From positions 186,001 to 250,000 of the forward strand of contig NZ_JACYFR010000005.1 of NCBI RefSeq assembly GCF_014837175.1: 64,000 bases of DNA, read 5' to 3'. The translations under genes were made by a program, and so were the position numbers. The notes beneath the pieces are model-generated. The model was given only the letters and a program-made list of their open reading frames with translations. It made no database searches and was not told the DNA's origin. This stretch comes from Cellulomonas sp. JH27-2. GTDB taxonomy: Bacteria; Actinomycetota; Actinomycetes; Actinomycetales; Cellulomonadaceae. Each line of letters starts with the position of its first letter. Position 1 is the stretch's first letter. Of the stretch, positions 1-64,000 are shown one piece after another.

Positions 1-771
1 TGGCTGCTCATCAACGCGACCAAGTCGCAGAGCGACCTGTTCAGCTCGTTCGGCCTGTGGTTCGGCGACGGGTTCAACCTGTGGGACAACATCGTCGACA
101 CGGTGACCTACGACAACGGCATCTTCCTGCGTTGGCTCGGCAACACCGTGCTGTACGTCGTGCTCGGCGCCGGCGGAGCCACGCTGCTGGCCGTCCTGGG
201 CGGCTATGCGCTGGCCAAGTTCAGCTTCTCCGGCAAGCGGGCCGTGTTCGCGATCGTCATCGGCGCCGTGGCGGTCCCCGGGACCGCGCTCGCGGTCCCG
301 ACGTTCCTCATGTTCAGCAAGATGGGGCTGACGAACACGCCCTGGGCCGTCATCATCCCGTCGCTGATCTCGCCGTTCGGGCTGTACCTCATGTGGACGT
401 TCGCCGCGGAGGCCATCCCCACGGAGCTGCTCGAGGCGGCCCGCATGGACGGCGCGAGCGAGGTCCGCACGTTCGCGCAGATCTGCCTGCCGCTGCTCGC
501 CCCCGGCATCGTCACGGTGCTGCTGTTCACCATGGTCGCGACCTGGAACAACTACTTCCTGCCGCTGATCATGCTCAAGGACCCCTCGTGGTACCCGCTC
601 ACCCTGGGGCTCAACGCCTGGAACGCCCAGGCCGCCACCGCGGGCGGCGAGGCGATCTTCAACCTCGTCATCACCGGCTCCGTGCTCACCATCCTGCCCC
701 TGATCGTCGCCTTCCTGTTCCTGCAGCGGTACTGGCAGTCAGGTCTGGCGGCGGGCTCGGTCAAGGAGTGA
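1..771 (+). CDS. Sugar ABC transporter permease, MalG-like (5' truncated)
   Basis: The open frame enters from the left edge (first residues WLLINATKSQ), so the start lies outside the window. The visible 256 residues hold several hydrophobic segments and the cytoplasmic EAA loop (EAARMDGASEV then LPLLAPGI), which contacts the ATPase in binding-protein-dependent importers. The family is the inner-membrane permease of CUT1-type carbohydrate importers. The binding protein follows 114 bases downstream and a GH35 beta-galactosidase comes next, so the cargo is probably a beta-galactoside or galacto-oligosaccharide; that is inferred from neighbours. No ATPase gene is next to it. Confidence 0.93.
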   Translation, partial: WLLINATKSQSDLFSSFGLWFGDGFNLWDNIVDTVTYDNGIFLRWLGNTVLYVVLGAGGATLLAVLGGYALAKFSFSGKRAVFAIVIGAVAVPGTALAVPTFLMFSKMGLTNTPWAVIIPSLISPFGLYLMWTFAAEAIPTELLEAARMDGASEVRTFAQICLPLLAPGIVTVLLFTMVATWNNYFLPLIMLKDPSWYPLTLGLNAWNAQAATAGGEAIFNLVITGSVLTILPLIVAFLFLQRYWQSGLAAGSVKE

Positions 772-885
772 CCCGGACGGCCCCCACGACGGGCGTCGCC
801 TGCCCGATGGTGACGTCATCAACCGCACGACCGATCCACCCGAACCACACCAAGAATCCCTTGACGAAGAAGTGAGAGGACTCGC

Positions 886-2223
886 ATGACCACCACGTCG
901 ACGTTCCGTCGCACGCTGCGCATCGCGGCGGCCGCCGGAGCCCTGAGCCTGACCCTCGCCGCGTGCGGCGGCGGGTCGGACGACGCCAGCAGCACGGCCA
1001 CCGACGGCGCGTCCGCCGACTCGGGCCACCTGTCGGGCAAGATCACGGTCTGGGCCTGGGAGCCCACCCTGAAGGACGTCGTGACGAAGTTCGAGGCGGC
1101 CAACCCCGACGTCACCGTCGACCTGGTCAACGCCGGCACCGGCAACGACCAGTACACCGCGCTGCAGAACGCCATCGCCGCCGGCAGCGGCGTGCCGGAC
1201 GTCGCGCAGATCGAGTACTACGCGCTGCCGCAGTTCGCCATCGCGAAGTCCCTGACGGACCTGGCGCCGATGGGCGCGAAGGACCTGGACGGCACCTTCA
1301 CTCCCGGGCCGTGGGCCTCGGTGAAGCAGGGCGACGGCATCTACGGCCTGCCGATGGACTCGGGCCCGATGGCGCTGTTCTACAACAAGGAGCTGTTCGA
1401 CAAGTACAAGATCGAGGTGCCCAAGACCTGGGACCAGTACCTCGAGGCGGCGCGCGCGCTGCACAAGGCCGACCCGAAGGCGTACATCGCCAACGACACC
1501 GGTGACGCCGGGTTCACGACGTCGATGATCTGGCAGGCCGGCGGCAAGCCGTACACGGTCGACGGCACCAACGTCGGCATCGACTTCACCGACCCGGGTT
1601 CGGCCAAGTTCGCGACGTTCTGGCAGAAGCTCATCGACGAGAAGCTCCTTGCGCCCACCAGCTCGTGGAGCGACGAGTGGTACCAGGGCCTCGGCAACGG
1701 GACGATCGCCACGCTGACGATCGGCGCCTGGATGCCGGCGAACCTCGAGTCCGGCGTGCCGGACGGCTCCGGCAAGTGGGCCGTCGCGCCCATGCCGCAG
1801 TGGACCGAGGGCGAGACGGCGTCGTCGGAGAACGGCGGCAGCTCGCTGGCCGTGCCCGCCGCGTCGAAGAACGCCGACCTGGCCTACGCCTTCATCAAGT
1901 ACGCCAACGCCGGTGATGGTGTGCAGACCCGCATCGACGGCGGTGCCTTCCCCGCCACGACGGCGGACCTGAACTCCGACGCGTTCAAGAACAAGGAGTT
2001 CCCGTACTTCGGAGGCCAGAAGGTCAACGAGGTGCTGGCGCAGTCCGCTGCGGACGTCGTCACGGGCTGGCAGTACCTGCCGTTCCAGGTCTACTCGAAC
2101 AGCATCTTCAACGACACGGTCGGCAAGGCCTACGTGTCGAGCACGACGCTGACCGACGGCCTGGCCGCCTGGCAGAAGGCGTCGATCGACTACGGCAACC
2201 AGCAGGGCTTCACGGTCAAGTGA
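886..2223 (+). CDS. Sugar ABC transporter substrate-binding lipoprotein
   Basis: A 445-residue family 1 extracellular solute-binding protein. The N-terminus is a lipoprotein signal: two Arg, a hydrophobic stretch, and the lipobox LAAC with Cys27 as lipidation site, followed by a Gly/Ser/Asp-rich tether. The mature part starts KITVWAWEPTLKDVV, typical of CUT1 sugar binders. A GAGAGGA ribosome site lies about eight bases before the ATG. It should capture sugar outside the membrane for the permeases encoded upstream, and it lies just before a GH35 gene. A galactoside ligand is inferred from context. A strong hairpin follows the stop codon. Confidence 0.93.
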   Translation: MTTTSTFRRTLRIAAAAGALSLTLAACGGGSDDASSTATDGASADSGHLSGKITVWAWEPTLKDVVTKFEAANPDVTVDLVNAGTGNDQYTALQNAIAAGSGVPDVAQIEYYALPQFAIAKSLTDLAPMGAKDLDGTFTPGPWASVKQGDGIYGLPMDSGPMALFYNKELFDKYKIEVPKTWDQYLEAARALHKADPKAYIANDTGDAGFTTSMIWQAGGKPYTVDGTNVGIDFTDPGSAKFATFWQKLIDEKLLAPTSSWSDEWYQGLGNGTIATLTIGAWMPANLESGVPDGSGKWAVAPMPQWTEGETASSENGGSSLAVPAASKNADLAYAFIKYANAGDGVQTRIDGGAFPATTADLNSDAFKNKEFPYFGGQKVNEVLAQSAADVVTGWQYLPFQVYSNSIFNDTVGKAYVSSTTLTDGLAAWQKASIDYGNQQGFTVK

Positions 2224-2228
2224 CGCCC

Positions 2229-2262
2229 CGGTGGGGCGGGGTCCACCGACCTCGCCCCACCG
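2229..2262 (+). terminator. Hairpin between binding-protein gene and GH35 gene
   Basis: CGGTGGGGCG at 2229-2238 pairs perfectly with CGCCCCACCG at 2253-2262, leaving a 14-base loop, and starts 6 bases after the binding-protein stop. No U-tract follows. It could be a partial terminator or an mRNA 3'-end stabiliser that raises binding-protein levels relative to the GH35 gene. Confidence 0.6.
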
Positions 2263-2325
2263 CGTGCCCTGCACCCCGCCCCACACGAGCTCTTCTCCTC
2301 ACTCCACGCCAAGGAGCGCGTCTTC

Positions 2326-4095
2326 ATGCCCTCGTTCGAGATCGGCGAGCACGACTTCCTGCTCGACGGTGAGCCGATGCAGGTCCTGTCCGGGGCCCTG
2401 CACTACTTCCGCGTCCACCCCGACCTGTGGGCCGACCGGATCCACAAGGCGCGGCTGCTGGGCCTGAACACGATCGAGACGTACGTGGCGTGGAACTTCC
2501 ACTCGCCCGAGCGGGGCGTGTTCCGCCTCGACGGGCAGCGCGACCTGGGCCGGTTCCTCGACCTCGTCGCCGCCGAGGGCATGCACGCGATCGTGCGTCC
2601 CGGCCCCTACATCTGCGCCGAGTGGGACAACGGCGGCCTGCCCGCCTGGCTGCTCGCGACGCCCGGCGTCGGTGTGCGGACGTCCGAGCCGACCTACCTC
2701 GAGGCGATCGCTTCTTACTACGATGCCGTGCTCCCCGTCGTCGCCGAGCGGCAGGTCACGCGCGGCGGGTCCGTGCTGATGGTCCAGGTCGAGAACGAGT
2801 ACGGCGCCTACGGCGACGACAAGGACTACCTGCGTGCGCTCGTCGCGATGATGCGCGAGCGTGACATCGACGTCCCGCTGACCACGTGCGACCAGGCCAA
2901 CGACCACATGCTCGGCCGCGGCGGCCTCCCGGAGCTGCACCGCACCGCGACCTTCGGCTCGCGCAGCGCGGAGCGCCTGGCGACGCTGCGCAGCCACCAG
3001 CCCGCCGGCCCGCTCATGTGCATGGAGTACTGGGACGGGTGGTTCGACAGCTGGGGCGAGCAGCACCACACCACCGACCCCGACGACGCGGCGGCCGACC
3101 TGGACGTCCTGCTGAGCGCGGGCGCGTCGGTGAACCTGTACATGTTCCACGGCGGCACGAACCTGGGCCTGACCAACGGCGCCAACGACAAGGGCACGTA
3201 CCTGCCCATCACCACGTCCTACGACTACGACGCCCCGCTCGCGGAGGACGGGTCGCCGACGGCCAAGTACGACGCGTTCCGCTCCGTGCTCGCGCGCCAC
3301 ACGCCGGTGCCGGGGGAGCGGCCGGCCCGACGGGCCGAGGCGCCCGTGCTCGACGTCGCCGTCGACCGGCGCCTGCCGCTCGTCGACGCGCTGCCGCAGC
3401 TCACCGAGCCCAAGGCGTTCACGCACCTGCCGACCACCGACGAGATCGGCCACTGGTCCGGCCTGACGCTCTACCGCACCCAGGTGCGCGACGACGACCG
3501 CGTCCTGTCCGTCGACGAGGTGCGCGACCGCGCCGTGGTGCTGCTGGACGGCCAGCCGCTCGGGACCCTGAGCCGCACCGAGGGCCTGACGACGCTCGCG
3601 TTGCCTGGCCGTGCGGGGCGCCTCGACGTGATCCTCGAGGACCAGGGCCGCGTCAACTACGGCCCCCGCATCGGCGAGCCCAAGGGCCTGATCGGCTCGG
3701 CGCGGACCACGACGCGCGAGATCACGGACTGGGAGGTCGGCGGCCTGCGTCTGGACCCGCTGCCCGACGAGGTGCTCGACCGACTGCGTTCCGCCGCGCC
3801 CTCGTCGTCCGCGGACGCGCCCCTGGACGGCCCCGTCCTGACGCGCGCCACCTTCTCGACGACCTGTGCGGTCGACCACTTCCTGCGCCTGGACGGCTGG
3901 GGCAAGGGGCTCGTCTGGCTCAACGGCACCCTGCTGGGCCGCCACTGGTCCGCCGGCCCCACGCACACCCTCTACGTCCCCGGGCCGCTGGTCCGCGCCG
4001 ACGACAACGAGCTGGTGATCCTCGAGCTGCACGGCGCCGCCCGCGGCACCGCGTCCTTCGTCGCCACCCCGGACCTGGGCCACACGGAGCGCTGA
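2326..4095 (+). CDS. GH35 beta-galactosidase, cytoplasmic
   Basis: A 589-residue glycoside hydrolase family 35 enzyme that releases terminal beta-linked galactose with retention. The N-terminal TIM barrel shows family hallmarks: LSGALHYFRV near residue 21, RPGPYICAEWDNGG near 91, VENEYG near 155 (acid/base Glu158) and MEYWDGWFDSWG near 233 (nucleophile Glu234). Beta-sandwich domains follow. There is no signal peptide, so it should act on sugars imported by the upstream ABC system. AAGGAG lies about ten bases before the ATG. Together with galTKE downstream it links galactoside uptake to the Leloir pathway. Confidence 0.94.
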   Translation: MPSFEIGEHDFLLDGEPMQVLSGALHYFRVHPDLWADRIHKARLLGLNTIETYVAWNFHSPERGVFRLDGQRDLGRFLDLVAAEGMHAIVRPGPYICAEWDNGGLPAWLLATPGVGVRTSEPTYLEAIASYYDAVLPVVAERQVTRGGSVLMVQVENEYGAYGDDKDYLRALVAMMRERDIDVPLTTCDQANDHMLGRGGLPELHRTATFGSRSAERLATLRSHQPAGPLMCMEYWDGWFDSWGEQHHTTDPDDAAADLDVLLSAGASVNLYMFHGGTNLGLTNGANDKGTYLPITTSYDYDAPLAEDGSPTAKYDAFRSVLARHTPVPGERPARRAEAPVLDVAVDRRLPLVDALPQLTEPKAFTHLPTTDEIGHWSGLTLYRTQVRDDDRVLSVDEVRDRAVVLLDGQPLGTLSRTEGLTTLALPGRAGRLDVILEDQGRVNYGPRIGEPKGLIGSARTTTREITDWEVGGLRLDPLPDEVLDRLRSAAPSSSADAPLDGPVLTRATFSTTCAVDHFLRLDGWGKGLVWLNGTLLGRHWSAGPTHTLYVPGPLVRADDNELVILELHGAARGTASFVATPDLGHTER

Positions 4096-4248
4096 CCCAC
4101 CACCCCGGCCGGCCAACCGTGCCGCTGCGCCCCGCCGCCCCCACGCGAGCGCGGGCAGGTCGGCGCGAGCGCGGGTCGCGCGCTATGCGCGGTCGTGGCG
4201 CATGACGCGCGGTGGCGCGGAGCGGCGCGCGGTGGCGCGGGGGGCGGG
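4096..4248. other. Convergent gap between GH35 and LacI genes, with short direct repeats
   Basis: These 153 bases lie between two converging genes. They hold low-complexity GC-rich repeats: CGCGCGGTGGCGCGG at 4206-4220 and again at 4226-4240, and GCGAGCGCGGG twice near 4145-4172. I see no gene and no clean terminator stem. Confidence 0.5.
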
Positions 4249-5295
4249 TCAGGTCGGTGGGGCTGTGCTGGCGCGGACGATCAGCGGTGCCGGCACGACG
4301 ACCGTGCGGTCGACGAACGTCGCGCGGCTGCGGATCTGCTCCAGCAGGAGGCGGACCAGCTCCTCGCCGACGCGCGTGAAGTCCTGGCGGACCGTCGTCA
4401 GCGGCGGCCACAGGTGCGAGGCGAGCGGGATGTCGTCGAAGCCGACGACGGACACGTCCTGGGGGACGCGGCGGCCGGCCTCGTGCAGGGCGTGCAGCAG
4501 GCCCGTCGCCATCTCGTCGTTGGCGCTGAACACAGCGGTGACGTCGTCGTCCGCGGCGAGAGCGCGGCCGGCGGCGTAGCCGGACTCTGCCGACCAGTCG
4601 CCCTGGACCGGCTCGGGGACGACCCGGCCCGCCTGGGCGAGCGTGGTGCGCCACGCCTGCGCGCGCAACTGAGCGGGTCCGGACTCGGGCGGCCCGGCCA
4701 GCAGGTGCACCGTTCGGTGGCCGAGGTCGAGCAGGTGCTGGACGGCGGCGGCGGCGCCCGCCACCTGGTCGGCGCCGACGGCGGGGTGGTGGCCGACGAA
4801 CCGCGAGTCCGCGACGACGACCGGTGTGCGGGCGGGCAGCGACAGGCTGGTGGGCGTGGCCGTCTCGGCGCGCACGATGATCAGGCCGTCGACGCTCTGG
4901 TTGCTCAGGCGCTGCAGGGCCGCCGTCACGTCGTCGGGCGACGGGGACGCCACGTCGACGAGGTTGACGGTGTACCCCTCGCGGCGGGCGGCGTCGACGA
5001 TGGCGTCGACGGTGCTCGACTCACCGGTGCGGGCGAGGCGGTGGACGACGACGCCGATCGCCGCGAAGCTGCCGGTCCGCAGCGCCCGTGCCGCGTGGTT
5101 GGGTGCATACCCGAGGCGCTCCATCGCGTCGAGGACGCGTCGACGGGTCTCGGGGAGCACGTTCGTGGCACCGTTGGACACGCGGGACACCGTCTGGGAA
5201 GAGACTCCGGCGAGCCGCGCGACGTCGCCGATCGAGGCGCCCGTGCGGCGTCCGCCGGTCGGGCTGTTCGTCGCTGTGGGCGCGGGCGAGGCCAT
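4249..5295 (-). CDS. LacI-family repressor of the galactose block
   Basis: A 348-residue LacI/GalR regulator. The helix-turn-helix and hinge lie at about residues 21-75 (IGDVARLAGVSSQTVSRVSNG, then YAPNHAARALRTG). The rest is a periplasmic-binding-like effector domain ending in the family's IVRAS segment. The ATG at 5295 sits six bases after a TAGGCT -10 box (5302-5307 on the minus strand), so the mRNA is probably leaderless. A LacI-type palindrome lies directly upstream of that -10, which implies autorepression, and a second copy overlaps the galT leader. It very likely controls galTKE and perhaps the upstream GH35/ABC genes; the effector, probably galactose or a derivative, is inferred. Confidence 0.92.
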   Translation of the reverse strand: MASPAPTATNSPTGGRRTGASIGDVARLAGVSSQTVSRVSNGATNVLPETRRRVLDAMERLGYAPNHAARALRTGSFAAIGVVVHRLARTGESSTVDAIVDAARREGYTVNLVDVASPSPDDVTAALQRLSNQSVDGLIIVRAETATPTSLSLPARTPVVVADSRFVGHHPAVGADQVAGAAAAVQHLLDLGHRTVHLLAGPPESGPAQLRAQAWRTTLAQAGRVVPEPVQGDWSAESGYAAGRALAADDDVTAVFSANDEMATGLLHALHEAGRRVPQDVSVVGFDDIPLASHLWPPLTTVRQDFTRVGEELVRLLLEQIRSRATFVDRTVVVPAPLIVRASTAPPT

Positions 5296-5301
5296 GCGGA
5301 G

Positions 5302-5326
5302 AGCCTAGGTCATGTTGACGTGAACA
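5302..5326 (-). promoter_or_regulatory. lacI -10 box and operator O1
   Basis: On the minus strand TAGGCT (5307-5302) is a -10 six bases before the LacI ATG. Just upstream lies TGTTGACGTGAACA (5313-5326), an imperfect palindrome TGTT-N-ACGT-N-AACA with the central CG typical of LacI-family operators. It occupies the core promoter, so binding should shut off the regulator's own gene. Confidence 0.65.
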
Positions 5327-5389
5327 CGCGAGGTGCTGCGCAAGCGAAATGCCGCACCGGGTATCGACTTGCAGGTCAGCGGTTTGCAA

Positions 5390-5447
5390 TTGACACTGGA
5401 GTCGCCGTCGTGACACGCTCCGAGGTGCACGCATGTTGACGTTAACA
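5390..5447 (+). promoter_or_regulatory. galTKE promoter region and operator O2
   Basis: TTGACA at 5390-5395 is a perfect -35; a weak -10 (CACGCT, 5414-5419) follows after 18 bases. TGTTGACGTTAACA at 5434-5447 is a second copy of the TGTT-N-ACGT-N-AACA operator, lying downstream of the likely start site and just before the galT ribosome site. O1 and O2 centres are 121 bases apart. Confidence 0.6.
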
Positions 5448-5462
5448 CGCAGGAGGTCCACC

Positions 5463-6724
5463 GTGGCAGGCGCACAGCGCGACGAGGCGCGGGACACAGT
5501 TCCCGCGGACGCCGGGAAGGTGTCGACCGTCGTCGACGGGCGCCACGGCGGCGGCCCACGGTTCACCTCCACCCGCATGGCCGACGGGCGCGAGCTGATC
5601 TACGTCGACGACTCCGAGCCGTTCCTGTCGGGCGGCGCCACGCGCCGGCTCGACGACCCCCGACCGCTCGGCGACCGGTTCGCGCCGGTCGAGGCCCCCG
5701 ACGGCACGACGACGCCGTTCGTCGGACCTCAGATGCGTCTCGACCCGCTCACGGGCGAGTGGATCCCCATGGCGTCGCACCGCATGAACCGCACGTTCCT
5801 ACCGGCCGCCGACTCCTGCCCGCTGTGCCCCGCCAAGCCTGGCGCCGCGTACAGCGACGGCGAGATCCCGGACACGGCGTACGACGTGGCCGTGTTCGAG
5901 AACCGCTTCGCCGCGCTCATGCAGGTGCCGGGGGAGTCGCTCGAGCCCGTCGCGCTCGACGGCGACGACCTGTGGCAGGTGCGCCCCGCGGCGGGCCGCT
6001 GCGAGGTCGTCGTGTTCTCCAGCGACCACGACTCGTCGTTCACCGACCTGCCCGTCGCGCGCGTGCGCACCATCGTCGACACGTGGGCCCAGCGCACGCA
6101 GGCCCTGCAGGAGCTGCCCGGCATCGAGCAGGTCTTCGTCTTCGAGAACCGTGGCCGCGAGATCGGCGTGACGCTGCCCCACCCGCACGGCCAGATCTAC
6201 GCGCTGCCGTACGTGACGCCGCGGACCACCGCGATGCTGCGCCAGGCCCGGAAGTACAAGGACCGCACGGGCGGGAACCTGCTGGCCGACGTCCTGGCCG
6301 CCGAGCTGCGCGCCGGCGTCCGCGTCGTGCTCGAGTCGGAGCACTGGGTCGCCTACGTCCCCGCCGCCGCGAAGTGGCCTGTCGAGGTCCACCTCGCCCC
6401 GCGCCGCGACGTCCTGGACCTGCCGGCGCTCACCGACGACGAGCGCGACGACCTCGCCGCCACCTACTCCACGCTGCTCGGCCGGCTCGACCGCTTCTTC
6501 GTCGACCCGGACAGCGGCGAGCCGATCCCGCTGCCCTACATCTCCGGCTGGCACCAGGCCGTCGTCGGCGAGGGCCGCGAGCTGGGCCGCCTGCACCTGC
6601 AGATCTTCTCGGTGCTGCGCGCCCCCGGGAAGCTCAAGTACCTGGCCGGCGTCGAGTCCGGCATGGCCGCATGGATCAGTGACACGACCCCGGAGCGCAT
6701 CGCCGCCCGTCTGCAGGAGCTCGC

Positions 6725-6728
<4 letters not shown>
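5463..6728 (+). CDS. galT: Galactose-1-phosphate uridylyltransferase
   Basis: A Leloir-pathway enzyme of 421 residues: UDP-glucose + Gal-1-P gives Glc-1-P + UDP-Gal. The active-site HPH motif is present (His240-Pro-His242, in VTLPHPHGQIYALPYV), as are CPLCP-type metal-binding cysteines near residue 120 and a C-terminal SGWHQAVVGEG segment. I take GTG 5463 as start because AGGAGG (5451-5456) sits six bases ahead; the in-frame ATG at 5433 lies inside the operator and would precede its own ribosome site. About 45 N-terminal residues before the conserved core look like a lineage extension. It overlaps galK by four bases. Confidence 0.95.
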
Positions 6729-7960
<1,232 letters not shown>

Positions 7961-7961
7961 C

Positions 7962-8942
7962 GTGAGCACCTGGTTGGTCACCGGCGGAGCGGGCTACATC
8001 GGCGCGCACATCGTGCGGGCGTTCGTCGCCCAGGGCCTGGACGTGGTGGTCGTCGACGACCTGTCCAGCGGGCACGCGTCGTTCGTGCCGGACGGCGTGC
8101 CGTTCGTGCGCACGACGATCCTCGACACCGACGCGCTGACGGCTGCGATGCGCGAGCACTCGGTCGCCGGCGTGGTGCACCTGGCCGGGTTCAAGTACGC
8201 GGGTGTCAGCGTCCAGCGTCCGCTGCACACCTACGAGCAGAACGTCGCGGGCACCGCGTCGGTCCTCGCGGCGATGGCGGAGGCGGGCGTCGGGTCGCTC
8301 GTGTTCTCGTCGTCGGCCGCCGTCTACGGGACGCCGGACGTCGCCCAGGTCACGGAGGCCACGCCGACGACGCCCGAGTCGCCCTACGGCGAGAGCAAGC
8401 TGATCGGCGAGTGGCTGCTGCGCGACCAGGCGCGCGCGACCGCCGACGCCGACGCGCCGCTGCGGCACACGAGCCTGCGGTACTTCAACGTCGTCGGCTC
8501 GGGCGACGAGTCCGTCGTCGACACGAGCCCGCACAACCTGTTCCCGCTGGCGCTGGACGCGGTCGCGGCGGGCCGCACCCCCAAGGTCTTCGGTGACGAC
8601 TACGACACCCCCGACGGCTCGTGCGTGCGCGACTACGTGCACGTGGCTGACGTCGCCGCCGCCCACGTCGCCGCCGCACGCGCCCTCGAGGCCGGCCGGA
8701 CGCTCGAGCCCGCCTACAACCTGGGCAGCGGCGACGGCGTCTCGGTGAAGCAGATCATGGCCGCGGTCGCCGAGGTCACGGGGGTCGACTTCACGCCGGA
8801 GATCGCGCCCCGGCGCCCGGGGGACCCGGCGCGCATCGTCGCGTCCGGCGAGCTCGCCGCCCGCGACCTGGACTGGCAGATGCGCCACGACCTGACCCAG
8901 ATGGTTGCCAGCGACTGGGCCGCCCGCCGCCACCTCACCTGA
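7962..8942 (+). CDS. galE: UDP-glucose 4-epimerase
   Basis: A 326-residue short-chain dehydrogenase-like epimerase that interconverts UDP-galactose and UDP-glucose with tightly bound NAD. It has the Rossmann motif TGGAGYIGAH at the N-terminus, SSSAAVYG, and the catalytic Tyr-x3-Lys in SPYGESKLIGEW. The GTG start follows a GAGGAG ribosome site at the end of galK. It is the last gene of the galTKE operon and completes the Leloir pathway; no galM mutarotase is seen nearby. Confidence 0.95.
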   Translation: MSTWLVTGGAGYIGAHIVRAFVAQGLDVVVVDDLSSGHASFVPDGVPFVRTTILDTDALTAAMREHSVAGVVHLAGFKYAGVSVQRPLHTYEQNVAGTASVLAAMAEAGVGSLVFSSSAAVYGTPDVAQVTEATPTTPESPYGESKLIGEWLLRDQARATADADAPLRHTSLRYFNVVGSGDESVVDTSPHNLFPLALDAVAAGRTPKVFGDDYDTPDGSCVRDYVHVADVAAAHVAAARALEAGRTLEPAYNLGSGDGVSVKQIMAAVAEVTGVDFTPEIAPRRPGDPARIVASGELAARDLDWQMRHDLTQMVASDWAARRHLT

Positions 8943-9082
8943 GCTGCCGCTCCGCCCGCGCCTGACTCACCTCGTCGGCCCGCCGGCACCCGCGTGCGCC
9001 GACCGCGGGTCGTCCGCCGCGGGCGCGGGTGGCGCGCGACGCGCGGTGGAGACGGGCGACGCGCGCTCGGGACCTGGCGCGG
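8943..9082. other. Convergent gap between galE and the metal-permease gene
   Basis: These 140 bases are very GC-rich, with CGCGCG-type short repeats around 9030-9070. I see no gene, promoter or convincing terminator stem. Confidence 0.4.
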
Positions 9083-10009
9083 TCAGGCCGCGGCCGGCGT
9101 GGCGCGGCGGGTCCAGCCGCGCTTGGATCGGCGGCGGCCGACGAGGCGGCAGACGACGTAGATCACGAACGAGATGGTCGTGACGTACGGGCTGATGGGC
9201 ACGTTGCCGCCGAGGGCCAGCAGGATGCCGCCGACGGCGCTGGTGACGGCGAACACGACGCTGAGCAGCGGCACCATGAGCCGCGACGCGCTGATCTGCG
9301 TAGCGGCCGCGGCGGGCGTGATGAGCAGCGAGAGCACGAGCAGCGCACCGACGACCTGCACGGCCATCGCGACGGCCAGGCCGAGCAGCAGCATGAAGAC
9401 GAAGGACAGGGCGCGGGTCGGGACGCCGCGTGCGGCAGCGACATCGGGGTCCACCGACGCGAACGTGAGCGGGCGCCAGATCACCAGCAGCCCGGCGATG
9501 ACGACGGCGGAGATCGCGATCAGCACGCCCAGCCGGGCGTCGTCAACCGCCACGATCTGGCCGGTGAGCAGCCCGAACTTGTTGGCGGCGCGCCCCGGGT
9601 ACAGGGACAGGAACAGCACGCCGAGGCCCAGCCCGAAGGGCATGAGGACGCCGATGATCGAGTTCCGATCGCGCGCCCGGGTACCCAGCACGCCGATGAG
9701 CAGAGCCGCGAGGACCGAGCCGAGCACTGAGCCCAGGACCACGTCGATGCCGAACAGCAGCGCGGCCGCAGCACCGGCGAACGACAGCTCGCTGATGCCG
9801 TGCACGGCGAACGCCAGGTCGCGCTGCATGACGAAGACGCCGATCAGCCCGCCGACGAGCCCCAGGACCGCGCCGGCGATGATCGAGTTGTGCACGAGCG
9901 AGAGCAGCTCGCCGTAGTCGTCGAAGTTGAACATGCGGTTCCACCAGTCGTCACCGGAGGCGGTGAGGGTGGAGGTGGCGACCGTGGAGGCGGCGAGCTG
10001 GGCGATCAT
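9083..10009 (-). CDS. znuB: Metal (zinc-type) ABC transporter permease
   Basis: A 308-residue ABC-3 family membrane protein with about eight to nine hydrophobic helices, for example SIIAGAVLGLVGGLIGVFVM near residue 35. It is the channel of a Zn/Mn importer. Its ATG overlaps the stop of the ATP-binding gene as ATGA, and the order binding protein, ATPase, permease matches znuA-znuC-znuB systems. Zinc rather than manganese is inferred from the His-rich tail of the partner ATPase and the overall similarity; the family cannot be split by eye with certainty. Confidence 0.88.
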   Translation of the reverse strand: MIAQLAASTVATSTLTASGDDWWNRMFNFDDYGELLSLVHNSIIAGAVLGLVGGLIGVFVMQRDLAFAVHGISELSFAGAAAALLFGIDVVLGSVLGSVLAALLIGVLGTRARDRNSIIGVLMPFGLGLGVLFLSLYPGRAANKFGLLTGQIVAVDDARLGVLIAISAVVIAGLLVIWRPLTFASVDPDVAAARGVPTRALSFVFMLLLGLAVAMAVQVVGALLVLSLLITPAAAATQISASRLMVPLLSVVFAVTSAVGGILLALGGNVPISPYVTTISFVIYVVCRLVGRRRSKRGWTRRATPAAA

Positions 10010-10800
10010 TCGTGGGCCTCGTCGACGTGGTGGGTGTGCTCGTCGCCGCCGACGATCAGGACGCGGCCCTGCGAGCGCAGCACCTCGACCGGCGTGCCGT
10101 ACAGCTCGGTGAGGTTGGCCGAGGTCAGCACCCCGTCGGGTGCGCCGATCGCGTGGCCCGCGGGGGCGAGGTAGAGCACGCGGTCCGTCCACGGCAGGAC
10201 CGGGTTGATCTCGTGCGTGACGAAGACGATGGCCGTCCCGGTCGCCTCCCGCGTCTGGTGGATGAGCGCCGTCACCTCGTGCTGGTGGCGCAGGTCCAGC
10301 GACAGCAGGGGCTCGTCGCACAGCAGCAGCGCGGGGCTCGTGCCGAGCGCCTGTGCGATGCGGACGCGCTGCTGCTCCCCGCCGGACAGCAGCCCGAGGG
10401 GGACGTCGGCGTACGGCGTGGCGCCGACGGCCGCGAGCAGCTCGTCGACGCGCGCCCGGTGCGACCGCGCGCCTGGACCCCAGCGGTCGCCGTCGATGCC
10501 CATCCGGACCAGGTCGCGGGCACGCACGGGCGTCGCTGGGTCGATGAGGCGCTGCTGCGGGATGTAGCCGACGGCCTTGCTGCCGCGTCGCGCGGGGCGT
10601 CCGAGGATCTCGAGGCGACCGGCCGTCAGCGGCTGCAGGCCCAGGATCGCGCGCAGCAGGCTCGTCTTGCCCGAGCCGTTGGGGCCGAGCACCGTGAGGA
10701 ACTCGCCGACGCCGACGGTGAGGTCCAGGCCGGACCACACGCTGCGCTCGCCGTACGCGAGCCCGGCGCCCGTCAGGGCGAGGGGGGCGGGGGTGCTCAC
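10006..10800 (-). CDS. znuC: Metal (zinc-type) ABC transporter ATP-binding protein
   Basis: A 264-residue ABC ATPase. Walker A is GPNGSGKT near residue 36, the signature is LSGGEQQR and Walker B is ALLLCDEP. The C-terminus carries a short His-rich stretch (DEHTHHVDEAHE), which could bind metal. GTG 10800 is the chosen start because it overlaps the znuA stop as GTGA; a longer reading would add 15 residues inside znuA. It powers the permease encoded immediately downstream. Confidence 0.9.
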   Translation of the reverse strand: MSTPAPLALTGAGLAYGERSVWSGLDLTVGVGEFLTVLGPNGSGKTSLLRAILGLQPLTAGRLEILGRPARRGSKAVGYIPQQRLIDPATPVRARDLVRMGIDGDRWGPGARSHRARVDELLAAVGATPYADVPLGLLSGGEQQRVRIAQALGTSPALLLCDEPLLSLDLRHQHEVTALIHQTREATGTAIVFVTHEINPVLPWTDRVLYLAPAGHAIGAPDGVLTSANLTELYGTPVEVLRSQGRVLIVGGDEHTHHVDEAHE

Positions 10801-11711
10801 GACGCCAGCGCGCTGCTCACCGCGTCGAGGTTCGCCGTCATCCACGAGACGTAGTCTGTGCCCTCCGGCATCGTCTCGGTGACAGGGACCACGGGCGTGC
10901 CGGACTTCTTGGCCGCTGCGAGCACGAGCTCGGTCTGGGAGCCGGTGGTCTGCTCGTTGTAGACGAGCGCCTTGACGGCGTGGTCGGTGAACAGCGCGAG
11001 CGTCTCCCGCAGGACCGTCGGCGGGACGTCGGTCTCCTCCTCGATCGCCTCGGAGAACGCCTCGGGCGTCTTGTCGACCAGGCCGGCGTTCTCCAGCAGG
11101 TAGAGCGGCACGGGCTCGGTGATCGCGACGCCCTCGCCGCCGTGCGCGGCCTTGATCGCGTCGCTGCCCGCGACGAGCGTGTCGATGTCGGCACCGAACG
11201 ACGCCGCGTTCGCGGTGTACGTCGCGGCGTGATCGGGGTCGATCGTCCCGAGCTCGTCGGCGATCACGTCGGCCACCTTGGCCATCGAGCTGAAGTCGTA
11301 CCAGACGTGCTCGTTGAGCTCCTCGCCCGCGGCGGCGGTCTTGCCGGAGACGTCGACCGCGTTCACCACGACGGGGTCCGTGCTCACCGCGTCGAGCATC
11401 GTGTCGACGAAGTCGTCGTACCCGCCGCCGTTCTCGACCACGAGCGCGGCCTTCGACAGCAGGAGCTGGGTGTGCGCGCTCGGCTCGAACGAGTGCGGGT
11501 CCGCGGCGGGGTCGTCGACGATGGACGTCACGCTCACCCGGTCGCCGCCCACGCGGGACGCGATGTCGCCGTAGACGTTGGTGGAGGTCACGACGGCGAC
11601 GGTCCCGTCGCCGTTGCCGGCCGCGGTGGCGTCGCCCGACGAGCAGGCCGCGAGCCCGAGCGCGAGGGCGACCGCGGTGGTGGCTGCGAGCAGCGTGGTG
11701 GTCCTCGTCAT
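10797..11711 (-). CDS. znuA: Metal (zinc-type) ABC transporter substrate-binding lipoprotein
   Basis: A 304-residue ZnuA/TroA-family binding protein. The signal ends in the lipobox LAAC at residue 23. Candidate metal ligands are the His of DPHSFEPSA, the His of NEHVWYD, and acidic residues later in the chain. The long His-rich loop of some ZnuA proteins is absent. It is the first gene of a three-gene operon with four-base overlaps. A short AT-rich stretch directly upstream (11771-11800) stands out from the GC-rich surroundings and is a candidate Zur site. Confidence 0.9.
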   Translation of the reverse strand: MTRTTTLLAATTAVALALGLAACSSGDATAAGNGDGTVAVVTSTNVYGDIASRVGGDRVSVTSIVDDPAADPHSFEPSAHTQLLLSKAALVVENGGGYDDFVDTMLDAVSTDPVVVNAVDVSGKTAAAGEELNEHVWYDFSSMAKVADVIADELGTIDPDHAATYTANAASFGADIDTLVAGSDAIKAAHGGEGVAITEPVPLYLLENAGLVDKTPEAFSEAIEEETDVPPTVLRETLALFTDHAVKALVYNEQTTGSQTELVLAAAKKSGTPVVPVTETMPEGTDYVSWMTANLDAVSSALAS

Positions 11712-11771
11712 GGCGGTGCGCGTCCTAGCGGTGGGGGACGCCGACGGGATCAGCGGCGTGCCGCCACTTTA

Positions 11772-11792
11772 AACGAGAACGAATATCGATAG
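11772..11792 (-). promoter_or_regulatory. AT-rich candidate Zur-type operator upstream of znuA
   Basis: The stretch AACGAGAACGAATATCGAT (11772-11790) and flanks is AT-rich in a GC-rich region. About 10 of 15 positions match the GAAAACGATTTTCAT type of actinobacterial Zur box as I remember it. The palindrome is imperfect, so this is a suggestion only. Confidence 0.3.
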
Positions 11793-11802
11793 CAACTAGC
11801 GG

Positions 11803-12849
11803 TCAGGCCGAACCGCGCTCCACCAGTGTCGGGTCGAAGATCGCCGCGCTCGGGCGCCCGCCGGGCTCGTCGAGCTGTGCCAGGAGCAGCCGCGCCATCT
11901 CCGCGGCCATCGTCTCGATCGGCTGCCGGACCGTCGTGAGCGTCGGGCGGCACATGAGCGCCGACGTGCTGTCGTCGAACCCCACCACCGCGACGTCGTC
12001 CGGCACGGTCAGCCCCCGCTCCTGCGCCGCGAGGATCGCACCCACCGCCATGTTGTCGTTGGACGCGAACACCCCGTCCACGCGGTGCTCGGTCAGCAGG
12101 CGGGCCATGGCCGCGGACCCGCTCTCGACCGAGAACGTGCCGGCGACCGACGGGACGTAGGCCACGCCGTGGCGGGCCATCGCCTCGCGGAAGCCGATGA
12201 GGCGGTCCTCGGCGCCGGGGATGTCGAGCGGGCCGGTGACGATGCCGACGCTGCGACACCCGCGCGACACGAGTCTGTCCGCGGCCAGCGCGCCACCCGC
12301 CAGGTTGTCGACGTCGACGTAGCTGAGCGGCAGCGGGTGGTCGGGGCGGGAGAACAGGACGACCGGGATCCCCGCGTCGGTGAGCAGCTGGGGGAGCGGG
12401 TCGCCGGCCTGCGCCGAGACGAGCAGGACGCCGTCGGCGCTGCCCTCGCGCACGTACGACACGACGCGGCTGCGCTCCTCGTCGGTGACGGCGAGCATCA
12501 GCACGGGGTGCACGTCACGCGGCCGCAGCGAGCTCATGAGGCCCCCGGCGACGCGACCGAAGAACGGGTCGGCCAGCACCTCGCCCGGCCCCCACGGGCC
12601 GGAGTGGCTGGTGTCGCTGCCGGAGACCACGACGAGCACGGTGTCCGACCGGCGCGTCACGAGCGCCCGCGCCGCACGGTTGGGCACGTACCCCGTCTTC
12701 GCGATGGCGTCGTTGACGGCCTCGACGATGTGCGCGGCGACGCCGGCCTTGCCGTTGACGACGCGCGACACCGACGCGCGGGAGACGCCCGCGACGGCGG
12801 CGACGTCCTCGAGCGTGCTCACGCGGGGGGTCGGGGAGTCGTCGGGCAC
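11803..12849 (-). CDS. LacI-family transcriptional regulator (orphan)
   Basis: A 348-residue LacI/GalR protein. Helix-turn-helix and hinge occupy about residues 11-66 (TLEDVAAVAGVSRASVSRVVNG, then YVPNRAARALVTRR), followed by the sugar-binding-like domain with GVFASNDNMAVGA and VGFDDS. The GTG at 12849 lies six bases after TACGGT (12856-12861, minus strand), a leaderless arrangement that fixes the start. No sugar genes adjoin it; znuA follows on the same strand but has its own upstream AT-rich region. Its targets and effector are unknown from this window. Confidence 0.88.
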   Translation of the reverse strand: MPDDSPTPRVSTLEDVAAVAGVSRASVSRVVNGKAGVAAHIVEAVNDAIAKTGYVPNRAARALVTRRSDTVLVVVSGSDTSHSGPWGPGEVLADPFFGRVAGGLMSSLRPRDVHPVLMLAVTDEERSRVVSYVREGSADGVLLVSAQAGDPLPQLLTDAGIPVVLFSRPDHPLPLSYVDVDNLAGGALAADRLVSRGCRSVGIVTGPLDIPGAEDRLIGFREAMARHGVAYVPSVAGTFSVESGSAAMARLLTEHRVDGVFASNDNMAVGAILAAQERGLTVPDDVAVVGFDDSTSALMCRPTLTTVRQPIETMAAEMARLLLAQLDEPGGRPSAAIFDPTLVERGSA

Positions 12850-12897
12850 GCTCGCACCGTACCGCGTCAGGTGGCGTCGGGGCAGGTCAGAGGCGGG

Positions 12898-13332
12898 TCA
12901 CGAGCGCTCGAGCGCGACGAGGGGGATCGTCCGCTCGGTCTTTGCCTGGTGGTCCAGGAAGAACGGGTTGGCGGCGGTGATGTCGGCCCACAGGCGGTCG
13001 TACTCCTCGCCCTCGAGGACGACAGCGGTCGCGTCGAACTCCTCGTCCGCGAGCTCCACGTGCACCTGCGGGTCGGCGACCAGGTTGAGGTACCAGCCCG
13101 GGTCCCGCGGGGCACCCATGTTCGAGGCGATGACCACGTGCCGGGCCGGGGGCCCGGGGTCGACGTGGAACATCATGGGCGCGGTGCGCTCCTCGCCCGA
13201 CGAGCGGCCCGTCGTCGTCAGCAGCACCAGGCGCTCGCGGTGCATACCGTCGATCTCGCCGCCCGCGCGGAACTGCTCGATCACGTGCGCGTTGATCTGC
13301 GCCTGATCCATCTGCCCCTCGTTCTCGGTCAT
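12898..13332 (-). CDS. Nitroreductase/quinone reductase family (DDN-like, F420-type) protein
   Basis: A 144-residue protein of the deazaflavin-dependent nitroreductase (DDN) family. The pattern LVLLTTTGRSSGEERTAPM, then NMGAPRDPGWYLNLVADPQV and YDRLWADI is characteristic. Relatives in Mycobacterium use F420H2 to reduce quinones or nitro compounds. That cofactor use is family knowledge; nothing here proves it. It is a small soluble stand-alone gene. The next upstream gene on the same strand (DinB-like) ends 49 bases before it, so cotranscription is possible. Confidence 0.85.
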   Translation of the reverse strand: MTENEGQMDQAQINAHVIEQFRAGGEIDGMHRERLVLLTTTGRSSGEERTAPMMFHVDPGPPARHVVIASNMGAPRDPGWYLNLVADPQVHVELADEEFDATAVVLEGEEYDRLWADITAANPFFLDHQAKTERTIPLVALERS

Positions 13333-13381
13333 CCCGCCATGCTCTCGCCGGTTGCTGCTCGGTGCAGCCCGGGCGGTTCGG

Positions 13382-13963
13382 TCATGCTTCAGCCGCTCGC
13401 CGGGCGGCCTGCTCCAGCTTCTCGCGGTACGCGCTCCAGTCGGCGGCGGTCCGGTCGGGGATGTTCGGGTCGTCCGCGCGCCGCCCCACCTGCTCGTCGA
13501 TGAGCTCGCGCAGGATGTCCGCGTGGCCCGCGTGGCGAGCCGTCTCGGCCAGCATGTGGACGAGGATCTGCTGGAGGGTCACGGCCCGCTTCTCGGGTGA
13601 CCACCACGGCACCTCGCCGGGTGCGTCGAGCGGAAGGGCATCGATGGCCTCGTCGGACAGCCGCGCCGACAGGTGGTGGAACTCGACGACCGACGCGCGC
13701 GACTCGTCGGCCGGCACCCACATGTCACCGTCCGGGTCCGCGTCGAAGTCCGCCCACGGCTGGTCGACGCCCGACGGGCGCCCGAACGTGTCCGTGAAGT
13801 AGCCGAGCTGCGTGGTGGCGACGTGCCGCACCAGGCCGAGCAGGTTGGTGCCGGTGGGTGTCAGCGGCCGTCGGGCGTCGTACTCGCTCAGACCGTCGAG
13901 CTTGCCGAGCAGGTCGGAGCGGGCAGTGCGCAGGTAGTCGTGCAGGTTCGCCTTGTCATCCAT
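13382..13963 (-). CDS. DinB/DUF664 family protein
   Basis: A 193-residue four-helix DinB-like protein. The motifs LLGLVRHVATTQLGYF and ILVHMLAETARHAGHADILRELID give the spaced histidines that bind metal in this superfamily, which includes mycothiol-dependent enzymes. The substrate cannot be told. I prefer ATG 13963 because a CAGACT -10-like hexamer (13970-13975, minus strand) lies six bases upstream, giving a leaderless start; a GTG at 14020 would add 19 residues unlike the family. Confidence 0.82.
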   Translation of the reverse strand: MDDKANLHDYLRTARSDLLGKLDGLSEYDARRPLTPTGTNLLGLVRHVATTQLGYFTDTFGRPSGVDQPWADFDADPDGDMWVPADESRASVVEFHHLSARLSDEAIDALPLDAPGEVPWWSPEKRAVTLQQILVHMLAETARHAGHADILRELIDEQVGRRADDPNIPDRTAADWSAYREKLEQAARRAAEA

Positions 13964-14026
13964 CGCGGCAGTCTGTCGCACACCACCGACACCAGCGAGG
14001 GAAAAAGTTGTCGGGCACACCCCGAG

Positions 14027-14410
14027 CTAGCGAGCCTTGCTCGCCACCGACCAGGCCCACGCCACCAGCGGCACCTGCAGCGGCAGGCGCGCCCACGCGA
14101 CGGCGGGCTTGCCGGCCCACGAGCGGGCGTCAGGCCGTGAGCGGACGGCCATCGTGACGTTGCCCGGGAAGACGCCGACCAGCAACGCGGCCGACGCGAG
14201 TCCGCCCGCGCGACGCGTGGCTGGGATGGCCAGCGCACCCGCGCACGCCAGCTCCGCGACGCCGCTGCCCAGCACCCACGGGTCCGGGTCGCCGAGCGTG
14301 CGGGGGATGAGCGGGCGGAACACCTTCGGGCGGACCAGGTGGACGGTGCCGGACGTGGCGAGCAGGGCGGCGAGCGCGAGCGCCGGGCCGTGACGGCGGA
14401 GGGATCCCAT
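14027..14410 (-). CDS. DoxX-like small membrane protein
   Basis: A 127-residue integral membrane protein with about four hydrophobic segments (ALALAALLATSGTVHLV, GVAELACAGALAIP, GGLASAALLVGVFPGN, LPLQVPLVAWAWSVA). The spacing and the motifs HLVRPKVFRPLIPRTL and ELACAGAL resemble the DoxX family of unclear function. A TACCGT -10 (14417-14422, minus strand) sits six bases before the ATG, so it is probably leaderless. It is divergent from the PadR gene and shares a 97-base intergenic region with it. Confidence 0.75.
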   Translation of the reverse strand: MGSLRRHGPALALAALLATSGTVHLVRPKVFRPLIPRTLGDPDPWVLGSGVAELACAGALAIPATRRAGGLASAALLVGVFPGNVTMAVRSRPDARSWAGKPAVAWARLPLQVPLVAWAWSVASKAR

Positions 14411-14462
14411 GGCCGCACGGTACGTCGCCGACGCGCGGCGTGCCGGTGATTGACCCCGACGC

Positions 14463-14495
14463 AGTTACTCAGTAACTTGCGGTTACCCGGTAACC
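14463..14495 (+). promoter_or_regulatory. Two tandem palindromes upstream of padR
   Basis: AGTTACTCAGTAACT (14463-14477) and GGTTACCCGGTAACC (14481-14495) are each a perfect seven-base inverted repeat with one central base. Their centres are 18 bases apart and they share the core GTTAC-N3-GTAAC. A GAGGAGG ribosome site follows at once. This is the expected layout of a PadR autoregulatory operator. Confidence 0.72.
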
Positions 14496-14507
14496 GAGGA
14501 GGTCCCG

Positions 14508-15089
14508 ATGTCCGTCCGTCAGGGGATGCTCGCGCTGCTCGCCGAGCAGCCGATGCACGCGTACCAGCTGCGCCAGCAGTTCGAGCACCGCACGGGCGGC
14601 ACGTGGCCGCTCAACATGGGCCAGGTCTCGACGACGCTCGACCGCCTGGTCCGCGACGGCCTCGTCGAACCGCTTGCCGAGCAGGGCGACGAGCCGGCGT
14701 TCTACCGCGCCACGGCCACGGGTCGCGACGAGCTCGCGCGCTGGTGGGCCACGCCCGTCGAGCGCACGAGCCCCGCGCGCGACGAGCTGAGCATCAAGCT
14801 CGCGCTGGCCGTGACTGCGCCGGGCGTCGACGTGACCGCGCTGGTGCAGGCGCAGCGCACCGAGACGATGCGCGCGCTCGTCGACCTGACGCGACTCAAG
14901 GCCGATATCCCCGCCGCCGGTCCCGCGCCCGACGACCTCGCGTGGTCGCTCGTGCTCGACAACCTCGTCTTCGCCGCGGAGGCCGAGGTGCGCTGGCTCA
15001 ACCACGTCGAGGCCCGCGTCGCCCGTGCCGTCCGGACCGCGGGCGTGGCGCCGGCGTCCACCGAGACGCGGACGGAGGCCCACCGATGA
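14508..15089 (+). CDS. PadR-family transcriptional regulator
   Basis: A 193-residue PadR repressor with an N-terminal winged helix (MSVRQGMLALLAEQPMHAYQLRQQFE, then GQVSTTLDRLVRDGLVEP) and a C-terminal Vir_C-like helical domain. PadR proteins commonly repress adjacent efflux pumps and respond to a small molecule. The start is fixed by GAGGAGG six bases upstream. It heads an operon with a MacB-like ABC exporter (ATPase 18 bases downstream, then permease), so it most likely controls that exporter through the two palindromes in front of it. Confidence 0.92.
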   Translation: MSVRQGMLALLAEQPMHAYQLRQQFEHRTGGTWPLNMGQVSTTLDRLVRDGLVEPLAEQGDEPAFYRATATGRDELARWWATPVERTSPARDELSIKLALAVTAPGVDVTALVQAQRTETMRALVDLTRLKADIPAAGPAPDDLAWSLVLDNLVFAAEAEVRWLNHVEARVARAVRTAGVAPASTETRTEAHR

Positions 15090-15107
15090 GCGGGCGCGCT
15101 GGGCCCG

Positions 15108-15824
15108 GTGGTCCTCAGCCTGCGCGGCGTCACGCGCGTGCACGGCAGCGGCCCGACGGCGGTCCGCGCGCTGGCCGGCGTCGACCTCGACGTCCGGCTC
15201 GGCGAGCTGGTGGCCGTGATGGGCTCGTCGGGCTCCGGCAAGTCCACGCTACTCAACATCGCGGGCGGCCTCGACGGCCCCACGGACGGGGCCGTGACCC
15301 TGGCGGGCGACGAGCTGCACGCGCTCGACCTCAAGGCCCGCGCCCGGCTGCGGCGCCGCAGCGTCGGCTACGTCTTCCAGGACTTCAACCTCATCCCCGC
15401 CCTGACGGCAGCCGAGAACGCCGCGCTGCCCCGCGAGCTCGACGGCATCTCCGGGCGCACCGCCCGCCGCGAGGCCCGCGCGGCGCTGCGCGAGGTTGGT
15501 GTCGAGGCGCTCGCGGACCGGTTCCCCGACGAGATGTCCGGCGGCCAGCAGCAGCGCGTCGCGATCGCCCGCGCCCTCGTCGGGCCGCGCCGCCTGGTCC
15601 TGGCCGACGAACCCACCGGCGCGCTCGACTCCGCGACCGGCGAGGACATCATGCGCGTGCTGCGTGCGCGCATCGACGCCGGCGCCGCCGGCCTGCTGGT
15701 CACCCACGAGCCGCGGTTCGCCGCGTGGGCCGACCGCACGATCTTCCTGCGGGACGGGGTCGTCGTCGACGGCACCGGCACCCGCGGGGGACCCGAGTCC
15801 CTGCTCGCGGGGACCCGTCGGTGA
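15108..15824 (+). CDS. ABC transporter ATP-binding protein, MacB/LolD type
   Basis: A 238-residue ATPase with Walker A GSSGSGKS near residue 38, signature MSGGQQQR, Walker B LVLADEPTGALD and the H-loop VTHEPR. DEPTGALD is typical of the MacB/LolD/FtsE class, which pairs with FtsX-like permeases for mechanotransmission or export. The first usable start in this frame is GTG 15108, 18 bases after padR; the ATG overlapping the padR stop at 15086 is in another frame. Its stop overlaps the permease start as GTGA. Confidence 0.92.
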   Translation: MVLSLRGVTRVHGSGPTAVRALAGVDLDVRLGELVAVMGSSGSGKSTLLNIAGGLDGPTDGAVTLAGDELHALDLKARARLRRRSVGYVFQDFNLIPALTAAENAALPRELDGISGRTARREARAALREVGVEALADRFPDEMSGGQQQRVAIARALVGPRRLVLADEPTGALDSATGEDIMRVLRARIDAGAAGLLVTHEPRFAAWADRTIFLRDGVVVDGTGTRGGPESLLAGTRR

Positions 15825-18499
15825 GGCACTGGTGGCGCACCCTGCGCCCCGCCGCCCGCATCGCCCGTCGCGACGCCGTCCGGAGCAAGGGGCGCACGGC
15901 GTTGGTGGCGGCGATGATCGGCCTGCCGGTGCTGGGGGGCGTCGGGGGAGCGGTGCTGGCGCAGTCCAGCATGGAGTCGCCGGAGCACGCGGCGCGCGCC
16001 GCACTCGGAGGCGCGCAGGCCGTGATCGACGACTACGGGACGGGACCGGTCCGGCAGGACCCGGTGGGACAGCGGGTCGACGTCCTGTCGCAGTGGACGC
16101 AGAGGCCCAGCCCGACCGAGCAGGGCCGCGTGATCGCCGACGTGGTGGGGGGCACGGTCGTGCGAACGGACCAGCGCGTCGTGGTCCTCGGCGCGCACGG
16201 ACGCGAGCTCGTGCACGCGACCACGATCCGCTCCGCGGACAGAGCCTCGCCTGTGCTGGCGGCGGGCCAGGTGGTACGTGGATCCGCGCCGAGCGGCACC
16301 GGGCAGATCCTGCTCGCCGTCGACGAGGCGGACGAGCTCGGCGTCGACGTGGGTGACCGGGTCACCGCGCGAGCCGAGAGCGGCCCGGCATCGACCCTGA
16401 CCGTGACCGGGATCGGGAACCACGGCTCGCTCGCCGTCGGATTCCTGGCCGACGGTTTCGCCAACGGCACCACGTGGTCGGTGGTGGGCTCGACGCCGGT
16501 CACCTGGGCGGAGGTCGAGGCACTGAACGAGCACGGGCTGCGGGTCGTGAGCCGTGCCGTGCTCGACCACCCGCCGAGCTTCGGGATCTCGGTAGCAGCG
16601 CCTCGGCTCGATGGGGCCGTGATCGGACTGTTCGGTGCGGCGGCGGTGATGGGTGTGCTGGAGGCGGTGCTGATCGTCGGCCCGGCGTTCGCCGTGGGGG
16701 CGCGCCGGGTGGAGCGGCTGCTCGCGCTCGTCGCGGCCTGCGGTGGTGACCAGGGGACGATGCGGTCCGTCGTGGTGCTGACGGGCCTGATCACCGGCCT
16801 GGCCGCGTCGCTGGTCGGAGCCGTCGTCGGGCTCGTCGGCGCGGTGCTGGTTCGAGGCGTTCTCGTAGCGCGAGGCTCGACGGCGTTCCCTGAGCTGCGC
16901 GTGCCGTGGCTGCTGTGCGTGGCATTCGTGGTGGTGGGGGCGGTCGTCGCGACGGCCGCGTCCTGGCTGCCTGCGCGTCGGGCCACGCGGATGGACGTGG
17001 TGGCGGCGCTCGGAGGTCGGCGCGTCGAGGCGAGGCCTCACCCCAAGGTTCCGCTGGTGGGGATCGGGCTGGTGGTCGGCGGGCTCGTGGCCGCGGTCGT
17101 GGGCGCGCTCCAGACGACGCCTGCACTGCTCGTTGCAGGCCCGGTCGCGATCCAGGTGGGCGTCGTCGTGGCGGCCGGAGGGCTGGTCACGCTCGTCGGG
17201 CGGCTCGCGCCGCGCGCGGGCGTGGCCGCGAGGATCGCGATGCGCGACGCCGCGCGGCAGCGGGGCAGGACGGCACCGGCGATCGCAGCGGTCATCGCCG
17301 CCGTCGCGGGCATCGTGGCGGGTGCCGTCTACGCGCAGTCCAGCGGCGCCGCGGAGCAGGCGATCTACCGTCCGAGCGGAGCCGTCGGCACGGTGATGGT
17401 CGCGTACTCGCCCACTGACCCGTTCGGCAACCCGCTCCCTGACTCGCCGCAGCCTGACTCGACCGCGGTCGAGCGCGCGTTGCGCGGCGCCCTGCCGGTC
17501 GGTTCGTCTGCGATCCTGCGGACCGCCGTGCCCGCCGATGCTGACGGCGCGTTTCTCGTGCCCGCACCCCGGCCGGCGCTCGGATGCCCGGCCATGGAGA
17601 AGGTCCTCGTCGACCCGCAGCAAGCGGGCGGTCGCTGCTACCTGTACGGGGACCGCATGCCGTCGACCGTGAGCTTCCAGGCGCCCGGGCAGACGTACCT
17701 GCCGACGGCGATCGTCGACGACGGGAGTGCTGCCGAGGCGCTCGAAGGGGGCGACGTGGCCCTGGGCGAGGCCGTCGCGAAGGGGACGGTGCTCGTGACC
17801 CGACCCGACGCGATCTGGCCCGACGGAACCGTCCACCTGTACGCGGTTGCGGAGCGTGATGTCGTCGGCCTGCAGCCGACGGCCGAGCTGGTCGCCCCCG
17901 CTCGCCTGGTCGCTGGGCTCGGGCAGTTCGAGGTCCTCGTCAACGAGGCCGACGCGACGGCGCTGGGGATGTCGGCCGTCGAGGCCGGGGTGGTCGCGTC
18001 GACCACGAGGATGCCGACGGACGACGAGCAGAAGGCCGCCGAGACGGCTCTCGCGCGTCAGGCCGTCGTCGGGGTCGAGCCCGGGTACCACGGCTCCACG
18101 CCGGTCGTGCTGCTGATCCTCGTCGCCGGTGCCGTCGTGGTGGGCCTCGGCGCGACGGCGCTCGCGATGGCGCTGGCTGCCGCGGAGTTCCGGCCCGACC
18201 TGGCGACGCTCGGCGCGATCGGTGCCGGCCCGCGCACCCGACGTCGCGTCGCTGCGGCGCAGGCCGGCGTCGTCGTGGTCGTCGGCGTGGGGCTCGGTGC
18301 CGTCACCGGGCTGTTGCTCGGCGGCGTCCTGGTGCTGGCGCTGCACCAGACGGGCAGCCGCCTCGTGCCGGTGCTGCATCTCGTCGTGCCGTGGCCGGCG
18401 CTTGCCGCGATCGTCGTCGGCGTGCCGGTGCTGGCGATGGGCGGCGCGTACGTGCTCACGCGGTCGCGGCTCCCGATGGCGCGTCGAGTGGTGGGGTGA
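15821..18499 (+). CDS. FtsX-like ABC transporter permease
   Basis: An 892-residue permease with duplicated FtsX domains. A first transmembrane helix (TALVAAMIGLPVLGGVGGAV) is near residue 22, a long extracytoplasmic part follows, then a three-helix block around 265-385, another helix and ectodomain, and a final three-helix block. Such permeases with a MacB-type ATPase move lipids, peptides or drugs, or act as bacitracin-type sensors; the substrate cannot be told. The GTG start overlaps the ATPase stop. PadR in the same operon suggests induction by a toxic compound. Confidence 0.9.
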   Translation: MRHWWRTLRPAARIARRDAVRSKGRTALVAAMIGLPVLGGVGGAVLAQSSMESPEHAARAALGGAQAVIDDYGTGPVRQDPVGQRVDVLSQWTQRPSPTEQGRVIADVVGGTVVRTDQRVVVLGAHGRELVHATTIRSADRASPVLAAGQVVRGSAPSGTGQILLAVDEADELGVDVGDRVTARAESGPASTLTVTGIGNHGSLAVGFLADGFANGTTWSVVGSTPVTWAEVEALNEHGLRVVSRAVLDHPPSFGISVAAPRLDGAVIGLFGAAAVMGVLEAVLIVGPAFAVGARRVERLLALVAACGGDQGTMRSVVVLTGLITGLAASLVGAVVGLVGAVLVRGVLVARGSTAFPELRVPWLLCVAFVVVGAVVATAASWLPARRATRMDVVAALGGRRVEARPHPKVPLVGIGLVVGGLVAAVVGALQTTPALLVAGPVAIQVGVVVAAGGLVTLVGRLAPRAGVAARIAMRDAARQRGRTAPAIAAVIAAVAGIVAGAVYAQSSGAAEQAIYRPSGAVGTVMVAYSPTDPFGNPLPDSPQPDSTAVERALRGALPVGSSAILRTAVPADADGAFLVPAPRPALGCPAMEKVLVDPQQAGGRCYLYGDRMPSTVSFQAPGQTYLPTAIVDDGSAAEALEGGDVALGEAVAKGTVLVTRPDAIWPDGTVHLYAVAERDVVGLQPTAELVAPARLVAGLGQFEVLVNEADATALGMSAVEAGVVASTTRMPTDDEQKAAETALARQAVVGVEPGYHGSTPVVLLILVAGAVVVGLGATALAMALAAAEFRPDLATLGAIGAGPRTRRRVAAAQAGVVVVVGVGLGAVTGLLLGGVLVLALHQTGSRLVPVLHLVVPWPALAAIVVGVPVLAMGGAYVLTRSRLPMARRVVG

Positions 18500-18513
18500 T
18501 ATTGGCGGGCGAC

Positions 18514-18541
18514 CCATCCGGTCGTCGGACGGCGTCGAACC
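18514..18541 (+). promoter_or_regulatory. SigK-type promoter upstream of sigK
   Basis: CCATCC (18514-18519), a 16-base spacer and CGAACC (18536-18541). This equals the two promoters in the fasciclin/dipZ gap and resembles the mycobacterial SigK consensus CCATCC-N16/17-CCGAAT as I recall it. It implies that sigK-rskA is autoregulated. Confidence 0.75.
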
Positions 18542-18664
18542 TTGGTCGACCTGATGTTTCCGCCGACCGAGCGAAGGATTTCCGTGCTGCTGCTGCTCGC
18601 CCCCATCGGCGCGCCCCGCACGTCGCGCGGGCGAGGTGCCCGCCCGTGCGGCACACTGGCGCGC

Positions 18665-19231
18665 GTGGTGCAGGCTTCCGAATCGATGAGCGACGCTCCT
18701 GAGCTGCTTGCCGCCGTCGCGGCGGGTGACCAGGACGCGTTCGCGCGCCTGTACGACCAGCTCGAGCGGCCGGTGTTCGGCACCTGCGTCGGGGTTCTCC
18801 GCGATCCCGACCACGCCGCGGAGGTCGCGCAGGAGGTCTGGGTCGAGGTCTGGCGCACCGCGGAACGGTTCGACGCCGCGCGTGGCTCGGCCCGTACCTG
18901 GGTGGTCACGCTGGCCCATCGTCGGGCCGTGGACCGCGTGCGGTCGGTGCAGGCGCAGCGCGACCGGGACCAGCGCGTGCTCGACGAGAGCGGCGAGCGG
19001 CCGTTCGACGTCGTCGCCGACGAGGTCGAGACCATGCTCGAGCAGGTCCGCGTGCGCGAGTGCCTGCAGACGCTCACCGAGACCCAGCACCGCGCCGTGA
19101 CGCTCGCCTACTACGGCGGCAAGACGTACCGGGAGGTGGCCGAGGCGCTCGGTGCTGCGCTGCCGACCGTGAAGTCGCGCATCCGCGACGGGTTGCTCCG
19201 CCTCAAGGACTGCTTGGGGGTGGTGGCGTGA
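18665..19231 (+). CDS. sigK: ECF RNA polymerase sigma factor SigK
   Basis: A 188-residue ECF sigma factor. Region 2 spans about residues 25-95 (AFARLYDQLERPVFGTCVGVLRDPDHAAEVAQEVW, then AHRRAVDRVR) and region 4 about 130-185 (TETQHRAVTLAYYGGKTYREVAEALG and TVKSRIRDGL). Cys133 and Cys183 match by position the redox-sensitive disulfide pair described for M. tuberculosis SigK. I use GTG 18665, with CACACT (18652-18657) seven bases upstream as a possible leaderless promoter; ATG 18686 is the alternative and would drop seven residues. The next gene, rskA, overlaps by four bases. The neighbours are known SigK targets. Confidence 0.88.
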   Translation: MVQASESMSDAPELLAAVAAGDQDAFARLYDQLERPVFGTCVGVLRDPDHAAEVAQEVWVEVWRTAERFDAARGSARTWVVTLAHRRAVDRVRSVQAQRDRDQRVLDESGERPFDVVADEVETMLEQVRVRECLQTLTETQHRAVTLAYYGGKTYREVAEALGAALPTVKSRIRDGLLRLKDCLGVVA

Positions 19232-20061
19232 GCGAGAACGACGAGACCCGCGCCCTCCTCGGCGCCTATGCCCTCGACGCGGTCGACGACCTCGAGCGTC
19301 GCGCGGTCGAGCGTCTGGTCGCGTCCGACGACGAGGCGGCTGACGAGCTCCGCCAGCTGCAGGCCGTCGCGGCCCGGCTGGGCGAGTCCGTGCGCGCCGA
19401 GCCCCCCGCCGCCCTGCGGGCGTCCGTGCTCAGCGCGATCGCCGCGGAGGCGTCGGGCACTGCCCGCACGCCGCGACACGCGGCCCAGACGAGCGCCGCC
19501 TCGACGGGTACCGCCCCGACGAGCGCCGGCCCGACGGGCGCCGACCGAACCGACGCAGAACCGGTCGGCGCGAAAGCCCCGGCCGTGCGGTCCGCGACGA
19601 CGCCGGCCCGCCCGCGCAGCCCGCAGCGGTGGTGGTCGCTCGCCGCGGCCGTCGTCGTCGGCGCCGCGGTCCCGAGCGCGCTCGCGGTGCAGCAGCACCA
19701 GCGCGCCGAGCACGCGACCACCCAGCAGCAGGCGCTCGCCGACGTGCTGCGCGACCCGTCCGCGGTCCTCGCGCACGGCGACGTGCAGGGCGGTGGCACA
19801 GCCACGGCCGTGCTCACCGACGACGACGCGCTCTTCAGCGCCACCGGCTTGCCGTCGCTGAGCGACGGCAAGGTGTACCAGCTGTGGGTGGTGAGCAAGG
19901 ACGCGGCGGCCTCGGCCGGTGTGCTCAGCGCCGACGGCGGCAGCGTGCGGCAGCTCGCCGGCGACTTCTCGTCGGGCGACGCCCTGGCGATGACCGTCGA
20001 GCCGCAGGGCGGCTCGCAGCAGCCGACGACGACGCCCCTGGTGATCCTCAGCGCCAGCTGA
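19228..20061 (+). CDS. rskA: Anti-sigma-K factor RskA-like
   Basis: A 277-residue single-pass membrane protein. The N-terminal cytoplasmic helical domain (LLGAYALDAVDDLERRAVERLV) lacks the HxxxCxxC zinc motif, as in RskA. A Thr/Ala/Gly/Pro-rich linker of about 50 residues precedes the membrane helix WWSLAAAVVVGAAVPSALAV near residue 138. The C-terminal RskA domain (LPSLSDGKVYQLWVVSKDAAASAGVL) is outside. It should hold SigK inactive until proteolysis or a redox cue releases it. The GTG start overlaps the sigK stop. Confidence 0.88.
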   Translation: MSENDETRALLGAYALDAVDDLERRAVERLVASDDEAADELRQLQAVAARLGESVRAEPPAALRASVLSAIAAEASGTARTPRHAAQTSAASTGTAPTSAGPTGADRTDAEPVGAKAPAVRSATTPARPRSPQRWWSLAAAVVVGAAVPSALAVQQHQRAEHATTQQQALADVLRDPSAVLAHGDVQGGGTATAVLTDDDALFSATGLPSLSDGKVYQLWVVSKDAAASAGVLSADGGSVRQLAGDFSSGDALAMTVEPQGGSQQPTTTPLVILSAS

Positions 20062-20118
20062 CCCGCTCGTGGTCGGCGCGGCGTCCCCGGGCGGCCGCGG
20101 TGCTGTCGACGCCGGCCG

Positions 20119-20177
20119 TCGAGATCGACATCTCTCACGCCATCGGCGCCCGGAGCCGTGAACGACGTCGATCTCGA
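20119..20177. repeat. Inverted repeat downstream of rskA
   Basis: TCGAGATCGAC (20119-20129) and GTCGATCTCGA (20167-20177) form an 11-base stem with a 37-base loop in the gap after rskA. It may be a weak terminator or chance; nothing else is visible at 20062-20219. Confidence 0.35.
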
Positions 20178-20219
20178 TGCTCGCTGTCGACCCGCGGGCG
20201 CGACAACCTGCGGGCATGG

Positions 20220-20259
20220 CAAGACCCCCGCACCCGGTGGGATGGGTGCGGGGGTCTTG
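20220..20259. terminator. Bidirectional terminator between rskA and the fasciclin gene
   Basis: CAAGACCCCCGCACCC (20220-20235) pairs perfectly with GGGTGCGGGGGTCTTG (20244-20259): a 16-base stem with an 8-base loop, 9 bases past the fasciclin stop. There is no U-tract, consistent with the I-shaped terminators common in actinobacteria. Confidence 0.88.
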
Positions 20260-20268
20260 GACCGGTGG

Positions 20269-20955
20269 TCACATCGAGGGCATCAGCACCGAGTCGATGA
20301 GGTAGACGGTCGCGTTGGCGGTGTGGACGCCGCCGCAGATGACCTTGGCGCCGTCGACCATGATGTCGTCGCCGGAGCCGGTGACCTTCACCGTGCCACC
20401 CTCGACGGTCTTGTGGTCGCCGTCGATCTTGTCGGGCGAGATCTGGCCGGGCACCACGTGGTAGGTGAGGATCTTGGTCAGGGTGTCGCTGTCGGTCTTG
20501 AGGCCGTCGATGGTCGCGGCGTCGATCTTCTTGAACGCGTCGTCGACCGGTGCGAACACCGTGAACTCGCCGCCGTTCAGCGTGTCGACGAGGTTGACGT
20601 CCGGGTTCAGCTTGCCGGAGACCGCGGCCGTCAGCGTGGTGAGCAGCGGGTTGTTGGACGCTGCCACGGCCACCGGGTCGGTGGACATGCCCTGCACGGA
20701 GCCGGCGCCGTCGGGCACCTGCGCGGCGTAGGCGGCGCAGCCGCTGCCGACGAGGTCCGCGGCCGGGTCCATCGTGCCCATGCTGTCGTCGGACGCCATG
20801 GGCGACGACGAGTCCATGGGGGTCTCCATCGCGGCGGGCGACGAGGCGCCGGCGTCGCTCGAGCTGTCGCTGTCCGAGCTGCAGGCCGTCAGCGCGATGC
20901 CGGTGACCCCGGCGAGCAGGACGGCGGCGATGCGGGTGCGAGCTGTGGTACGCAT
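20269..20955 (-). CDS. Fasciclin (FAS1) domain lipoprotein, MPT83-like
   Basis: A 228-residue surface lipoprotein: signal with lipobox LTAC near residue 25, a Ser/Asp/Met-rich tether, and one FAS1 domain ([58 protein letters not shown]). It resembles MPT83/MPT70 of mycobacteria, the main SigK-dependent antigens. The ATG at 20955 follows a GAGGGAGA ribosome site. A SigK-type promoter (21016-21043, minus strand) lies about 60 bases upstream. The role is probably cell-surface adhesion or envelope; the exact function is unknown. Confidence 0.92.
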
Positions 20956-21015
20956 GGTGGGTCTCCCTCGATCTGTCGTGACCCCGGGGTGGTCCCGGCG
21001 TCCACTGTCGAGCGA

Positions 21016-21043
21016 GGTTCGGCGCCCGCGGCGGGGTGGATGG
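21016..21043 (-). promoter_or_regulatory. SigK-type promoter for the fasciclin gene
   Basis: On the minus strand CCATCC (21043-21038), a 16-base spacer and CGAACC (21021-21016), identical in elements and spacing to the sigK promoter. The predicted start site is about 50 bases before the ATG. Confidence 0.78.
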
Positions 21044-21080
21044 GTCGGATCGGCGAGCAGTTTTTCGACCCTTCGTCGGC

Positions 21081-21108
21081 CCATCCGAGGCGCCCGCGGT
21101 GGCGAACT
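21081..21108 (+). promoter_or_regulatory. SigK-type promoter for dipZ
   Basis: CCATCC (21081-21086), a 16-base spacer and CGAACT (21103-21108). Only six bases separate the -10 from the dipZ ATG at 21115, so SigK-driven dipZ mRNA should be leaderless. It is divergent from the fasciclin promoter in the same 159-base gap. Confidence 0.78.
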
Positions 21109-21114
21109 CGTGCC

Positions 21115-23016
21115 ATGGACCTGCTCACGCTCGCGCTCATCGGCCTCGTCGGAGGACTGATCACGGGGATCTCCCCGTGCATCCTTCCCGTGCTGCCCGT
21201 CGTCTTCTTCGCGGGAGGCGTGGAGAACGCGCGCTCCTCACGCTCACCGATCAAGGTCGCGACCACCCGCGGTGCCGGCGCGGCCGGCGCCGTGGGAGCG
21301 ATGGCCCAGCCGTCGTTCCTCGCCGGGGGAGCCGGGGGAGCCGGGGTGCGGGCGGGTGACCCGACGACCGGCCCGACGACCGGCGGAGTCGCGCTCGCCG
21401 AACGGCCCACGCCGGCCGCGCCCACGCGGCGTGAGTCCGCGCGTCCCTACCTCGTCATCGCCGGCCTCGTCACGAGCTTCACGCTGGTGACGCTCGTCGG
21501 GACCCTGGTGCTCAACCTGTTGGGCCTGCCGCAGGACCTGCTGCGATGGGCCGGCATCGCGGTGCTGGCGATCCTGGGCATCGGCCTGCTGGTGCCCCGG
21601 TTCGAGGAGATCATCGAGCGGCCGTTCCAGCGACTGACCCCCAAGCGAGCGCCGGGCCAGGGGCGCGGCGGGTTCGTGCTCGGCCTGGGCCTGGGGGCCG
21701 TGTACGTGCCGTGCGCCGGGCCGGTGCTCGCGGCCATCACGGTCGCCGGGGCGACGGGAACCATCGGTCTGGGGACCGTGGTCCTCACCGTCGCCTTCGC
21801 GCTCGGCGCGGCGATCCCGCTGCTGATCCTCGCGCTCGCGGGCCGCCGTGTCGCGGAGCGCATCGCGGCCTTCCGCTCCCACCAGGCGACGGTCCGCAAG
21901 GTGGGCGGCGCCCTGATGCTGGCGCTGGCGCTCGCGCTGTCGTTCAACGTCACCGACTCCATCCAGCGCGCGCTGCCCGGCTACACGGACGAGCTGCAGA
22001 CGAAGGTGGCGGCAAGCAAGACCGTGCAGGAGCAGCTGAACCTCGGTGGCCTGACGACCGCCGAGAACGAGGGCCTGTCGCGCTGCCACAACAACTCGGC
22101 CACTCTCGAGGACTGCGGCCCCGCCCCCGAGATCCGGGGCATCGACACCTGGCTGAACACGCCCGACGGTGCGGCCCTGACGCTCGCCGACCTCAAGGGC
22201 AAGGTCGTCCTGCTCGACTTCTGGGCCTACTCCTGCATCAACTGCCAGCGCTCGGTCCCGCACGTCACGGCCTGGGACAAGGCGTACGCCGACGACGGCC
22301 TCGTGGTGATCGGCGTCCACACGCCCGAGTACGCGTTCGAGCGGGAGACCCGCAACGTCGTCGACGGTGCGAAGCGGCTCGGCATCACCTACCCCGTCGC
22401 GCAGGACAACTCCTACGCCACCTGGACCGCGTACCGGAACCGCTACTGGCCGGCGCACTACCTCATCGACGCCACCGGCCAGGTGCGGCAGGTGTCGCAG
22501 GGCGAGGGCGGCTACGCGCAGACCGAGAAGCTGATCCGCGAGCTGCTGGAGGAAGCGAACCCCTCGGTGAATCTGCCCGGCGAGACGACCGTGGGCGACA
22601 CGACCCCGCAGGGTGACATCACGCCGGAGACGTTCCTGTCCGTCAGCAAGCACCGCAACGTCGACGGCGACTACAAGGAGGGCGACTTCACGGCGACGCT
22701 GCCGCAGGACCAGAAGCCGGACACCGTCGCGTTCGGCGGGACGTGGACCACGGACTACCAGGGTGCCACCGCCCGCGAGGACGCCGTGCTGCGGATGGAC
22801 TACCACGCGGCTGTCGTCGAGTCGGTCCTGGGCGGGTCGGGTTCGGTGACCGTGGTCCGCCGGGACGCGGACGGCGCCGAGACCGGCCGCGACACGTTCG
22901 ACGTCACCGGGTCGCCGCGGTCCTACCCGCTGGTCCGGGCCGATGCGGTCGGCGAGGGCAGCGTCGAGCTCGAGGTCTCCCCTGGAGTGCAGGCGTTCTC
23001 CTTCACGTTCGGCTGA
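21115..23016 (+). CDS. dipZ: DipZ: CcdA membrane domain fused to extracytoplasmic thioredoxin domain
   Basis: A 633-residue DipZ-like thiol-disulfide protein. The N-terminal half is a CcdA/DsbD transporter ([15 protein letters not shown] near residue 17, [16 protein letters not shown] near 200) with a low-complexity Gly/Ala insert between helices. The C-terminal half has an AhpC/TSA-thioredoxin fold with redox motif CINC in [15 protein letters not shown] near residue 370, then a beta-rich DipZ C-terminal domain. It should carry reducing equivalents out through the membrane. In M. tuberculosis dipZ lies beside mpt70/mpt83 and under SigK, as here. Confidence 0.93.
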
Positions 23017-23030
23017 CCGTCTCCCGAGCT

Positions 23031-23074
23031 CGACTCCCGCCGCGGCGACAGGCCGAGGACTGCGGCGGGAGTCG
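23031..23074. terminator. Bidirectional terminator between dipZ and the DUF4349 gene
   Basis: CGACTCCCGCCGC (23031-23043) pairs perfectly with GCGGCGGGAGTCG (23062-23074), loop 18 bases, in the 66-base gap between two converging genes. Confidence 0.82.
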
Positions 23075-23082
23075 GGTCCGCG

Positions 23083-24120
23083 TCAGTCCTGGACGTCGTC
23101 GGCGGACGCGGGCGGCGCCGCGGGCGGCCCGGTCGGCTGCGCGGGGGCCTGCGGGGCGGAGGTCGGCAGCACCCCGGGCAGCGCGTACGCCGGCACGGGG
23201 CCCTGCGGACCACGGGTGGGGCGCTCCGGTCGGCGCTTCCGGCGCCAGCGGACGAACGCGACCACGCCGGCCGCGACGGCTCCCGCGAGCACGAGCCACG
23301 GGAGCAGCACGCCGAGCACGATCACCGCGCCCTTGATGACGTCGACGAGCGAGCTCCAGCCCACCGCGAGGGCGTCGAAGAAGTTGCTCGGCCCCTCGGT
23401 CTGGACCGGCGGCGCGACGTCCGGGCCGTAGATGTCGATGGTCAGCGTGGACAGCGACACCTGGTCCGCGAGGCGGGCGCGCTCGGACTGCAGCTCCTCG
23501 AGGCTGGACTGCCGCTCGGTCAGCGCGCTCTCCGCATCGATGACGTCCTTGCTGGTGGTGGCCTTGGCGAGCAGGTCCTCCATCCGGGTCACGGAGATCT
23601 GCAGCGCGTGGATGCGGGCGTCGAGGTCCTGCGCGGCGCCCGTCACGTCGGTCGCCTTCAGGTCCACCGAGTCGACCGTGCCGAGGTCCTTGAGGGCCTT
23701 GATGGTCGCGTCCACCTTGTCCGCCGGGACCCGGACGACGAGGTTCGCGCTGCCGCCGGACTCGTCCGTGGTCGCCTGCTCGGACCGGTCGTCGATCCGG
23801 CCGCCGGACCTCTCGACGAGCGTCACGACCGCCTGCGTCGACGCCGCGGCGTCCTTGACGCGCATCGACACCGTGCCGGTCTGGACGACCTGGCGCTCCT
23901 GCGTCGCGGACTCCGCGGCCGCCGAGTCGGCCGAGCCGTCGCCGCCTTCGTCGGCGAAGCCCTGTGCCGCGGACCGGGGAACGGAGTCGGACGCCGACCC
24001 CGCGTCGTCGGAGCTCGCCGAGCAGCCGGCCAGCAGGCCGAGCGTCAGCGCCCCGGTGGCGAGCAGAACGGTGATCCCGGGTGTGCGCCGGGTGCTGCGT
24101 CGTGGCGTCGTGGTCGTCAT
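23083..24120 (-). CDS. DUF4349 membrane-anchored lipoprotein
   Basis: A 345-residue DUF4349 protein. The signal ends in lipobox LAGC near residue 33; an acidic tether follows, then the domain (RQVVQTGTVSMRVKDAAASTQAVVTLVERSGGRIDDRS) and a coiled-coil stretch around residues 170-225 (ALTERQSSLEELQSERARLADQVS). A hydrophobic helix near 270 and a basic, Pro/Ala-rich cytoplasmic tail end it. The function is unknown. A TAGCGT -10 (24128-24133, minus strand) lies seven bases before the ATG, so it is probably leaderless. Confidence 0.88.
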   Translation of the reverse strand: MTTTTPRRSTRRTPGITVLLATGALTLGLLAGCSASSDDAGSASDSVPRSAAQGFADEGGDGSADSAAAESATQERQVVQTGTVSMRVKDAAASTQAVVTLVERSGGRIDDRSEQATTDESGGSANLVVRVPADKVDATIKALKDLGTVDSVDLKATDVTGAAQDLDARIHALQISVTRMEDLLAKATTSKDVIDAESALTERQSSLEELQSERARLADQVSLSTLTIDIYGPDVAPPVQTEGPSNFFDALAVGWSSLVDVIKGAVIVLGVLLPWLVLAGAVAAGVVAFVRWRRKRRPERPTRGPQGPVPAYALPGVLPTSAPQAPAQPTGPPAAPPASADDVQD

Positions 24121-24182
24121 GCAGGTGACGCTAGGGGCGTGCCGGCGCGGTCGGGGCTGGTTTCGCGCATTCGCCGCGCAAC

Positions 24183-24200
24183 GGTGACCGGGCCGTCACC
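24183..24200. promoter_or_regulatory. Inverted repeat in the gap upstream of the DUF4349 gene
   Basis: GGTGAC-N6-GTCACC (24183-24200) lies about 60 bases upstream of the DUF4349 start. It could be an operator. The rest of the 24121-24271 gap shows only the -10 box described with that gene. Confidence 0.35.
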
Positions 24201-24271
24201 AGATCGGGACCGTCGCGCTGTCAACCGATCGTTCGTCTGCGCGTTTGCGCAGTCCAGGACGCCGGGCCGCG

Positions 24272-25099
24272 TCAGATCGCGTACGCGGTCGACGTCCACA
24301 GGTGCTGGGCGGCGAACGCGCGCAGGGGGGCCCAGGCCGTGCCCGCGGCGACGACGTCGCGGGCGTGGTCGACGCCCAGGGCGCGCCGCAGCACCAGGTC
24401 GCCGCTCGGGAAGGCGTCGCGGTCGCCCAGCACCCGCAGCGCCAGGTAGTCGACGGTCCACGGTCCGATGCCCGGCAGCGCCAGCAGCCGCGCGCGCACG
24501 TCGGAGTGGTCGGCCCCGGGTCGCAGGTCCAGACCGCCCGCGCACGCCTCGGCCAGGGAGGCGAGGGTGCGGGCGCGGGCGTGCGTGACGCGGACGGCGG
24601 CCTGCAGCTCGTCGGGCGAGCGTCCCGCCACGGCGGCCGGCGTCGGGAACAGCGTCAGCCCGCCTGGCCCCGCTTCGCCGTACGCGGCCGCGAACCGACC
24701 GGTGAACGTGCGCGCGGCGGCGAGCGAGACCTGCTGCCCCAGCACGGTCTGCACCGCTGCCTCGAACCCGTCGGGGTGGCCGAGCACACGCAGGTGCGGC
24801 CGGGCGGCGACCAGGGGAGCGAGGCGCGCGTCGCGCCCCAGGTGCGCCCGGACCGCGTCGAGGTCGTCGCGCAGGCCGAACCACCGCTCGACGAGAGCGG
24901 CGACCTCGGCAGCAGGTGCGCCGGCCGCGTCGACCTCGACGCGGTCCGCGCCCAGCCGCACGTCGACGACGGCAGGCCCCGTCGTGAACCGGACGGCGCG
25001 GCGCACCGTGCCGGCGGACGCGTCGACCGCCTCCACGCCCGGCACCGCGTGCGCGACGAGCGATCCGAGGATGGGACCGGGATCGAGCGCGACGTCCAT
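24272..25099 (-). CDS. alkA: DNA-3-methyladenine glycosylase AlkA-like
   Basis: A 275-residue base-excision glycosylase. The N-terminal AlkA domain is followed by the HhH-GPD core: VLGQQVSLAAARTF near residue 128, the hairpin LPGIGPWTVDYLALRVLGD near 210, and the catalytic Asp in AFPSGDLVLRRAL. No Ada-type regulatory domain is fused. ATG 25099 is favoured by CAGACT (25107-25112, minus strand) seven bases upstream. The methyltransferase Ogt lies 1.7 kb away, so two alkylation-repair functions are close but not in one operon. Confidence 0.9.
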   Translation of the reverse strand: MDVALDPGPILGSLVAHAVPGVEAVDASAGTVRRAVRFTTGPAVVDVRLGADRVEVDAAGAPAAEVAALVERWFGLRDDLDAVRAHLGRDARLAPLVAARPHLRVLGHPDGFEAAVQTVLGQQVSLAAARTFTGRFAAAYGEAGPGGLTLFPTPAAVAGRSPDELQAAVRVTHARARTLASLAEACAGGLDLRPGADHSDVRARLLALPGIGPWTVDYLALRVLGDRDAFPSGDLVLRRALGVDHARDVVAAGTAWAPLRAFAAQHLWTSTAYAI

Positions 25100-25219
25100 G
25101 CCGGTGAGTCTGCCTCGTTGCGACCACTGCATGCGTCGTCGGTATGCGCCGCGCGAGGAGGGCTTGTGAAGCCTTGCGGGGCCGGTGCCGACCTGGGCGG
25201 TCCTGTCAGGCCCGGCACG

Positions 25220-25225
25220 TACGGT
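25220..25225 (+). promoter_or_regulatory. -10 box of leaderless mscS mRNA
   Basis: TACGGT at 25220-25225, six bases before GTG 25232. It decides the start: translation would begin at the first transcribed codon. Confidence 0.55.
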
Positions 25226-25231
25226 GGCGCG

Positions 25232-26707
25232 GTGATGGGATCTCTCCGTGTTTCTGACCTGTGGTCCGCGGCTCCGTGGGCCGCCGATGCCGACCAGGCG
25301 ACCGAGGGTGCGGTCGACGTGCTCCTCCTCGTCGTGTCCCTCGTCGTCGGGGTGGTGGTGGCGCTGGCGCTGTCGGTCGTGATCGGGGCCGTGGTGCGGC
25401 GCATCGCGCGCCGCTCGCTCGTGGCGGCCGACCTCACCAAGCGGTCCCGGCTGCCGATGCGGTCGGTCCTCGTGATCGTCGGGCTCTGGCTGGGGCTGCG
25501 CGCCGGGACCGACGACGCGCACTGGGTGCGGGTGCTCGAGCACGTGCTGCTCATCGCGCTGATCGTCGCGCTGACGTGGCTCATCGGCAGCCTCGCCTTC
25601 GTGCTCGAGGACGCCGCCCTGGTGCGGTACCGCACCGACGTGCAGGACAACCGGCACGCCCGCCGCGTCCGCACGCAGGTCCAGGTGCTACGGCGCGTGA
25701 CGGTCGCGGTCCTCGTCGTGTGCGCCGCCGCAGGGATCGCGCTGACGTTCCCGTCCGCCCGCGCCTTCGGGGCCAGCCTGCTGGCCTCGGCGGGCGTGCT
25801 GTCGATCGTCGCCGGCCTCGCTGCTCAGTCGTCGCTGGCCAACGTCTTCGCGGGCATGCAGCTCGCGTTCACCGACGCCATCCGCGTCGACGACGTCGTG
25901 GTGGTCGACGGGCAGTGGGGCCGGATCGAGGAGCTCACGCTCACCTACGTCGTGGTGCACGCGTGGGACGACCGGCGTCTGATCCTGCCGTCGACGTACT
26001 TCACGACGACGCCCTTCGAGAACTGGACGCGGCGCGCTGCCGACCTGCTGGGCACCGTCGAGCTGGACGTCGACTGGCACGTCCCGGTCCAGGACATGCG
26101 CGACGAGCTGACGCGCCTGCTCGACGACACCGACCTCTGGGACCGCCGCGTCGGGATCCTCCAGGTCGTGGACGCGGTGGGTGGGCACGTGCGCGTGCGC
26201 GCACTCGCCAGCGCCGTCGACGCGCCGACGCTGTTCGACCTGCGTTGCTACGTGCGTGAGGGTCTCGTCGAGTGGGCGCAGCGCGAGGCGCCGCAGACCA
26301 TGCCGAAGGTGCGCCTCGAGCAGGGCGCCGCGCCCGAGCCCGCCCAGCCTCGCGACCAGGTGGCACCGCGGGCCGCCCGGCGACCGGCGCCGGAGGAGGA
26401 ACGGGCGTCCGAGAAGGGGGGTGCGCCGGAACGCGTCGCCGTGCTGGAGCGCGCGGGGCGGTCTGCCGTCGACGACACGCGTGTGCTGCCGGCGGTCTCT
26501 CCCGACGACACGCAGGCGATCCGGCCCACCGGCTCGCACTCTCGCCTGTTCACCGGGAGCATCGAGGCCATGGAGCGTTCGCGCAGCTTCCAGGGCCCCG
26601 GGCAGGACGCCATCGACGAGCGCGAGGAGCATGCGGAGCACGTCGAGGTCACGGACCGGACGGACGACGACCTCGCGGGGCGTCCGGACGACGACGAGAA
26701 GCGCTGA
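25232..26707 (+). CDS. Mechanosensitive ion channel, MscS family
   Basis: A 491-residue MscS-like channel. Hydrophobic helices lie near residues 25-50, 70-85, 100-120 and 155-175. The pore/beta-domain region FGASLLASAGVLSIVAGLAAQSSLANVFAGMQLAFTDAIRVDDVVVVDG is the MscS signature (spans residues 171-219). After the soluble vestibule there is a long acidic/basic disordered tail from about residue 370. The protein gates on membrane tension during hypo-osmotic shock. GTG 25232 is taken from the leaderless pattern; ATG 25235 is the alternative. Confidence 0.92.
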   Translation: MMGSLRVSDLWSAAPWAADADQATEGAVDVLLLVVSLVVGVVVALALSVVIGAVVRRIARRSLVAADLTKRSRLPMRSVLVIVGLWLGLRAGTDDAHWVRVLEHVLLIALIVALTWLIGSLAFVLEDAALVRYRTDVQDNRHARRVRTQVQVLRRVTVAVLVVCAAAGIALTFPSARAFGASLLASAGVLSIVAGLAAQSSLANVFAGMQLAFTDAIRVDDVVVVDGQWGRIEELTLTYVVVHAWDDRRLILPSTYFTTTPFENWTRRAADLLGTVELDVDWHVPVQDMRDELTRLLDDTDLWDRRVGILQVVDAVGGHVRVRALASAVDAPTLFDLRCYVREGLVEWAQREAPQTMPKVRLEQGAAPEPAQPRDQVAPRAARRPAPEEERASEKGGAPERVAVLERAGRSAVDDTRVLPAVSPDDTQAIRPTGSHSRLFTGSIEAMERSRSFQGPGQDAIDEREEHAEHVEVTDRTDDDLAGRPDDDEKR

Positions 26708-26714
26708 CCTCACA

Positions 26715-26752
26715 TCCGCCCTCCCGGGAGCGTCTGCACCAGGGAGGGCGGA
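26715..26752 (+). terminator. Terminator after mscS
   Basis: TCCGCCCTCCC (26715-26725) pairs perfectly with GGGAGGGCGGA (26742-26752), loop 16 bases, eight bases after the mscS stop and before ogt. Confidence 0.8.
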
Positions 26753-26780
26753 CGGACCGCCCGACGACCAGGAGACCGGA

Positions 26781-27332
26781 ATGACGACGCTGACCAGCAC
26801 GGGGGCCCGCACGGTGACCAGCTCACGGACCAGCTCGCGGACCAGCTCGCGGACCAGCACAGTGATCGACTCGCGGCTCGGGCCGATCACGCTCGTCGCG
26901 ACGTCGGGCGTGCTCAGCGCGGTGCTGCTGCCCGAGCTCGACGGGACGCCGGCGCGGGGCGAGCACGGGCTCGTGGACCCGACCGGGCTCGAGGCGGCCG
27001 CCGAGCAGCTGGGCGAGTACCTGGCGGGCCAGCGCACCGCGTTCGACCTGGCGCTGCACCTGGACGGGACCCCGTTCCAGCGGCTGGTCTGGGAGGGCCT
27101 GCTACGGATCCCGTACGGGCAGACCCGGTCCTACGGCGAGCTCGCGCTCGAGATCGGCGTGGACCCGCGCACCAGCTCGCGGGCCGTCGGTGCCGCGAAC
27201 GGGCGCAACCCGCTCGCGATCGTCGTGCCGTGCCACCGCGTCATCGGTGCGGACGGCAGCCTCACCGGGTACGCGGGCGGGATCGAGCGCAAGCGGTACC
27301 TGCTGGACCTCGAGAGCGCGCTGCTGTTTTGA
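26781..27332 (+). CDS. ogt: Methylated-DNA-[protein]-cysteine S-methyltransferase
   Basis: A 183-residue suicide repair protein that takes the methyl group from O6-methylguanine onto its own cysteine. The active site is NPLAIVVPCHRVIG; the DNA-binding part FQRLVWEGLLRIPYGQTRSYGELA precedes it. AGGAGA lies before the ATG. The N-terminus has an unusual Thr/Ser/Arg repeat (TSSR three times) encoded by a 12-base tandem repeat and not part of the Ogt domain. The gene lies between two terminator/promoter-like gaps and appears monocistronic. Confidence 0.92.
   Translation: MTTLTSTGARTVTSSRTSSRTSSRTSTVIDSRLGPITLVATSGVLSAVLLPELDGTPARGEHGLVDPTGLEAAAEQLGEYLAGQRTAFDLALHLDGTPFQRLVWEGLLRIPYGQTRSYGELALEIGVDPRTSSRAVGAANGRNPLAIVVPCHRVIGADGSLTGYAGGIERKRYLLDLESALLF
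26816..26863 (+). repeat. 12-base tandem repeat inside ogt
   Basis: Units start at 26816, 26828, 26840 and 26852: GACCAGCTCACG, GACCAGCTCGCG twice, and a partial GACCAGCAC. They encode a T-S-S-R repeat. Being in multiples of three, copy changes would keep the reading frame. Confidence 0.85.
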
Positions 27333-27373
27333 GCGTGCTCGTCCCGGCCGCCCGGACAGGGCATGCTCGAACC

Positions 27374-27895
27374 ATGACCGACGGCTACGACCCCCTCGAC
27401 CTCGACCGACACGTGTACGGCGACCCCGACGCACCCGTCACGGTCGTCGAGTACGGCGATCTCGAGTGCCCGTACTGCCGCGCGGCGGCGCCCGTGCTCC
27501 GACGGCTCGTCGACGAGTCGCAGGGCGGCGTCCGTCTGGTGTGGCGCCACTTCCCGTTGTTCGAGGTGCACCCGCACGCGCTGACCGCGGCGCTCGCCGC
27601 GGAGGCGGCAGCCGTCGCGGGCAGGTTCTGGGACTTCCACGACGTGGCGTTCGCGGACCAGGACCACCTGGCGGACCCGGACCTGCGGCGGCGGGCGTCC
27701 ACGCTGGGTCTCGACCCGGGGCCGTTCACAGGGGTGGCGGCGCAGCAGTTCGCCCCCGCGGTGGAGGCGGACTACCTCGCGGGCATCTCGGCGGGTGTGG
27801 CAGGGACGCCGACGATCTTCGTCGACGGCACCCGTGTCCCGGGTGAACCGACCCTGGACGTGCTGCGCGCGGCCGTCGCGGAGGCGTCGCGGTGA
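27374..27895 (+). CDS. DsbA-family thioredoxin-like protein
   Basis: A 173-residue thioredoxin-fold protein with redox motif CPYC (YGDLECPYCRAAAP near residue 32) and the cis-Pro region AGTPTIFVDG. There is no signal peptide, so it is cytoplasmic. The sequence (GDPDAPVTVVEYGD, VWRHFPLFEVHPHA, FWDFHDVAF) closely resembles the DsbA-like domain fused to the C-terminus of many actinobacterial NhaA antiporters, and an unfused nhaA lies 0.8 kb away. CATGCT (27362-27367) sits six bases before the ATG. It overlaps the SDR gene by four bases. Confidence 0.87.
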   Translation: MTDGYDPLDLDRHVYGDPDAPVTVVEYGDLECPYCRAAAPVLRRLVDESQGGVRLVWRHFPLFEVHPHALTAALAAEAAAVAGRFWDFHDVAFADQDHLADPDLRRRASTLGLDPGPFTGVAAQQFAPAVEADYLAGISAGVAGTPTIFVDGTRVPGEPTLDVLRAAVAEASR

Positions 27896-28725
27896 CGGGC
27901 GGGGCGTCGCCGCGCACGGCGCTGGTCACGGGCGCGGGGCGGGGGATCGGCCGCGGCATCGGGCTCGGGCTCGCGCGTGCCGGCTTCGCCGTGGCCCTCG
28001 TCGGGCGGACGCGCGCGCACCTCGACGACGTCGCCGCGCAGATCCGCGCCGACGGCGGGCTCGCGACCTGCGCCGCCGCGGACCTCGTCGACGCGAGGGC
28101 GGTCGCGGACGCGGTGGCGCGGGCCGAGGCGGACCTGGCCGAGCTGACGGGCGCAGACGGTATCGGGCTGCTGGTCAACAACGCGGGCATCATCGAGGGC
28201 CGGGAGACGGACTTCGTCGACGACGACGTCGAGGACGCGTGGCGCGTCATCGAGACCAACGTGCGTGGACCCCTGCTGGTCACGCACGCCGTGCTCCCGG
28301 GGATGCTGGCCGCGGGTGGCGGCCGGGTGCTCAACCTGAGCTCGGGCGCGGGCTACCGGCCGGGTCCCGCGTACACGGGCTACTCGATCAGCAAGGGTGC
28401 GCTGGCCCGGCTGACGACGATGCTCGACGCGCAGTACCGCGACCGGGGCATCCGCGTGCTCGACCTCGCCCCCGGGCACGTGCGGACGGACATGACGACC
28501 GCGATGCCGCTGCATGCGGGGCGGCAGGCATGGACCTCGCTCGACGACGTCGTCGAGCTCGTCGTCGCCTTCGGTGAGGGGACCCTCGACGCGCTGTCCG
28601 GGCGCCTGGTCCGCGCGGGCACCGACACCGTGGACTCGCTGCTGGCCGCCTCGGACCGCATCACGGCCGGCGCCGCACGCACCCTGAGCCTGCCGCGGTA
28701 CGGCGACGACGACCCGATCACCTGA
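27892..28725 (+). CDS. SDR-family oxidoreductase
   Basis: A 277-residue classical short-chain dehydrogenase. The cofactor motif is TGAGRGIGRGI near residue 14, NNAG near 97, the catalytic Ser in LNLSSGAGY, and Tyr-x3-Lys in YTGYSISK. The Arg in VGRTRAHLD near residue 42 suggests NADP(H). The substrate is unknown. The GTG start overlaps the stop of the DsbA-like gene, so the two are co-translated. The stop is three bases from the converging nhaA stop. Confidence 0.88.
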   Translation: MTGGASPRTALVTGAGRGIGRGIGLGLARAGFAVALVGRTRAHLDDVAAQIRADGGLATCAAADLVDARAVADAVARAEADLAELTGADGIGLLVNNAGIIEGRETDFVDDDVEDAWRVIETNVRGPLLVTHAVLPGMLAAGGGRVLNLSSGAGYRPGPAYTGYSISKGALARLTTMLDAQYRDRGIRVLDLAPGHVRTDMTTAMPLHAGRQAWTSLDDVVELVVAFGEGTLDALSGRLVRAGTDTVDSLLAASDRITAGAARTLSLPRYGDDDPIT

Positions 28726-28728
28726 GCG

Positions 28729-30096
28729 CTACACCTGCACGCCCCACGGCAGTGGCGGGAGGGACGGGGGCGGCCCGTCCGCGCCCGGTGAGCACAGGGG
28801 CAGCCGCTCGCCCAGCCAGCGCAGCAGGATCGAGCCGAGCACGGCGGCGACCAGCGAACCCGCCAGGATCCCGATCTTGACCTCGGCGAGCTGGTGCGGG
28901 TCGTCGAACGCGAGCTGGGCGATGAACAGCGAGATGGTGAACCCGATCCCGGCCAGCACGGCGCCACCCAGCAGGTGCCCGTACCGCACGCGGCCCGGCA
29001 GCTCGCCGAGACCGGCGCGGATGGCGATCGTCGCGGCACCCGAGATGCCGACCGCGTTGCCGAGCACCAGCGCGACCGCGACGCCGATGCTGAGCCGTGA
29101 CCGGGCGGCGTCCGCGAGGACGTCGCCGTCGAGCGTGATGCCCGCGTTGGCCAGGCCGAACAGCGGCACCACCACGTACGCGCTCCACGGGTGCAGCATG
29201 CGCTGCAGCCGGTCGCTCGTCGGGACGGCTGCCCGGGCCGCGAGCTCGGCCAGGTGCTCGCGCTCGGCCGTCGTCTCCTGCACCAGGTCGCCCGCGTAGC
29301 CGGTGACGGCCTCGACGTGCTCGCGCCGCGGCACGGACGCCGGCACCAGCAGCCCGACGAGCACGCCGGCGAGCGTCGGGTGGACGCCGGAGGCCTGCAC
29401 CGCGAGCCACAGCAGCACCCCGACGACGACGTACGGCAGCAGCTGCCACACGCGCAGCCAGCGCAGCACGAGCATCGCGACCACGCACAGCGCGGCGAGC
29501 CCGAGCGCGGTCAGGGACACCGACTCGGAGTAGAAGACCGCCATCGCGGTGATCGCGACGATGTCGTCGACGATCGCGAGCGTGAGCAGGAACAGACGCA
29601 GCCGGTCGGGGCAGGCGGGGCCGAACAGGGCCAGGATGCCGACCAGGAACGCGGTGTCGGTCGACATGACGACGCCCCAGCCGTGCGCGGCGTCGGTGCC
29701 GGCCGTGAACGCCAGGTAGATCAGCACGGGGACGAGCACGCCGCCCAGCGCACCGAGCGCGGGGACGGCCACCGTGCGGCGGTCGCGCAGCTCGCCCCGG
29801 GTCACCTCGCGGGAGATCTCCAGCCCGACGACCGCGAAGAACATGGCCATCGCGGCGTCGTTGACCCAGTGCTCCAGGTCCAGGTCCAGTGACCAGGAGC
29901 CGACATGGATGCCCGCCGCAGTGGTCCAGAACGCCTCGTACGAGTCCGCGGCGACGTTGGCCCACACGAGCGCCAGGACGGTCGCCGCGAGCAGGAAGAC
30001 CGCGGAGCCGGCCTCGGTGACCAGGAAGTCCCGGACGGACGGGGACACGCCCGGCACCCGGACGCGCAGCGCGGGCCCGGGCGACGAGGAGGTCAT
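28729..30096 (-). CDS. nhaA: Na+/H+ antiporter NhaA
   Basis: A 455-residue integral membrane antiporter with about twelve helices. The ion-binding Asp pair is in LLTLAIVDDIVAI; other family segments are AMFFAVVGLEISREVTRGEL, MSTDTAFLVGIL, and PLFGLANAGITL. Unlike many actinobacterial NhaA proteins it has no C-terminal DsbA-like domain; a free copy of that domain is encoded on the other strand nearby. GACGTT six bases before the ATG may be its -10. It exports Na+ for pH and salt homeostasis. Confidence 0.94.
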   Translation of the reverse strand: MTSSSPGPALRVRVPGVSPSVRDFLVTEAGSAVFLLAATVLALVWANVAADSYEAFWTTAAGIHVGSWSLDLDLEHWVNDAAMAMFFAVVGLEISREVTRGELRDRRTVAVPALGALGGVLVPVLIYLAFTAGTDAAHGWGVVMSTDTAFLVGILALFGPACPDRLRLFLLTLAIVDDIVAITAMAVFYSESVSLTALGLAALCVVAMLVLRWLRVWQLLPYVVVGVLLWLAVQASGVHPTLAGVLVGLLVPASVPRREHVEAVTGYAGDLVQETTAEREHLAELAARAAVPTSDRLQRMLHPWSAYVVVPLFGLANAGITLDGDVLADAARSRLSIGVAVALVLGNAVGISGAATIAIRAGLGELPGRVRYGHLLGGAVLAGIGFTISLFIAQLAFDDPHQLAEVKIGILAGSLVAAVLGSILLRWLGERLPLCSPGADGPPPSLPPLPWGVQV

Positions 30097-30136
30097 GCCC
30101 TCAACGTCGCAGGTCAGGCCGCCCGACGCAACGGGG

Positions 30137-30970
30137 TCAGAGGTCCTTCTCGCGGTCGCCCATCAGCACGGCGGCGTGGTCGGGGACGTACGTCGACATC
30201 TCGCGCGGCGGGCGGTCGTAGCCGCCCGACGGGGCCGGGCGGTCCGGGAGCTCGATCTTCTCCTCGGGCACGTCGGTGTACGGGATCGTCGAGAGCAGGT
30301 GGGAGATCATGTTGATGCGCGCGTTCTTCTTGATGTCCGACTCGACGATGAACCACGGGCTCGCCGGGATGTCGGTGTGCACCAGCATCTCGTCCTTCGC
30401 GCGCGAGTAGTCCTCCCACCGGGAGATCGACTCGAGGTCCATCGAGGACAGCTTCCACTGCCGCAGCGGGTCCTTGAGGCGCGACCGGAACCGCTTGAGC
30501 TGCTCGGAGTCGGACACGCTGAACCAGTACTTGCGCAGCAGGATGCCGTCCTCGATGAGCATCTCCTCGAACATCGGCGTCTGGCGCATGAACCGCGCGT
30601 ACTCCTGCGGCGTGCAGAACCCCATGACGCGCTCGACCCCGGCGCGGTTGTACCAGGAGCGGTCGAAGATGACGATCTCGCCCGCAGCCGGCAGGTGGGC
30701 GATGTAGCGCTGGTAGTACCACTGCGACCTCTCGCGCTCGGTCGGTGCCGGCAGCGCGGTGACGCGGGCGGTGCGCGAGCTGAGGTACTCGGTCAGGCGC
30801 TTGATCGTGCCGCCCTTCCCGGCGGCGTCGCGGCCCTCGAAGATGATGACCATCCGGGCGCCCGTGGCCTTGGTCCACTCCTGGACCTTCACCAGCTCGG
30901 CCTGGAGCCGGTACAGCTCGGCCTCGTAGACGGAGTTCTTCAGCTTCATGGTCGCGTGCTTCTTCGCCAT
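30137..30970 (-). CDS. ppk2: Polyphosphate kinase 2
   Basis: A 277-residue class I-like PPK2 that transfers phosphate between polyphosphate and nucleoside diphosphates. Walker A is FEGRDAAGKGGTIKR near residue 45, the lid region is LPAPTERERSQWYYQRYIAHLP, and Walker B is IFDRSWYNRAGVERV. The ATG at 30970 lies six bases after TACGTT (30977-30982, minus strand), giving a leaderless start. Forty bases separate it from nhaA downstream on the same strand. Preference for ADP or GDP cannot be read by eye. Confidence 0.93.
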   Translation of the reverse strand: MAKKHATMKLKNSVYEAELYRLQAELVKVQEWTKATGARMVIIFEGRDAAGKGGTIKRLTEYLSSRTARVTALPAPTERERSQWYYQRYIAHLPAAGEIVIFDRSWYNRAGVERVMGFCTPQEYARFMRQTPMFEEMLIEDGILLRKYWFSVSDSEQLKRFRSRLKDPLRQWKLSSMDLESISRWEDYSRAKDEMLVHTDIPASPWFIVESDIKKNARINMISHLLSTIPYTDVPEEKIELPDRPAPSGGYDRPPREMSTYVPDHAAVLMGDREKDL

Positions 30971-31039
30971 GACGGGAACGTACCGTGTCCAGGGTCGTGT
31001 CCGCCGGGGATCCTGAGTTGCGGATCGACCGCGCGCGTC

Positions 31040-31063
31040 GTGCCGCAGATGCGGCACTAGGAT
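31040..31063 (+). promoter_or_regulatory. Palindromic operator over the promoter of the HTH-TOBE regulator
   Basis: GTGCCGCA-GA-TGCGGCAC (31040-31057) is a perfect eight-base inverted repeat. It abuts TAGGAT (31058-31063), a -10 box seven bases before GTG 31071. Binding would block the spacer of a leaderless promoter, which suggests autoregulation. Confidence 0.68.
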
Positions 31064-31070
31064 CGTCGAC

Positions 31071-31472
31071 GTGACTCAGTTCCGGATCTCCGAGGCCGCC
31101 TCGCTGCTGGGCGTCAGCGACGACACGGTGCGTCGCTGGATCGATGCCGGTGCGCTCGCGGCGGACACCTCGTCGTCGCGCACGACGATCGCCGGCGCCG
31201 ACCTCGCGGCCTTCGCCGTCGAGCGCTCGCGGCGGCCCGACGACCCCGACGCGGGCCACAGCTCGGCCCGGAACCGGTTCGTCGGCCTGGTCACCGCGAT
31301 CACGGCCGACACGGTCATGGCGCAGGTCGAGCTGCAGTGCGGGCCGTTCCGCGTCGTGTCGTTGATGTCCAGCGAGGCCGTCCGCGAGCTGGGCCTCGAG
31401 GTCGGCTCGCGCGCCGCCGCCGTCGTCAAGGCCACGACCGTCGTCGTCGAGACCACGGGCGGCACCCGATGA
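31071..31472 (+). CDS. HTH-TOBE molybdenum-responsive regulator
   Basis: A 133-residue protein with an N-terminal MerR-like helix-turn-helix (FRISEAASLLGVSDDTVRRWIDAGAL) and a C-terminal TOBE/Mop domain (SARNRFVGLVTAITADTVMAQVELQCGPFRVVSLMSSEAV), the fold that binds molybdate or tungstate. It probably senses cellular molybdate and controls modABC directly downstream. The GTG start is set by the leaderless -10. Its stop overlaps an ATG at 31469, but the better modA start is 31520. Residues of the oxyanion site cannot be checked by eye. Confidence 0.88.
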   Translation: MTQFRISEAASLLGVSDDTVRRWIDAGALAADTSSSRTTIAGADLAAFAVERSRRPDDPDAGHSSARNRFVGLVTAITADTVMAQVELQCGPFRVVSLMSSEAVRELGLEVGSRAAAVVKATTVVVETTGGTR

Positions 31473-31519
31473 CGTCACGCACCCCTCATCTGATGCACCC
31501 CACCACCTGGAGGACGACC

Positions 31520-32347
31520 ATGGTCCCCGCCCGGACCACCACCGGCCTTGCGCTCGCCGCCGTCCTGCTGCTCGCCGGCTGCTCGTCGTCGGACGAAGCG
31601 TCCTCCGACAACGCACCGTCGACGAGCGCGAGCGGCGACGCGCTCACCGGCGGCCTGACGGTCTTCGCGGCGGCGTCGCTGCAGCCGGCGTTCGACGAGC
31701 TGACCGCCATGTTCGCCAACGACCATCCCGGCGTGAAGGTCGACCCGGTGACCTACGACGGCTCGTCGACGCTCGCGACGCAGCTCGTGGGCGGCGGGAA
31801 CGCGGACGTGTTCGCGTCGGCCGACGAGAAGAACATGACCACCGTCGTCGACGCGAAGCTCGTCGCCGGCGACCCCACGGTCTTCACCACCAACACGCTC
31901 GCGATCGTCGTCGCGCCCGGCAACCCGAAGAAGATCACGTCGCTCGCCGACCTCGCCACGGTCGCGTCCGACGGCGGCGCCGTGGTGGTCTGCGCCGCCG
32001 AGGTACCGTGCGGCGCGGCGTCGAAGCAGGTGCTCGACACCGCCGGCGTGACGCTCAAGCCCTCCAGCCAGGAGCAGAACGTCACGGCCGTCCTGACCAA
32101 GGTGGAGTCCGGCGAGGCCGACGCGGGTCTGGTCTACAAGACGGACGTGCTGCGCGCGGGGGACTCCGTCCAGGGCGTCGAGTTCGCCGAGGCCGCGAAG
32201 GTGGTCAACCAGTACCCGATCGCCGTGCTCGGGGACGACACCCGCGCGTCCGGCCACGACGAGGCGACCGCGCAGGCGTTCGTCGACCTCGTGCTGTCCG
32301 ACGAGGGGCGCAAGGTGCTGGAGCGCAAGGGATTCGCCGCGCCGTGA
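31520..32347 (+). CDS. modA: Molybdate ABC transporter substrate-binding lipoprotein
   Basis: A 275-residue ModA protein. The signal ends in lipobox LAGC near residue 18. Family segments are LTVFAAASLQPAFDEL, YDGSSTLATQLVGGGNADVFASADEKNM, and GEADAGLVYKTDVL. It binds molybdate or tungstate outside the membrane. ATG 31520 is preferred because GGAGG (31509-31513) sits six bases upstream; ATG 31469 would overlap the regulator stop but give a poor signal peptide. It is the second gene of a regulator-modA-modB-modC cluster. Confidence 0.94.
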   Translation: MVPARTTTGLALAAVLLLAGCSSSDEASSDNAPSTSASGDALTGGLTVFAAASLQPAFDELTAMFANDHPGVKVDPVTYDGSSTLATQLVGGGNADVFASADEKNMTTVVDAKLVAGDPTVFTTNTLAIVVAPGNPKKITSLADLATVASDGGAVVVCAAEVPCGAASKQVLDTAGVTLKPSSQEQNVTAVLTKVESGEADAGLVYKTDVLRAGDSVQGVEFAEAAKVVNQYPIAVLGDDTRASGHDEATAQAFVDLVLSDEGRKVLERKGFAAP

Positions 32348-32375
32348 CGACGGTTGCGGGTCGGGTCGGCCCGGC

Positions 32376-33224
32376 GTGACGAGCGCACCCGGCACGGTTC
32401 GCGCCGTGCGCACCGGGCCCGGCGACGTCGGTGGGTTGGGCGCACCTCGGTTGCTGTGGGCTCCTGCGGCGCTCGCCGTCGGACTGCTCGTGCTGCCCGT
32501 CGTCGCACTCGTCGTGCGCGCGGACTGGTCGTCGTTGCTGTCCGACATCACGTCGCCGGCGGCCCTCGCCGCGCTGCGGCTCTCCCTGCTCACGTCGCTC
32601 GTGGCGACCGCGATCTGCGTCGTGCTCGGCGTCCCGCTCGCCGTGCTGCTGGCGCGTGCGAGCGGCTGGGTGTCGGAGGTGCTGCGCGCGCTGGTCACGC
32701 TGCCCCTCGTGCTGCCGCCGACCGTGGGCGGCATCGCGCTGCTGTACCTGCTGGGCCGTCGAGGGCTGCTCGGCCAGTCGCTCGACGCCTGGTTCGGGAT
32801 CCGGCTGCCGTTCACGACGGCTGCCGTGGTGATCGCCGGCGCCTTCGTGGCGATGCCGTTCCTGGTGCTCGGGCTCGAGGGCGCACTGCGCACCGCCGGG
32901 ACGCAGTACGAGGTGGTCGCCGCGACCCTGGGCGCGAGCCGGTGGACGGTGCTGTGGCGCATCACGCTGCCGCTCGTCGCGCCCGGCCTGGTGAGCGGGA
33001 CGGTGCTCTGCTTCGCCCGCGCCCTGGGTGAGTTCGGTGCCACGGCTCTGTTCGCCGGCAACACCCCCGGCGTCACGCAGACGATGCCGCTCGCCATCTA
33101 CTCCGCGTTCAACGGCGCCGGTGTCACCCAGGGTGCAGCCGTCGCGCTGTCGTTGCTGCTGGTTGCCGCGGCGATCGTCGTGCTGCTGGTCGCGCGGGCA
33201 TGGCGGCCCGGGAGGGTCGGATGA
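32376..33224 (+). CDS. modB: Molybdate ABC transporter permease
   Basis: A 282-residue permease with five to six helices, for example LLWAPAALAVGLLVLPVVAL near residue 28. The EAA-type loop is YEVVAATLGASRWTVLWRITLPLVAPGL, and FARALGEFGATALFAGN is characteristic of ModB. The GTG start at 32376 lies 28 bases after modA; GTG 32406 is a possible shorter start. It ends with an ATGA overlap with modC. Confidence 0.93.
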   Translation: MTSAPGTVRAVRTGPGDVGGLGAPRLLWAPAALAVGLLVLPVVALVVRADWSSLLSDITSPAALAALRLSLLTSLVATAICVVLGVPLAVLLARASGWVSEVLRALVTLPLVLPPTVGGIALLYLLGRRGLLGQSLDAWFGIRLPFTTAAVVIAGAFVAMPFLVLGLEGALRTAGTQYEVVAATLGASRWTVLWRITLPLVAPGLVSGTVLCFARALGEFGATALFAGNTPGVTQTMPLAIYSAFNGAGVTQGAAVALSLLLVAAAIVVLLVARAWRPGRVG

Positions 33225-34336
33225 GCGACGCGGCCTGGGAGCGTCGGATGAGCGGCGGCGAGGTCCTCCGGGGACGTGTGCGCGTCCGGCGTGGCGACTT
33301 CGCGCTGGACGTGGCGATCGAGGCCCGACCGGGCGGCATCGTCGCGGTCGTCGGCCCCAACGGTGCCGGCAAGTCGACGTTGCTCGGTGCGCTGGCAGGT
33401 CTGCTGGCGGTCGACGACGCCCGCATCACGAGCGGCGACCGCGTTCTGACGGACACGGCCGGCGGTGTGCACGTGGGCGCGGAGCGCCGCTCGGCGGTGC
33501 TGCTGGGGCAGGACGCGCTGGTCTTCCCCCACCTGTCGGTCCGGGAGAACGTCGCGTTCGCGCCGCGCGCCGCGGGTGTCCGTCGGGCGCAGGCGCGGCG
33601 GTCGGCCGACGAGTGGCTCGCCGCCGTGGGGCTCGACGGGTTCGCGGACCGGCGCCCCGGTCAGCTCTCGGGTGGCCAGCGCCAACGTGTCGCCCTGGCC
33701 CGCGCGCTGGCGGCCCGGCCGTCGGTGCTGCTGCTCGACGAGCCGTTCGCGCAGCTCGACGTCCGTACCGCGGCCGAGCTGCGTGACCTTGTGCGCGAGC
33801 AGGTGCGGGGGACCGGGGCGGCGGCGGTGCTCGTGACGCACGACGTGGTGGACGCGCTGACCCTCGCCGACCACGTGCTGGTGCTGCACGACGGCGTGGT
33901 CGTCGAGGAGGGCACGCCGCTCGACGTGCTCACGGACCCCGTGCACGCGTTCACCGCCGCGCTCGCGGGCCTGAACCTGATGGCCGGGACGGTGGTCGAC
34001 GACGGCGAGCGCGTCCTGGTCGGCGACGACGGGCCACGGCTGCCGCTCGCCGGCGTCGTCACGGCAGCGGGCGGCGAGCCCGTGCCGGGGGCCCGCGCCC
34101 AGCTGACGTTCCCGCCCGCCGCGGTGAGCGTCGTCGGCGTGGCCGACCGTGGGTGGGACTCCGTCGTCGTCGACGTCGAACCGGGTCCCGCGGCCGTCCG
34201 TGTCCGCACCACCGGGGACGTGCTGGTCGACCTCGCCCCGGCCGACGCGGCGACGCTCGACCTGCGGCTCGGGGCGCCGCTGCGCCTCGCCGTGGCCTCG
34301 TCGGCGGCGCGGCTGCGCGCTCTGCCGGACGCCTGA
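33221..34336 (+). CDS. modC: Molybdate ABC transporter ATP-binding protein
   Basis: A 371-residue ATPase with Walker A GPNGAGKS near residue 44, Q-loop LLGQDALVFPHLSV, signature LSGGQRQR and Walker B VLLLDEPFAQLD. The C-terminal third carries a TOBE-like domain (LAGVVTAAGGEPVPGARAQLTFPPAAVSVV) that in ModC proteins gives feedback inhibition by oxyanion. The ATG overlaps the modB stop. It closes the mod operon, 163 bases before narK. Confidence 0.93.
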   Translation: MSDAAWERRMSGGEVLRGRVRVRRGDFALDVAIEARPGGIVAVVGPNGAGKSTLLGALAGLLAVDDARITSGDRVLTDTAGGVHVGAERRSAVLLGQDALVFPHLSVRENVAFAPRAAGVRRAQARRSADEWLAAVGLDGFADRRPGQLSGGQRQRVALARALAARPSVLLLDEPFAQLDVRTAAELRDLVREQVRGTGAAAVLVTHDVVDALTLADHVLVLHDGVVVEEGTPLDVLTDPVHAFTAALAGLNLMAGTVVDDGERVLVGDDGPRLPLAGVVTAAGGEPVPGARAQLTFPPAAVSVVGVADRGWDSVVVDVEPGPAAVRVRTTGDVLVDLAPADAATLDLRLGAPLRLAVASSAARLRALPDA

Positions 34337-34416
34337 GCACCGCCGGCACCCGTCGGACTGGCACCACCAACCTCACAGCGGCCCGACGCGCGCGGTGCGC
34401 GAATGGTTCGCAAGGT

Positions 34417-34460
34417 GCAACACCGGCGCGTCCGGGGCGGAAACATCGCGTTCGTAGCGT
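34417..34460 (+). promoter_or_regulatory. narK promoter with GCAAC/GAAACA elements shared with nirB
   Basis: GCAAC (34417-34421), GAAACA (34440-34445) and TAGCGT (34455-34460, likely -10). The nirB promoter has GTAAC, GAAACA and TACCGT at the same spacings (23 and 15 bases between element starts). The half-sites resemble the GlnR pattern, and an NnaR gene sits in the nir operon, so one of these activators is the likely binder. Confidence 0.55.
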
Positions 34461-34499
34461 CGTCGCATCCGAGCAACCCATCCGCTCCCGGAGGCCCTC

Positions 34500-35885
34500 A
34501 TGGCAACGCCGCTCGTCGACACGCAAGGCGTCGAGACCGACGCGTCCCCCCTCGCACCCGCCCCGTCGTCCGGTGCATCCCTCACCCACAGACCCGGCCG
34601 GTGGATCGACGGCTGGAACCCGGAAGACGGCGCCCAGTGGACGAGCGTCGGCAGGCCGGTCGCGCGCCGCAACCTGGGGTTGTCGGTGTTCGCCGAGTTC
34701 CTGGGCTTCGCCGTCTGGGCCGTGTGGAGCATCGTCGTGCCGCACCTGCCCGACGCGGGCTTCACGCTCAGCGTCGACCAGATGTTCTGGCTCATCGCCG
34801 TGCCCAGCCTCGTCGGCGCGACGCTGCGCATTCCGTACACGTTCGCGGTGCCTGTCTTCGGTGGCCGCAACTGGACGATCGTGTCCGCCGGGCTGCTGCT
34901 GATCCCGACCGTCGCGCTCGCGCTGGCGGTGCAGAACCCGTCGACGTCGTTCGGGGTGCTGCTCTTCGTCGCTGCGCTCGCGGGCCTCGGTGGCGGCAAC
35001 TTCGCGTCGTCGATGGCCAACATCTCCTTCTTCTACCCGGACAGGGAGAAGGGCAAGGCGCTCGGCCTGAACGCCGCGGGCGGCAACATCGGGACGGCGG
35101 CCGTGCAGTTCGCGGTGCCGCTCGTCATCGTCGGCGCCGCCGGCGTCGAGCTGCAGCGCGCGGGCTGGATGTTCGTCCCGCTGATCCTGATCGCCGCCGC
35201 GCTGGCCTGGCGGTTCATGGACAACCTGTCGCACGCGAAGTCCGACCCGCGTTCCTACGGCGTGGCCGCGCGGTCGCGGCACACCTGGATCATCTCGTTC
35301 GTCTACATCGGCACGTTCGGCTCGTTCATCGGGTTCTCCGGTGCGTTCCCGACCCTGCTCAAGGCGCAGTTCCCCGAGGTCACGGTCTCGATCGCCTTCC
35401 TCGGTGCCCTGGTCGGGTCGGTGGCACGGCCCGCCGGCGGGTGGCTCGCCGACCGGCTGGGCGGCGCGCGCGTCACCATCGCGGCGTTCGCCGTCATGGC
35501 TGCGGGCACGGTCAGCGCGATCTTCGCCCTCCGGGCGCACGAGTTCGGGGCGTTCCTCGCCTCGTTCCTCGTGCTGTTCGTCGCGACCGGCGCGGGCAAC
35601 GGGTCGGTGTACCGGATGATCCCCGCCGTCTTCCGGCACGGGATCACCGACGACGAGCAGCGGGCCCGTCGCGCCAAGGCCGCGGCCGGGTGCCTCGGGA
35701 TCGCCGGCGCCGTCGGTGCGTTCGGCGGGTTCCTCGTCCCGCGCGGCTTCGCCTACTCGACCAACCACACCGGCAACATCCAGGCCGCGCTGTGGGTGAT
35801 CGTCGGCCTGTACGCGGTCATGGCCATCACGGTCTGGGCGGTCTACCAGCGCCGCGGTTCGCGCTTCGGCTCGACCGTCATCTGA
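34500..35885 (+). CDS. narK: Nitrate/nitrite transporter, MFS type
   Basis: A 461-residue NarK-family MFS protein with about twelve helices. Nitrate-signature segments include AALAGLGGGNFASSMANISFF near residue 158, FYPDREKGKALGLNAAGGNIG near 177 and FVATGAGNGSVYRMIP near 360. GGAGG lies before the ATG. A nitrate reductase is not next to it, but modABC upstream and nirBD 6.5 kb downstream suggest nitrate assimilation. It could import nitrate, export nitrite, or exchange them. Confidence 0.94.
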   Translation: MATPLVDTQGVETDASPLAPAPSSGASLTHRPGRWIDGWNPEDGAQWTSVGRPVARRNLGLSVFAEFLGFAVWAVWSIVVPHLPDAGFTLSVDQMFWLIAVPSLVGATLRIPYTFAVPVFGGRNWTIVSAGLLLIPTVALALAVQNPSTSFGVLLFVAALAGLGGGNFASSMANISFFYPDREKGKALGLNAAGGNIGTAAVQFAVPLVIVGAAGVELQRAGWMFVPLILIAAALAWRFMDNLSHAKSDPRSYGVAARSRHTWIISFVYIGTFGSFIGFSGAFPTLLKAQFPEVTVSIAFLGALVGSVARPAGGWLADRLGGARVTIAAFAVMAAGTVSAIFALRAHEFGAFLASFLVLFVATGAGNGSVYRMIPAVFRHGITDDEQRARRAKAAAGCLGIAGAVGAFGGFLVPRGFAYSTNHTGNIQAALWVIVGLYAVMAITVWAVYQRRGSRFGSTVI

Positions 35886-35892
35886 TCGTCGC

Positions 35893-35926
35893 CCGACGCG
35901 GGCTGGGCGAGCCCGGCCCGCGTCGG
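35893..35926. terminator. Bidirectional terminator between narK and the molybdoenzyme gene
   Basis: CCGACGCGGGC (35893-35903) pairs with GCCCGCGTCGG (35916-35926), and GGGC-GA-GCCC forms an inner stem. It lies in the 52-base gap between converging genes. Confidence 0.85.
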
Positions 35927-35937
35927 CGTGCCCAGGA

Positions 35938-37494
35938 TCAGGTGACGTCGACGCCGACCTGGTCGTAGCCCTCCGCGCCGTCGGGGATCACGTCGACGTT
36001 CCGGCCCGACTGGGGGCCGTCCGGGTCGAACGCCCGCACGTAGAGGCGGTGGTGGCCGGCGGTCGCGGGCCAGCGCCAGCTCCACTGCCGCCACGTGTCG
36101 ATGCCGCCGTCGTCGGCCAGGTCCGCGTCCTGCCACGCACCGTCGTCGACGCGCACCTGCACCCGCGTGATGCCGCGGTGCTGCGCCCAGGACGTCCCGG
36201 CGACGACGACGTCGCCGGCCTTCACCTCCGCGCCGGAACGCGGCACCGAGATCCGCGACTGCGTCTTGACCGGCCCCTGCGGCGACCAGCCGCGGTCGGT
36301 CCAGTAGGCGGTCTTGTCGGCGAACCGGGTCACCTCGAGGTCCACGACCCACTTGGTCGCCGACACGTAGCCGTACAGACCGGGGACCACCATGCGCACG
36401 GGGAACCCGTGCTCGATCGGGAGCGGCTCGTCGTTCATGCCGACGGCGAGCAGTGCGTCGCGGTCGTCGGTGAGCGCCTCGATGGGCGTCGACGCCGTGA
36501 ACCCGTCGGCGGAGGTGGACAGCACCATGTCCGCGTCGGCGTGGGGCTTGGCGCGCGCGAGCAGCTCGCGCACCGGCATGCCGAGCCAGCGCTGGTTGCC
36601 GATGAGGTCGCCGCCCACCGGGTTGGACACGCAGCACAGCGTCACCCACGCCTCGACGAGGTCGGCGGCCTGCAGCTCGTCCCACGTGAGCGTGACCTCG
36701 TTCTCGACGAGGCCGTGCACGCGCAGCTCCCACGTAGCCGGGTCCACCTGGGGGACCGCGAGGGCCGTGTCGATGCGGTAGAAGTCCGCGGGCGGTGTGG
36801 CCCACGGTTCGATGCCCGCCACCTGGACTCCTGCGGGCACGGGCGCCGCGGACGTGGCGGGCGGGGGGAGCGTGAGGGAGGCGCGAGCCGCGCGGGCGGC
36901 GCGTCCGGCGGCGCCGACGGATCGCCCGACGACCGCTGCGACGACCCCGAGCCCGGCTGCGGCGCTCGTCGCGAGCAGGAACGAGCGACGATCGGTGCGG
37001 GCGTGTGCGCGGTCGTCGCTCGCTGCCGCAGGGAGCCTGTCGATCAGCAGCCGCAGGGCGATGAGCCCGGCGACGCCGCCCGCGACGCTGGGCACGGCGG
37101 CCAGCGAGCCCGCGTCAGGGCGGGACAGCGCGGCCAGCCCGGCGACGGCGGCGAGCAGGACGACGAGGACGGCGCCCCACGCCCATCGGCGCGCCGCGAG
37201 GATGCCGGCCAGAGCGGCGAGGCCGGCGAGCACGATCACCTCGCCGATGCCGAGGACCAGCTTGTCGTTCGTGCCGAAGTTCGTGGTCGCGAACTCCTTG
37301 AGCCACGCCGGTGTCGCGTCGACGAACGTGGCGCCCACCGCGGTGAGCGGGTTCGTCGAGGCACCGGTGAACAGCGCGACCAGGCTGCCGACACCCACGG
37401 TCACAGCCCCCGCGGCGATCCCCGCGAGCGCCGCCAGGCCGGTCGGCAGGCCGGTCGGCGTGGTCGTTCGTGCAGTCGTTCCTACCTCTGGCAT
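35938..37494 (-). CDS. Membrane-anchored sulfite-oxidase-family molybdopterin oxidoreductase
   Basis: A 518-residue protein in two parts. Residues 1-155 hold four to five hydrophobic helices. After RRSFLL (169-174), a twin-arginine-like motif before another hydrophobic stretch, comes a sulfite-oxidase-type molybdopterin domain (FYRIDTALAVPQVDPATWELRVHG; LCCVSNPVGGDLIGNQRWLGMPV, with the Mo-ligand Cys near 287/288) and a C-terminal dimerisation-like beta domain. The catalytic part should face outside. The substrate is unknown: sulfite, nitrate or protein methionine sulfoxide are possibilities. ATG 37494 has GGAGG five bases upstream. It converges on narK in a molybdenum-rich region. Confidence 0.87.
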   Translation of the reverse strand: MPEVGTTARTTTPTGLPTGLAALAGIAAGAVTVGVGSLVALFTGASTNPLTAVGATFVDATPAWLKEFATTNFGTNDKLVLGIGEVIVLAGLAALAGILAARRWAWGAVLVVLLAAVAGLAALSRPDAGSLAAVPSVAGGVAGLIALRLLIDRLPAAASDDRAHARTDRRSFLLATSAAAGLGVVAAVVGRSVGAAGRAARAARASLTLPPPATSAAPVPAGVQVAGIEPWATPPADFYRIDTALAVPQVDPATWELRVHGLVENEVTLTWDELQAADLVEAWVTLCCVSNPVGGDLIGNQRWLGMPVRELLARAKPHADADMVLSTSADGFTASTPIEALTDDRDALLAVGMNDEPLPIEHGFPVRMVVPGLYGYVSATKWVVDLEVTRFADKTAYWTDRGWSPQGPVKTQSRISVPRSGAEVKAGDVVVAGTSWAQHRGITRVQVRVDDGAWQDADLADDGGIDTWRQWSWRWPATAGHHRLYVRAFDPDGPQSGRNVDVIPDGAEGYDQVGVDVT

Positions 37495-37569
37495 CCGTAC
37501 CTCCGCCTCCCATCGTCCGTCATGCACCGAGGGAACGCGGCGCGGGCGTCGGGCGCCAGGGGGTGATCG

Positions 37570-38013
37570 TCAGCCGGCCGACGTGAGCGACGCCGGGACG
37601 CGCTCGCCGTGACCGGCGTCGCGCAGACCCTGACGGACACGCTCGGCCGCCGCGTCGAGCTCGTCGGCGGGCACGTCCGCGCGCGCGTTCGCGAACGACA
37701 GGCTCGCCTCGTCCCACGCCGGCAGCACGTGCAGGTGCAGGTGGGGGACCTCGAAGCCGGCGACCAGCAGAGCAGCCCGCGGGGCGTCCCACTGGGCCTG
37801 CTGCGCGAGCCCGATGGTCTTGGCGACGGTGATCAGGTGCGCCAGGACGTCGTCGGGCGCTTCCGTGAGCTGGACGATCTCCTGGCGCGGGACCACCAGG
37901 GTGTGCCCGTCGGTGATCGGCGCGATGGTGGTGAAGGCGACGACGACGTCGTCGGCCCAGACGAACCGGCCGGGGATCCGGCCCTCGATGATCTTGGTGA
38001 ACAGCGTGCTCAT
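37570..38013 (-). CDS. HIT-family nucleotide hydrolase
   Basis: A 147-residue histidine-triad protein with the catalytic motif HLHLH at residues 91-95 (FEVPHLHLHVLPAW) and the N-terminal FTKIIEGRIPGRFVWADD. Members hydrolyse nucleotide phosphoramidates or dinucleoside polyphosphates. TAGGTT (38020-38025, minus strand) lies six bases before the ATG, so it is probably transcribed alone even though an ABC operon ends 21 bases upstream on the same strand. Confidence 0.92.
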   Translation of the reverse strand: MSTLFTKIIEGRIPGRFVWADDVVVAFTTIAPITDGHTLVVPRQEIVQLTEAPDDVLAHLITVAKTIGLAQQAQWDAPRAALLVAGFEVPHLHLHVLPAWDEASLSFANARADVPADELDAAAERVRQGLRDAGHGERVPASLTSAG

Positions 38014-38034
38014 GACCTCAACCTACGGCCGGGC

Positions 38035-39240
38035 TCACTGCCCGCGCAGCGCCTGCTTGATCGACAACCGACCGCCGGCGTGCAGGACGGCCCCGGAGTA
38101 GACGCGGCCGGCGAACCACACGAGGACCGGGAGCAGCGCGAGCGACAGGGCGATCGCGACGAGGTTCTCCCACGCCGCGGCCGTGCCGAGCGCGATGCGC
38201 ACCGGCATGACCAGGGGCGACGCGAACGGGACGAACGAGAGCACCTTGACCAGCGGGTTGTCGGGGTCCCAGGGCGCGACGCTGACGGCGATCACGTAGG
38301 GCACCACCATGAAGGCGATCACCGGGCCCGTCACGGAGCCGATGTCCTCCTGCCGCGAGACGAGGCTCGCGAGCGCGGCGAGCGCGAGCGCGTAGCTGGT
38401 GAAGCCGATGACGAACCAGACCAGGGCCCACAGCGCCGCGGTGCCGATGTCGAGGGACGTCGAGTCGAGCAGGCCGAAGCCGACGACGGACGCGGCGCCG
38501 GCGCCGACGATCGCCACGAGCTGCAGCAGCCCGACGGCACCGATGCCGAGGACCTTGCCGGCCATGAGCTGCCACGGGCGCACGGTCGCGAGCAGCAGCT
38601 CGACGACGCGGCTCGACTTCTCCTCCACGACGCCCTGGGCCACGAGCTGGCCGGCGTTCATCAGCGTGATGAACAGCAGGATCCCGGCGATGTACCCGGC
38701 GGCGATCTGGCCGCCGTCCCGCGGCTCCTTCGGGTCCAGGACGGTCACGTCGGGGGCCGCTGTCGCGACGGTCTGCGCGACCGTCGCCGGGTCGCCACCC
38801 AGGTCTGTCACCGCGCCGGCGAGCGCGAGCTGCTGTGCCAGGGAGCCGAGCAGGGCCTTGCCCTGGTCGTCGACCTCCTCGTGCACCTCCACGGCGAGGG
38901 TGGGCGACGTGGACACCACGACCGCGTCGAGCGTTCCGTCGCGCAGGTCCGAGCGGGCGGTGGCGGCGTCGGGCACGTCCGTCACCTTGACGTCCACGCC
39001 GACGGCCTTGCCGGTGTCGCTGATCTGCTGGGAGACGCCCGACGCGTCGGGGAGCACGCCGATCGCGACCGGGTCCGGGTCGGAGCCGACGAGCTTGAAG
39101 ACGAGGCCGCCGAGCACCACGGCGACGACGAACACGCCGGTGAGCAGCAGGAACGCCTTGGACAGGATGCGGGTCCGGATCTCGCGTCCGGCCACCAGGC
39201 GGATGGTGGCCGATGTGCCGAGGGGACGCAGCTCGCTCAT
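38035..39240 (-). CDS. ABC-2 type exporter permease, NatB-like
   Basis: A 401-residue ABC-2 permease: one N-terminal helix (AFLLLTGVFVVAVVLGGLVF), a large extracytoplasmic domain of about 150 residues, then five to six helices. The segment GVVEEKSSRVVELLLATVRPWQLMAGKVLGIG is typical of NatB/YhaP exporters of Na+ or small molecules. The ATG overlaps the ATPase stop. The substrate is not evident. Confidence 0.88.
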   Translation of the reverse strand: MSELRPLGTSATIRLVAGREIRTRILSKAFLLLTGVFVVAVVLGGLVFKLVGSDPDPVAIGVLPDASGVSQQISDTGKAVGVDVKVTDVPDAATARSDLRDGTLDAVVVSTSPTLAVEVHEEVDDQGKALLGSLAQQLALAGAVTDLGGDPATVAQTVATAAPDVTVLDPKEPRDGGQIAAGYIAGILLFITLMNAGQLVAQGVVEEKSSRVVELLLATVRPWQLMAGKVLGIGAVGLLQLVAIVGAGAASVVGFGLLDSTSLDIGTAALWALVWFVIGFTSYALALAALASLVSRQEDIGSVTGPVIAFMVVPYVIAVSVAPWDPDNPLVKVLSFVPFASPLVMPVRIALGTAAAWENLVAIALSLALLPVLVWFAGRVYSGAVLHAGGRLSIKQALRGQ

Positions 39241-40163
39241 GCCGGCACCGCCTCGGTCTGGGTGTCGGCCGTGACGACGTCGCGGTACAGCTCGGTCAGC
39301 GTCGGCCGCACGACCGCGAACTCGCGGACGGGCCCGACGGCCAGGGCCGCCGCGAGCAGCGCCTGGTCGGTGTCCGCCGCAGCACCGGGTCCCGCCTCGA
39401 CGAGGCTCGTACCGTCGTCGTCCGCGACCACCCGGACGCCCGGTATCCCGCCGGCCCAGCGCGAGGCCGGTGGTCCGACCACGCGCCAGCGCGTCTCCTC
39501 GGTCCGCCGCAGCTCGTCGATCGCGCCGGTCGCGACGATCGACCCGGCACGGACGATGCCCACGCGGTCGCTGATCCGCTCCACGAGCTCGAGCTGGTGG
39601 GAGGAGAACACGACGGGCACGCCGCGGTCCGCCTGCTCGCGCAGCACGCCGCTCATGACGTCCACGGCGACCGGGTCGAGCCCGGAGAACGGCTCGTCGA
39701 GCACCAGGATGTCGGGCTCGTGGACCAGTGCGGCCGCGAGCTGGACCCGCTGCTGGTTGCCGAGCGAGAGCTTGAGCACCTCGTCGCCCCGGCGCTCCTC
39801 GATGCCCAGCACCTGCGTCCAGTGCTCCATCGACTCCCGGGCCCGAGCGGCGTCCATGCCGTGCAGCCGCGCCAGGTAGACGAGCTGGTCGGCCACCTTC
39901 ATGCGCGGGTACAGGCCTCGCTCCTCGGGCATGTAGCCGATCCGCCGACGCGTCTCGTGGTCGATGGGCGCACCGTCCCACCGCACCTGCCCGGAGTCCG
40001 CCGCCAGCACACCGAGCGTGATGCGCATGGTGGTGGACTTGCCGGCCCCGTTGGACCCGACGAACCCGAAGATCTCCCCGGCGCGCACGGCGAACGACAT
40101 GTCCCGCAGCGCCTGCAGGGACCCGTAGGACTTGTTCAGGGCGTCGATCTCGAGCGTGGCCAC
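39237..40163 (-). CDS. ABC transporter ATP-binding protein, NatA-like
   Basis: A 308-residue ATPase: Walker A GSNGAGKS near residue 38, signature region KLSLGNQQRVQLAAAL (the usual SGG is SLG here), Walker B ILVLDEPFSGLD and H-loop SSHQ. A C-terminal domain of about 80 residues follows. The GTG start at 40163 is divergent from the LPMO gene. It works with the permease encoded immediately downstream. Confidence 0.9.
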   Translation of the reverse strand: MATLEIDALNKSYGSLQALRDMSFAVRAGEIFGFVGSNGAGKSTTMRITLGVLAADSGQVRWDGAPIDHETRRRIGYMPEERGLYPRMKVADQLVYLARLHGMDAARARESMEHWTQVLGIEERRGDEVLKLSLGNQQRVQLAAALVHEPDILVLDEPFSGLDPVAVDVMSGVLREQADRGVPVVFSSHQLELVERISDRVGIVRAGSIVATGAIDELRRTEETRWRVVGPPASRWAGGIPGVRVVADDDGTSLVEAGPGAAADTDQALLAAALAVGPVREFAVVRPTLTELYRDVVTADTQTEAVPA

Positions 40164-40228
40164 CCGCCGAGTCCATCACATGGTCCCGACATCGTGCCAA
40201 GAGTTTGGGGAAGCCGATCCTCCTCCGC

Positions 40229-40240
40229 TGAAACGTTTCG
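40229..40240. promoter_or_regulatory. LacI-type operator upstream of the LPMO gene
   Basis: TGAAACGTTTCG, with the perfect ten-base palindrome GAAACGTTTC at 40230-40239 and central CG. It lies in the 200-base divergent gap, about 125 bases before the LPMO ATG. It resembles generic LacI/CcpA-class operators. The rest of 40164-40363 shows only the LPMO ribosome site. Confidence 0.55.
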
Positions 40241-40363
40241 CGGCCTGGCGCCCGCGCTCCCGCGGGCGGACGGTCGAGAGGCATGCCCCGGACGCGCGAC
40301 GACGACGTGGACTGGCCGGGCGCCCGGGAAGTCAACGACGACTGCTCGAGATGGAGGAAGACC

Positions 40364-41461
40364 ATGCATGTCCTCGCACGTCCTTCCGCACGACCCAGAA
40401 CGCGCGCCGCGGCACTGCTGACGGTGCTGCTCTCAGCGCTGCTGACCGGCATCGCCGTGACGCTCCCGGCGGGGCCCGCATCGGCGCACGGATCCGTCAC
40501 CGATCCGCCCAGCCGCAACTACGGCTGTTGGGAGAGGTGGGGCTCGGACCACCTCAACCCGAAGATGGCCGACGTCGACCCGATGTGCTGGCAGGCGTTC
40601 CAGGCCGAGCCGAACGCCATGTGGAACTGGAACGGCCTGTTCCGCGAGGGCGTCGCGGGCAACCACCAGGCCGCCATCCCCGACGGCCAGCTCTGCTCGG
40701 GAGGCCGGACGTTCGACGGTCGGTACGCGGCGCTCGACAAGCCCGGGGCCTGGACCGCCAAGACCGTCGCCCCGAAGTTCCACCTCACCCTGACCGACAG
40801 TGCCAAGCACGGTGCCGACTACCTGCGCATCTACGTCACGAAGCAGGGCTTCGACCCGACCACCCAACCGATCGGCTGGGGTGACCTCGACCTGGTCCAG
40901 GTCACGGGGAGGTACCCGACGACGGGGCTGTACGAGACCGACCTCGACCTGACGGGGCGCTCCGGCCGCGCCGTGATCTACACGATCTGGCAGGCGAGCC
41001 ACCTGGACCAGTCGTACTACATCTGCAGCGACATCATCATCAACGGCACGGGCTCGACGCCCACACCGACCCCGACCGCCACCATGACGCCGACACCCAC
41101 GCCGACGCCGACCGTGACACCCACGCCGACGCCGACGCCCACGCCGACTCCCACCCCGACCACCAGCCCGACGACACCGCCGGCCGGTGAGTGCTCCGCG
41201 ACGGTCAGGGCCGTCAACAGCTGGTCGGGCGCGTTCGTCGGTGAGGTCACCGTCAAGGCGGGCACCATCGCGCTGACCGGCTGGCACGTCATGATCATGG
41301 GTGCCGACGTGACCCAGGCGTGGAACGGCTCCCTGGCGGGTGCCAACACGATCACGAGCGCGGCCTGGAACAGCGCCGTCCCGGCGGGCGGGACGACGAC
41401 GGCGGGCTTCATCGCCAACGGCACGGGCCAGGGGATGACGGTGATGTGCCACACCCACTGA
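40364..41461 (+). CDS. Secreted AA10 lytic polysaccharide monooxygenase with CBM2
   Basis: A 365-residue secreted enzyme. The Sec signal ends ASA-HGS, so His42 becomes the mature N-terminal His; with His101 (AGNHQAAIP) it forms the copper histidine brace. The AA10 domain covers about residues 42-232 with disulfide cysteines (C55, C75). A Pro-Thr linker (about 233-278) leads to a C-terminal CBM2 (CSATVRAVNSWSGAFVGEVTV, GWHVMIMG). It oxidatively cuts crystalline cellulose or chitin; which one is uncertain. GGAGGAAG precedes the ATG. Confidence 0.94.
   Translation: MHVLARPSARPRTRAAALLTVLLSALLTGIAVTLPAGPASAHGSVTDPPSRNYGCWERWGSDHLNPKMADVDPMCWQAFQAEPNAMWNWNGLFREGVAGNHQAAIPDGQLCSGGRTFDGRYAALDKPGAWTAKTVAPKFHLTLTDSAKHGADYLRIYVTKQGFDPTTQPIGWGDLDLVQVTGRYPTTGLYETDLDLTGRSGRAVIYTIWQASHLDQSYYICSDIIINGTGSTPTPTPTATMTPTPTPTPTVTPTPTPTPTPTPTPTTSPTTPPAGECSATVRAVNSWSGAFVGEVTVKAGTIALTGWHVMIMGADVTQAWNGSLAGANTITSAAWNSAVPAGGTTTAGFIANGTGQGMTVMCHTH
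41058..41175 (+). repeat. Pro-Thr linker repeat region in the LPMO gene
   Basis: Repeated ACNCCNAC-type hexamers encode a PTPTPT linker between the AA10 and CBM2 domains. It is codon-degenerate, so it is protein-level repetition, not a CRISPR or VNTR of exact units. Confidence 0.85.
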
Positions 41462-41488
41462 CGCAGAGGCGGGCGTGACGGGCGGACG

Positions 41489-42022
41489 TCAGGCCCGTTC
41501 GTGGGCCAACCGGGCCAGGGCGAGCACCGTGTTCCAGTTCCGCGCGGTGCCGTCCTGGCCCGTGGCCTTGCGCAGCACCGGCAGGGTCAGCTTGGAACGC
41601 CCGATGCCGTCGGGGTAGTACGCGTAGCACTCGTGCCCGGACCACTCCACGCGCTCGCGCCCGTAGGGGGACGGGTCGAACGACGTGCGCCCGACCGCGC
41701 CGTCCCAGCAGTACACGACCAGGTGGGAGGGGTCGTCGCGCACCTCGTCGGGGAACGGGACGCCCTCGACGATCGCGTCCCACTGGCCGAGAGTCCGCAC
41801 GTGGACGGGGATGCGGAAGCCGAACTCGTCGGACAGAGCCTTCGTCAGCGCACCCTCGACCTTCGCCGCCGCGTCCGACGAGACGAGCACCAGGTTGCCG
41901 CTGTTGACGTAGCTGGCGACCTGCTCGTAGCCGAGTCCCTCGGCGACCGCGCGCATCGGCGCCGCCGTCACCTTGCGCCCACCCACGTTCACCGCGCCCA
42001 GCAGCGCCACCACGACTCCCAT
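41489..42022 (-). CDS. DUF1697 domain protein
   Basis: A 177-residue DUF1697 protein. The family pattern is clear: VALLGAVNVGGRKVTAAPMRAVAEGLGYEQVASYVNSGNLVLVS, then VPFPDEVRDDPSHLVVYCWDG and the end RNWNTVLALARLA. The function is unknown. GACAGT (42029-42034, minus strand) six bases before the ATG may be a -10 box. It is convergent with the LPMO gene and divergent from nirB. Confidence 0.9.
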   Translation of the reverse strand: MGVVVALLGAVNVGGRKVTAAPMRAVAEGLGYEQVASYVNSGNLVLVSSDAAAKVEGALTKALSDEFGFRIPVHVRTLGQWDAIVEGVPFPDEVRDDPSHLVVYCWDGAVGRTSFDPSPYGRERVEWSGHECYAYYPDGIGRSKLTLPVLRKATGQDGTARNWNTVLALARLAHERA

Positions 42023-42239
42023 GCCGGAACTGTCCCACCCGCCACCCACCCCCGCCCCCGCGACGCGCCACCCACCCGCCCCGTCCTACCGCGACCCGTC
42101 CCACCGCGACCGCGCGCTGGGTGCGTCCCGCGCGCGGTGGGCGTGCCCGGGTTCTCGGGGACCGGGGGGCTGGGGGCTCGTGGTGGAGTCGGCTCTCACA
42201 CCTGGCCGCCGGGGTGTGTGCGGGAAAGGTTCCGTCGGG

Positions 42240-42283
42240 GTAACCGAGCGCGACCACGAGTCGAAACACGCGTTTCCTACCGT
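42240..42283 (+). promoter_or_regulatory. nirB promoter with GTAAC/GAAACA elements shared with narK
   Basis: GTAAC (42240-42244), GAAACA (42263-42268) and TACCGT (42278-42283, likely -10), aligned without gaps to the narK promoter. The 24 bases from CGAAACA onward match narK at 16 positions. The remainder of the 311-base gap 42023-42333 is C- and G-rich with no gene. Confidence 0.55.
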
Positions 42284-42333
42284 CGGTACAGCAGGATCCC
42301 CCCAGCCCTCGCCAGCACGGACGGAGCCCAGCC

Positions 42334-44940
42334 ATGGACCCGAGCGCCAGCAAGCACCTCGTCGTCGTCGGCGGCGGCATGGTCGCCCAGCGTCTCGTCG
42401 AGGCGTTGCGCGACCGCGACGCGGCCGGGGCCTGGCGCATCACGGTCCTCGCCGAGGAGCCGCGCCGGCCCTACGACCGCGTCGCGCTGACCAGCTACTT
42501 CTCCGGCCGTGACGCCGAGGACCTCGCGCTCGGCGACCCTGCGCTGTGGCACGACCCGCTCGTCACGCTGGTCCGCGACGACAAGGTCGTGACGATCGAC
42601 CGAGCAGCCCGGACCGTCACCACCGGGCGCGGCCGCGTAGAGCACTACGACCACCTCGTGCTGGCGACGGGCTCGTCGGCGTGGGTCCCGCCCATCGAGG
42701 GCGCCGACCTGCCGGGCGTCTTCGTCTACCGCACGATCGACGACGTCGCGGAGCTGCGTGGTTACGTCGAGGCCATGGGGCAGGGCAAGGTCGTGCGCGG
42801 TGCCGTCCTGGGCGGTGGCCTCCTGGGCCTCGAGGCGGCGGGCGCGCTCCAGGCGCTCGGTGCCCAGACAACCGTCCTCCAGGTCGGCACGCACCTCATG
42901 TCCGCGCAGGTGGACCTGGGCGGCGGCGAGGCGCTGCGCCGCCTCATCAACGGCCTGGGCGTCGGGGTCCGGCTCAACGCGGCGACGACGAGGATCCGAC
43001 CGCACCGCCGCGGCGGCGTGGGCCGGCTCGACCTGGCCGACGGCGGCCGGCTCGACGCCGACGTCGTCGTGATCGCCGCGGGTGTGCGCCCGCGCGACGA
43101 GCTGGCCCGCGACGCGGGCCTCGAGATCGGGGCACGCGGCGGTGTCGTCGTCGACGACACGTGCCTGACCTCCGATCCCGCCATCTCCGGGGTCGGCGAG
43201 GTCGCGTGCATCCAGGGTGCCTGCATCGGCCTCGTCGCCCCCGGTTACGCGATGGCCGAGGTGACCGCCGACCGCCTGCTCGGCGGGGCGGCGCAGTTCC
43301 CGGGCGCCGACACCGCGACCAAGCTCAAGCTCTCCGGCGTCGACGTCGCGAGCTTCGGCGACGCGTTCGGCCAGACGCCCGGGGCGCTGGAGATCGTGTG
43401 GGCGGACCCGGTGGCGGGCGTCTACAAGAAGCTCGTGATGTCCGACGACGCGCGCACGCTGCTCGGCGGGGTCCTGGTCGGCGACGCGTCGGCGTACGCG
43501 AGCCTGCGCCCCATGCTGGGCCGGGAGCTGCCCGGCGACCCCGCCGCGTACCTGCTGCCGGAGGGCACGGGCGGCGCGCCCGACCTGGAGCTGCCCGACG
43601 ACGCCGGCGTGTGCTCGTGCAACAACGTGTCCGCGGGTGCCGTCCGCGGCGCGGTCACCGAACAAGGCTGCACCGACCTCGGCGCGGTCAAGGCGTGCAC
43701 CAAGGCCGGGACCAGCTGTGGCTCGTGCCTGCCCCTGGTCAAGAAGCTCGTCACGGGCGAGCTCACCAAGCAGGGCATCACCGTCTCGTCGGCCCTGTGC
43801 GAGCACTTCGCGCTGTCGCGGGCCCAGCTGTACGACGCGATCCGCGTGTCCGGGGTGCGGTCGTTCACCGAGGTCGTCGAGCGCTTCGGCACCCGGCAGG
43901 GCGCGCGCGGCTGCGACATCTGCAAGCCGGCGATCGGCTCGATCCTGGCGACGACGGCCCCCGCGCACGTGCTCGAGGGCGAGCGAGCCGCGCTGCAGGA
44001 CACCAACGACCACGTCATGGCCAACCTGCAGAAGGACGGCTCGTACTCGGTGGTCCCGCGCATCCCCGGCGGCGAGGTGACGCCGGCCGGGCTCATCGCG
44101 ATCGGATCGGTCGCGGAGGACTTCGGGCTCTACACCAAGATCACCGGCGGGCAGCGGATCGACCTGTTCGGCGCCCGCATCGACCAGCTCCCGCTCATCT
44201 GGCAGCGCCTGGTGGACGCGGGCTTCGAGTCCGGTCACGCGTACGGCAAGTCGCTGCGGACCGTGAAGTCCTGCGTCGGCTCGACGTGGTGCCGCTTCGG
44301 CGTGCAGGACTCCGTGGCGCTCGCGGTGCTGCTGGAACTGCGCTACCGCGGGCTGCGCTCGCCGCACAAGATCAAGCTCGGCGTCTCCGGGTGCGCACGC
44401 GAGTGCGCCGAGGCGCGGGGCAAGGACGTCGGCGTCATCGCGACCGACAAGGGCTGGAACCTGTACGTCGGTGGCAACGGCGGGTTCACCCCGCGGCACG
44501 CGCAGCTCCTGGCCGAGGACCTCGACACCGAGACGCTGATCCGCACCATCGACCGGTTCCTGCTCTACTACGTCCGCACGGCGGACCGCCTGCAGCGCAC
44601 GGCGCCGTGGGTCGACGACGTCGAGGGCGGGTTGGACGGCGTGCGCGCCGTGGTGCTGGAGGACTCGCTCGGCATCGCCGCGGACCTCGACGCGCAGATG
44701 GCGCGGCACGTGCTGGAGTACGAGGACGAGTGGAAGGCGACGCTCGAGGACCCCGAGAAGCTGCGACGGTTCGCCTCGTTCGTCAACGCCCCCGAGGTCG
44801 CCGACCCGTCGTTGGCGTACGTCCCCGAGCGCGGTCAGGTGCGGCCCGCGACGGCCGACGAGCGCGACGAGGCCCGCGAGGCGCAGCTGCGCGGCGAACC
44901 CGTGCTCGTCGCCGGATCAACCCTGGAGGTGCGGCGATGA
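42334..44940 (+). CDS. nirB: Assimilatory nitrite reductase (NAD(P)H), large subunit
   Basis: An 868-residue NirB that reduces nitrite to ammonium with six electrons. The N-terminal FAD/NAD-binding domain starts HLVVVGGGMVAQRLVEAL. A BFD-like [2Fe-2S] region follows (CSCNNVSAG near residue 427, then CTKAGTSCGSCLP). The siroheme/[4Fe-4S] domain has CVGSTWC near 647 and CARECAEARGKD near 687. GGAG lies before the ATG. It overlaps nirD by four bases and heads an operon that also makes its siroheme. Confidence 0.95.
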   Translation: MDPSASKHLVVVGGGMVAQRLVEALRDRDAAGAWRITVLAEEPRRPYDRVALTSYFSGRDAEDLALGDPALWHDPLVTLVRDDKVVTIDRAARTVTTGRGRVEHYDHLVLATGSSAWVPPIEGADLPGVFVYRTIDDVAELRGYVEAMGQGKVVRGAVLGGGLLGLEAAGALQALGAQTTVLQVGTHLMSAQVDLGGGEALRRLINGLGVGVRLNAATTRIRPHRRGGVGRLDLADGGRLDADVVVIAAGVRPRDELARDAGLEIGARGGVVVDDTCLTSDPAISGVGEVACIQGACIGLVAPGYAMAEVTADRLLGGAAQFPGADTATKLKLSGVDVASFGDAFGQTPGALEIVWADPVAGVYKKLVMSDDARTLLGGVLVGDASAYASLRPMLGRELPGDPAAYLLPEGTGGAPDLELPDDAGVCSCNNVSAGAVRGAVTEQGCTDLGAVKACTKAGTSCGSCLPLVKKLVTGELTKQGITVSSALCEHFALSRAQLYDAIRVSGVRSFTEVVERFGTRQGARGCDICKPAIGSILATTAPAHVLEGERAALQDTNDHVMANLQKDGSYSVVPRIPGGEVTPAGLIAIGSVAEDFGLYTKITGGQRIDLFGARIDQLPLIWQRLVDAGFESGHAYGKSLRTVKSCVGSTWCRFGVQDSVALAVLLELRYRGLRSPHKIKLGVSGCARECAEARGKDVGVIATDKGWNLYVGGNGGFTPRHAQLLAEDLDTETLIRTIDRFLLYYVRTADRLQRTAPWVDDVEGGLDGVRAVVLEDSLGIAADLDAQMARHVLEYEDEWKATLEDPEKLRRFASFVNAPEVADPSLAYVPERGQVRPATADERDEAREAQLRGEPVLVAGSTLEVRR

Positions 44941-45308
44941 CCGTGATGGAACGCACGTGGGTCGCGGTGTGCCGGCTCGACGACCTGGCGCGCGAGCGCG
45001 GCGCCGCGGCGCTGGTCGACGGCGTGCAGGTCGCGCTGTTCCGGCTGGCCGACGACCGCGTGCTGGCCGTCCAGCAGCACGACCCGTTCTGCGACGCGTA
45101 CGTCTTGTCGCGCGGCATCGTCGGGTCGCGGGCGGTGGACGGAGCCGAGGTGGCCACGGTCGCCTCGCCCATGCACAAGCAGGTGTTCGACCTGGTCACG
45201 GGCCGTTGCCTCGACCCGGTCGGCAAGGAGCCGGTGCGGGGCATGTCCGCCGACCTGCGGGTGTGGCCCGTGCGTGTGGTCGACGACGTGGTGGAGGTGG
45301 GGGCGTGA
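44937..45308 (+). CDS. nirD: Nitrite reductase small subunit
   Basis: A 123-residue NirD with a Rieske-like beta fold (WVAVCRLDDLARERGAAALVDGVQVALFRL, PMHKQVFDLVTGRCL). As in other NirD proteins the full set of Rieske Cys/His ligands is not present, so it is probably structural. GGAGGT precedes the ATG, which overlaps the nirB stop. Confidence 0.93.
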   Translation: MTVMERTWVAVCRLDDLARERGAAALVDGVQVALFRLADDRVLAVQQHDPFCDAYVLSRGIVGSRAVDGAEVATVASPMHKQVFDLVTGRCLDPVGKEPVRGMSADLRVWPVRVVDDVVEVGA

Positions 45309-46570
45309 CCACGATGCTGGGGCTCGAGCTGGCGGGCCGGCGCGTGCTCGTCGTCGGCGGGGGACCGGTCGCGGCACGCCGCGTCCAGGGCCTGCTGACC
45401 GACGCCGCGCACGTGGTCGTCGTCGCGCCGGCCGTGTGCGAGACCCTGCGCGACCAGCACCGCTGGGGTCTGGTGGAGTGGCACGCGCGCGAGGTCGCCG
45501 AGACCGACCTCGACGACGTCTGGCTGGTCCACACCGCAACGGGCGACCGCGGCGCCGACGCGGCGGTGGCGGGCTGGGCCCGGGACCGCCGGGTGTTCTG
45601 CGTCGCCGCGGGCGACGCCGCGCAGGGCAGCGCCCGCACGCCGGCGACCACGCGGTCGGGCGACGTCCTTGTCGGCGTGGTCTCCAACGGGCCGCCCGAC
45701 CCGGCCCGCACCGCCGTCGTGCGCGACGGGCTAGCCGAGCGGGTGCGCGACGTGGTCGACGAGCACCTGCGCGAGGGGCGCGTGGACCTGCGGGCGCGGC
45801 GGACGGTCGACGAGGGCCGCGTGGTGCTCGTCGGCGGCGGACCCGGTGACCTCGGCCTGCTGACGATCGCGGGCCGGCGCGCGCTGGCCGTCGCGGACGT
45901 CGTGGTCGTCGACCGGCTCGGCCCGGTCGAGGTGCTCGACGAGCTCGCGCCCGGCGTCGAGGTGATCGACGTCGGCAAGACTCCCGGTCACCACCCCGTC
46001 CCGCAGCACGAGATCGGCCGGATCCTGGTGGAGCAGGCCCAGCGCGGACGGGTCGTGGTGCGGCTCAAGGGCGGCGACCCGTTCGTCTACGGGCGTGGCG
46101 GCGAGGAGGTGCTCGCGTGCCGCGAGGCCGGCGTGCCCGTCGAGGTGATCCCCGGCGTGAGCAGCGCGCTCGCGGTGCCGGCTGCCGCCGGCATCCCGCT
46201 CACGCACCGTGGGACGGTCGGCGCCGTCCACGTCATGAACGGGCACGACGGCTGGTCACAGGCCGGTCTCGTCGGGCTGCGCGACGCGTCGTGCACCGTG
46301 GTGGTGCTCATGGGGGTCGCGGTGCTGGCGGACCTGGTGGGCCGCGCGCTGGAGTTCGGGGCCGCGCCGTCGACGCCCGTCGCGATCGTCGAGAGCGGGA
46401 CCACCGGGGCCCAGCGAGTCACCCGGGCGCCGCTCGGCGAGATCGTGCGCGTGGCGGGTCGCGTGGGTGTCCAGGCGCCGGCCGTGATCGTGCTGGGTGA
46501 CGTGGCCGCGCCGGGCCTGCTGGACGCCTCCCCGGCGCTGGGCCCCGAGCACGACACAATGACCACGTGA
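45305..46570 (+). CDS. cysG: Siroheme synthase: precorrin-2 dehydrogenase fused to uroporphyrinogen-III methyltransferase
   Basis: A 421-residue fusion. Residues 1-160 are the NAD-dependent precorrin-2 dehydrogenase (VLVVGGGPVAARRVQGLL, RTPATTRSGDVLVGV). Residues 175-410 are the SAM-dependent methyltransferase (VVLVGGGPGDLGLLTIAGRRAL, VRLKGGDPFVYGRGGEE, VIPGVSSALAVPAAAGIPLTHRG). It converts uroporphyrinogen III to sirohydrochlorin for NirB. The Fe insertion step is probably done by the CbiX-like gene two genes on. The GTG start overlaps nirD. Confidence 0.93.
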   Translation: MTTMLGLELAGRRVLVVGGGPVAARRVQGLLTDAAHVVVVAPAVCETLRDQHRWGLVEWHAREVAETDLDDVWLVHTATGDRGADAAVAGWARDRRVFCVAAGDAAQGSARTPATTRSGDVLVGVVSNGPPDPARTAVVRDGLAERVRDVVDEHLREGRVDLRARRTVDEGRVVLVGGGPGDLGLLTIAGRRALAVADVVVVDRLGPVEVLDELAPGVEVIDVGKTPGHHPVPQHEIGRILVEQAQRGRVVVRLKGGDPFVYGRGGEEVLACREAGVPVEVIPGVSSALAVPAAAGIPLTHRGTVGAVHVMNGHDGWSQAGLVGLRDASCTVVVLMGVAVLADLVGRALEFGAAPSTPVAIVESGTTGAQRVTRAPLGEIVRVAGRVGVQAPAVIVLGDVAAPGLLDASPALGPEHDTMTT

Positions 46571-47685
46571 ACGAGCCCATCGACCAGACGCTGGCGGGCC
46601 TCGTCGTGCTCGTCACCGCCGATCGACGCTCGGCCGAGCTCTCTGCGGCTCTGACCAGGCGCGGCGCGAGCGTCCGGCACGCCGCGTCGCTCGGTATGGT
46701 CCCGCACATCGACGACGCCGCTCTGCTGGCGGGCACGCGCTCCCTGCTGGCCGACCCTCCCGACACGGTCGTGGTGACGACGGGCATCGGGTTCCGCGGC
46801 TGGATCGAGGCCGCCGACGCGGCGGGCCTCGCCGAGCCGCTCGTCGGCATGCTGTCCCAGGCGCGCATCGTCGCCCGCGGGCCCAAGGCGCGTGGCGCCA
46901 TCCAGGCGGCGGGCCTGACGGCGGACTGGGTCGCCGAGTCGGAGACGAGCGCCGAGATGGCGGAGTTCCTGCTCGACGAGGGTGTGGCCGGTCACGACAT
47001 CGCGGTCCAGCACCACGGAGCCGGGTCGGACGGGCTCGACGAGGCGTTCCGGCTGGCCGGCGCGCGCGTGCGCAGCCTCGTCGTGTACCGCTGGGGTCCG
47101 CCTGCGGACCCCGCCGCCGTCGCCGCGTCCGTGCGGGCCGTCGCCGCGGGGGAGATCGACACCGTCGCGTTCACGTCGGCGCCCGGCGCGGCGGCGTGGC
47201 TCGAGGCCGCCGACGCCGCAGGGGTCACCGAGCGGATCGTGCGTCTGTGCCGGGACGGCCACGTGGTGACCGCGGCGGTCGGGCCCATCACGGCAGGCCC
47301 GCTGCTGGACCGCGGGATCGAGCCGCTGGTCCCGGAGCGCGGGCGGCTCGGCTCGCTCGTGCGCCTGATCATCGGCCACTACGGGGGGCTGCAGGCCCTC
47401 GACACGATCGCGGGCCCGCTCCAGGTCCACCGCGGTGCGGCGGTGCTCGACGGTCGCGTGCTGGCACTGACCCCCAGCGGGCTCGAGATCCTCCGGCTGC
47501 TCGCGGCCGCCCGCGGGTCCGTCGTCCTGCGCGACCTGGTCCTGGACGCGCTGCCCGGGGACTCGCGCGACCCGCACGCCGCCGAGGTCGCGATCGCCCG
47601 CCTGCGCGAGGCCACCGGCAGCCGCGCGCTGATCCGGACCGTGGTCAAGCGCGGCTACCGGCTCGAGCTGGCGGACGGCGCATGA
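46567..47685 (+). CDS. nnaR: NnaR-like regulator: HemD-like domain plus winged-helix DNA-binding domain
   Basis: A 372-residue protein. Residues 1-265 resemble uroporphyrinogen-III synthase (LVVLVTADRRSAELSAAL, RGPKARGAIQAAGL, DTVAFTSAPGAAAWLEAA). Residues 285-370 are an OmpR-type winged helix (LALTPSGLEILRLLAAARGSVVLRDLVLDAL, AIARLREATGSRALIRTVVKRGYRLE). This arrangement matches NnaR, a co-activator of nitrate/nitrite genes with GlnR in Streptomyces and Mycobacterium. Its place inside the nir operon fits autoregulation. The HemD part may sense a tetrapyrrole. Confidence 0.9.
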   Translation: MNEPIDQTLAGLVVLVTADRRSAELSAALTRRGASVRHAASLGMVPHIDDAALLAGTRSLLADPPDTVVVTTGIGFRGWIEAADAAGLAEPLVGMLSQARIVARGPKARGAIQAAGLTADWVAESETSAEMAEFLLDEGVAGHDIAVQHHGAGSDGLDEAFRLAGARVRSLVVYRWGPPADPAAVAASVRAVAAGEIDTVAFTSAPGAAAWLEAADAAGVTERIVRLCRDGHVVTAAVGPITAGPLLDRGIEPLVPERGRLGSLVRLIIGHYGGLQALDTIAGPLQVHRGAAVLDGRVLALTPSGLEILRLLAAARGSVVLRDLVLDALPGDSRDPHAAEVAIARLREATGSRALIRTVVKRGYRLELADGA

Positions 47686-48359
47686 CCGTGCTCGTCGGGT
47701 GCTCGCACGGCACCGACAACACCGACGGCCGCGAGGCGATCCGGTCGATCCTGACCGACGTGCGTGCCGCGCGGCCGGAGCTCGACGTGCGCGAGGCGTT
47801 CGTCGACGTGCAGATCCCCGAGGTCGCGGCCGTGGTCGCCGACGCGGTGGCGGGCGGGGGAGAGGCGGTCGTCGTGCCGCTGCTGCTGTCCGTCGGCTTC
47901 CACGTGCGGGTCGACATCGCGGAGGCGGTCGACCGCGAGGGCGCGGCCGCCGCACCTCCGCTCGGTCCCGACGACCGGCTCGTCGCGATCCTGCGCGACC
48001 GGCTCGACGCGGTGGGGCTCACGTCCGACGACGTCGTCGTGCTGGCCGCAGCGGGTTCCACCGACCCGGCCGCGGCCGTCGCGGTCGAGACCGTCGCCGC
48101 CGGGCTGGCGGACGCGATCGACTCGCCGGTGACGATCGGCTACGGCGCCGGCGCGAGCCCGACCGTCCCGCAGGCGGTGGCCGACGCGCGCGCGGGGCTG
48201 ACGACCGGCGGACGCGTCGTCGTCGCCTCCTACCTGCTGGCGCCCGGCTACTTCCACGACCGGGTCCTCGAGGCGGGAGCCGACGTGGTGAGCGCGCCGC
48301 TCGCGCCCGATCCGCGGCTCGCGGAGATCGTGCTGGACCGGTTCGACGCCTGCGTCTGA
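47682..48359 (+). CDS. Sirohydrochlorin chelatase, CbiX/SirB-like
   Basis: A 225-residue two-repeat CbiX-like protein (LVGCSHGTDNTDGREAI with the first active-site His; VVVPLLLSVGFHVRVDIAEAV; VVASYLLAPGYFHDRV). It should insert Fe2+ into sirohydrochlorin to make siroheme for NirB; cobalt insertion is the alternative. The ATG overlaps the nnaR stop. It is the last of five tightly overlapping genes. Confidence 0.9.
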   Translation: MTVLVGCSHGTDNTDGREAIRSILTDVRAARPELDVREAFVDVQIPEVAAVVADAVAGGGEAVVVPLLLSVGFHVRVDIAEAVDREGAAAAPPLGPDDRLVAILRDRLDAVGLTSDDVVVLAAAGSTDPAAAVAVETVAAGLADAIDSPVTIGYGAGASPTVPQAVADARAGLTTGGRVVVASYLLAPGYFHDRVLEAGADVVSAPLAPDPRLAEIVLDRFDACV

Positions 48360-48393
48360 CTTACAGTGCGGTAACCAAACGATGGGACGGGAC

Positions 48394-48422
48394 TTGCCCC
48401 CGCGCCGCGGACCCCGTAGGAA
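48394..48422 (+). promoter_or_regulatory. Promoter of the lipoprotein hydrolase gene
   Basis: TTGCCC (48394-48399), a 17-base spacer and TAGGAA (48417-48422), with GTG 48430 seven bases later: a leaderless sigma-A-type promoter that decides the start. Confidence 0.5.
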
Positions 48423-48429
48423 CAGTGGC

Positions 48430-49215
48430 GTGCACACCGACGTGACGACGCCCCGACGTGTCCTGCCGATGCGGACCGGCCTGGTGGCCGGTGCCTTGCT
48501 CGCGGCAGCGCTCACCACCAGCGCCTGCTCGGCGGGCGCCCCGGACCCGGGTCCTGCGCCGGCCTCGAGCGGGGCGGCTGGCATGACGTCCGCCAAGGCG
48601 CCGGACTGCCTGCCGTCGGGGACGCAGGCGGTCGCCGTCGCGTCCGGCGACGTCACGACGGCCGTCGCGGTGAGCGCGGGCGGGAGCCAGGGCGTGGTGC
48701 TCGCGCCGCAGAACGGCGGCGACTGGTGCCAGTGGGCGTCGGAGGCGAAGCACCTGGTCAGCAAGGGGTACCGGGTCGCGACGTTCACGTGGCCGGGCAC
48801 CGGGAACATCAAGGGAGAGGCCGCGATGCGATCCGCGGTGGACGCCCTGCACCAGGCGGGTGTCGAGAAGGTCGCCCTCGTCGGCGCCTCGAAGGGCGGC
48901 ACGTACGTCGTGGCGATGGCGCAGGAGCTGGGCGCCGTCGGCGTGGTCGCGCTGAGCCCGGCCTCGCGGTTCGAGGGGATGGACGCCCGCTCGACGTCGG
49001 TCGACTACACCGGCCCGCTGCTGGTGATCGCCGCGAGGGACGACAAGGACGTCTCGCGCGACGACTCCCAGCTGGTCTCGCGCCCCGACGAGGGGCCGTC
49101 GTTCTTCGAGGTACCGCTCGCTGCACACGGCGTCGCGATGCTCGCCGACGAGGACCACCACGACCACGTCGAGTTCCTCATCGACGACGAGCTCACCCGC
49201 GCCTTCGCCGGCTGA
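48430..49215 (+). CDS. Alpha/beta-hydrolase-like lipoprotein
   Basis: A 261-residue predicted lipoprotein. The signal (LPMRTGLVAGALLAAALTTSACS) gives Cys near residue 34. The mature part has an alpha/beta-hydrolase pattern: VVLAPQNGGDWCQWASEAKHLV, nucleophile elbow VGASKGG, an acidic residue in VIAARDDKDV and a late His in PLAAHGVAML. It is probably a surface esterase or peptidase; the substrate is unknown. GTG 48430 follows from the leaderless promoter; ATG 48469 is a shorter alternative. Confidence 0.75.
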   Translation: MHTDVTTPRRVLPMRTGLVAGALLAAALTTSACSAGAPDPGPAPASSGAAGMTSAKAPDCLPSGTQAVAVASGDVTTAVAVSAGGSQGVVLAPQNGGDWCQWASEAKHLVSKGYRVATFTWPGTGNIKGEAAMRSAVDALHQAGVEKVALVGASKGGTYVVAMAQELGAVGVVALSPASRFEGMDARSTSVDYTGPLLVIAARDDKDVSRDDSQLVSRPDEGPSFFEVPLAAHGVAMLADEDHHDHVEFLIDDELTRAFAG

Positions 49216-49228
49216 AACACCACGCAGC

Positions 49229-49267
49229 ACGAAGGGGTGAGCATCCAGCGGATGCTCACCCCTTCGT
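49229..49267. terminator. Bidirectional terminator, perfect 18-base stem
   Basis: ACGAAGGGGTGAGCATCC (49229-49246) pairs perfectly with GGATGCTCACCCCTTCGT (49250-49267) around an AGC loop, between two converging genes. It is the strongest hairpin in the window. Confidence 0.92.
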
Positions 49268-49278
49268 CGTGGCCAGGC

Positions 49279-52215
49279 TCAGACCCAGCGGCGCCGGACG
49301 AACGTCGCGAGGCCCGCGCCGCCCGCGAACAGCACGATCGCCAGGATCAGGCGACCGACCGAGCTCGCGCCCTCGCCGTCGGCTCCGGCGATCTCGATCG
49401 AGTAGGCGGTCGCCGACGTCGCACCCTGCGGGGCCCCGACGGCCATGCCCTCGGTCTCGGCACGCTTGGCGCCGGCGACGAGCACCGCGTACTTGGCGCC
49501 GTAGGACGTCGCCGTGTCCTCGCCCGTCGAGACGAGCTTGGACGTGCCCTGGTCGGAGAGCTGCTGCGCCCCGTCCACGAGGCCAGGCGTCTTCTCCTTG
49601 GCGGTGGCCAGGCCGTCGGCGAGCTTCTTGCTGCCGTCGGCGGCGTCACCGATGCCCTCGGAGAGCGTCGACGCACCCGCGGATGCCGCCGCCGCGCCTG
49701 TGGCGAGCTTCTTCGAGCCGGCCGCGGCGTCGTCGGCGCCGTCGGACAGCTTGGACGCACCGTCCGACGCCTTGTACACGCCGACCGCCAGCTTCTGGGA
49801 ACCCTCGGTCGCCGTCAGCAGACCGCCGTACAGCGTCGACGTGCCGTCGGTGACCTGCGCGATCCCGTCGTACAGGTCGGCCGACCCGTCGGCCGCCGCC
49901 TGTGCCCCGGCCGCCAGGTCCCTCGACCCGGCCGCGGCCCTGTTGATGCCGGTCGACAGCGCGGCCGACCCGGCCGCGGCCTTGTCGATGCCGGCTGAGA
50001 GGTTCTTGGAACCCGCTGCGGCCTGGTCGATACCGGTCGACAGCGCCTGCGCTCCATTCGTGAGCCTGGACAGCCCGTCGACGAGGCCGTCCTTGCCGGA
50101 GACGCCGGATTGAATCCGTCCGACGCCACCTTGCAGCAGGTGTACGCCACCCCGCAGGGTCTTGTCGGTGGCGTCCTTGTCCCCACCGACGGCGGCCTGA
50201 ATCTGGCCCACCAGCTGCGACGTTGCGTCACCGAGCCCCTTGGACGTCGCATCGAGGCCGTCGGCGACATCCGTCAGTCCTCCGGCGAGCTGGGCGAAGT
50301 ACGTGTCCGCCCCCCCGAGCTTGGCGCCCAGCGTCGAGGTCGAGTCGCCGAACATGCTCAGCTTCATCGACGCGCCCGTGAGGGTTGCCGCGGAGGTCAG
50401 CAGCTTTGTCTTGTTGGGGTCGGTGTCGTCGAGCGCGTTCGCAAGGTCCGTGAGGGCCTTGGCCTGCGCGTCGACGACAGCGGCCGCCGAGGTCACTCCA
50501 CCGCCGAGCTTGCCCGCATTCGTCGACGCGTCCGCGATGCTCGATCGCAACGTCGCAGTCAGGAAGCGCAGTGACTTCCCGTCGGTCGCCTCGCCGATCC
50601 CAGCCCGCATCTTTGCGAGCCCGGCCGCCAACGGCTTCAGCTCGTCCGGGACGCCCCCGACCGTGGTGCTGAGCAGCGCGAGCCCGTCGTCGAGGTTCTC
50701 GAGCCCGTCCGAGATCTGTCCAAGGCCGTCCACCAGCGACGTCTTTACCGTGGTCGACGTGGTGACACCCGCCGAGATGTCGCGCGCACCTTCGAGCAGA
50801 GCCTTCGCCCCGGCAGCCGCGCCGGCCTTGGAGTCGTTGAGGCCGTCTGCGAGGGCCTTTGCTCCGGCTGCGGCCCCCTTCGTGGGATCAGTGTTGTTGA
50901 GCCCCTCGGACAGCGCCTTGGCGCCGGCGGCGGCACCCTTGGTGGGGTCGGGGTCGTTCAGACCGTCGGCAAGCTCCTGGGCTCCCGGTGCGAGGGCGTC
51001 GTTGAGCCCGGATGCGAGGTCGAAGGATCCCGGCTCGATCTGGTCGCTCAGCGCGTCCGAGAGCTGCCCCGCGCCCGGGGTGATCTGCTTGTTCAGCCCG
51101 GTCCACAGCTGCTTGGCGCCCGGGCCCAGCTGCTTGCCGAGCGCGCCGGAGAGCGTCGTCAGACCGGGTGCGAGCTTCCCGTTGAGCCCGGCGGAGAGCT
51201 CGGCGGCGCCGGGGGCGAGCTGGTCGAGGCCGGATGCGAGCTTCTCGGCGCCCGGCGCGGCCCGGTCGACCAGGCCCTGCGAGAGCTGGTCGGCGCCGTC
51301 GCCGAGCTGGATGATGCCGTCGAGCACCTGGGCGGCGCCGTCGCGGAGCTTGAGGACGTTGTCGTCGATCTGCACGGCGCCCGACGTGAGCTCGACGCCG
51401 CTGTCGGCGCCCGCCTTGTAGCTGGCAGAGCCGCCCTTGAACGACGGGTAGTCGAGCGGCGAGACGGGCATGGACGTCAGCGTCGCCGCGGGCACCCGGC
51501 CGTGCGTGATCTGGGCCGTGTAGCCGAACTCGGCGGTGGGGGAGCCGATCGGCGGGAACAGCGTCATCTGGTACGTCATCTGCGTGCCGCCTCGGCCGTC
51601 GCCGGCCATGCCGGCCTCGTCGGACCGCACGTCGGTGAACGTCGACGGCAGCACGGTGACGAGCTGCCCGATCATCGGGACGACCGTGGTCTCGGTGGAC
51701 GTCGTCGTGCCGCCCTTGCCGTCGTCGTAGCTGACCTGCTCCTGCTTGGCGGTCTGGTTCGTGACCGTGAAGTGCACGGCCAGCTCGCCCGACTTCCCGA
51801 CGACCGAGCCCGGCTTCACGGGCTTGCCGTCGAGGGTGTACGTGATCTCGACCTTGAGCGGCAGGTCCTGGTCGTAGTCGCTGACCGAGCGCAGGCGGCG
51901 CTCGCCGTCCACGCTGACGTCCGCGACGACGTTCCCGTCGACCACCCGGTAGCCGCCGAACCCGTCGAGGTTGCGCAGGCCGTGCGTCGAGACGGGGTTG
52001 GAGATCCGTGCCGTGCCGTGGCCGGACAGCGCGAGCTGGTCGTAGATGCGCGCGTCCTGCAGCGACCCCGTCGCGTCCAGGTGGGCCTGCACGGTCTCGG
52101 TGTTGGTGACGGCGACGTCGCCGTCGTCGGCCGCGAGGGCCGGCGGGGCGCTGACCGCGACGATGAGCGGGACCGCGGCGAGGGCCGCGGCGGTGGTGAG
52201 GGTGGAGCGGCGCAC
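49279..52215 (-). CDS. YhgE/Pip-like large repeat protein
   Basis: A 978-residue extracytoplasmic protein. The N-terminal hydrophobic signal (TTAAALAAVPLIVAVSAPPALA) is followed by a beta-rich domain to about residue 250. Some 650 residues of short repeats with periodic D-G-A-x2-L and A-x-G-x-x-L patterns follow, matching the YhgE/Pip family. One membrane helix (LILAIVLFAGGAGLATFV) and a basic end close it. The near-identical unit DPTKGAAAGAKAL occurs twice around residue 435. The role is unknown; relatives include phage-infection and secretion-associated proteins. GTG 52215 lies one base after the upstream stop. Confidence 0.82.
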   Translation of the reverse strand: MRRSTLTTAAALAAVPLIVAVSAPPALAADDGDVAVTNTETVQAHLDATGSLQDARIYDQLALSGHGTARISNPVSTHGLRNLDGFGGYRVVDGNVVADVSVDGERRLRSVSDYDQDLPLKVEITYTLDGKPVKPGSVVGKSGELAVHFTVTNQTAKQEQVSYDDGKGGTTTSTETTVVPMIGQLVTVLPSTFTDVRSDEAGMAGDGRGGTQMTYQMTLFPPIGSPTAEFGYTAQITHGRVPAATLTSMPVSPLDYPSFKGGSASYKAGADSGVELTSGAVQIDDNVLKLRDGAAQVLDGIIQLGDGADQLSQGLVDRAAPGAEKLASGLDQLAPGAAELSAGLNGKLAPGLTTLSGALGKQLGPGAKQLWTGLNKQITPGAGQLSDALSDQIEPGSFDLASGLNDALAPGAQELADGLNDPDPTKGAAAGAKALSEGLNNTDPTKGAAAGAKALADGLNDSKAGAAAGAKALLEGARDISAGVTTSTTVKTSLVDGLGQISDGLENLDDGLALLSTTVGGVPDELKPLAAGLAKMRAGIGEATDGKSLRFLTATLRSSIADASTNAGKLGGGVTSAAAVVDAQAKALTDLANALDDTDPNKTKLLTSAATLTGASMKLSMFGDSTSTLGAKLGGADTYFAQLAGGLTDVADGLDATSKGLGDATSQLVGQIQAAVGGDKDATDKTLRGGVHLLQGGVGRIQSGVSGKDGLVDGLSRLTNGAQALSTGIDQAAAGSKNLSAGIDKAAAGSAALSTGINRAAAGSRDLAAGAQAAADGSADLYDGIAQVTDGTSTLYGGLLTATEGSQKLAVGVYKASDGASKLSDGADDAAAGSKKLATGAAAASAGASTLSEGIGDAADGSKKLADGLATAKEKTPGLVDGAQQLSDQGTSKLVSTGEDTATSYGAKYAVLVAGAKRAETEGMAVGAPQGATSATAYSIEIAGADGEGASSVGRLILAIVLFAGGAGLATFVRRRWV
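50870..50960 (-). repeat. Near-identical repeat units within the YhgE-like gene
   Basis: Two adjacent copies of a 54-60 base unit encode LNDPDPTKGAAAGAKAL and LNNTDPTKGAAAGAKAL, and a third, degenerate copy follows. They look like recent internal duplication. Confidence 0.7.
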
Positions 52216-52216
52216 G

Positions 52217-52909
52217 TCAGGCCTCCGTCGGGGGCTGCAGGGGAAGGTGCCAGGCGTTGCCCTCGCGGCGGGCGACGCTCGGGGTGCCGGTGGCGGGGGT
52301 GTCCGCGTCGCGAGCGACGGCTGGTGCGGCGGCCGCGGGGACGGCCGGTGCGGAAGCCTGGGCCGTGTGGCGGGGCGCCGTGCGGGCGGCGTCGTCGGTC
52401 GAGCGCTCGAGCTCGCGCTCGTGCTGGATCTGAGGGCCGAGCAGCGCGGTCGCGACGAAGCCGGCGCCCGCGGCGACCAGGATCGAGGTCGCGGTGGTGG
52501 CCGACGACGACAGGAACGCGGTCGGGTCGGCGGCGTACGTCGTCTCGTAGGCCCCGGCCATCGCGGCGGCACCGAGCAGGGTCGCCCACAGCGGCAGGCG
52601 GCCGCGCGTCGCGGCCCCCACGGCCAGGCAGACGAGCAGCACGACGAGCACGGCGACGGCCCGCCCGGCGGTCGCGTCGGGCAGCACGGCCGCGCGCAGC
52701 GCGTAACCCGCCCAGGCGACGACGAACCCGATCAGGAACGCGCCGGCACGTTGCGCCGGCGATCGGTCGGGCACGAGGCCCAACGCCCCGCCCAGGGCAC
52801 CACCGAGCAGCGCGACGCCCTCGGTGTCGAGCCCCAGGGCGTCGGACAGGACGACGAGCAACGTCGTCAGGACGGCGAGGGTGACCCCCGCCAGGATGTA
52901 CCGCCTCAT
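52217..52909 (-). CDS. Membrane protein partner of the YhgE-like protein
   Basis: A 230-residue protein with five to six hydrophobic helices in residues 5-155 (YILAGVTLAVLTTLLVVLSDALG, GAFLIGFVVAWAGYALRAA, AVAVLVVLLVCLAVGAA, ILVAAGAGFVATALLG). A charged, Ala/Pro-rich cytoplasmic tail of about 70 residues follows. I do not recognise the family. ATG 52909 has GAGG five bases upstream. Its stop is one base before the YhgE-like start, so the two are surely co-transcribed and probably interact. Confidence 0.78.
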   Translation of the reverse strand: MRRYILAGVTLAVLTTLLVVLSDALGLDTEGVALLGGALGGALGLVPDRSPAQRAGAFLIGFVVAWAGYALRAAVLPDATAGRAVAVLVVLLVCLAVGAATRGRLPLWATLLGAAAMAGAYETTYAADPTAFLSSSATTATSILVAAGAGFVATALLGPQIQHERELERSTDDAARTAPRHTAQASAPAVPAAAAPAVARDADTPATGTPSVARREGNAWHLPLQPPTEA

Positions 52910-53064
52910 GACCACCTCGATGTGGTGAACCGCTGGAAGACCTGGACCGTCGGCCGTCCCGGGAAGGCGCACACGTGGCGCCGGCGCCGTTGACGGCGGC
53001 GCGCGCGTCCTCCCAGGACGAGACCGCGGCTTGTCTACCAACGCGACGAACACCTAGGCCAGCC

Positions 53065-53105
53065 GGTACTAGGTAAAACGGGCCGAGTACCAGATAAGCG
53101 TTATC
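53065..53105. promoter_or_regulatory. Inverted repeats upstream of the YhgE-like operon
   Basis: GGTACT (53065-53070) and AGTACC (53086-53091) form an inverted repeat with a 15-base spacer; GATAA-GCG-TTATC (53093-53105) adjoins it. The stretch is AT-rich. It lies in the gap 52910-53145, between two same-strand genes, and probably holds the operon promoter and an operator. No clear -35/-10 pair stands out. Confidence 0.45.
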
Positions 53106-53145
53106 GCGTTGTGATCTGGGCCACGTCGGGTGGCCCGACGGGGCG

Positions 53146-53724
53146 TCAGATGAAGTTCAGCGGGTCGAACTCGTCGACCGGGATGATCCGCAGGCGCGGC
53201 AGCGAGATGTTGAACGCGGCCACGTCGTACTCGAGGTCGAACTGCTGCAGGCCGCGCGACGTGAGGCCCGCCAGCTGGGTGCTGGTGAACTCGCGGAACG
53301 CGAGCAGGCCGACTCGACGGTCGCCCGCGTCGACCAGGGCCTCCAGCTCGGGCGCGAAGTCGCCGTCGTGGCTCGCCAGCATCACGTCGCCCCGTCGCTC
53401 GGCGAGCGCCGCGAGCGTGCGCTTGATGCCGATGTCGACGACCTTCTCGTACGACTCGCCGGACAACGGGATCACGCGGAAGTCGATGGCGGTGAGCGCC
53501 TGGATGAACGACATCGGCAGCGTGCCGTTCGACGCGTTGAGGAAGAACAGCCCCTTGACGGGCTGCTGCCACGCGGAGCGCGTGAAGTCGCGGATGCGGT
53601 CCCAGCGGGGCCGCTGCTCGGACGTCGGTCGCCCGCCCAGGATGCTGGAGCCCAGCGTCGCGTCGATGTTCTCGCCGTCGACCAGCAGGTAGGTGGTGCC
53701 GGTTGCCGTGTCCGCGCTGCTCAT
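53146..53724 (-). CDS. NYN-domain (PIN-like) nuclease
   Basis: A 192-residue NYN-domain protein. Acidic active-site motifs are YLLVDGENIDATLG near residue 12, KVVDIGIKRTLAAL near 93 and DVMLASHDGDFAPEL near 112. Such proteins are metal-dependent RNases, but the target is unknown. TAGCCT (53731-53736, minus strand) lies six bases before the ATG, so it is probably leaderless. It is divergent from the MarR gene. Confidence 0.9.
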   Translation of the reverse strand: MSSADTATGTTYLLVDGENIDATLGSSILGGRPTSEQRPRWDRIRDFTRSAWQQPVKGLFFLNASNGTLPMSFIQALTAIDFRVIPLSGESYEKVVDIGIKRTLAALAERRGDVMLASHDGDFAPELEALVDAGDRRVGLLAFREFTSTQLAGLTSRGLQQFDLEYDVAAFNISLPRLRIIPVDEFDPLNFI

Positions 53725-53765
53725 GAGGTCAGGCTACTGGGAACACCCCGCGCGCCGTGCGGGTT

Positions 53766-53787
53766 GGTCCATGCAGACGCATGGACC
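53766..53787. promoter_or_regulatory. MarR operator
   Basis: GGTCCATGC-AGAC-GCATGGACC (53766-53787), a perfect nine-base inverted repeat with a four-base centre, ending five bases before the MarR ribosome site. It is in the 78-base gap between the divergent NYN and MarR genes. Confidence 0.75.
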
Positions 53788-53802
53788 GACGAAGGAGCAC
53801 GC

Positions 53803-54267
53803 ATGACGCGGGATCGGGCGCTACCCGGGGTGCGCGAGACGACGCAGGCCTGGGAGTCGCTGTTCCGCGCCCAGGTGACGCTCATGCGCCGGTTCCAGGC
53901 CGACGACGTCTGGGGCGAGGTGTCCCTGCGCGAGTACGACGTGCTCTTCACGCTCACGACGTGCCCGGGAGGGTCGGCCCGGCTGCGCGAGCTGGCCGAG
54001 AACAGCCTGCTCACGCAGCCGAGCCTGTCGCGGCTCGTCGAGCGGCTGGAGGCTGACGGCCTGGTGACGCGCGACCCGGTGCCGGGCGACGGTCGGGGCG
54101 TCGCGGTGACCCTCACCGCGCGAGGCCGCTCCGTGCAGCGCGAGGTCGGGCGGCGCCACGCGGAGTCGATCCGGCGGTACGTGGGCGGGGCGCTCGACGC
54201 CGACGAGCTCGCTGCCCTGCGGACACTCACGGACAAGCTCCGCGCGGGCCAGGCCGACATCGACTGA
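53803..54267 (+). CDS. MarR-family transcriptional regulator
   Basis: A 154-residue MarR regulator with the winged-helix core LREYDVLFTLTTCPGGSARLRELAENSLLTQPSLSRLVERLEADGLVTRDPVPGDGR split over residues 46-103. Helices at both ends form the dimer interface. AAGGAG precedes the ATG. A perfect palindrome in the leader suggests autorepression. The flavodoxin gene lies 73 bases downstream and may be co-regulated. Confidence 0.9.
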   Translation: MTRDRALPGVRETTQAWESLFRAQVTLMRRFQADDVWGEVSLREYDVLFTLTTCPGGSARLRELAENSLLTQPSLSRLVERLEADGLVTRDPVPGDGRGVAVTLTARGRSVQREVGRRHAESIRRYVGGALDADELAALRTLTDKLRAGQADID

Positions 54268-54340
54268 CCAAGGACCTCGGGCCCACGTGCCGTGCGCGGT
54301 CGCACGTGACGATGGGGGTCCCCGATCCGAGGAGCATGCG

Positions 54341-54853
54341 ATGGACGCACGAGTTCTGGTGGTGATCGCCTCGAGGCACGGCGCGACGAGGGAGATCGCG
54401 GACGCGGTCGCGGACGTCCTGCGCGAACGCGGCGCAGCGGTGGACGTCGCCCCGCCGGGCGAGGCCCCGGGCGTGACCGGCTACGACGCCGTGGTCGTCG
54501 GCTCCGCGGTCTACACGGGTCACTGGCTCCCCGCGGCCCGCGCCTACGTCGAGCGGGAGTCGGGGGCGCTGGCGAGGCGGCACGTGTGGTTCTTCTCGTC
54601 GGGCCTGGCCGGTCAGCCGGCGGCGGCCGCGAACAGCCCGCACGAGATCGCCGCGATGGTGAGGTCCGTCGGCGCGCACGGGCACCGCAGCTTCCGCGGC
54701 CGCCTCGACGTCTCGGTGCTGTCCTTCGCGGAACGGGCGATCATCGCCGGTGCGCGCGCCCGGGCGGGCGACCACCGCGACCTCGCCGCGGTGCGACGGT
54801 GGGCCGACGAGGTGGGCGACGAGCTCGTGCGCGTGTCGGCGCTCTCGGCCTGA
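54341..54853 (+). CDS. Flavodoxin-domain protein (HemG-like)
   Basis: A 170-residue protein with the FMN-binding N-terminus VLVVIASRHGATREIADAVADVL and GYDAVVVGSAVYTGHWLPAARAYVERE, typical of the flavodoxin/protoporphyrinogen-oxidase-like class. RRHVWFFSSGL fits as well. The partner and electron acceptor are unknown. GAGGAG lies about seven bases before the ATG. It follows MarR on the same strand and converges with the kinase gene. Confidence 0.87.
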   Translation: MDARVLVVIASRHGATREIADAVADVLRERGAAVDVAPPGEAPGVTGYDAVVVGSAVYTGHWLPAARAYVERESGALARRHVWFFSSGLAGQPAAAANSPHEIAAMVRSVGAHGHRSFRGRLDVSVLSFAERAIIAGARARAGDHRDLAAVRRWADEVGDELVRVSALSA

Positions 54854-54865
54854 CGCCGTGGCTCC

Positions 54866-55780
54866 TCAGTCCTGGCCGCGCAGCGTGTCGAGGCGTTCGG
54901 CGACCTCCGCGAGCGGCGGGCGCTCCTCGGGCTCCATCGCAGTCATCGCGCCCAGGAGGCGGGACCAGCCGCGTCCCAGGCTCGTCGGGACGGTCACGGG
55001 CTCGAGCAGCCGCGCCAGGGAGCTGGCCAGCGGCGCGCCGGGGTAGGCGCGCGTCCCGGTGCGGCACTCCAGCAGCACGAGTCCCAACGAGTACACGTCG
55101 GAGGCGGGACCGACGTCGGCACCGAGCGCCTGCTCCGGGCTGTGGTAGCCGGCGGTCCCCGACGAACCGGCGGGTGCTCGTCCGGTCCCGCGCGCGGCAC
55201 CGCTCGTCGCGATCCCGAAGTCGGCGAGCACGACGGTGGGCCCGCCCCGCCCGCTCACGACGGGGTTGCGGTCGGGGGGCGTGACCAGGACGTTGGACGG
55301 CTTGATGTCCCGGTGGACGACGCCGGCGGTGTGGGCGTGGTCGAGCGCCACGGCGATCTGGTGCCCGATGGCCGCGGTGTCCTGCGCCGAGACGGGGCCC
55401 CGTGCGATGAGCTCCCGCAGCGTCGTGCCCTCGATCAGCTCCATCGCGAGGAACGCGACCGGGCCGCGCTCGCGGTCCACGTCGGCGCCCACGTCCAGCA
55501 GCGCGACGAGCCCGGGATGGGACAGACCGGCCAGCACGCGAGCCTCCTGCGCGTAGCGGCGCACGTCGGCGGGGGTGGCGTCGTCGAGCGTGAAGACCTT
55601 GAGCGCGACGGAGCGCCCGACGCGCAGGTCGGTCGCCCGGAAGACCTCGCCGGAGCCCCCGGACCCGAGGCGCGACTCGACCTGGTAGCGGCGCCCCAGC
55701 GCCGTCCTGGTACGACGGTCCGCGTCCATGCTCTTGGCGTGCTCCTTCGTCGGGCGGGGTGGTCGCGCTGCCCCGCGCAC
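54866..55780 (-). CDS. Soluble Ser/Thr protein kinase
   Basis: A 304-residue Hanks-type kinase: Gly loop LGSGGSGEVF near residue 39, catalytic Lys in VALKVF, HRDIKPSN and LADFGIA (DFG), then SPEQALG. There is no membrane helix or PASTA domain, so it is cytosolic and unlike PknB. The GTG at 55780 lies six bases after TAGCCT (55787-55792, minus strand), giving a leaderless start with a 17-residue basic extension. ATG 55729 is the alternative. Confidence 0.9.
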   Translation of the reverse strand: MRGAARPPRPTKEHAKSMDADRRTRTALGRRYQVESRLGSGGSGEVFRATDLRVGRSVALKVFTLDDATPADVRRYAQEARVLAGLSHPGLVALLDVGADVDRERGPVAFLAMELIEGTTLRELIARGPVSAQDTAAIGHQIAVALDHAHTAGVVHRDIKPSNVLVTPPDRNPVVSGRGGPTVVLADFGIATSGAARGTGRAPAGSSGTAGYHSPEQALGADVGPASDVYSLGLVLLECRTGTRAYPGAPLASSLARLLEPVTVPTSLGRGWSRLLGAMTAMEPEERPPLAEVAERLDTLRGQD

Positions 55781-55786
55781 GTCTCG

Positions 55787-55792
55787 AGGCTA
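55787..55792 (-). promoter_or_regulatory. -10 box of leaderless kinase mRNA
   Basis: TAGCCT on the minus strand (55792-55787), six bases before GTG 55780; it is the same hexamer as before the NYN gene. Confidence 0.5.
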
Positions 55793-55866
55793 GGCGCGCG
55801 CGTCCGGCCCCGCACTGCGAGAGCAGGTGATGTCCGTGACTGCCCCGACACGCAGTGGTGAACGGT

Positions 55867-55909
55867 TTGCAATGAACTGCAAGCGACTTGCGCTCCCAGC
55901 CACTACAGT
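55867..55909 (+). promoter_or_regulatory. Operators and -10 box of the alpha-glucoside LacI gene
   Basis: TTGCA-N6-TGCAA (55867-55882) overlaps GCAAG-CGA-CTTGC (55879-55891). TACAGT (55904-55909) follows, seven bases before ATG 55917. The TTGCAA/CTTGC half-sites resemble those of actinobacterial MalR-type LacI regulators, and the position implies autorepression of a leaderless mRNA. Confidence 0.62.
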
Positions 55910-55916
55910 GGGCCGC

Positions 55917-56936
55917 ATGTCACGGCGTCTCGCAGAGGTTGCACGCAAGGTCGGCGTCTCGGAAGCCACCGTCAGCCGCGTGCTGAACGGCAAGCCGGGG
56001 GTCTCCGAGCAGACCCGCGAGGCGGTCCTCACCGCGCTCGACGTGCTCGGGTACGAGCGCCCGACGAAGCTGCGCGGCGAGCGCGCCCGCCTCGTCGGGC
56101 TCGTGCTGCCCGAGCTGCAGAACCCCATCTTCCCCGCGTTCGCCGAGGTGGTCGGCGGCGCCCTCGCGCAGCAGGGCTTCACTCCGGTCCTGTGCACGCA
56201 GACCGCCGGCGGCGTGTCCGAGGCGGACTACGTCGAGCTGCTGCTGGGCCAGCAGGTCTCGGGCATCGTCTTCGCCGGTGGCAACTACGCGCAGCGCGAT
56301 GCCCTGCACGGTCACTACGACCGCCTGACCGGCCGCAACCTGCCCGTCGTCCTCATCAACGCCTCGATCGAGGACCTCGAGTTCCCCCGGGTCTCGTGCG
56401 ACGACGAGGTCGCGATCGAGCAGGCCGTGGGACACCTCGCGTCGCTCGGGCACACCACGATCGGCCTCGTGCTCGGCCCGGTCGACCACGTGCCCTCGGA
56501 GCGCAAGCTGCGCGCCGCCCAGACGGTGGCGCAGCGGCTCGGCATCGAGCTCGAGGACCGCCACGTCGTGCGCTCCGCCTACTCGCTGGAGAGCGGTCAG
56601 GCGGCGGCGACGCGCCTGATCAAGGAGGGTGTCACAGGCATCGTGTGTGCCAGCGACCCGCTCGCGCTGGGCGCCATCCGGGCCGCGCGGCGGTCGGGGC
56701 TGCGCGTCCCGGAAGACATCTCGATCGTCGGCTACGACGACTCGGCGTTCATGAACTGCACCGAGCCTCCGCTGACGACCGTGCGCCAGCCGATCGAGCC
56801 GATGGGGCGCGCCGCGATCGACCTGCTCGTGAGCCAGATCAACGGCGCGTCGGTGCCGCAGGAGGAGCTGCTCTTCGAGCCCGAGCTGGTCGTGCGCGGC
56901 TCCACCGGCCCGGCCCCGGCGGCACGCAACGCCTGA
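55917..56936 (+). CDS. LacI-family regulator of the alpha-glucoside block (MalR/AglR-like)
   Basis: A 339-residue LacI protein. The helix-turn-helix is at the very N-terminus (RRLAEVARKVGVSEATVSRVLNGKPGVS), followed by the effector domain (IGLVLGPVDHVPSERKLRA, GIVCASDPLALGAIRAARRSGLRVP, YDDSAFMNCTEPPLTTVRQP). The ATG start is set by the leaderless -10. GH13 and an ABC sugar operon follow on the same strand, so it most likely represses them in the absence of maltose, trehalose or a similar alpha-glucoside; which one is unknown. Confidence 0.92.
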   Translation: MSRRLAEVARKVGVSEATVSRVLNGKPGVSEQTREAVLTALDVLGYERPTKLRGERARLVGLVLPELQNPIFPAFAEVVGGALAQQGFTPVLCTQTAGGVSEADYVELLLGQQVSGIVFAGGNYAQRDALHGHYDRLTGRNLPVVLINASIEDLEFPRVSCDDEVAIEQAVGHLASLGHTTIGLVLGPVDHVPSERKLRAAQTVAQRLGIELEDRHVVRSAYSLESGQAAATRLIKEGVTGIVCASDPLALGAIRAARRSGLRVPEDISIVGYDDSAFMNCTEPPLTTVRQPIEPMGRAAIDLLVSQINGASVPQEELLFEPELVVRGSTGPAPAARNA

Positions 56937-56993
56937 CCTCGTTCCGCGCCTGACCCCGCGCCGCCCGCGGGAGCCCGTCACCCCTCCGACAGC

Positions 56994-57033
56994 GTCCGAG
57001 CAGCTGGTCGTCTTCGCGTCCAGCCGCTCGGAC
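56994..57033 (+). terminator. Terminator after the LacI gene
   Basis: GTCCGAGC (56994-57001) pairs with GCTCGGAC (57026-57033), and GCTGG pairs with CCAGC inside, with one mismatch between. It separates the LacI gene from the GH13 gene. Confidence 0.75.
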
Positions 57034-57126
57034 GTCGTCGTGTGTGGTGTACGCCACGCCAGCGACCGACACTCGGCGATCCAGTTCGATCTGCCTCACG
57101 GTCACACTTCGATAACGCGACTGTCA

Positions 57127-57161
57127 GGTTCTTGCGCACTTTCCGTCTGGTCCTTTAGTGT
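57127..57161 (+). promoter_or_regulatory. GH13 gene promoter and candidate operator
   Basis: TTGCGC (57132-57137) and TAGTGT (57156-57161), 18-base spacer. GGTTCTTGCG (57127-57136) covers the -35; its complement CGCAAGAACC recurs upstream of the binding-protein gene at 59017. The 57034-57291 stretch otherwise shows no gene. Confidence 0.5.
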
Positions 57162-57291
57162 CATCCACACGACAGGGACGTCCCCCGGATCGTCGGCGCA
57201 ACGCAGCTGCCGGCACACCCGGCGGTCCTGGAGTGCAGACCGACCCACCGGCTGACGACGACGTCGACGGCCCGCGAGAGACGAGCTCCCC

Positions 57292-58935
57292 GTGGCGCAC
57301 GCCCAACCCGAGACCGACCCCACCTGGTGGCGCGGTGCGGTGATCTACCAGGTCTACCCGCGCAGCTTCGCCGACGGGAACGGCGACGGCACCGGCGACA
57401 TCGCGGGTATCCGGGCTCGCCTGCCGTACCTGCGCGACCTCGGCATCGACGCCATCTGGGTGACGCCCTGGTACGCCTCGCCGCTGGCCGACGGCGGCTA
57501 CGACGTGGCCGACTACCGCGCCATCGACCCGGCGTTCGGGACCCTGGCCGAGGCCGAGGCGCTCGTCGAGGAGGCGCTCGCGCTCGGCATCCGCACCATC
57601 ATCGACATCGTCCCCAACCACGTCTCCGACCAGCACGCCTGGTTCCAGGCCGCGCTCGCCTCTGCACCGGGCTCGCCCGAGCGGGCGCGCTTCTGGTTCC
57701 ACCCCGGCAAGGGCGAGCACGGCGAGCAGATGCCGACCAGCTGGGTCTCGGACTTCCAGGGCAGCACGTGGACGCGGACCACGAACGCCGACGGGACACC
57801 GGGGGAGTGGTACCTGCACCTGTTCGCCCCTCAGCAGCCCGACCTCAACTGGGACCACCCGGACGTGCGCCGCGAGTTCGAGGACGTGCTGCGGTTCTGG
57901 TTCGACCGTGGCGTCGCCGGCATCCGGATCGACTCCGCCGCGCTCCTCATCAAGGACGGCTCGCTGCCGGAGTACGCGGAGCACGCCGTGCCCGGGGAGC
58001 ACCCGCACGTGGACCGCGACGAGATCCACGACGTCTACCGTGCGTGGCGCGCCGTGGCGGACTCCTACGAGGGCACACGCGTCCTGGTCGGCGAGGTCTG
58101 GCTGCAGGACCGTGCGCGGTTCGCGCAGTACCTGCGGCCCGACGAGATGCACACGGCCTTCAACTTCGACTTCATGGCCCGCCCCTGGGACGCCAAGCAG
58201 CTGCGTGAGTCGATCGACATGACGATCGCCGCGCACGGCCCCGTGGGCGCGCCCGCCACCTGGGTCCTGTCCAACCACGACGTGACCCGTCCGGTGACCC
58301 GGTACGGCCGCGAGGACAGCTCGTTCGCGTTCACGGCCAAGCGGTTCGGCACGCCGACGGACCTGCAGGTCGGCAGGCGGCGCGCCAGGGCGGCGGCGCT
58401 CCTGACGGCAGCGCTGCCGGGTTCGCTCTACCTCTACCAGGGCGACGAGCTGGGTCTGCCGGAGGTCGAGGACCTGCCGCGCGAGCTGATCCAGGACCCC
58501 ATGCACTTCCGCTCCGAGGGTGTCGACCCGGGGCGCGACGGCTGCCGCGTGCCGCTGCCGTGGTCCGGGAGCGAGGCGCCGTTCGGTTTCAGCCCGGCAG
58601 GCGTCGACGCACAGCCGTGGCTGCCGCAGCCCGCCGCGTGGGCGGACCTGACCGTGCAGGCGCAGTCGGCGGACTCGTCGTCGATGCTGCACCTGTACCG
58701 CGACGTGCTGGCCCGCCGGCACGCCGAGCCGTCGCTGGGCGACGGCCCCCTGACGTGGTTGCCGAGCGACGACGACGTCCTGGCGTTCAGCCGGGGCGAG
58801 ATCGCCTGCGTCGTCAACCTCGGGAACGATCCGGCGGACCTGCCGGAGCACACCGATCTCCTGCTCGCGAGCGCTCCGCTCGTGGCAGGGAAGCTGCCGC
58901 GCGACACCGCCGTGTGGCTACGCCTCACCCCCTGA
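57292..58935 (+). CDS. GH13 alpha-glucosidase
   Basis: A 547-residue alpha-amylase-superfamily enzyme of the oligo-1,6-/alpha-glucosidase kind. It opens AVIYQVYPRSFADGNGDGTGD; the catalytic residues are Asp214 (GIRIDSA), Glu268 (VGEVWL) and Asp330 (LSNHDVTR), with VPNH near 108. There is no signal peptide, so it cleaves imported alpha-glucosides in the cytoplasm. The GTG start lies about 125 bases after the predicted start site. A 170-base gap separates it from the ABC operon. Confidence 0.93.
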   Translation: MAHAQPETDPTWWRGAVIYQVYPRSFADGNGDGTGDIAGIRARLPYLRDLGIDAIWVTPWYASPLADGGYDVADYRAIDPAFGTLAEAEALVEEALALGIRTIIDIVPNHVSDQHAWFQAALASAPGSPERARFWFHPGKGEHGEQMPTSWVSDFQGSTWTRTTNADGTPGEWYLHLFAPQQPDLNWDHPDVRREFEDVLRFWFDRGVAGIRIDSAALLIKDGSLPEYAEHAVPGEHPHVDRDEIHDVYRAWRAVADSYEGTRVLVGEVWLQDRARFAQYLRPDEMHTAFNFDFMARPWDAKQLRESIDMTIAAHGPVGAPATWVLSNHDVTRPVTRYGREDSSFAFTAKRFGTPTDLQVGRRRARAAALLTAALPGSLYLYQGDELGLPEVEDLPRELIQDPMHFRSEGVDPGRDGCRVPLPWSGSEAPFGFSPAGVDAQPWLPQPAAWADLTVQAQSADSSSMLHLYRDVLARRHAEPSLGDGPLTWLPSDDDVLAFSRGEIACVVNLGNDPADLPEHTDLLLASAPLVAGKLPRDTAVWLRLTP

Positions 58936-59016
58936 CGTCCGCACGGACGATCGCGCACCACCCGTACACACCGGTCCGGTCCGGGACGTTCCGCAGTAGC
59001 CCCGGCCCGGTCGGTA

Positions 59017-59026
59017 CGCAAGAACC
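59017..59026 (+). promoter_or_regulatory. Candidate LacI half-site upstream of the alpha-glucoside ABC operon
   Basis: CGCAAGAACC, identical to the complement of the sequence over the GH13 -35 box. It lies 80 bases before the binding-protein ATG. No -35/-10 pair is clear in 58936-59105. Confidence 0.4.
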
Positions 59027-59105
59027 GCACTGATGCAGTACACAAGTTCACGTTCCACATCGCGGACCTGACACCGGTCAGGACGTACCTCACGAAGGAG
59101 TGACG

Positions 59106-60542
59106 ATGAGGTTCAATCGCACCACCGCGCTCGTCATGGCCGGGACCATGTCCTTGGGCCTGCTCGCAGCGTGCAGCAGCAACGACGACGACGCGGCGAC
59201 GCCCAGCGGCACCGGGTCGCCGAGCGGCGACGCGAGCTCGCCCGCCGCGGACCAGCCGGTGACCATCGAGGTCGCCGGTCTGCTGCCGGGGGCCGAGAAG
59301 TCGGCCGTCGACGCGCTCAACGAGCGCATCACCCAGTTCGAGGCCAAGTACCCGAACATCACGGTGAAGTCCAAGGAGTACCAGTGGCTGCCGACGACGT
59401 TCGCCGCTGACCTGGCCGGCGGCACGCTGCCGACGGTCTTCGAGGTGCCCGCGACCGACACCAAGACGCTGATCGCCAACGGCCAGCTGGCCGACGTCGA
59501 CGCGCAGGTGAAGGCGCTGCCGTACGCCAACGACTTCAACCCGCTGATCCTCAAGGGTGGCGAGGGCGAGGACGGCAAGGTCTACGCCGTGCCCGCCAAG
59601 TCGTTCTACAGCGTCGCGCTGCACTACAACCGCAAGCTGTTCAAGGACGCGGGTCTGGACCCGAACAAGCCGCCGACGTCCTGGGACGAGGTCCGCGCGG
59701 ACGCGAAGACCATCAAGGACAAGACCGGCAAGGCCGGCTACGGGATGATGGCCAAGGACAACGCGGGCGGCTGGCAGCTCGTCGCCGCGGCCTACTCCCG
59801 CGGCGGTCGTGTCCAGACGGAGAGCGGTGGCACCTACACCGCGACCCTGACGGACCCGCAGGTCAAGGCCTCGCTGCAGTTCCTGTCCGACCTGAAGAAG
59901 GACGGCTCGCTGTACCCCGACGCCGGCCTGGCCTGGGACACGACCAACGCGGCGTTCGCAGCAGGCAAGTTCGCGATGTACACGTCGGGCTCCGACATCT
60001 ACAGCGCGCTGGTCCAGAACAACGGGGTCACGAAGGACAACTTCGACTACGGCCTGACCGCGATCCCGTCGGACAGCTCGAACCCGCAGGCAGGTGCACT
60101 CACCGGCGGCACGTACGCCGGTGTTCGTCCCGACGCCAGCGACGCGGAGAAGGACGCTGCGGTCAAGTGGATCGACTTCTGGTACCTGGCCAAGCTGAGC
60201 GACCAGGACCAGGCCGTCGCCGACGCCAAGGTTCTCGCGGACGCGAAGCCGCCGCAGGCCGTCGGCACCCCGGTGCTGCCGATCCTGTCGCAGGCGAAGT
60301 ACCAGGAGTCCCTGACGTGGATCAAGGACTACATCAACGTCCCGCTGGACAACATGAAGGGCTACACCGACGTCATGTTCACGCAGCCGCTGATCCCCGA
60401 GGCGGCCCGCGCGACGCAGGACACGTACGCCCTGCTGTTCCCGATCGTGCAGGCCGCGATCACCAAGGACAACCCTGACTTCGACTCGCTGCTGGACAAG
60501 GCGAACAAGGCGAGCCAGGCCAAGATCGACCAGAGCAAGTGA
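59106..60542 (+). CDS. Sugar ABC transporter substrate-binding lipoprotein
   Basis: A 478-residue family 1 solute-binding protein. The signal ends in lipobox LLAAC near residue 23, then an Asp/Ser/Gly tether, then VTIEVAGLLPGAEKSAVDAL and the sugar-binder region ENRK/HYNRKLFKDAGLDPNKPPTSWDE. AAGGAG (59095-59100) sits five bases before ATG 59106; the GTG at 59100 is inside the ribosome site. It feeds the two permeases downstream. Ligand: an alpha-glucoside, inferred from the GH13 enzyme. Confidence 0.93.
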   Translation: MRFNRTTALVMAGTMSLGLLAACSSNDDDAATPSGTGSPSGDASSPAADQPVTIEVAGLLPGAEKSAVDALNERITQFEAKYPNITVKSKEYQWLPTTFAADLAGGTLPTVFEVPATDTKTLIANGQLADVDAQVKALPYANDFNPLILKGGEGEDGKVYAVPAKSFYSVALHYNRKLFKDAGLDPNKPPTSWDEVRADAKTIKDKTGKAGYGMMAKDNAGGWQLVAAAYSRGGRVQTESGGTYTATLTDPQVKASLQFLSDLKKDGSLYPDAGLAWDTTNAAFAAGKFAMYTSGSDIYSALVQNNGVTKDNFDYGLTAIPSDSSNPQAGALTGGTYAGVRPDASDAEKDAAVKWIDFWYLAKLSDQDQAVADAKVLADAKPPQAVGTPVLPILSQAKYQESLTWIKDYINVPLDNMKGYTDVMFTQPLIPEAARATQDTYALLFPIVQAAITKDNPDFDSLLDKANKASQAKIDQSK

Positions 60543-60582
60543 TCCGTCCGCGCACGTGATCGACCGGATCACCTGATCGACA

Positions 60583-60624
60583 GGCGGTGCCCGGCCCCAG
60601 ATGCTGCTGAGGCCGGGCACCGCC
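60583..60624 (+). terminator. Hairpin between binding-protein and permease genes
   Basis: GGCGGTGCCCGGCC (60583-60596) pairs perfectly with GGCCGGGCACCGCC (60611-60624), loop 14 bases, 40 bases after the binding-protein stop. It probably protects or partly terminates the mRNA, raising binding protein over permeases. Confidence 0.78.
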
Positions 60625-60658
60625 CGCACCACCGCTCCCGCACCGAAGGAAGGTCAGC

Positions 60659-61624
60659 ATGGCCACGGACGACGTCGTCCTGACGAAGACTCCCCGCCCG
60701 GGGAGCTTCCGGGTCCACCAACGGCACAGGACGCGCAGCCCCCTGAGCTGGGTGCGCGGGGGAGGGCTCAGCTCGCTGGTCTTCGCGCTGCCGCTGCTCG
60801 TCACGTTCGCGGTGTTCTCCTGGGGCCCGATCGTGCGGGCCGTGGTGATGAGCTTCCAGAAGACCAACCTGATCGTCAGCGAGTGGGTGGGCTGGGACAA
60901 CTTCCAGCTCGTCTTCTCCGACCCCGACCTGCCGGTGGCCATCCGCAACACGATCTACTTCGCTCTGCTGGCCCTCGTCTTCGGCTACCCGGTGCCGCTC
61001 GTCGCCGCGGTGCTGATGAGCGAGCTGCGCCGGGGCAAGGGCGTCTTCTCGGCCCTCGCGTACCTGCCGGTCGTCGTCCCGCCCGTCGTCGCCGTGCTGC
61101 TGTGGAAGTTCTTCTACGACCCCACCGAGTCCGGGGTGTTCAACACCATCCTGGGCTGGGTGGGGCTGGGTCCGTACGACTGGTTGAACTCGTCGACGAT
61201 GGCCATGCCCTCGCTGGTGCTCGAGGCCACCTGGGCTGCTGCCGGCGGCACCGTGATCATCTACCTGGCGGCGCTGACCAGCGTCCCCCCGGAGCTCTAC
61301 GACGCCGCCGAGGTCGACGGTGCCTCCGTCTGGCGCAAGGTCTGGCACGTCACGATGCCGCAGCTGCGCGGGATCCTGCTCATCACCCTCATCCTGCAGA
61401 TCATCGGGACCGCGCAGGTCTTCCTCGAGCCGTACCTGTTCACCGGCGGCGGCCCGGAGAAGTCGACGCTGACGGTCCTGCTGCTGATCTACCAGTACGC
61501 GTTCGCCAACAGCCTGGGCGGCAACTACGGCATGGCGACGGCGCTGAGCCTGCTGCTGGCCGTCTTCCTGGCCGTCATGTCCCTCGTGTACTTCCGTCTG
61601 ACCCGGAGCTGGAGCACCTCGTGA
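60659..61624 (+). CDS. Sugar ABC transporter permease, MalF-like
   Basis: A 321-residue permease with six helices, starting VFALPLLVTFAVFSWGPIV near residue 41. The EAA loop is ELYDAAEVDGASVWRKVWHVTMPQLRGIL. The ATG follows an AAGGAAGG ribosome site. It overlaps the next permease by four bases. No ATPase is encoded here. Confidence 0.93.
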   Translation: MATDDVVLTKTPRPGSFRVHQRHRTRSPLSWVRGGGLSSLVFALPLLVTFAVFSWGPIVRAVVMSFQKTNLIVSEWVGWDNFQLVFSDPDLPVAIRNTIYFALLALVFGYPVPLVAAVLMSELRRGKGVFSALAYLPVVVPPVVAVLLWKFFYDPTESGVFNTILGWVGLGPYDWLNSSTMAMPSLVLEATWAAAGGTVIIYLAALTSVPPELYDAAEVDGASVWRKVWHVTMPQLRGILLITLILQIIGTAQVFLEPYLFTGGGPEKSTLTVLLLIYQYAFANSLGGNYGMATALSLLLAVFLAVMSLVYFRLTRSWSTS

Positions 61625-62631
61625 CCACCATCGACAACCGCGGCGACGTGAACCCGGTGCCGCTGCCGGGACCGACCACGGGTGAGCCGACCACCACGGG
61701 CGTCCCCGTCATGACCCAGCGCGCGGACCGCCGACGCAAGCCCAGCGCGCCGCAGGAGGACCGTGGCGCACTCTCGTCGGCCGACTGGCGCCGCCCGTCC
61801 GTGAAGTACACGTGGACCACGCTGCACGTCGTGATGGCCGTGATCCTCGTCCTGTGGGGTCTGGGCCCGATCGTGCTGCTCGCGAAGTTCGCGATCACGC
61901 CGACGATGGACATCAACGCGGACCCGCTGGGCTGGTTCCCGAACGGGGTCGCGTGGTCCAACGTCACCGCGGCGTGGAACGACATCCAGATCAGCAAGTA
62001 CTTCTGGAACACGGTCGTCGTGGCGGCTGGGTCGTGGCTGACGCAGATGGTCGTCGCGACCACCGGCGGCTACGTGCTGTCGGTCCTGCGCCCTCGGTGG
62101 GCGAAGATCATCAACGGCGCCGTGCTCGCGACGCTCTTCGTCCCGGCCGTCGTGCTGCTGGTCCCGCTGTACCTGGTGATCCTGCACCCGCCGATCATCG
62201 GCCACTCGATGATCAACACGTACTGGGCCGTCTGGCTGCCCGCGGGCGCGAGCGCGTTCAACGTCGTGCTCGTCGCGCGGTTCTTCGACAGCCTGCCGCG
62301 CGAGGTGTTCGAGGCCGCGCGCGTCGACGGGGCAGGACCATTCCGGCTCTTCTGGTCGATCGTGCTGCCCATGAGCAAGCCGATCCTCGGTGTCGTGTCC
62401 GTGTTTGCGGTCATCGCGTCGTGGAAGGACTTCCTGTGGCCGCTGCTGGTGCTGCGCGACCCGGACAAGCAGCCGCTGTCCGTGCGTCTGCCCACGCTCG
62501 CGGCGAGCACCGACACCGGCGTGCTCATGGCCGCGCTGGCCATCTCGACGCTCATCCCGATCGCGATGTTCCTGATCTTCCAGCGCATGTTCCTGCGCGG
62601 CGCCGGCCTGGGCGGTGCCGTCAAGGGCTGA
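61621..62631 (+). CDS. Sugar ABC transporter permease, MalG-like
   Basis: A 336-residue permease. A long polar N-terminal stretch (about 65 residues) precedes the first helix TLHVVMAVILVLWGLGPIVLL. The EAA loop is REVFEAARVDGAGPFRLFWSIVLPMSKPIL, and the C-terminus RMFLRGAGLGGAVKG is typical. GTG 61621 overlaps the previous stop; ATG 61711 would give a shorter N-terminus. It is the last gene of the operon. Confidence 0.93.
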   Translation: MTTIDNRGDVNPVPLPGPTTGEPTTTGVPVMTQRADRRRKPSAPQEDRGALSSADWRRPSVKYTWTTLHVVMAVILVLWGLGPIVLLAKFAITPTMDINADPLGWFPNGVAWSNVTAAWNDIQISKYFWNTVVVAAGSWLTQMVVATTGGYVLSVLRPRWAKIINGAVLATLFVPAVVLLVPLYLVILHPPIIGHSMINTYWAVWLPAGASAFNVVLVARFFDSLPREVFEAARVDGAGPFRLFWSIVLPMSKPILGVVSVFAVIASWKDFLWPLLVLRDPDKQPLSVRLPTLAASTDTGVLMAALAISTLIPIAMFLIFQRMFLRGAGLGGAVKG

Positions 62632-62787
62632 CGGGCACGCTCCGGCGCGCGGGCCCGGGAGGGTGACCCCTTCCCCGGCCCGCGTGTGCGTGCCGACATC
62701 GCGTGCCCGCGGCTTGCTGACACCGTGTCGGGTCAAGATCACGCGTCGATCGGAGCGACTCCGCGCGAGCCGGCGGGGGACGGGTGG

Positions 62788-62793
62788 GATGAT
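62788..62793 (+). promoter_or_regulatory. Possible -10 box of leaderless hemH mRNA
   Basis: GATGAT seven bases before GTG 62801. It favours that start over ATG 62789, which has no ribosome site. Confidence 0.4.
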
Positions 62794-62800
62794 CGTTCAC

Positions 62801-63946
62801 GTGTCCCCCCACAGCCTGACCGCTCCGTACGACGCCCTCATGCTCGCCTCGTTCGGGGGGCCCGACGGCCCCGACGACGTGCTGCCCTTCCTGCGGAACG
62901 TGACCGCAGGCAAGGGCATCCCCGACGAGCGGCTCGCCGAGGTCGCCGAGCACTACCACCACTTCGGCGGTGCGAGCCCCATCAACGCCCAGAACCTTGC
63001 GCTGCAGGCGGCACTGCGTGACGAGCTGGCGCGACGCGGCATCGACCTGCCCGTCGTGTGGGGCAACCGGAACTGGACGCCGTACACCCAGGACGCGCTG
63101 GCCGCGGCCCACGCCGACGGCGCGCAGCGTGTCCTCGCGCTCGTGACCAGCGCGTACTCGTCCTACTCCGGCTGCCGCCAGTACCGCGAGGACTTCTGGA
63201 GCTCGCTCGACGCGCTCGCCGCGGACCTCGGTCAGGACGGGCACCCGCTCGTCGTCGACAAGGTGCGTTCGTACTTCAACCACCCGGGCTTCGTGCAGGC
63301 CAACGTCGACGCGGTCACCGAGGCCCTGGCGCAGGTGCCCGACGACGCACGCGTCGTGTTCGTCACGCACTCCATCCCGGACACGATGGAGGAGGCGTCC
63401 GGCGTCTCCGGCGCCACCTACAGCGCCCAGCACCTGGACGTCGCGGCTACCGTCGCGGCCGCCGTCTCCGAGCGTGCGGGGCGCGCCGTCGAGTGGGACC
63501 TCGCGTACTGCTCGCGCTCCGGGCCGCCCAGCCAGCCGTGGCTCGAGCCGGACGTGAACGACCACCTGGAGAAGCTCGCCGCGGACGGTCTGACGTCCGT
63601 CGTGCTGTCTCCGATCGGCTTCGTCTCCGACCACATGGAGGTCGCGTTCGACCTCGACACGGAGGCGCTGGAGACGTGCGAGCGGCTCGGCCTGACGGCC
63701 GTCCGTGCCGACACCGTCGGCGTGCGCGAGCCGTTCGTGCGCGGCCTCGTCGACCTGGTCCTCGAGCGGGCGGAGCTCGCCCGTGCCCTGGAGGGCACGC
63801 AGCCGTCGCCCGACGAGACGCGCGTGGGGGCCACCGTCGGCGCGCTGCCGCCGTTCCGGTCCGTGTGCGCCCCGGGCTGCTGCCGTCGCCAGGCCGGGAT
63901 CGACTCGGGCCTGCCTGCCGCCTGCTCCACCGACGCCTGCTCCTGA
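62801..63946 (+). CDS. hemH: Ferrochelatase (coproporphyrin type)
   Basis: A 381-residue ferrochelatase, which in actinobacteria inserts Fe2+ into coproporphyrin III. Family motifs: PYDALMLASFGGPDGPDDVLPFLRNV split near residue 10, HYHHFGGASPIN, VTSAYSSYSGCRQYRED, FVTHSIPD and SPIGFVSDHMEV. The C-terminal tail has clustered cysteines (CAPGCC then CSTDAC), and with an upstream Cys these could hold a [2Fe-2S] cluster as in some actinobacterial enzymes. GTG 62801 is chosen over ATG 62789. Confidence 0.93.
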   Translation: MSPHSLTAPYDALMLASFGGPDGPDDVLPFLRNVTAGKGIPDERLAEVAEHYHHFGGASPINAQNLALQAALRDELARRGIDLPVVWGNRNWTPYTQDALAAAHADGAQRVLALVTSAYSSYSGCRQYREDFWSSLDALAADLGQDGHPLVVDKVRSYFNHPGFVQANVDAVTEALAQVPDDARVVFVTHSIPDTMEEASGVSGATYSAQHLDVAATVAAAVSERAGRAVEWDLAYCSRSGPPSQPWLEPDVNDHLEKLAADGLTSVVLSPIGFVSDHMEVAFDLDTEALETCERLGLTAVRADTVGVREPFVRGLVDLVLERAELARALEGTQPSPDETRVGATVGALPPFRSVCAPGCCRRQAGIDSGLPAACSTDACS

Positions 63947-63993
63947 CCTCCTGCAGCCGAGCCGCTGCACCCCCGCCGCGAGAGGAACGACCC

Positions 63994-64000
63994 GTGACCG
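63994..64000 (+). CDS. Possible start of the next gene (only two codons)
   Basis: GTG at 63994 follows AGAGGA at 63980-63985. Only the first bases are inside the window, so nothing can be said about the product. Confidence 0.3.

Follow-up and report, generated by a model that had tools for sequence, protein, structure and literature searches.

A predicted SigK/RskA regulon in a Cellulomonas species with CCATCC-N16-CGAAY promoters inside and outside its locus

Results

A locus in the analyzed window, a 64-kb stretch of Cellulomonas DNA, very probably belongs, as judged from sequence comparison, to a SigK/RskA regulon of this species, with predicted CCATCC-N16-CGAAY promoters that also serve unlinked targets. 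It combines sigK and rskA with a gene for a fasciclin lipoprotein and dipZ (Table 1), a clustering already claimed in the original prediction and borne out by domain, family and PDB matches.

Table 1 Features of the SigK locus within the 64-kb window.
Feature	Position	Strand	Remarks
Predicted SigK promoter of sigK-rskA	18514..18541	+	Exact match CCATCC-N16-CGAACC
sigK, ECF sigma factor	18686..19231	+	ATG (MSDAPELL) chosen as start
rskA, membrane anti-sigma factor	19228..20061	+	PF10099 and NF052375 above cut-off
16-bp perfect inverted repeat, 8-bp loop	20220..20259		rskA and the fasciclin gene converge on it; probable terminator
MPT83/MPT70-type fasciclin lipoprotein	20269..20955	-	Lipobox LTAC, 41-residue linker, FAS1 domain
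Predicted SigK promoter of the fasciclin gene	21016..21043	-	CGAAC to start codon, 61 bases
Predicted SigK promoter of dipZ	21081..21108	+	CGAAC, then ATG 7 bases on
dipZ	21115..23016	+	CcdA/DsbD-type membrane part, thioredoxin-like domain, C-terminal domain

Gene content of the locus

SigK matches NCBIfam NF007228 over the whole protein (261.1 bits versus a curated cut-off of 226), with M. tuberculosis SigK (4nqw, E = 1e-46) as its best PDB match. Its Cys126 and Cys176 (in ECL and DCL) align with the 4nqw cysteines in ECL and NCL; PMC7509140 describes the importance of two conserved cysteines, 133 and 183 in M. tuberculosis SigK. The sigK start is not certain, as the open frame extends upstream as far as 18542. 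The adjacent, co-oriented rskA begins with a GTG that shares bases with the sigK stop (GTGA overlap). Its product carries the RskA C-terminal domain PF10099 (84.8 bits, cut-off 29.4), while the N-terminal domain PF22618 scored 20.3 bits, under the cut-off of 27; by eye, its LLGAYALDAV resembles the AS19-1 helix-1 consensus HTLAGAYALDAL (PMC7406223). The fasciclin protein matches PF02469 (97.8 bits, cut-off 22) and MPT70 (1nyo, E = 9.7e-64 over 161 residues), and its lipobox, recognized by eye, corresponds to the MPT83 form. DipZ contains PF02683, PF00578 and PF17991, all above cut-off, and matches M. tuberculosis DipZ (5cyy, E = 1.5e-105; 2hyx, E about 1e-105), with cysteines C22 and C200 in the membrane part and C374-x-x-C377 (CINC) in the thioredoxin-like domain. 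A search of Rfam over 17800-23800 returned nothing at the gathering threshold.

Promoter-like elements and their co-occurrence with SigK

Three equally spaced elements had been predicted before sigK, the fasciclin gene and dipZ, and all three are exact matches: CCATCC-N16-CGAAC lies at 18514-18540 (+), 21043-21017 (-) and 21081-21107 (+), followed by C, C and T, respectively. A CCATCC -35 and a CGAA(C/T) -10 at fixed spacing upstream of predicted SigK targets mark them as putative SigK promoters. With spacers of N15-18, the pattern CCATCC-CGAAY occurs three times in the 64 kb versus 0.20 expected, a count reached by none of 100 shuffles. Across the whole genome (3.73 Mb), the same loose pattern gave 17 matches versus 10 for its reversed control, and loose spacing by itself therefore offers weak support; fixing the spacer at 16 gave nine matches against one.

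Related genomes agree with the prediction in that the motifs are conserved and co-occur with SigK in the genus. Among 81 Cellulomonas genomes, 160 spacer-16 elements were found in the 40 with SigK versus 54 in the 41 without (mean 1.32 per SigK-negative genome), while a spacer-19 control gave 53 and 42, which we call no difference; these genomes are kin rather than independent samples, and significance figures are thus overstated. In 80 named loci, 55 of the 68 CCATCC-N14-18-CGAAY matches have spacer 16. An exact element lies on the same strand within 2.7 kb upstream of sigK in 19 of 32 loci of relatives and 32 of 80 named loci and is absent from this interval in the other 13 and 48; the upstream DNA is shorter than 2.7 kb in five of these element-free loci. 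Streptomyces accounts for 22 such cases among its 26 named loci, and dipZ of one relative (L052) also has no exact element.

A start codon follows CGAAY by exactly 7 bases in dipZ and a LuxR-type gene, as well as in a molybdopterin oxidoreductase gene of relatives, and leaderless mRNAs are therefore predicted. The composite CCATCC-N16-CGAAY-N7-RTG occurs at 42 sites in the 81 genomes, 40 of them in SigK-positive and two in SigK-negative genomes, versus none for the reversed control. Where dipZ has the element upstream, the +7 start was found in 22 of 22 rows from 18 distinct genomes, four rows being second copies of genomes already counted; start distances for dipZ and the oxidoreductase cover genes with a spacer-14-18 element at most 650 bases upstream. 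A spacer of 17 instead of 16 occurs in one genome of the dipZ rows (L128/L188) and at oxidoreductase loci L069 and L072. Not every +7 site coincides with the start of its gene: at G024:C1:917245, for example, the fasciclin gene begins at +60.

Which sigma factor uses the elements?

We infer both the use of the elements by SigK and the transcription start sites. Chance occurrence of the motifs in GC-rich DNA is scarcely credible as an explanation. The loose-spacer genome counts lean that way, but the fixed-spacer counts, the position of the elements, their conservation and their co-occurrence with SigK speak against it, and we rejected chance on these grounds together with the 3 versus 0.20 matches in the window and the +7 counts. 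They could also be real promoters of another ECF sigma factor, with sigK being merely one more target. ECF promoters can look alike, a first look at the genome raised 41 candidates for SigK-like stretches, and some SigK loci lack an exact element. We nevertheless consider this very unlikely: element number tracks SigK presence in the genus whereas the spacer control does not, almost all +7 sites lie in SigK-positive genomes, and the same element precedes sigK itself at the frequencies given above.

If SigK is the user, as we favor, the membrane protein RskA would hold SigK until a signal changes RskA or causes its cleavage; such control by RskA is probable here by analogy with published work on mycobacteria and Yersinia. 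Freed SigK would then take RNA polymerase to CCATCC-N16-CGAAY promoters and raise its own operon and, from two back-to-back promoters, the lipid-anchored MPT83-type fasciclin protein and DipZ. Unlinked targets would comprise a stand-alone LuxR-type helix-turn-helix regulator, a DUF4383 membrane protein, a CHRD-type protein and perhaps a YcnI-like protein. The dipZ and LuxR-type genes are expected to be translated from leaderless mRNAs.

Predicted targets beyond the locus

The locus had been described as a complete regulon, a view that does not hold, as the same genome contains at least four further plausible targets elsewhere. In these cases, the element precedes genes for the small LuxR-type regulator, the DUF4383 protein, the CHRD protein (a marginal match, 25.3 bits versus a cut-off of 24.1) and the YcnI-like protein. 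The first three elements recur in relatives. Close relatives of the LuxR-type protein (E ≤ 1e-20) occur in 12 of 81 genomes, all SigK-positive, and all 12 genes have the exact element with ATG at +7; FAS1 is present in 22 of the 81, of which 21 are SigK-positive. For YcnI, the window's genome alone has an exact element; the element carries one mismatch in three near relatives and is absent from the other ten loci. Two of the nine spacer-16 sites of the genome (L003 and L004) have no convincing target, and 34 of 75 sites examined fall outside recurring classes as counted by eye. The 75 comprise 69 from 23 SigK-positive genomes (among the matches listed) and six own sites outside the window; they exclude sites in sigK loci, G014:C12:66481 and G085, while L124 and L128 were kept though beside sigK. 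Copper as a common theme was set aside as weakly supported, with one YcnI and one CopC among the 75 sites and a YcnI element that decays in relatives. In the window's own genome, the molybdopterin enzyme does not figure as a predicted target, and its scores in three relatives fall far short of the cut-offs for SorA (118.5 of 600), MsrP (53.9 of 207) and other sulfite dehydrogenases.

Discussion

Comparison with known systems

The original prediction gave the mycobacterial SigK motif as CCATCC-N16/17-CCGAAT. A different -10 outside mycobacteria, as originally proposed, was ruled out: among ten loci of the mycobacteria-like genus g30, FAS1 genes are preceded by spacer-16 elements, most with CGAAT, in L316, L317, L322 (which has two), L332, L335 (with one base different) and L338, so that spacing is mostly shared and the last base tends to T. 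Exceptions are a spacer of 17 in L339 and an additional spacer-18 match in L316.

The claim that the SigK loci of M. tuberculosis lie apart agrees with M. bovis, where they are restricted to two loci (PMC10540498); in M. tuberculosis, sigC is an additional SigK target (PMC4821874). Like the M. tuberculosis complex regulon (the sigK locus and mpb83-dipZ-mpb70), the Cellulomonas system has SigK, FAS1 and DipZ relatives, identified by structure-sequence search, and an RskA identified by domain. It differs in uniting sigK, FAS1 and dipZ in one locus, in giving dipZ its own leaderless-type promoter and, compared to the two-locus M. bovis regulon, in its extra predicted targets elsewhere. Linkage of FAS1 to sigK-rskA outside mycobacteria is already published, as an mpt83-sigK-rskA cassette in Actinobacteria and Yersinia (Veyrier 2008, as described in PMC7509140). 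The Cellulomonas locus shares this linkage and the conserved SigK site, but its FAS1 gene converges on rskA and stands back to back with dipZ. Brucella BcrS/AbcS, which hypochlorous acid induces and for which the abstract names no fasciclin protein (PMC8315932), serves as a working analogy rather than as established kin.

We used a SigK tree to ask whether the undivided arrangement of the four genes is ancestral and was split later in mycobacteria, and the answer was mixed. Family f19 (L301, L304 and L311) has all four genes linked too, in a different order; FAS1 adjoins dipZ both in the window and in mycobacteria-like L316 and L317; and FAS1-sigK linkage occurs in Rhodococcus (L220 and L240) and elsewhere. 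Against this, linkage is labile on the tree, with 22 changes for FAS1 and nine for dipZ (counted over loci with 5 kb on each side of sigK or a positive state); FAS1 and dipZ lie within 7.5 kb in only 23 of 132 sigK loci, 18 of them in the window's single 39-row clade; and internal gene order varies between families. FAS1 and the molybdopterin oxidoreductase are found together within 7.5 kb in 24 of the 132. The tree (132 rows, quick method, midpoint root) has 50 of 129 inner branches under 80 and leaves out L079, whose match was too short, and the repeat-genome loci L051, L053, L057 and L185. Overall, we regard an ancestral four-gene order as somewhat unlikely.

Possible role of the regulon

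The fasciclin linker in the window has five methionines in 41 residues. Thirty FAS1 linkers average 3.53 methionines per 40 residues versus 1.34 for 53 other lipoprotein linkers, several of which are FAS1 or sigK-operon lipoproteins missed by the filter; the survey skipped eight loci as duplicates and yielded 92 hits, of which 78 had a lipobox linker that could be used. The mycobacteria-like FAS1 linkers of L307, L314 and L335 contain no methionine. A literature search combining methionine-rich, fasciclin and MPT83 returned no paper with the term 'methionine-rich'. Methionine-rich linkers suggest that the regulon responds to extracytoplasmic oxidation, and the predicted target proteins hint at repair of thiols and perhaps of methionine. 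The most likely purpose of the regulon would be repair or buffering of oxidized proteins outside the cytoplasm.

In a more specific version, SigK/RskA outside mycobacteria would counter extracytoplasmic oxidation by reactive chlorine or oxygen species, or copper: the methionine-rich fasciclin tether would bind copper or be sacrificed as a sink for oxidants, repair electrons would come from DipZ and, in relatives, from a sulfite-oxidase-type molybdopterin enzyme, and the leaderless, SigK-driven LuxR-type regulator would widen the response. We consider this version quite improbable, having lowered our estimate because the molybdopterin enzyme is not an own-genome target and scores far below cut-offs. 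If true, it would offer a direct test for the long-unknown SigK signal; according to PMC7509140, the activating signal is unknown and macrophage contact is the sole inducing condition found.

The +7 rule is an exact, checkable claim in which one sigma factor would tie promoter position to leaderless translation. With its broader yet comparable regulon, base-exact predicted starts and conserved downstream regulator, Cellulomonas may make the signal question testable without a pathogen.

The locus and its predicted promoters

In the window, sigK and rskA lie beside a fasciclin lipoprotein gene and dipZ. SigK exceeded the curated cut-off of its family search, while RskA was recognised from the C-terminal domain, the model for the N-terminal one scoring under the cut-off; family and structure-sequence searches gave MPT70 as the neighbour of the fasciclin protein and M. 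tuberculosis DipZ as that of DipZ. A small gene preceding the ABC ATPase and FtsX-type genes on the 5' side resembles, by eye, a PadR-type regulator.

Features of the window and of related loci (+7, start codon beginning 7 bases after CGAAY; L handles, fetched loci; G000, the window's genome)
Feature	Position	Strand	Remark
ABC ATPase and FtsX-type permease genes	15108-18499		5' of locus
sigK-rskA	18686-20061	+	sequence reading and family search
Perfect 16-bp inverted repeat	20220-20259		between rskA and fasciclin gene
Fasciclin lipoprotein gene	20955-20269	-	
dipZ	21115-23016	+	
DUF4349 protein gene	23083-24120	-	3' of locus
LuxR-type genes with element	G000:C2:218455 (L007), L119, L134, L136, L152, L154, L158, L161, L165, L171, L342, L345		ATG at +7
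430-444-residue lipoprotein genes	L059:6553-7848, L061, L062, L064, L193, L195, L200, L214		

A pattern search of the window recovered the predicted SigK element, CCATCC-N16-CGAAY, at the three sites originally reported, upstream of sigK (18514-18541), the fasciclin gene (21043-21016) and dipZ (21081-21108), the last two standing back to back with 37 bases separating their -35 parts. Three matches compare with 0.20 expected. Across the whole genome, a loose spacer gave 17 matches versus 10 for the reversed pattern, an excess that is weak evidence taken alone; fixing the spacer at 16 gave 9 versus 1. The best control for chance was a comparison across the genus, Cellulomonas, in which SigK was called by a match at E<=1e-30 in 40 of 81 genomes, with G031 and G016 recognised through a weaker or partial match. 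In G016 (locus L079) the SigK match spans only part of the protein and is overlapped by the RskA match, and sigK may be broken. The 40 SigK-containing genomes held 160 spacer-16 elements versus 54 in the 41 lacking SigK, and 53 versus 42 for a spacer-19 control (Mann-Whitney p = 7e-9 and 0.27, respectively, uncorrected for kinship). As judged from sequence, the window locus is a true SigK regulon with predicted targets, and as such was well observed in the original prediction.

Conservation and promoter form

The element precedes at least one of sigK, dipZ and the fasciclin gene in many, though not all, of 32 relatives. In 19 it is found no more than 2.7 kb upstream of sigK, on the same strand; three loci (L051-L053) lack it at sigK but have it ahead of dipZ or the fasciclin gene (in L052 the latter alone), and L055-L057 encode sigK-rskA without fasciclin gene, dipZ or element. 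In named actinobacterial loci (best 80 of 575), the element occurs within 2.7 kb upstream of sigK in 32 (Streptomyces 4/26, others 28/54), and 55 of 68 CCATCC-N14-18-CGAAY matches have spacer 16. Over 218 distinct spacer-16 sites, many from loci fetched for holding the element, the favoured form was CCATCCG-N9-CGGC(T/G)CCGAA(C/T), of which the CCATCC and CGAAY positions were set by the search and only the others are informative.

Genus g30 (family f22), which we infer to represent Mycobacterium or a closely related group, shows the FAS1-dipZ-FAS1 arrangement of M. tuberculosis, with sigK absent from the stretch examined (L316, L317). Spacer-16 elements precede a FAS1 gene in six of ten g30 loci (L316, L317, L322, L332, L338 and, one base off, L335); L339 has spacer 17, L316 an additional spacer-18 match, and L307, L313 and L314 no element. 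In the full set of 40 FAS1 loci, a looser pattern matched 37 times, with spacer 16 in 26 cases. Because this spacer predominates in g30 and other FAS1 loci, the SigK promoter seen here is the same as theirs rather than an outlying form, and the proposed difference from mycobacteria does not hold.

Ancestry and possible signal

The four genes are linked in Cellulomonas, Sanguibacter (L213), Isoptericola (L246) and genus g23 (L308), and, in different order, in family f19 (L301, L304, L311); linkage was also scored in two loci of Streptomyces (L234, L252). On a quick, midpoint-rooted SigK tree (132 rows, 50/129 inner branches under 80), linkage changed 22 times for FAS1, 9 for dipZ and 18 for the molybdopterin enzyme. 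The locus may be the ancestral, undivided regulon, as first suggested; that a linked cassette exists outside mycobacteria has already been put forward in print (PMC7509140).

Linkers between lipobox and FAS1 domain (n=78) contain 239 methionines in 3002 residues (8.0%) versus 2.1% in the domains. The window's linker has 5 in 41 residues, the number rises to at most 9, in linkers of 49 and 51 residues (L308, L246), and some mycobacteria-like copies have none. The MPT83-type linker, in the window and in relatives, is also acidic. Eight relatives without FAS1 beside sigK encode, between SigK element and sigK, a 430-444-residue lipoprotein with two similar halves and a methionine-bearing linker; a Pfam search of three found no match. 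In a soil actinobacterium, RskA decreased under UV and recovered afterwards, according to PMC8965627, a hint bearing on the SigK signal.

A wider predicted regulon

We examined 75 sites, comprising 69 spacer-16 sites from 23 SigK-containing genomes, among the matches listed, and six outside the window in its own genome. Family searches and blast assigned 41 to repeated target classes; the other 34, without a recurring target, may be chance matches. The classes were DUF4383 membrane proteins (14 sites), LuxR-type HTH proteins (13, ten of a close form), CHRD-type proteins (6), molybdopterin oxidoreductases (3; L126, L131, L133), fasciclin (3) and dipZ (2). The window's genome has no molybdopterin oxidoreductase site; its predicted DUF4383 (L001), LuxR-type (L007) and CHRD-type (L006) targets lie outside the window, contradicting the claim of a complete regulon in one locus. 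Of the 81 genomes, 12 encode close relatives of the LuxR-type protein, in every case together with SigK and an exact element. The element-bearing protein, stand-alone and about 90 residues long, is likely a second-tier regulator. More distant stand-alone relatives occur in genomes both with and without SigK, and 18 such loci (L352-L369) had no element at <3 mismatches within 200 bases. PMC10540498 describes an M. bovis regulon confined to two loci, compared with which that of Cellulomonas appears wider, although PMC4821874 names sigC as a further target in M. tuberculosis.

Start codons at +7

Each of the 22 dipZ rows (18 genomes) and of the 12 close LuxR-type genes has its start codon exactly at +7. 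So do 14 of 16 rows for molybdopterin oxidoreductases, which come from several families (8 ATG, 6 GTG), and GTG stands there in two Amycolatopsis operons in which flavin amine oxidase and DUF1365 genes precede sigK. The first in-frame start was at +7 in none of 48 fasciclin, 13 DUF4383 and 6 CHRD rows. Among the 218 sites, 43 have ATG at +7, compared with an average of 1.67 for the remaining offsets between 0 and 30; the corresponding figures for GTG are 15 and 3.53. Across the genus, CCATCC-N16-CGAAY-N7-RTG matched 42 sites and its reversed control 0, with 40 in SigK-containing genomes (34 ATG, 6 GTG) and 2 in those without (both GTG), although some +7 codons are not the gene's own start (for example, G024:C1:917245). 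In Occultella aeris (L259:7592-9170), an element and +7 start codon precede a sortase gene followed by one for a ferritin-like protein.

Transcription starts at a usual distance from the -10 element. Given this distance, mRNAs of +7 genes would have their 5' end at the start codon or one base ahead of it, predicting leaderless-type transcripts. The wider predicted regulon and this +7 rule are what the present analysis contributes.
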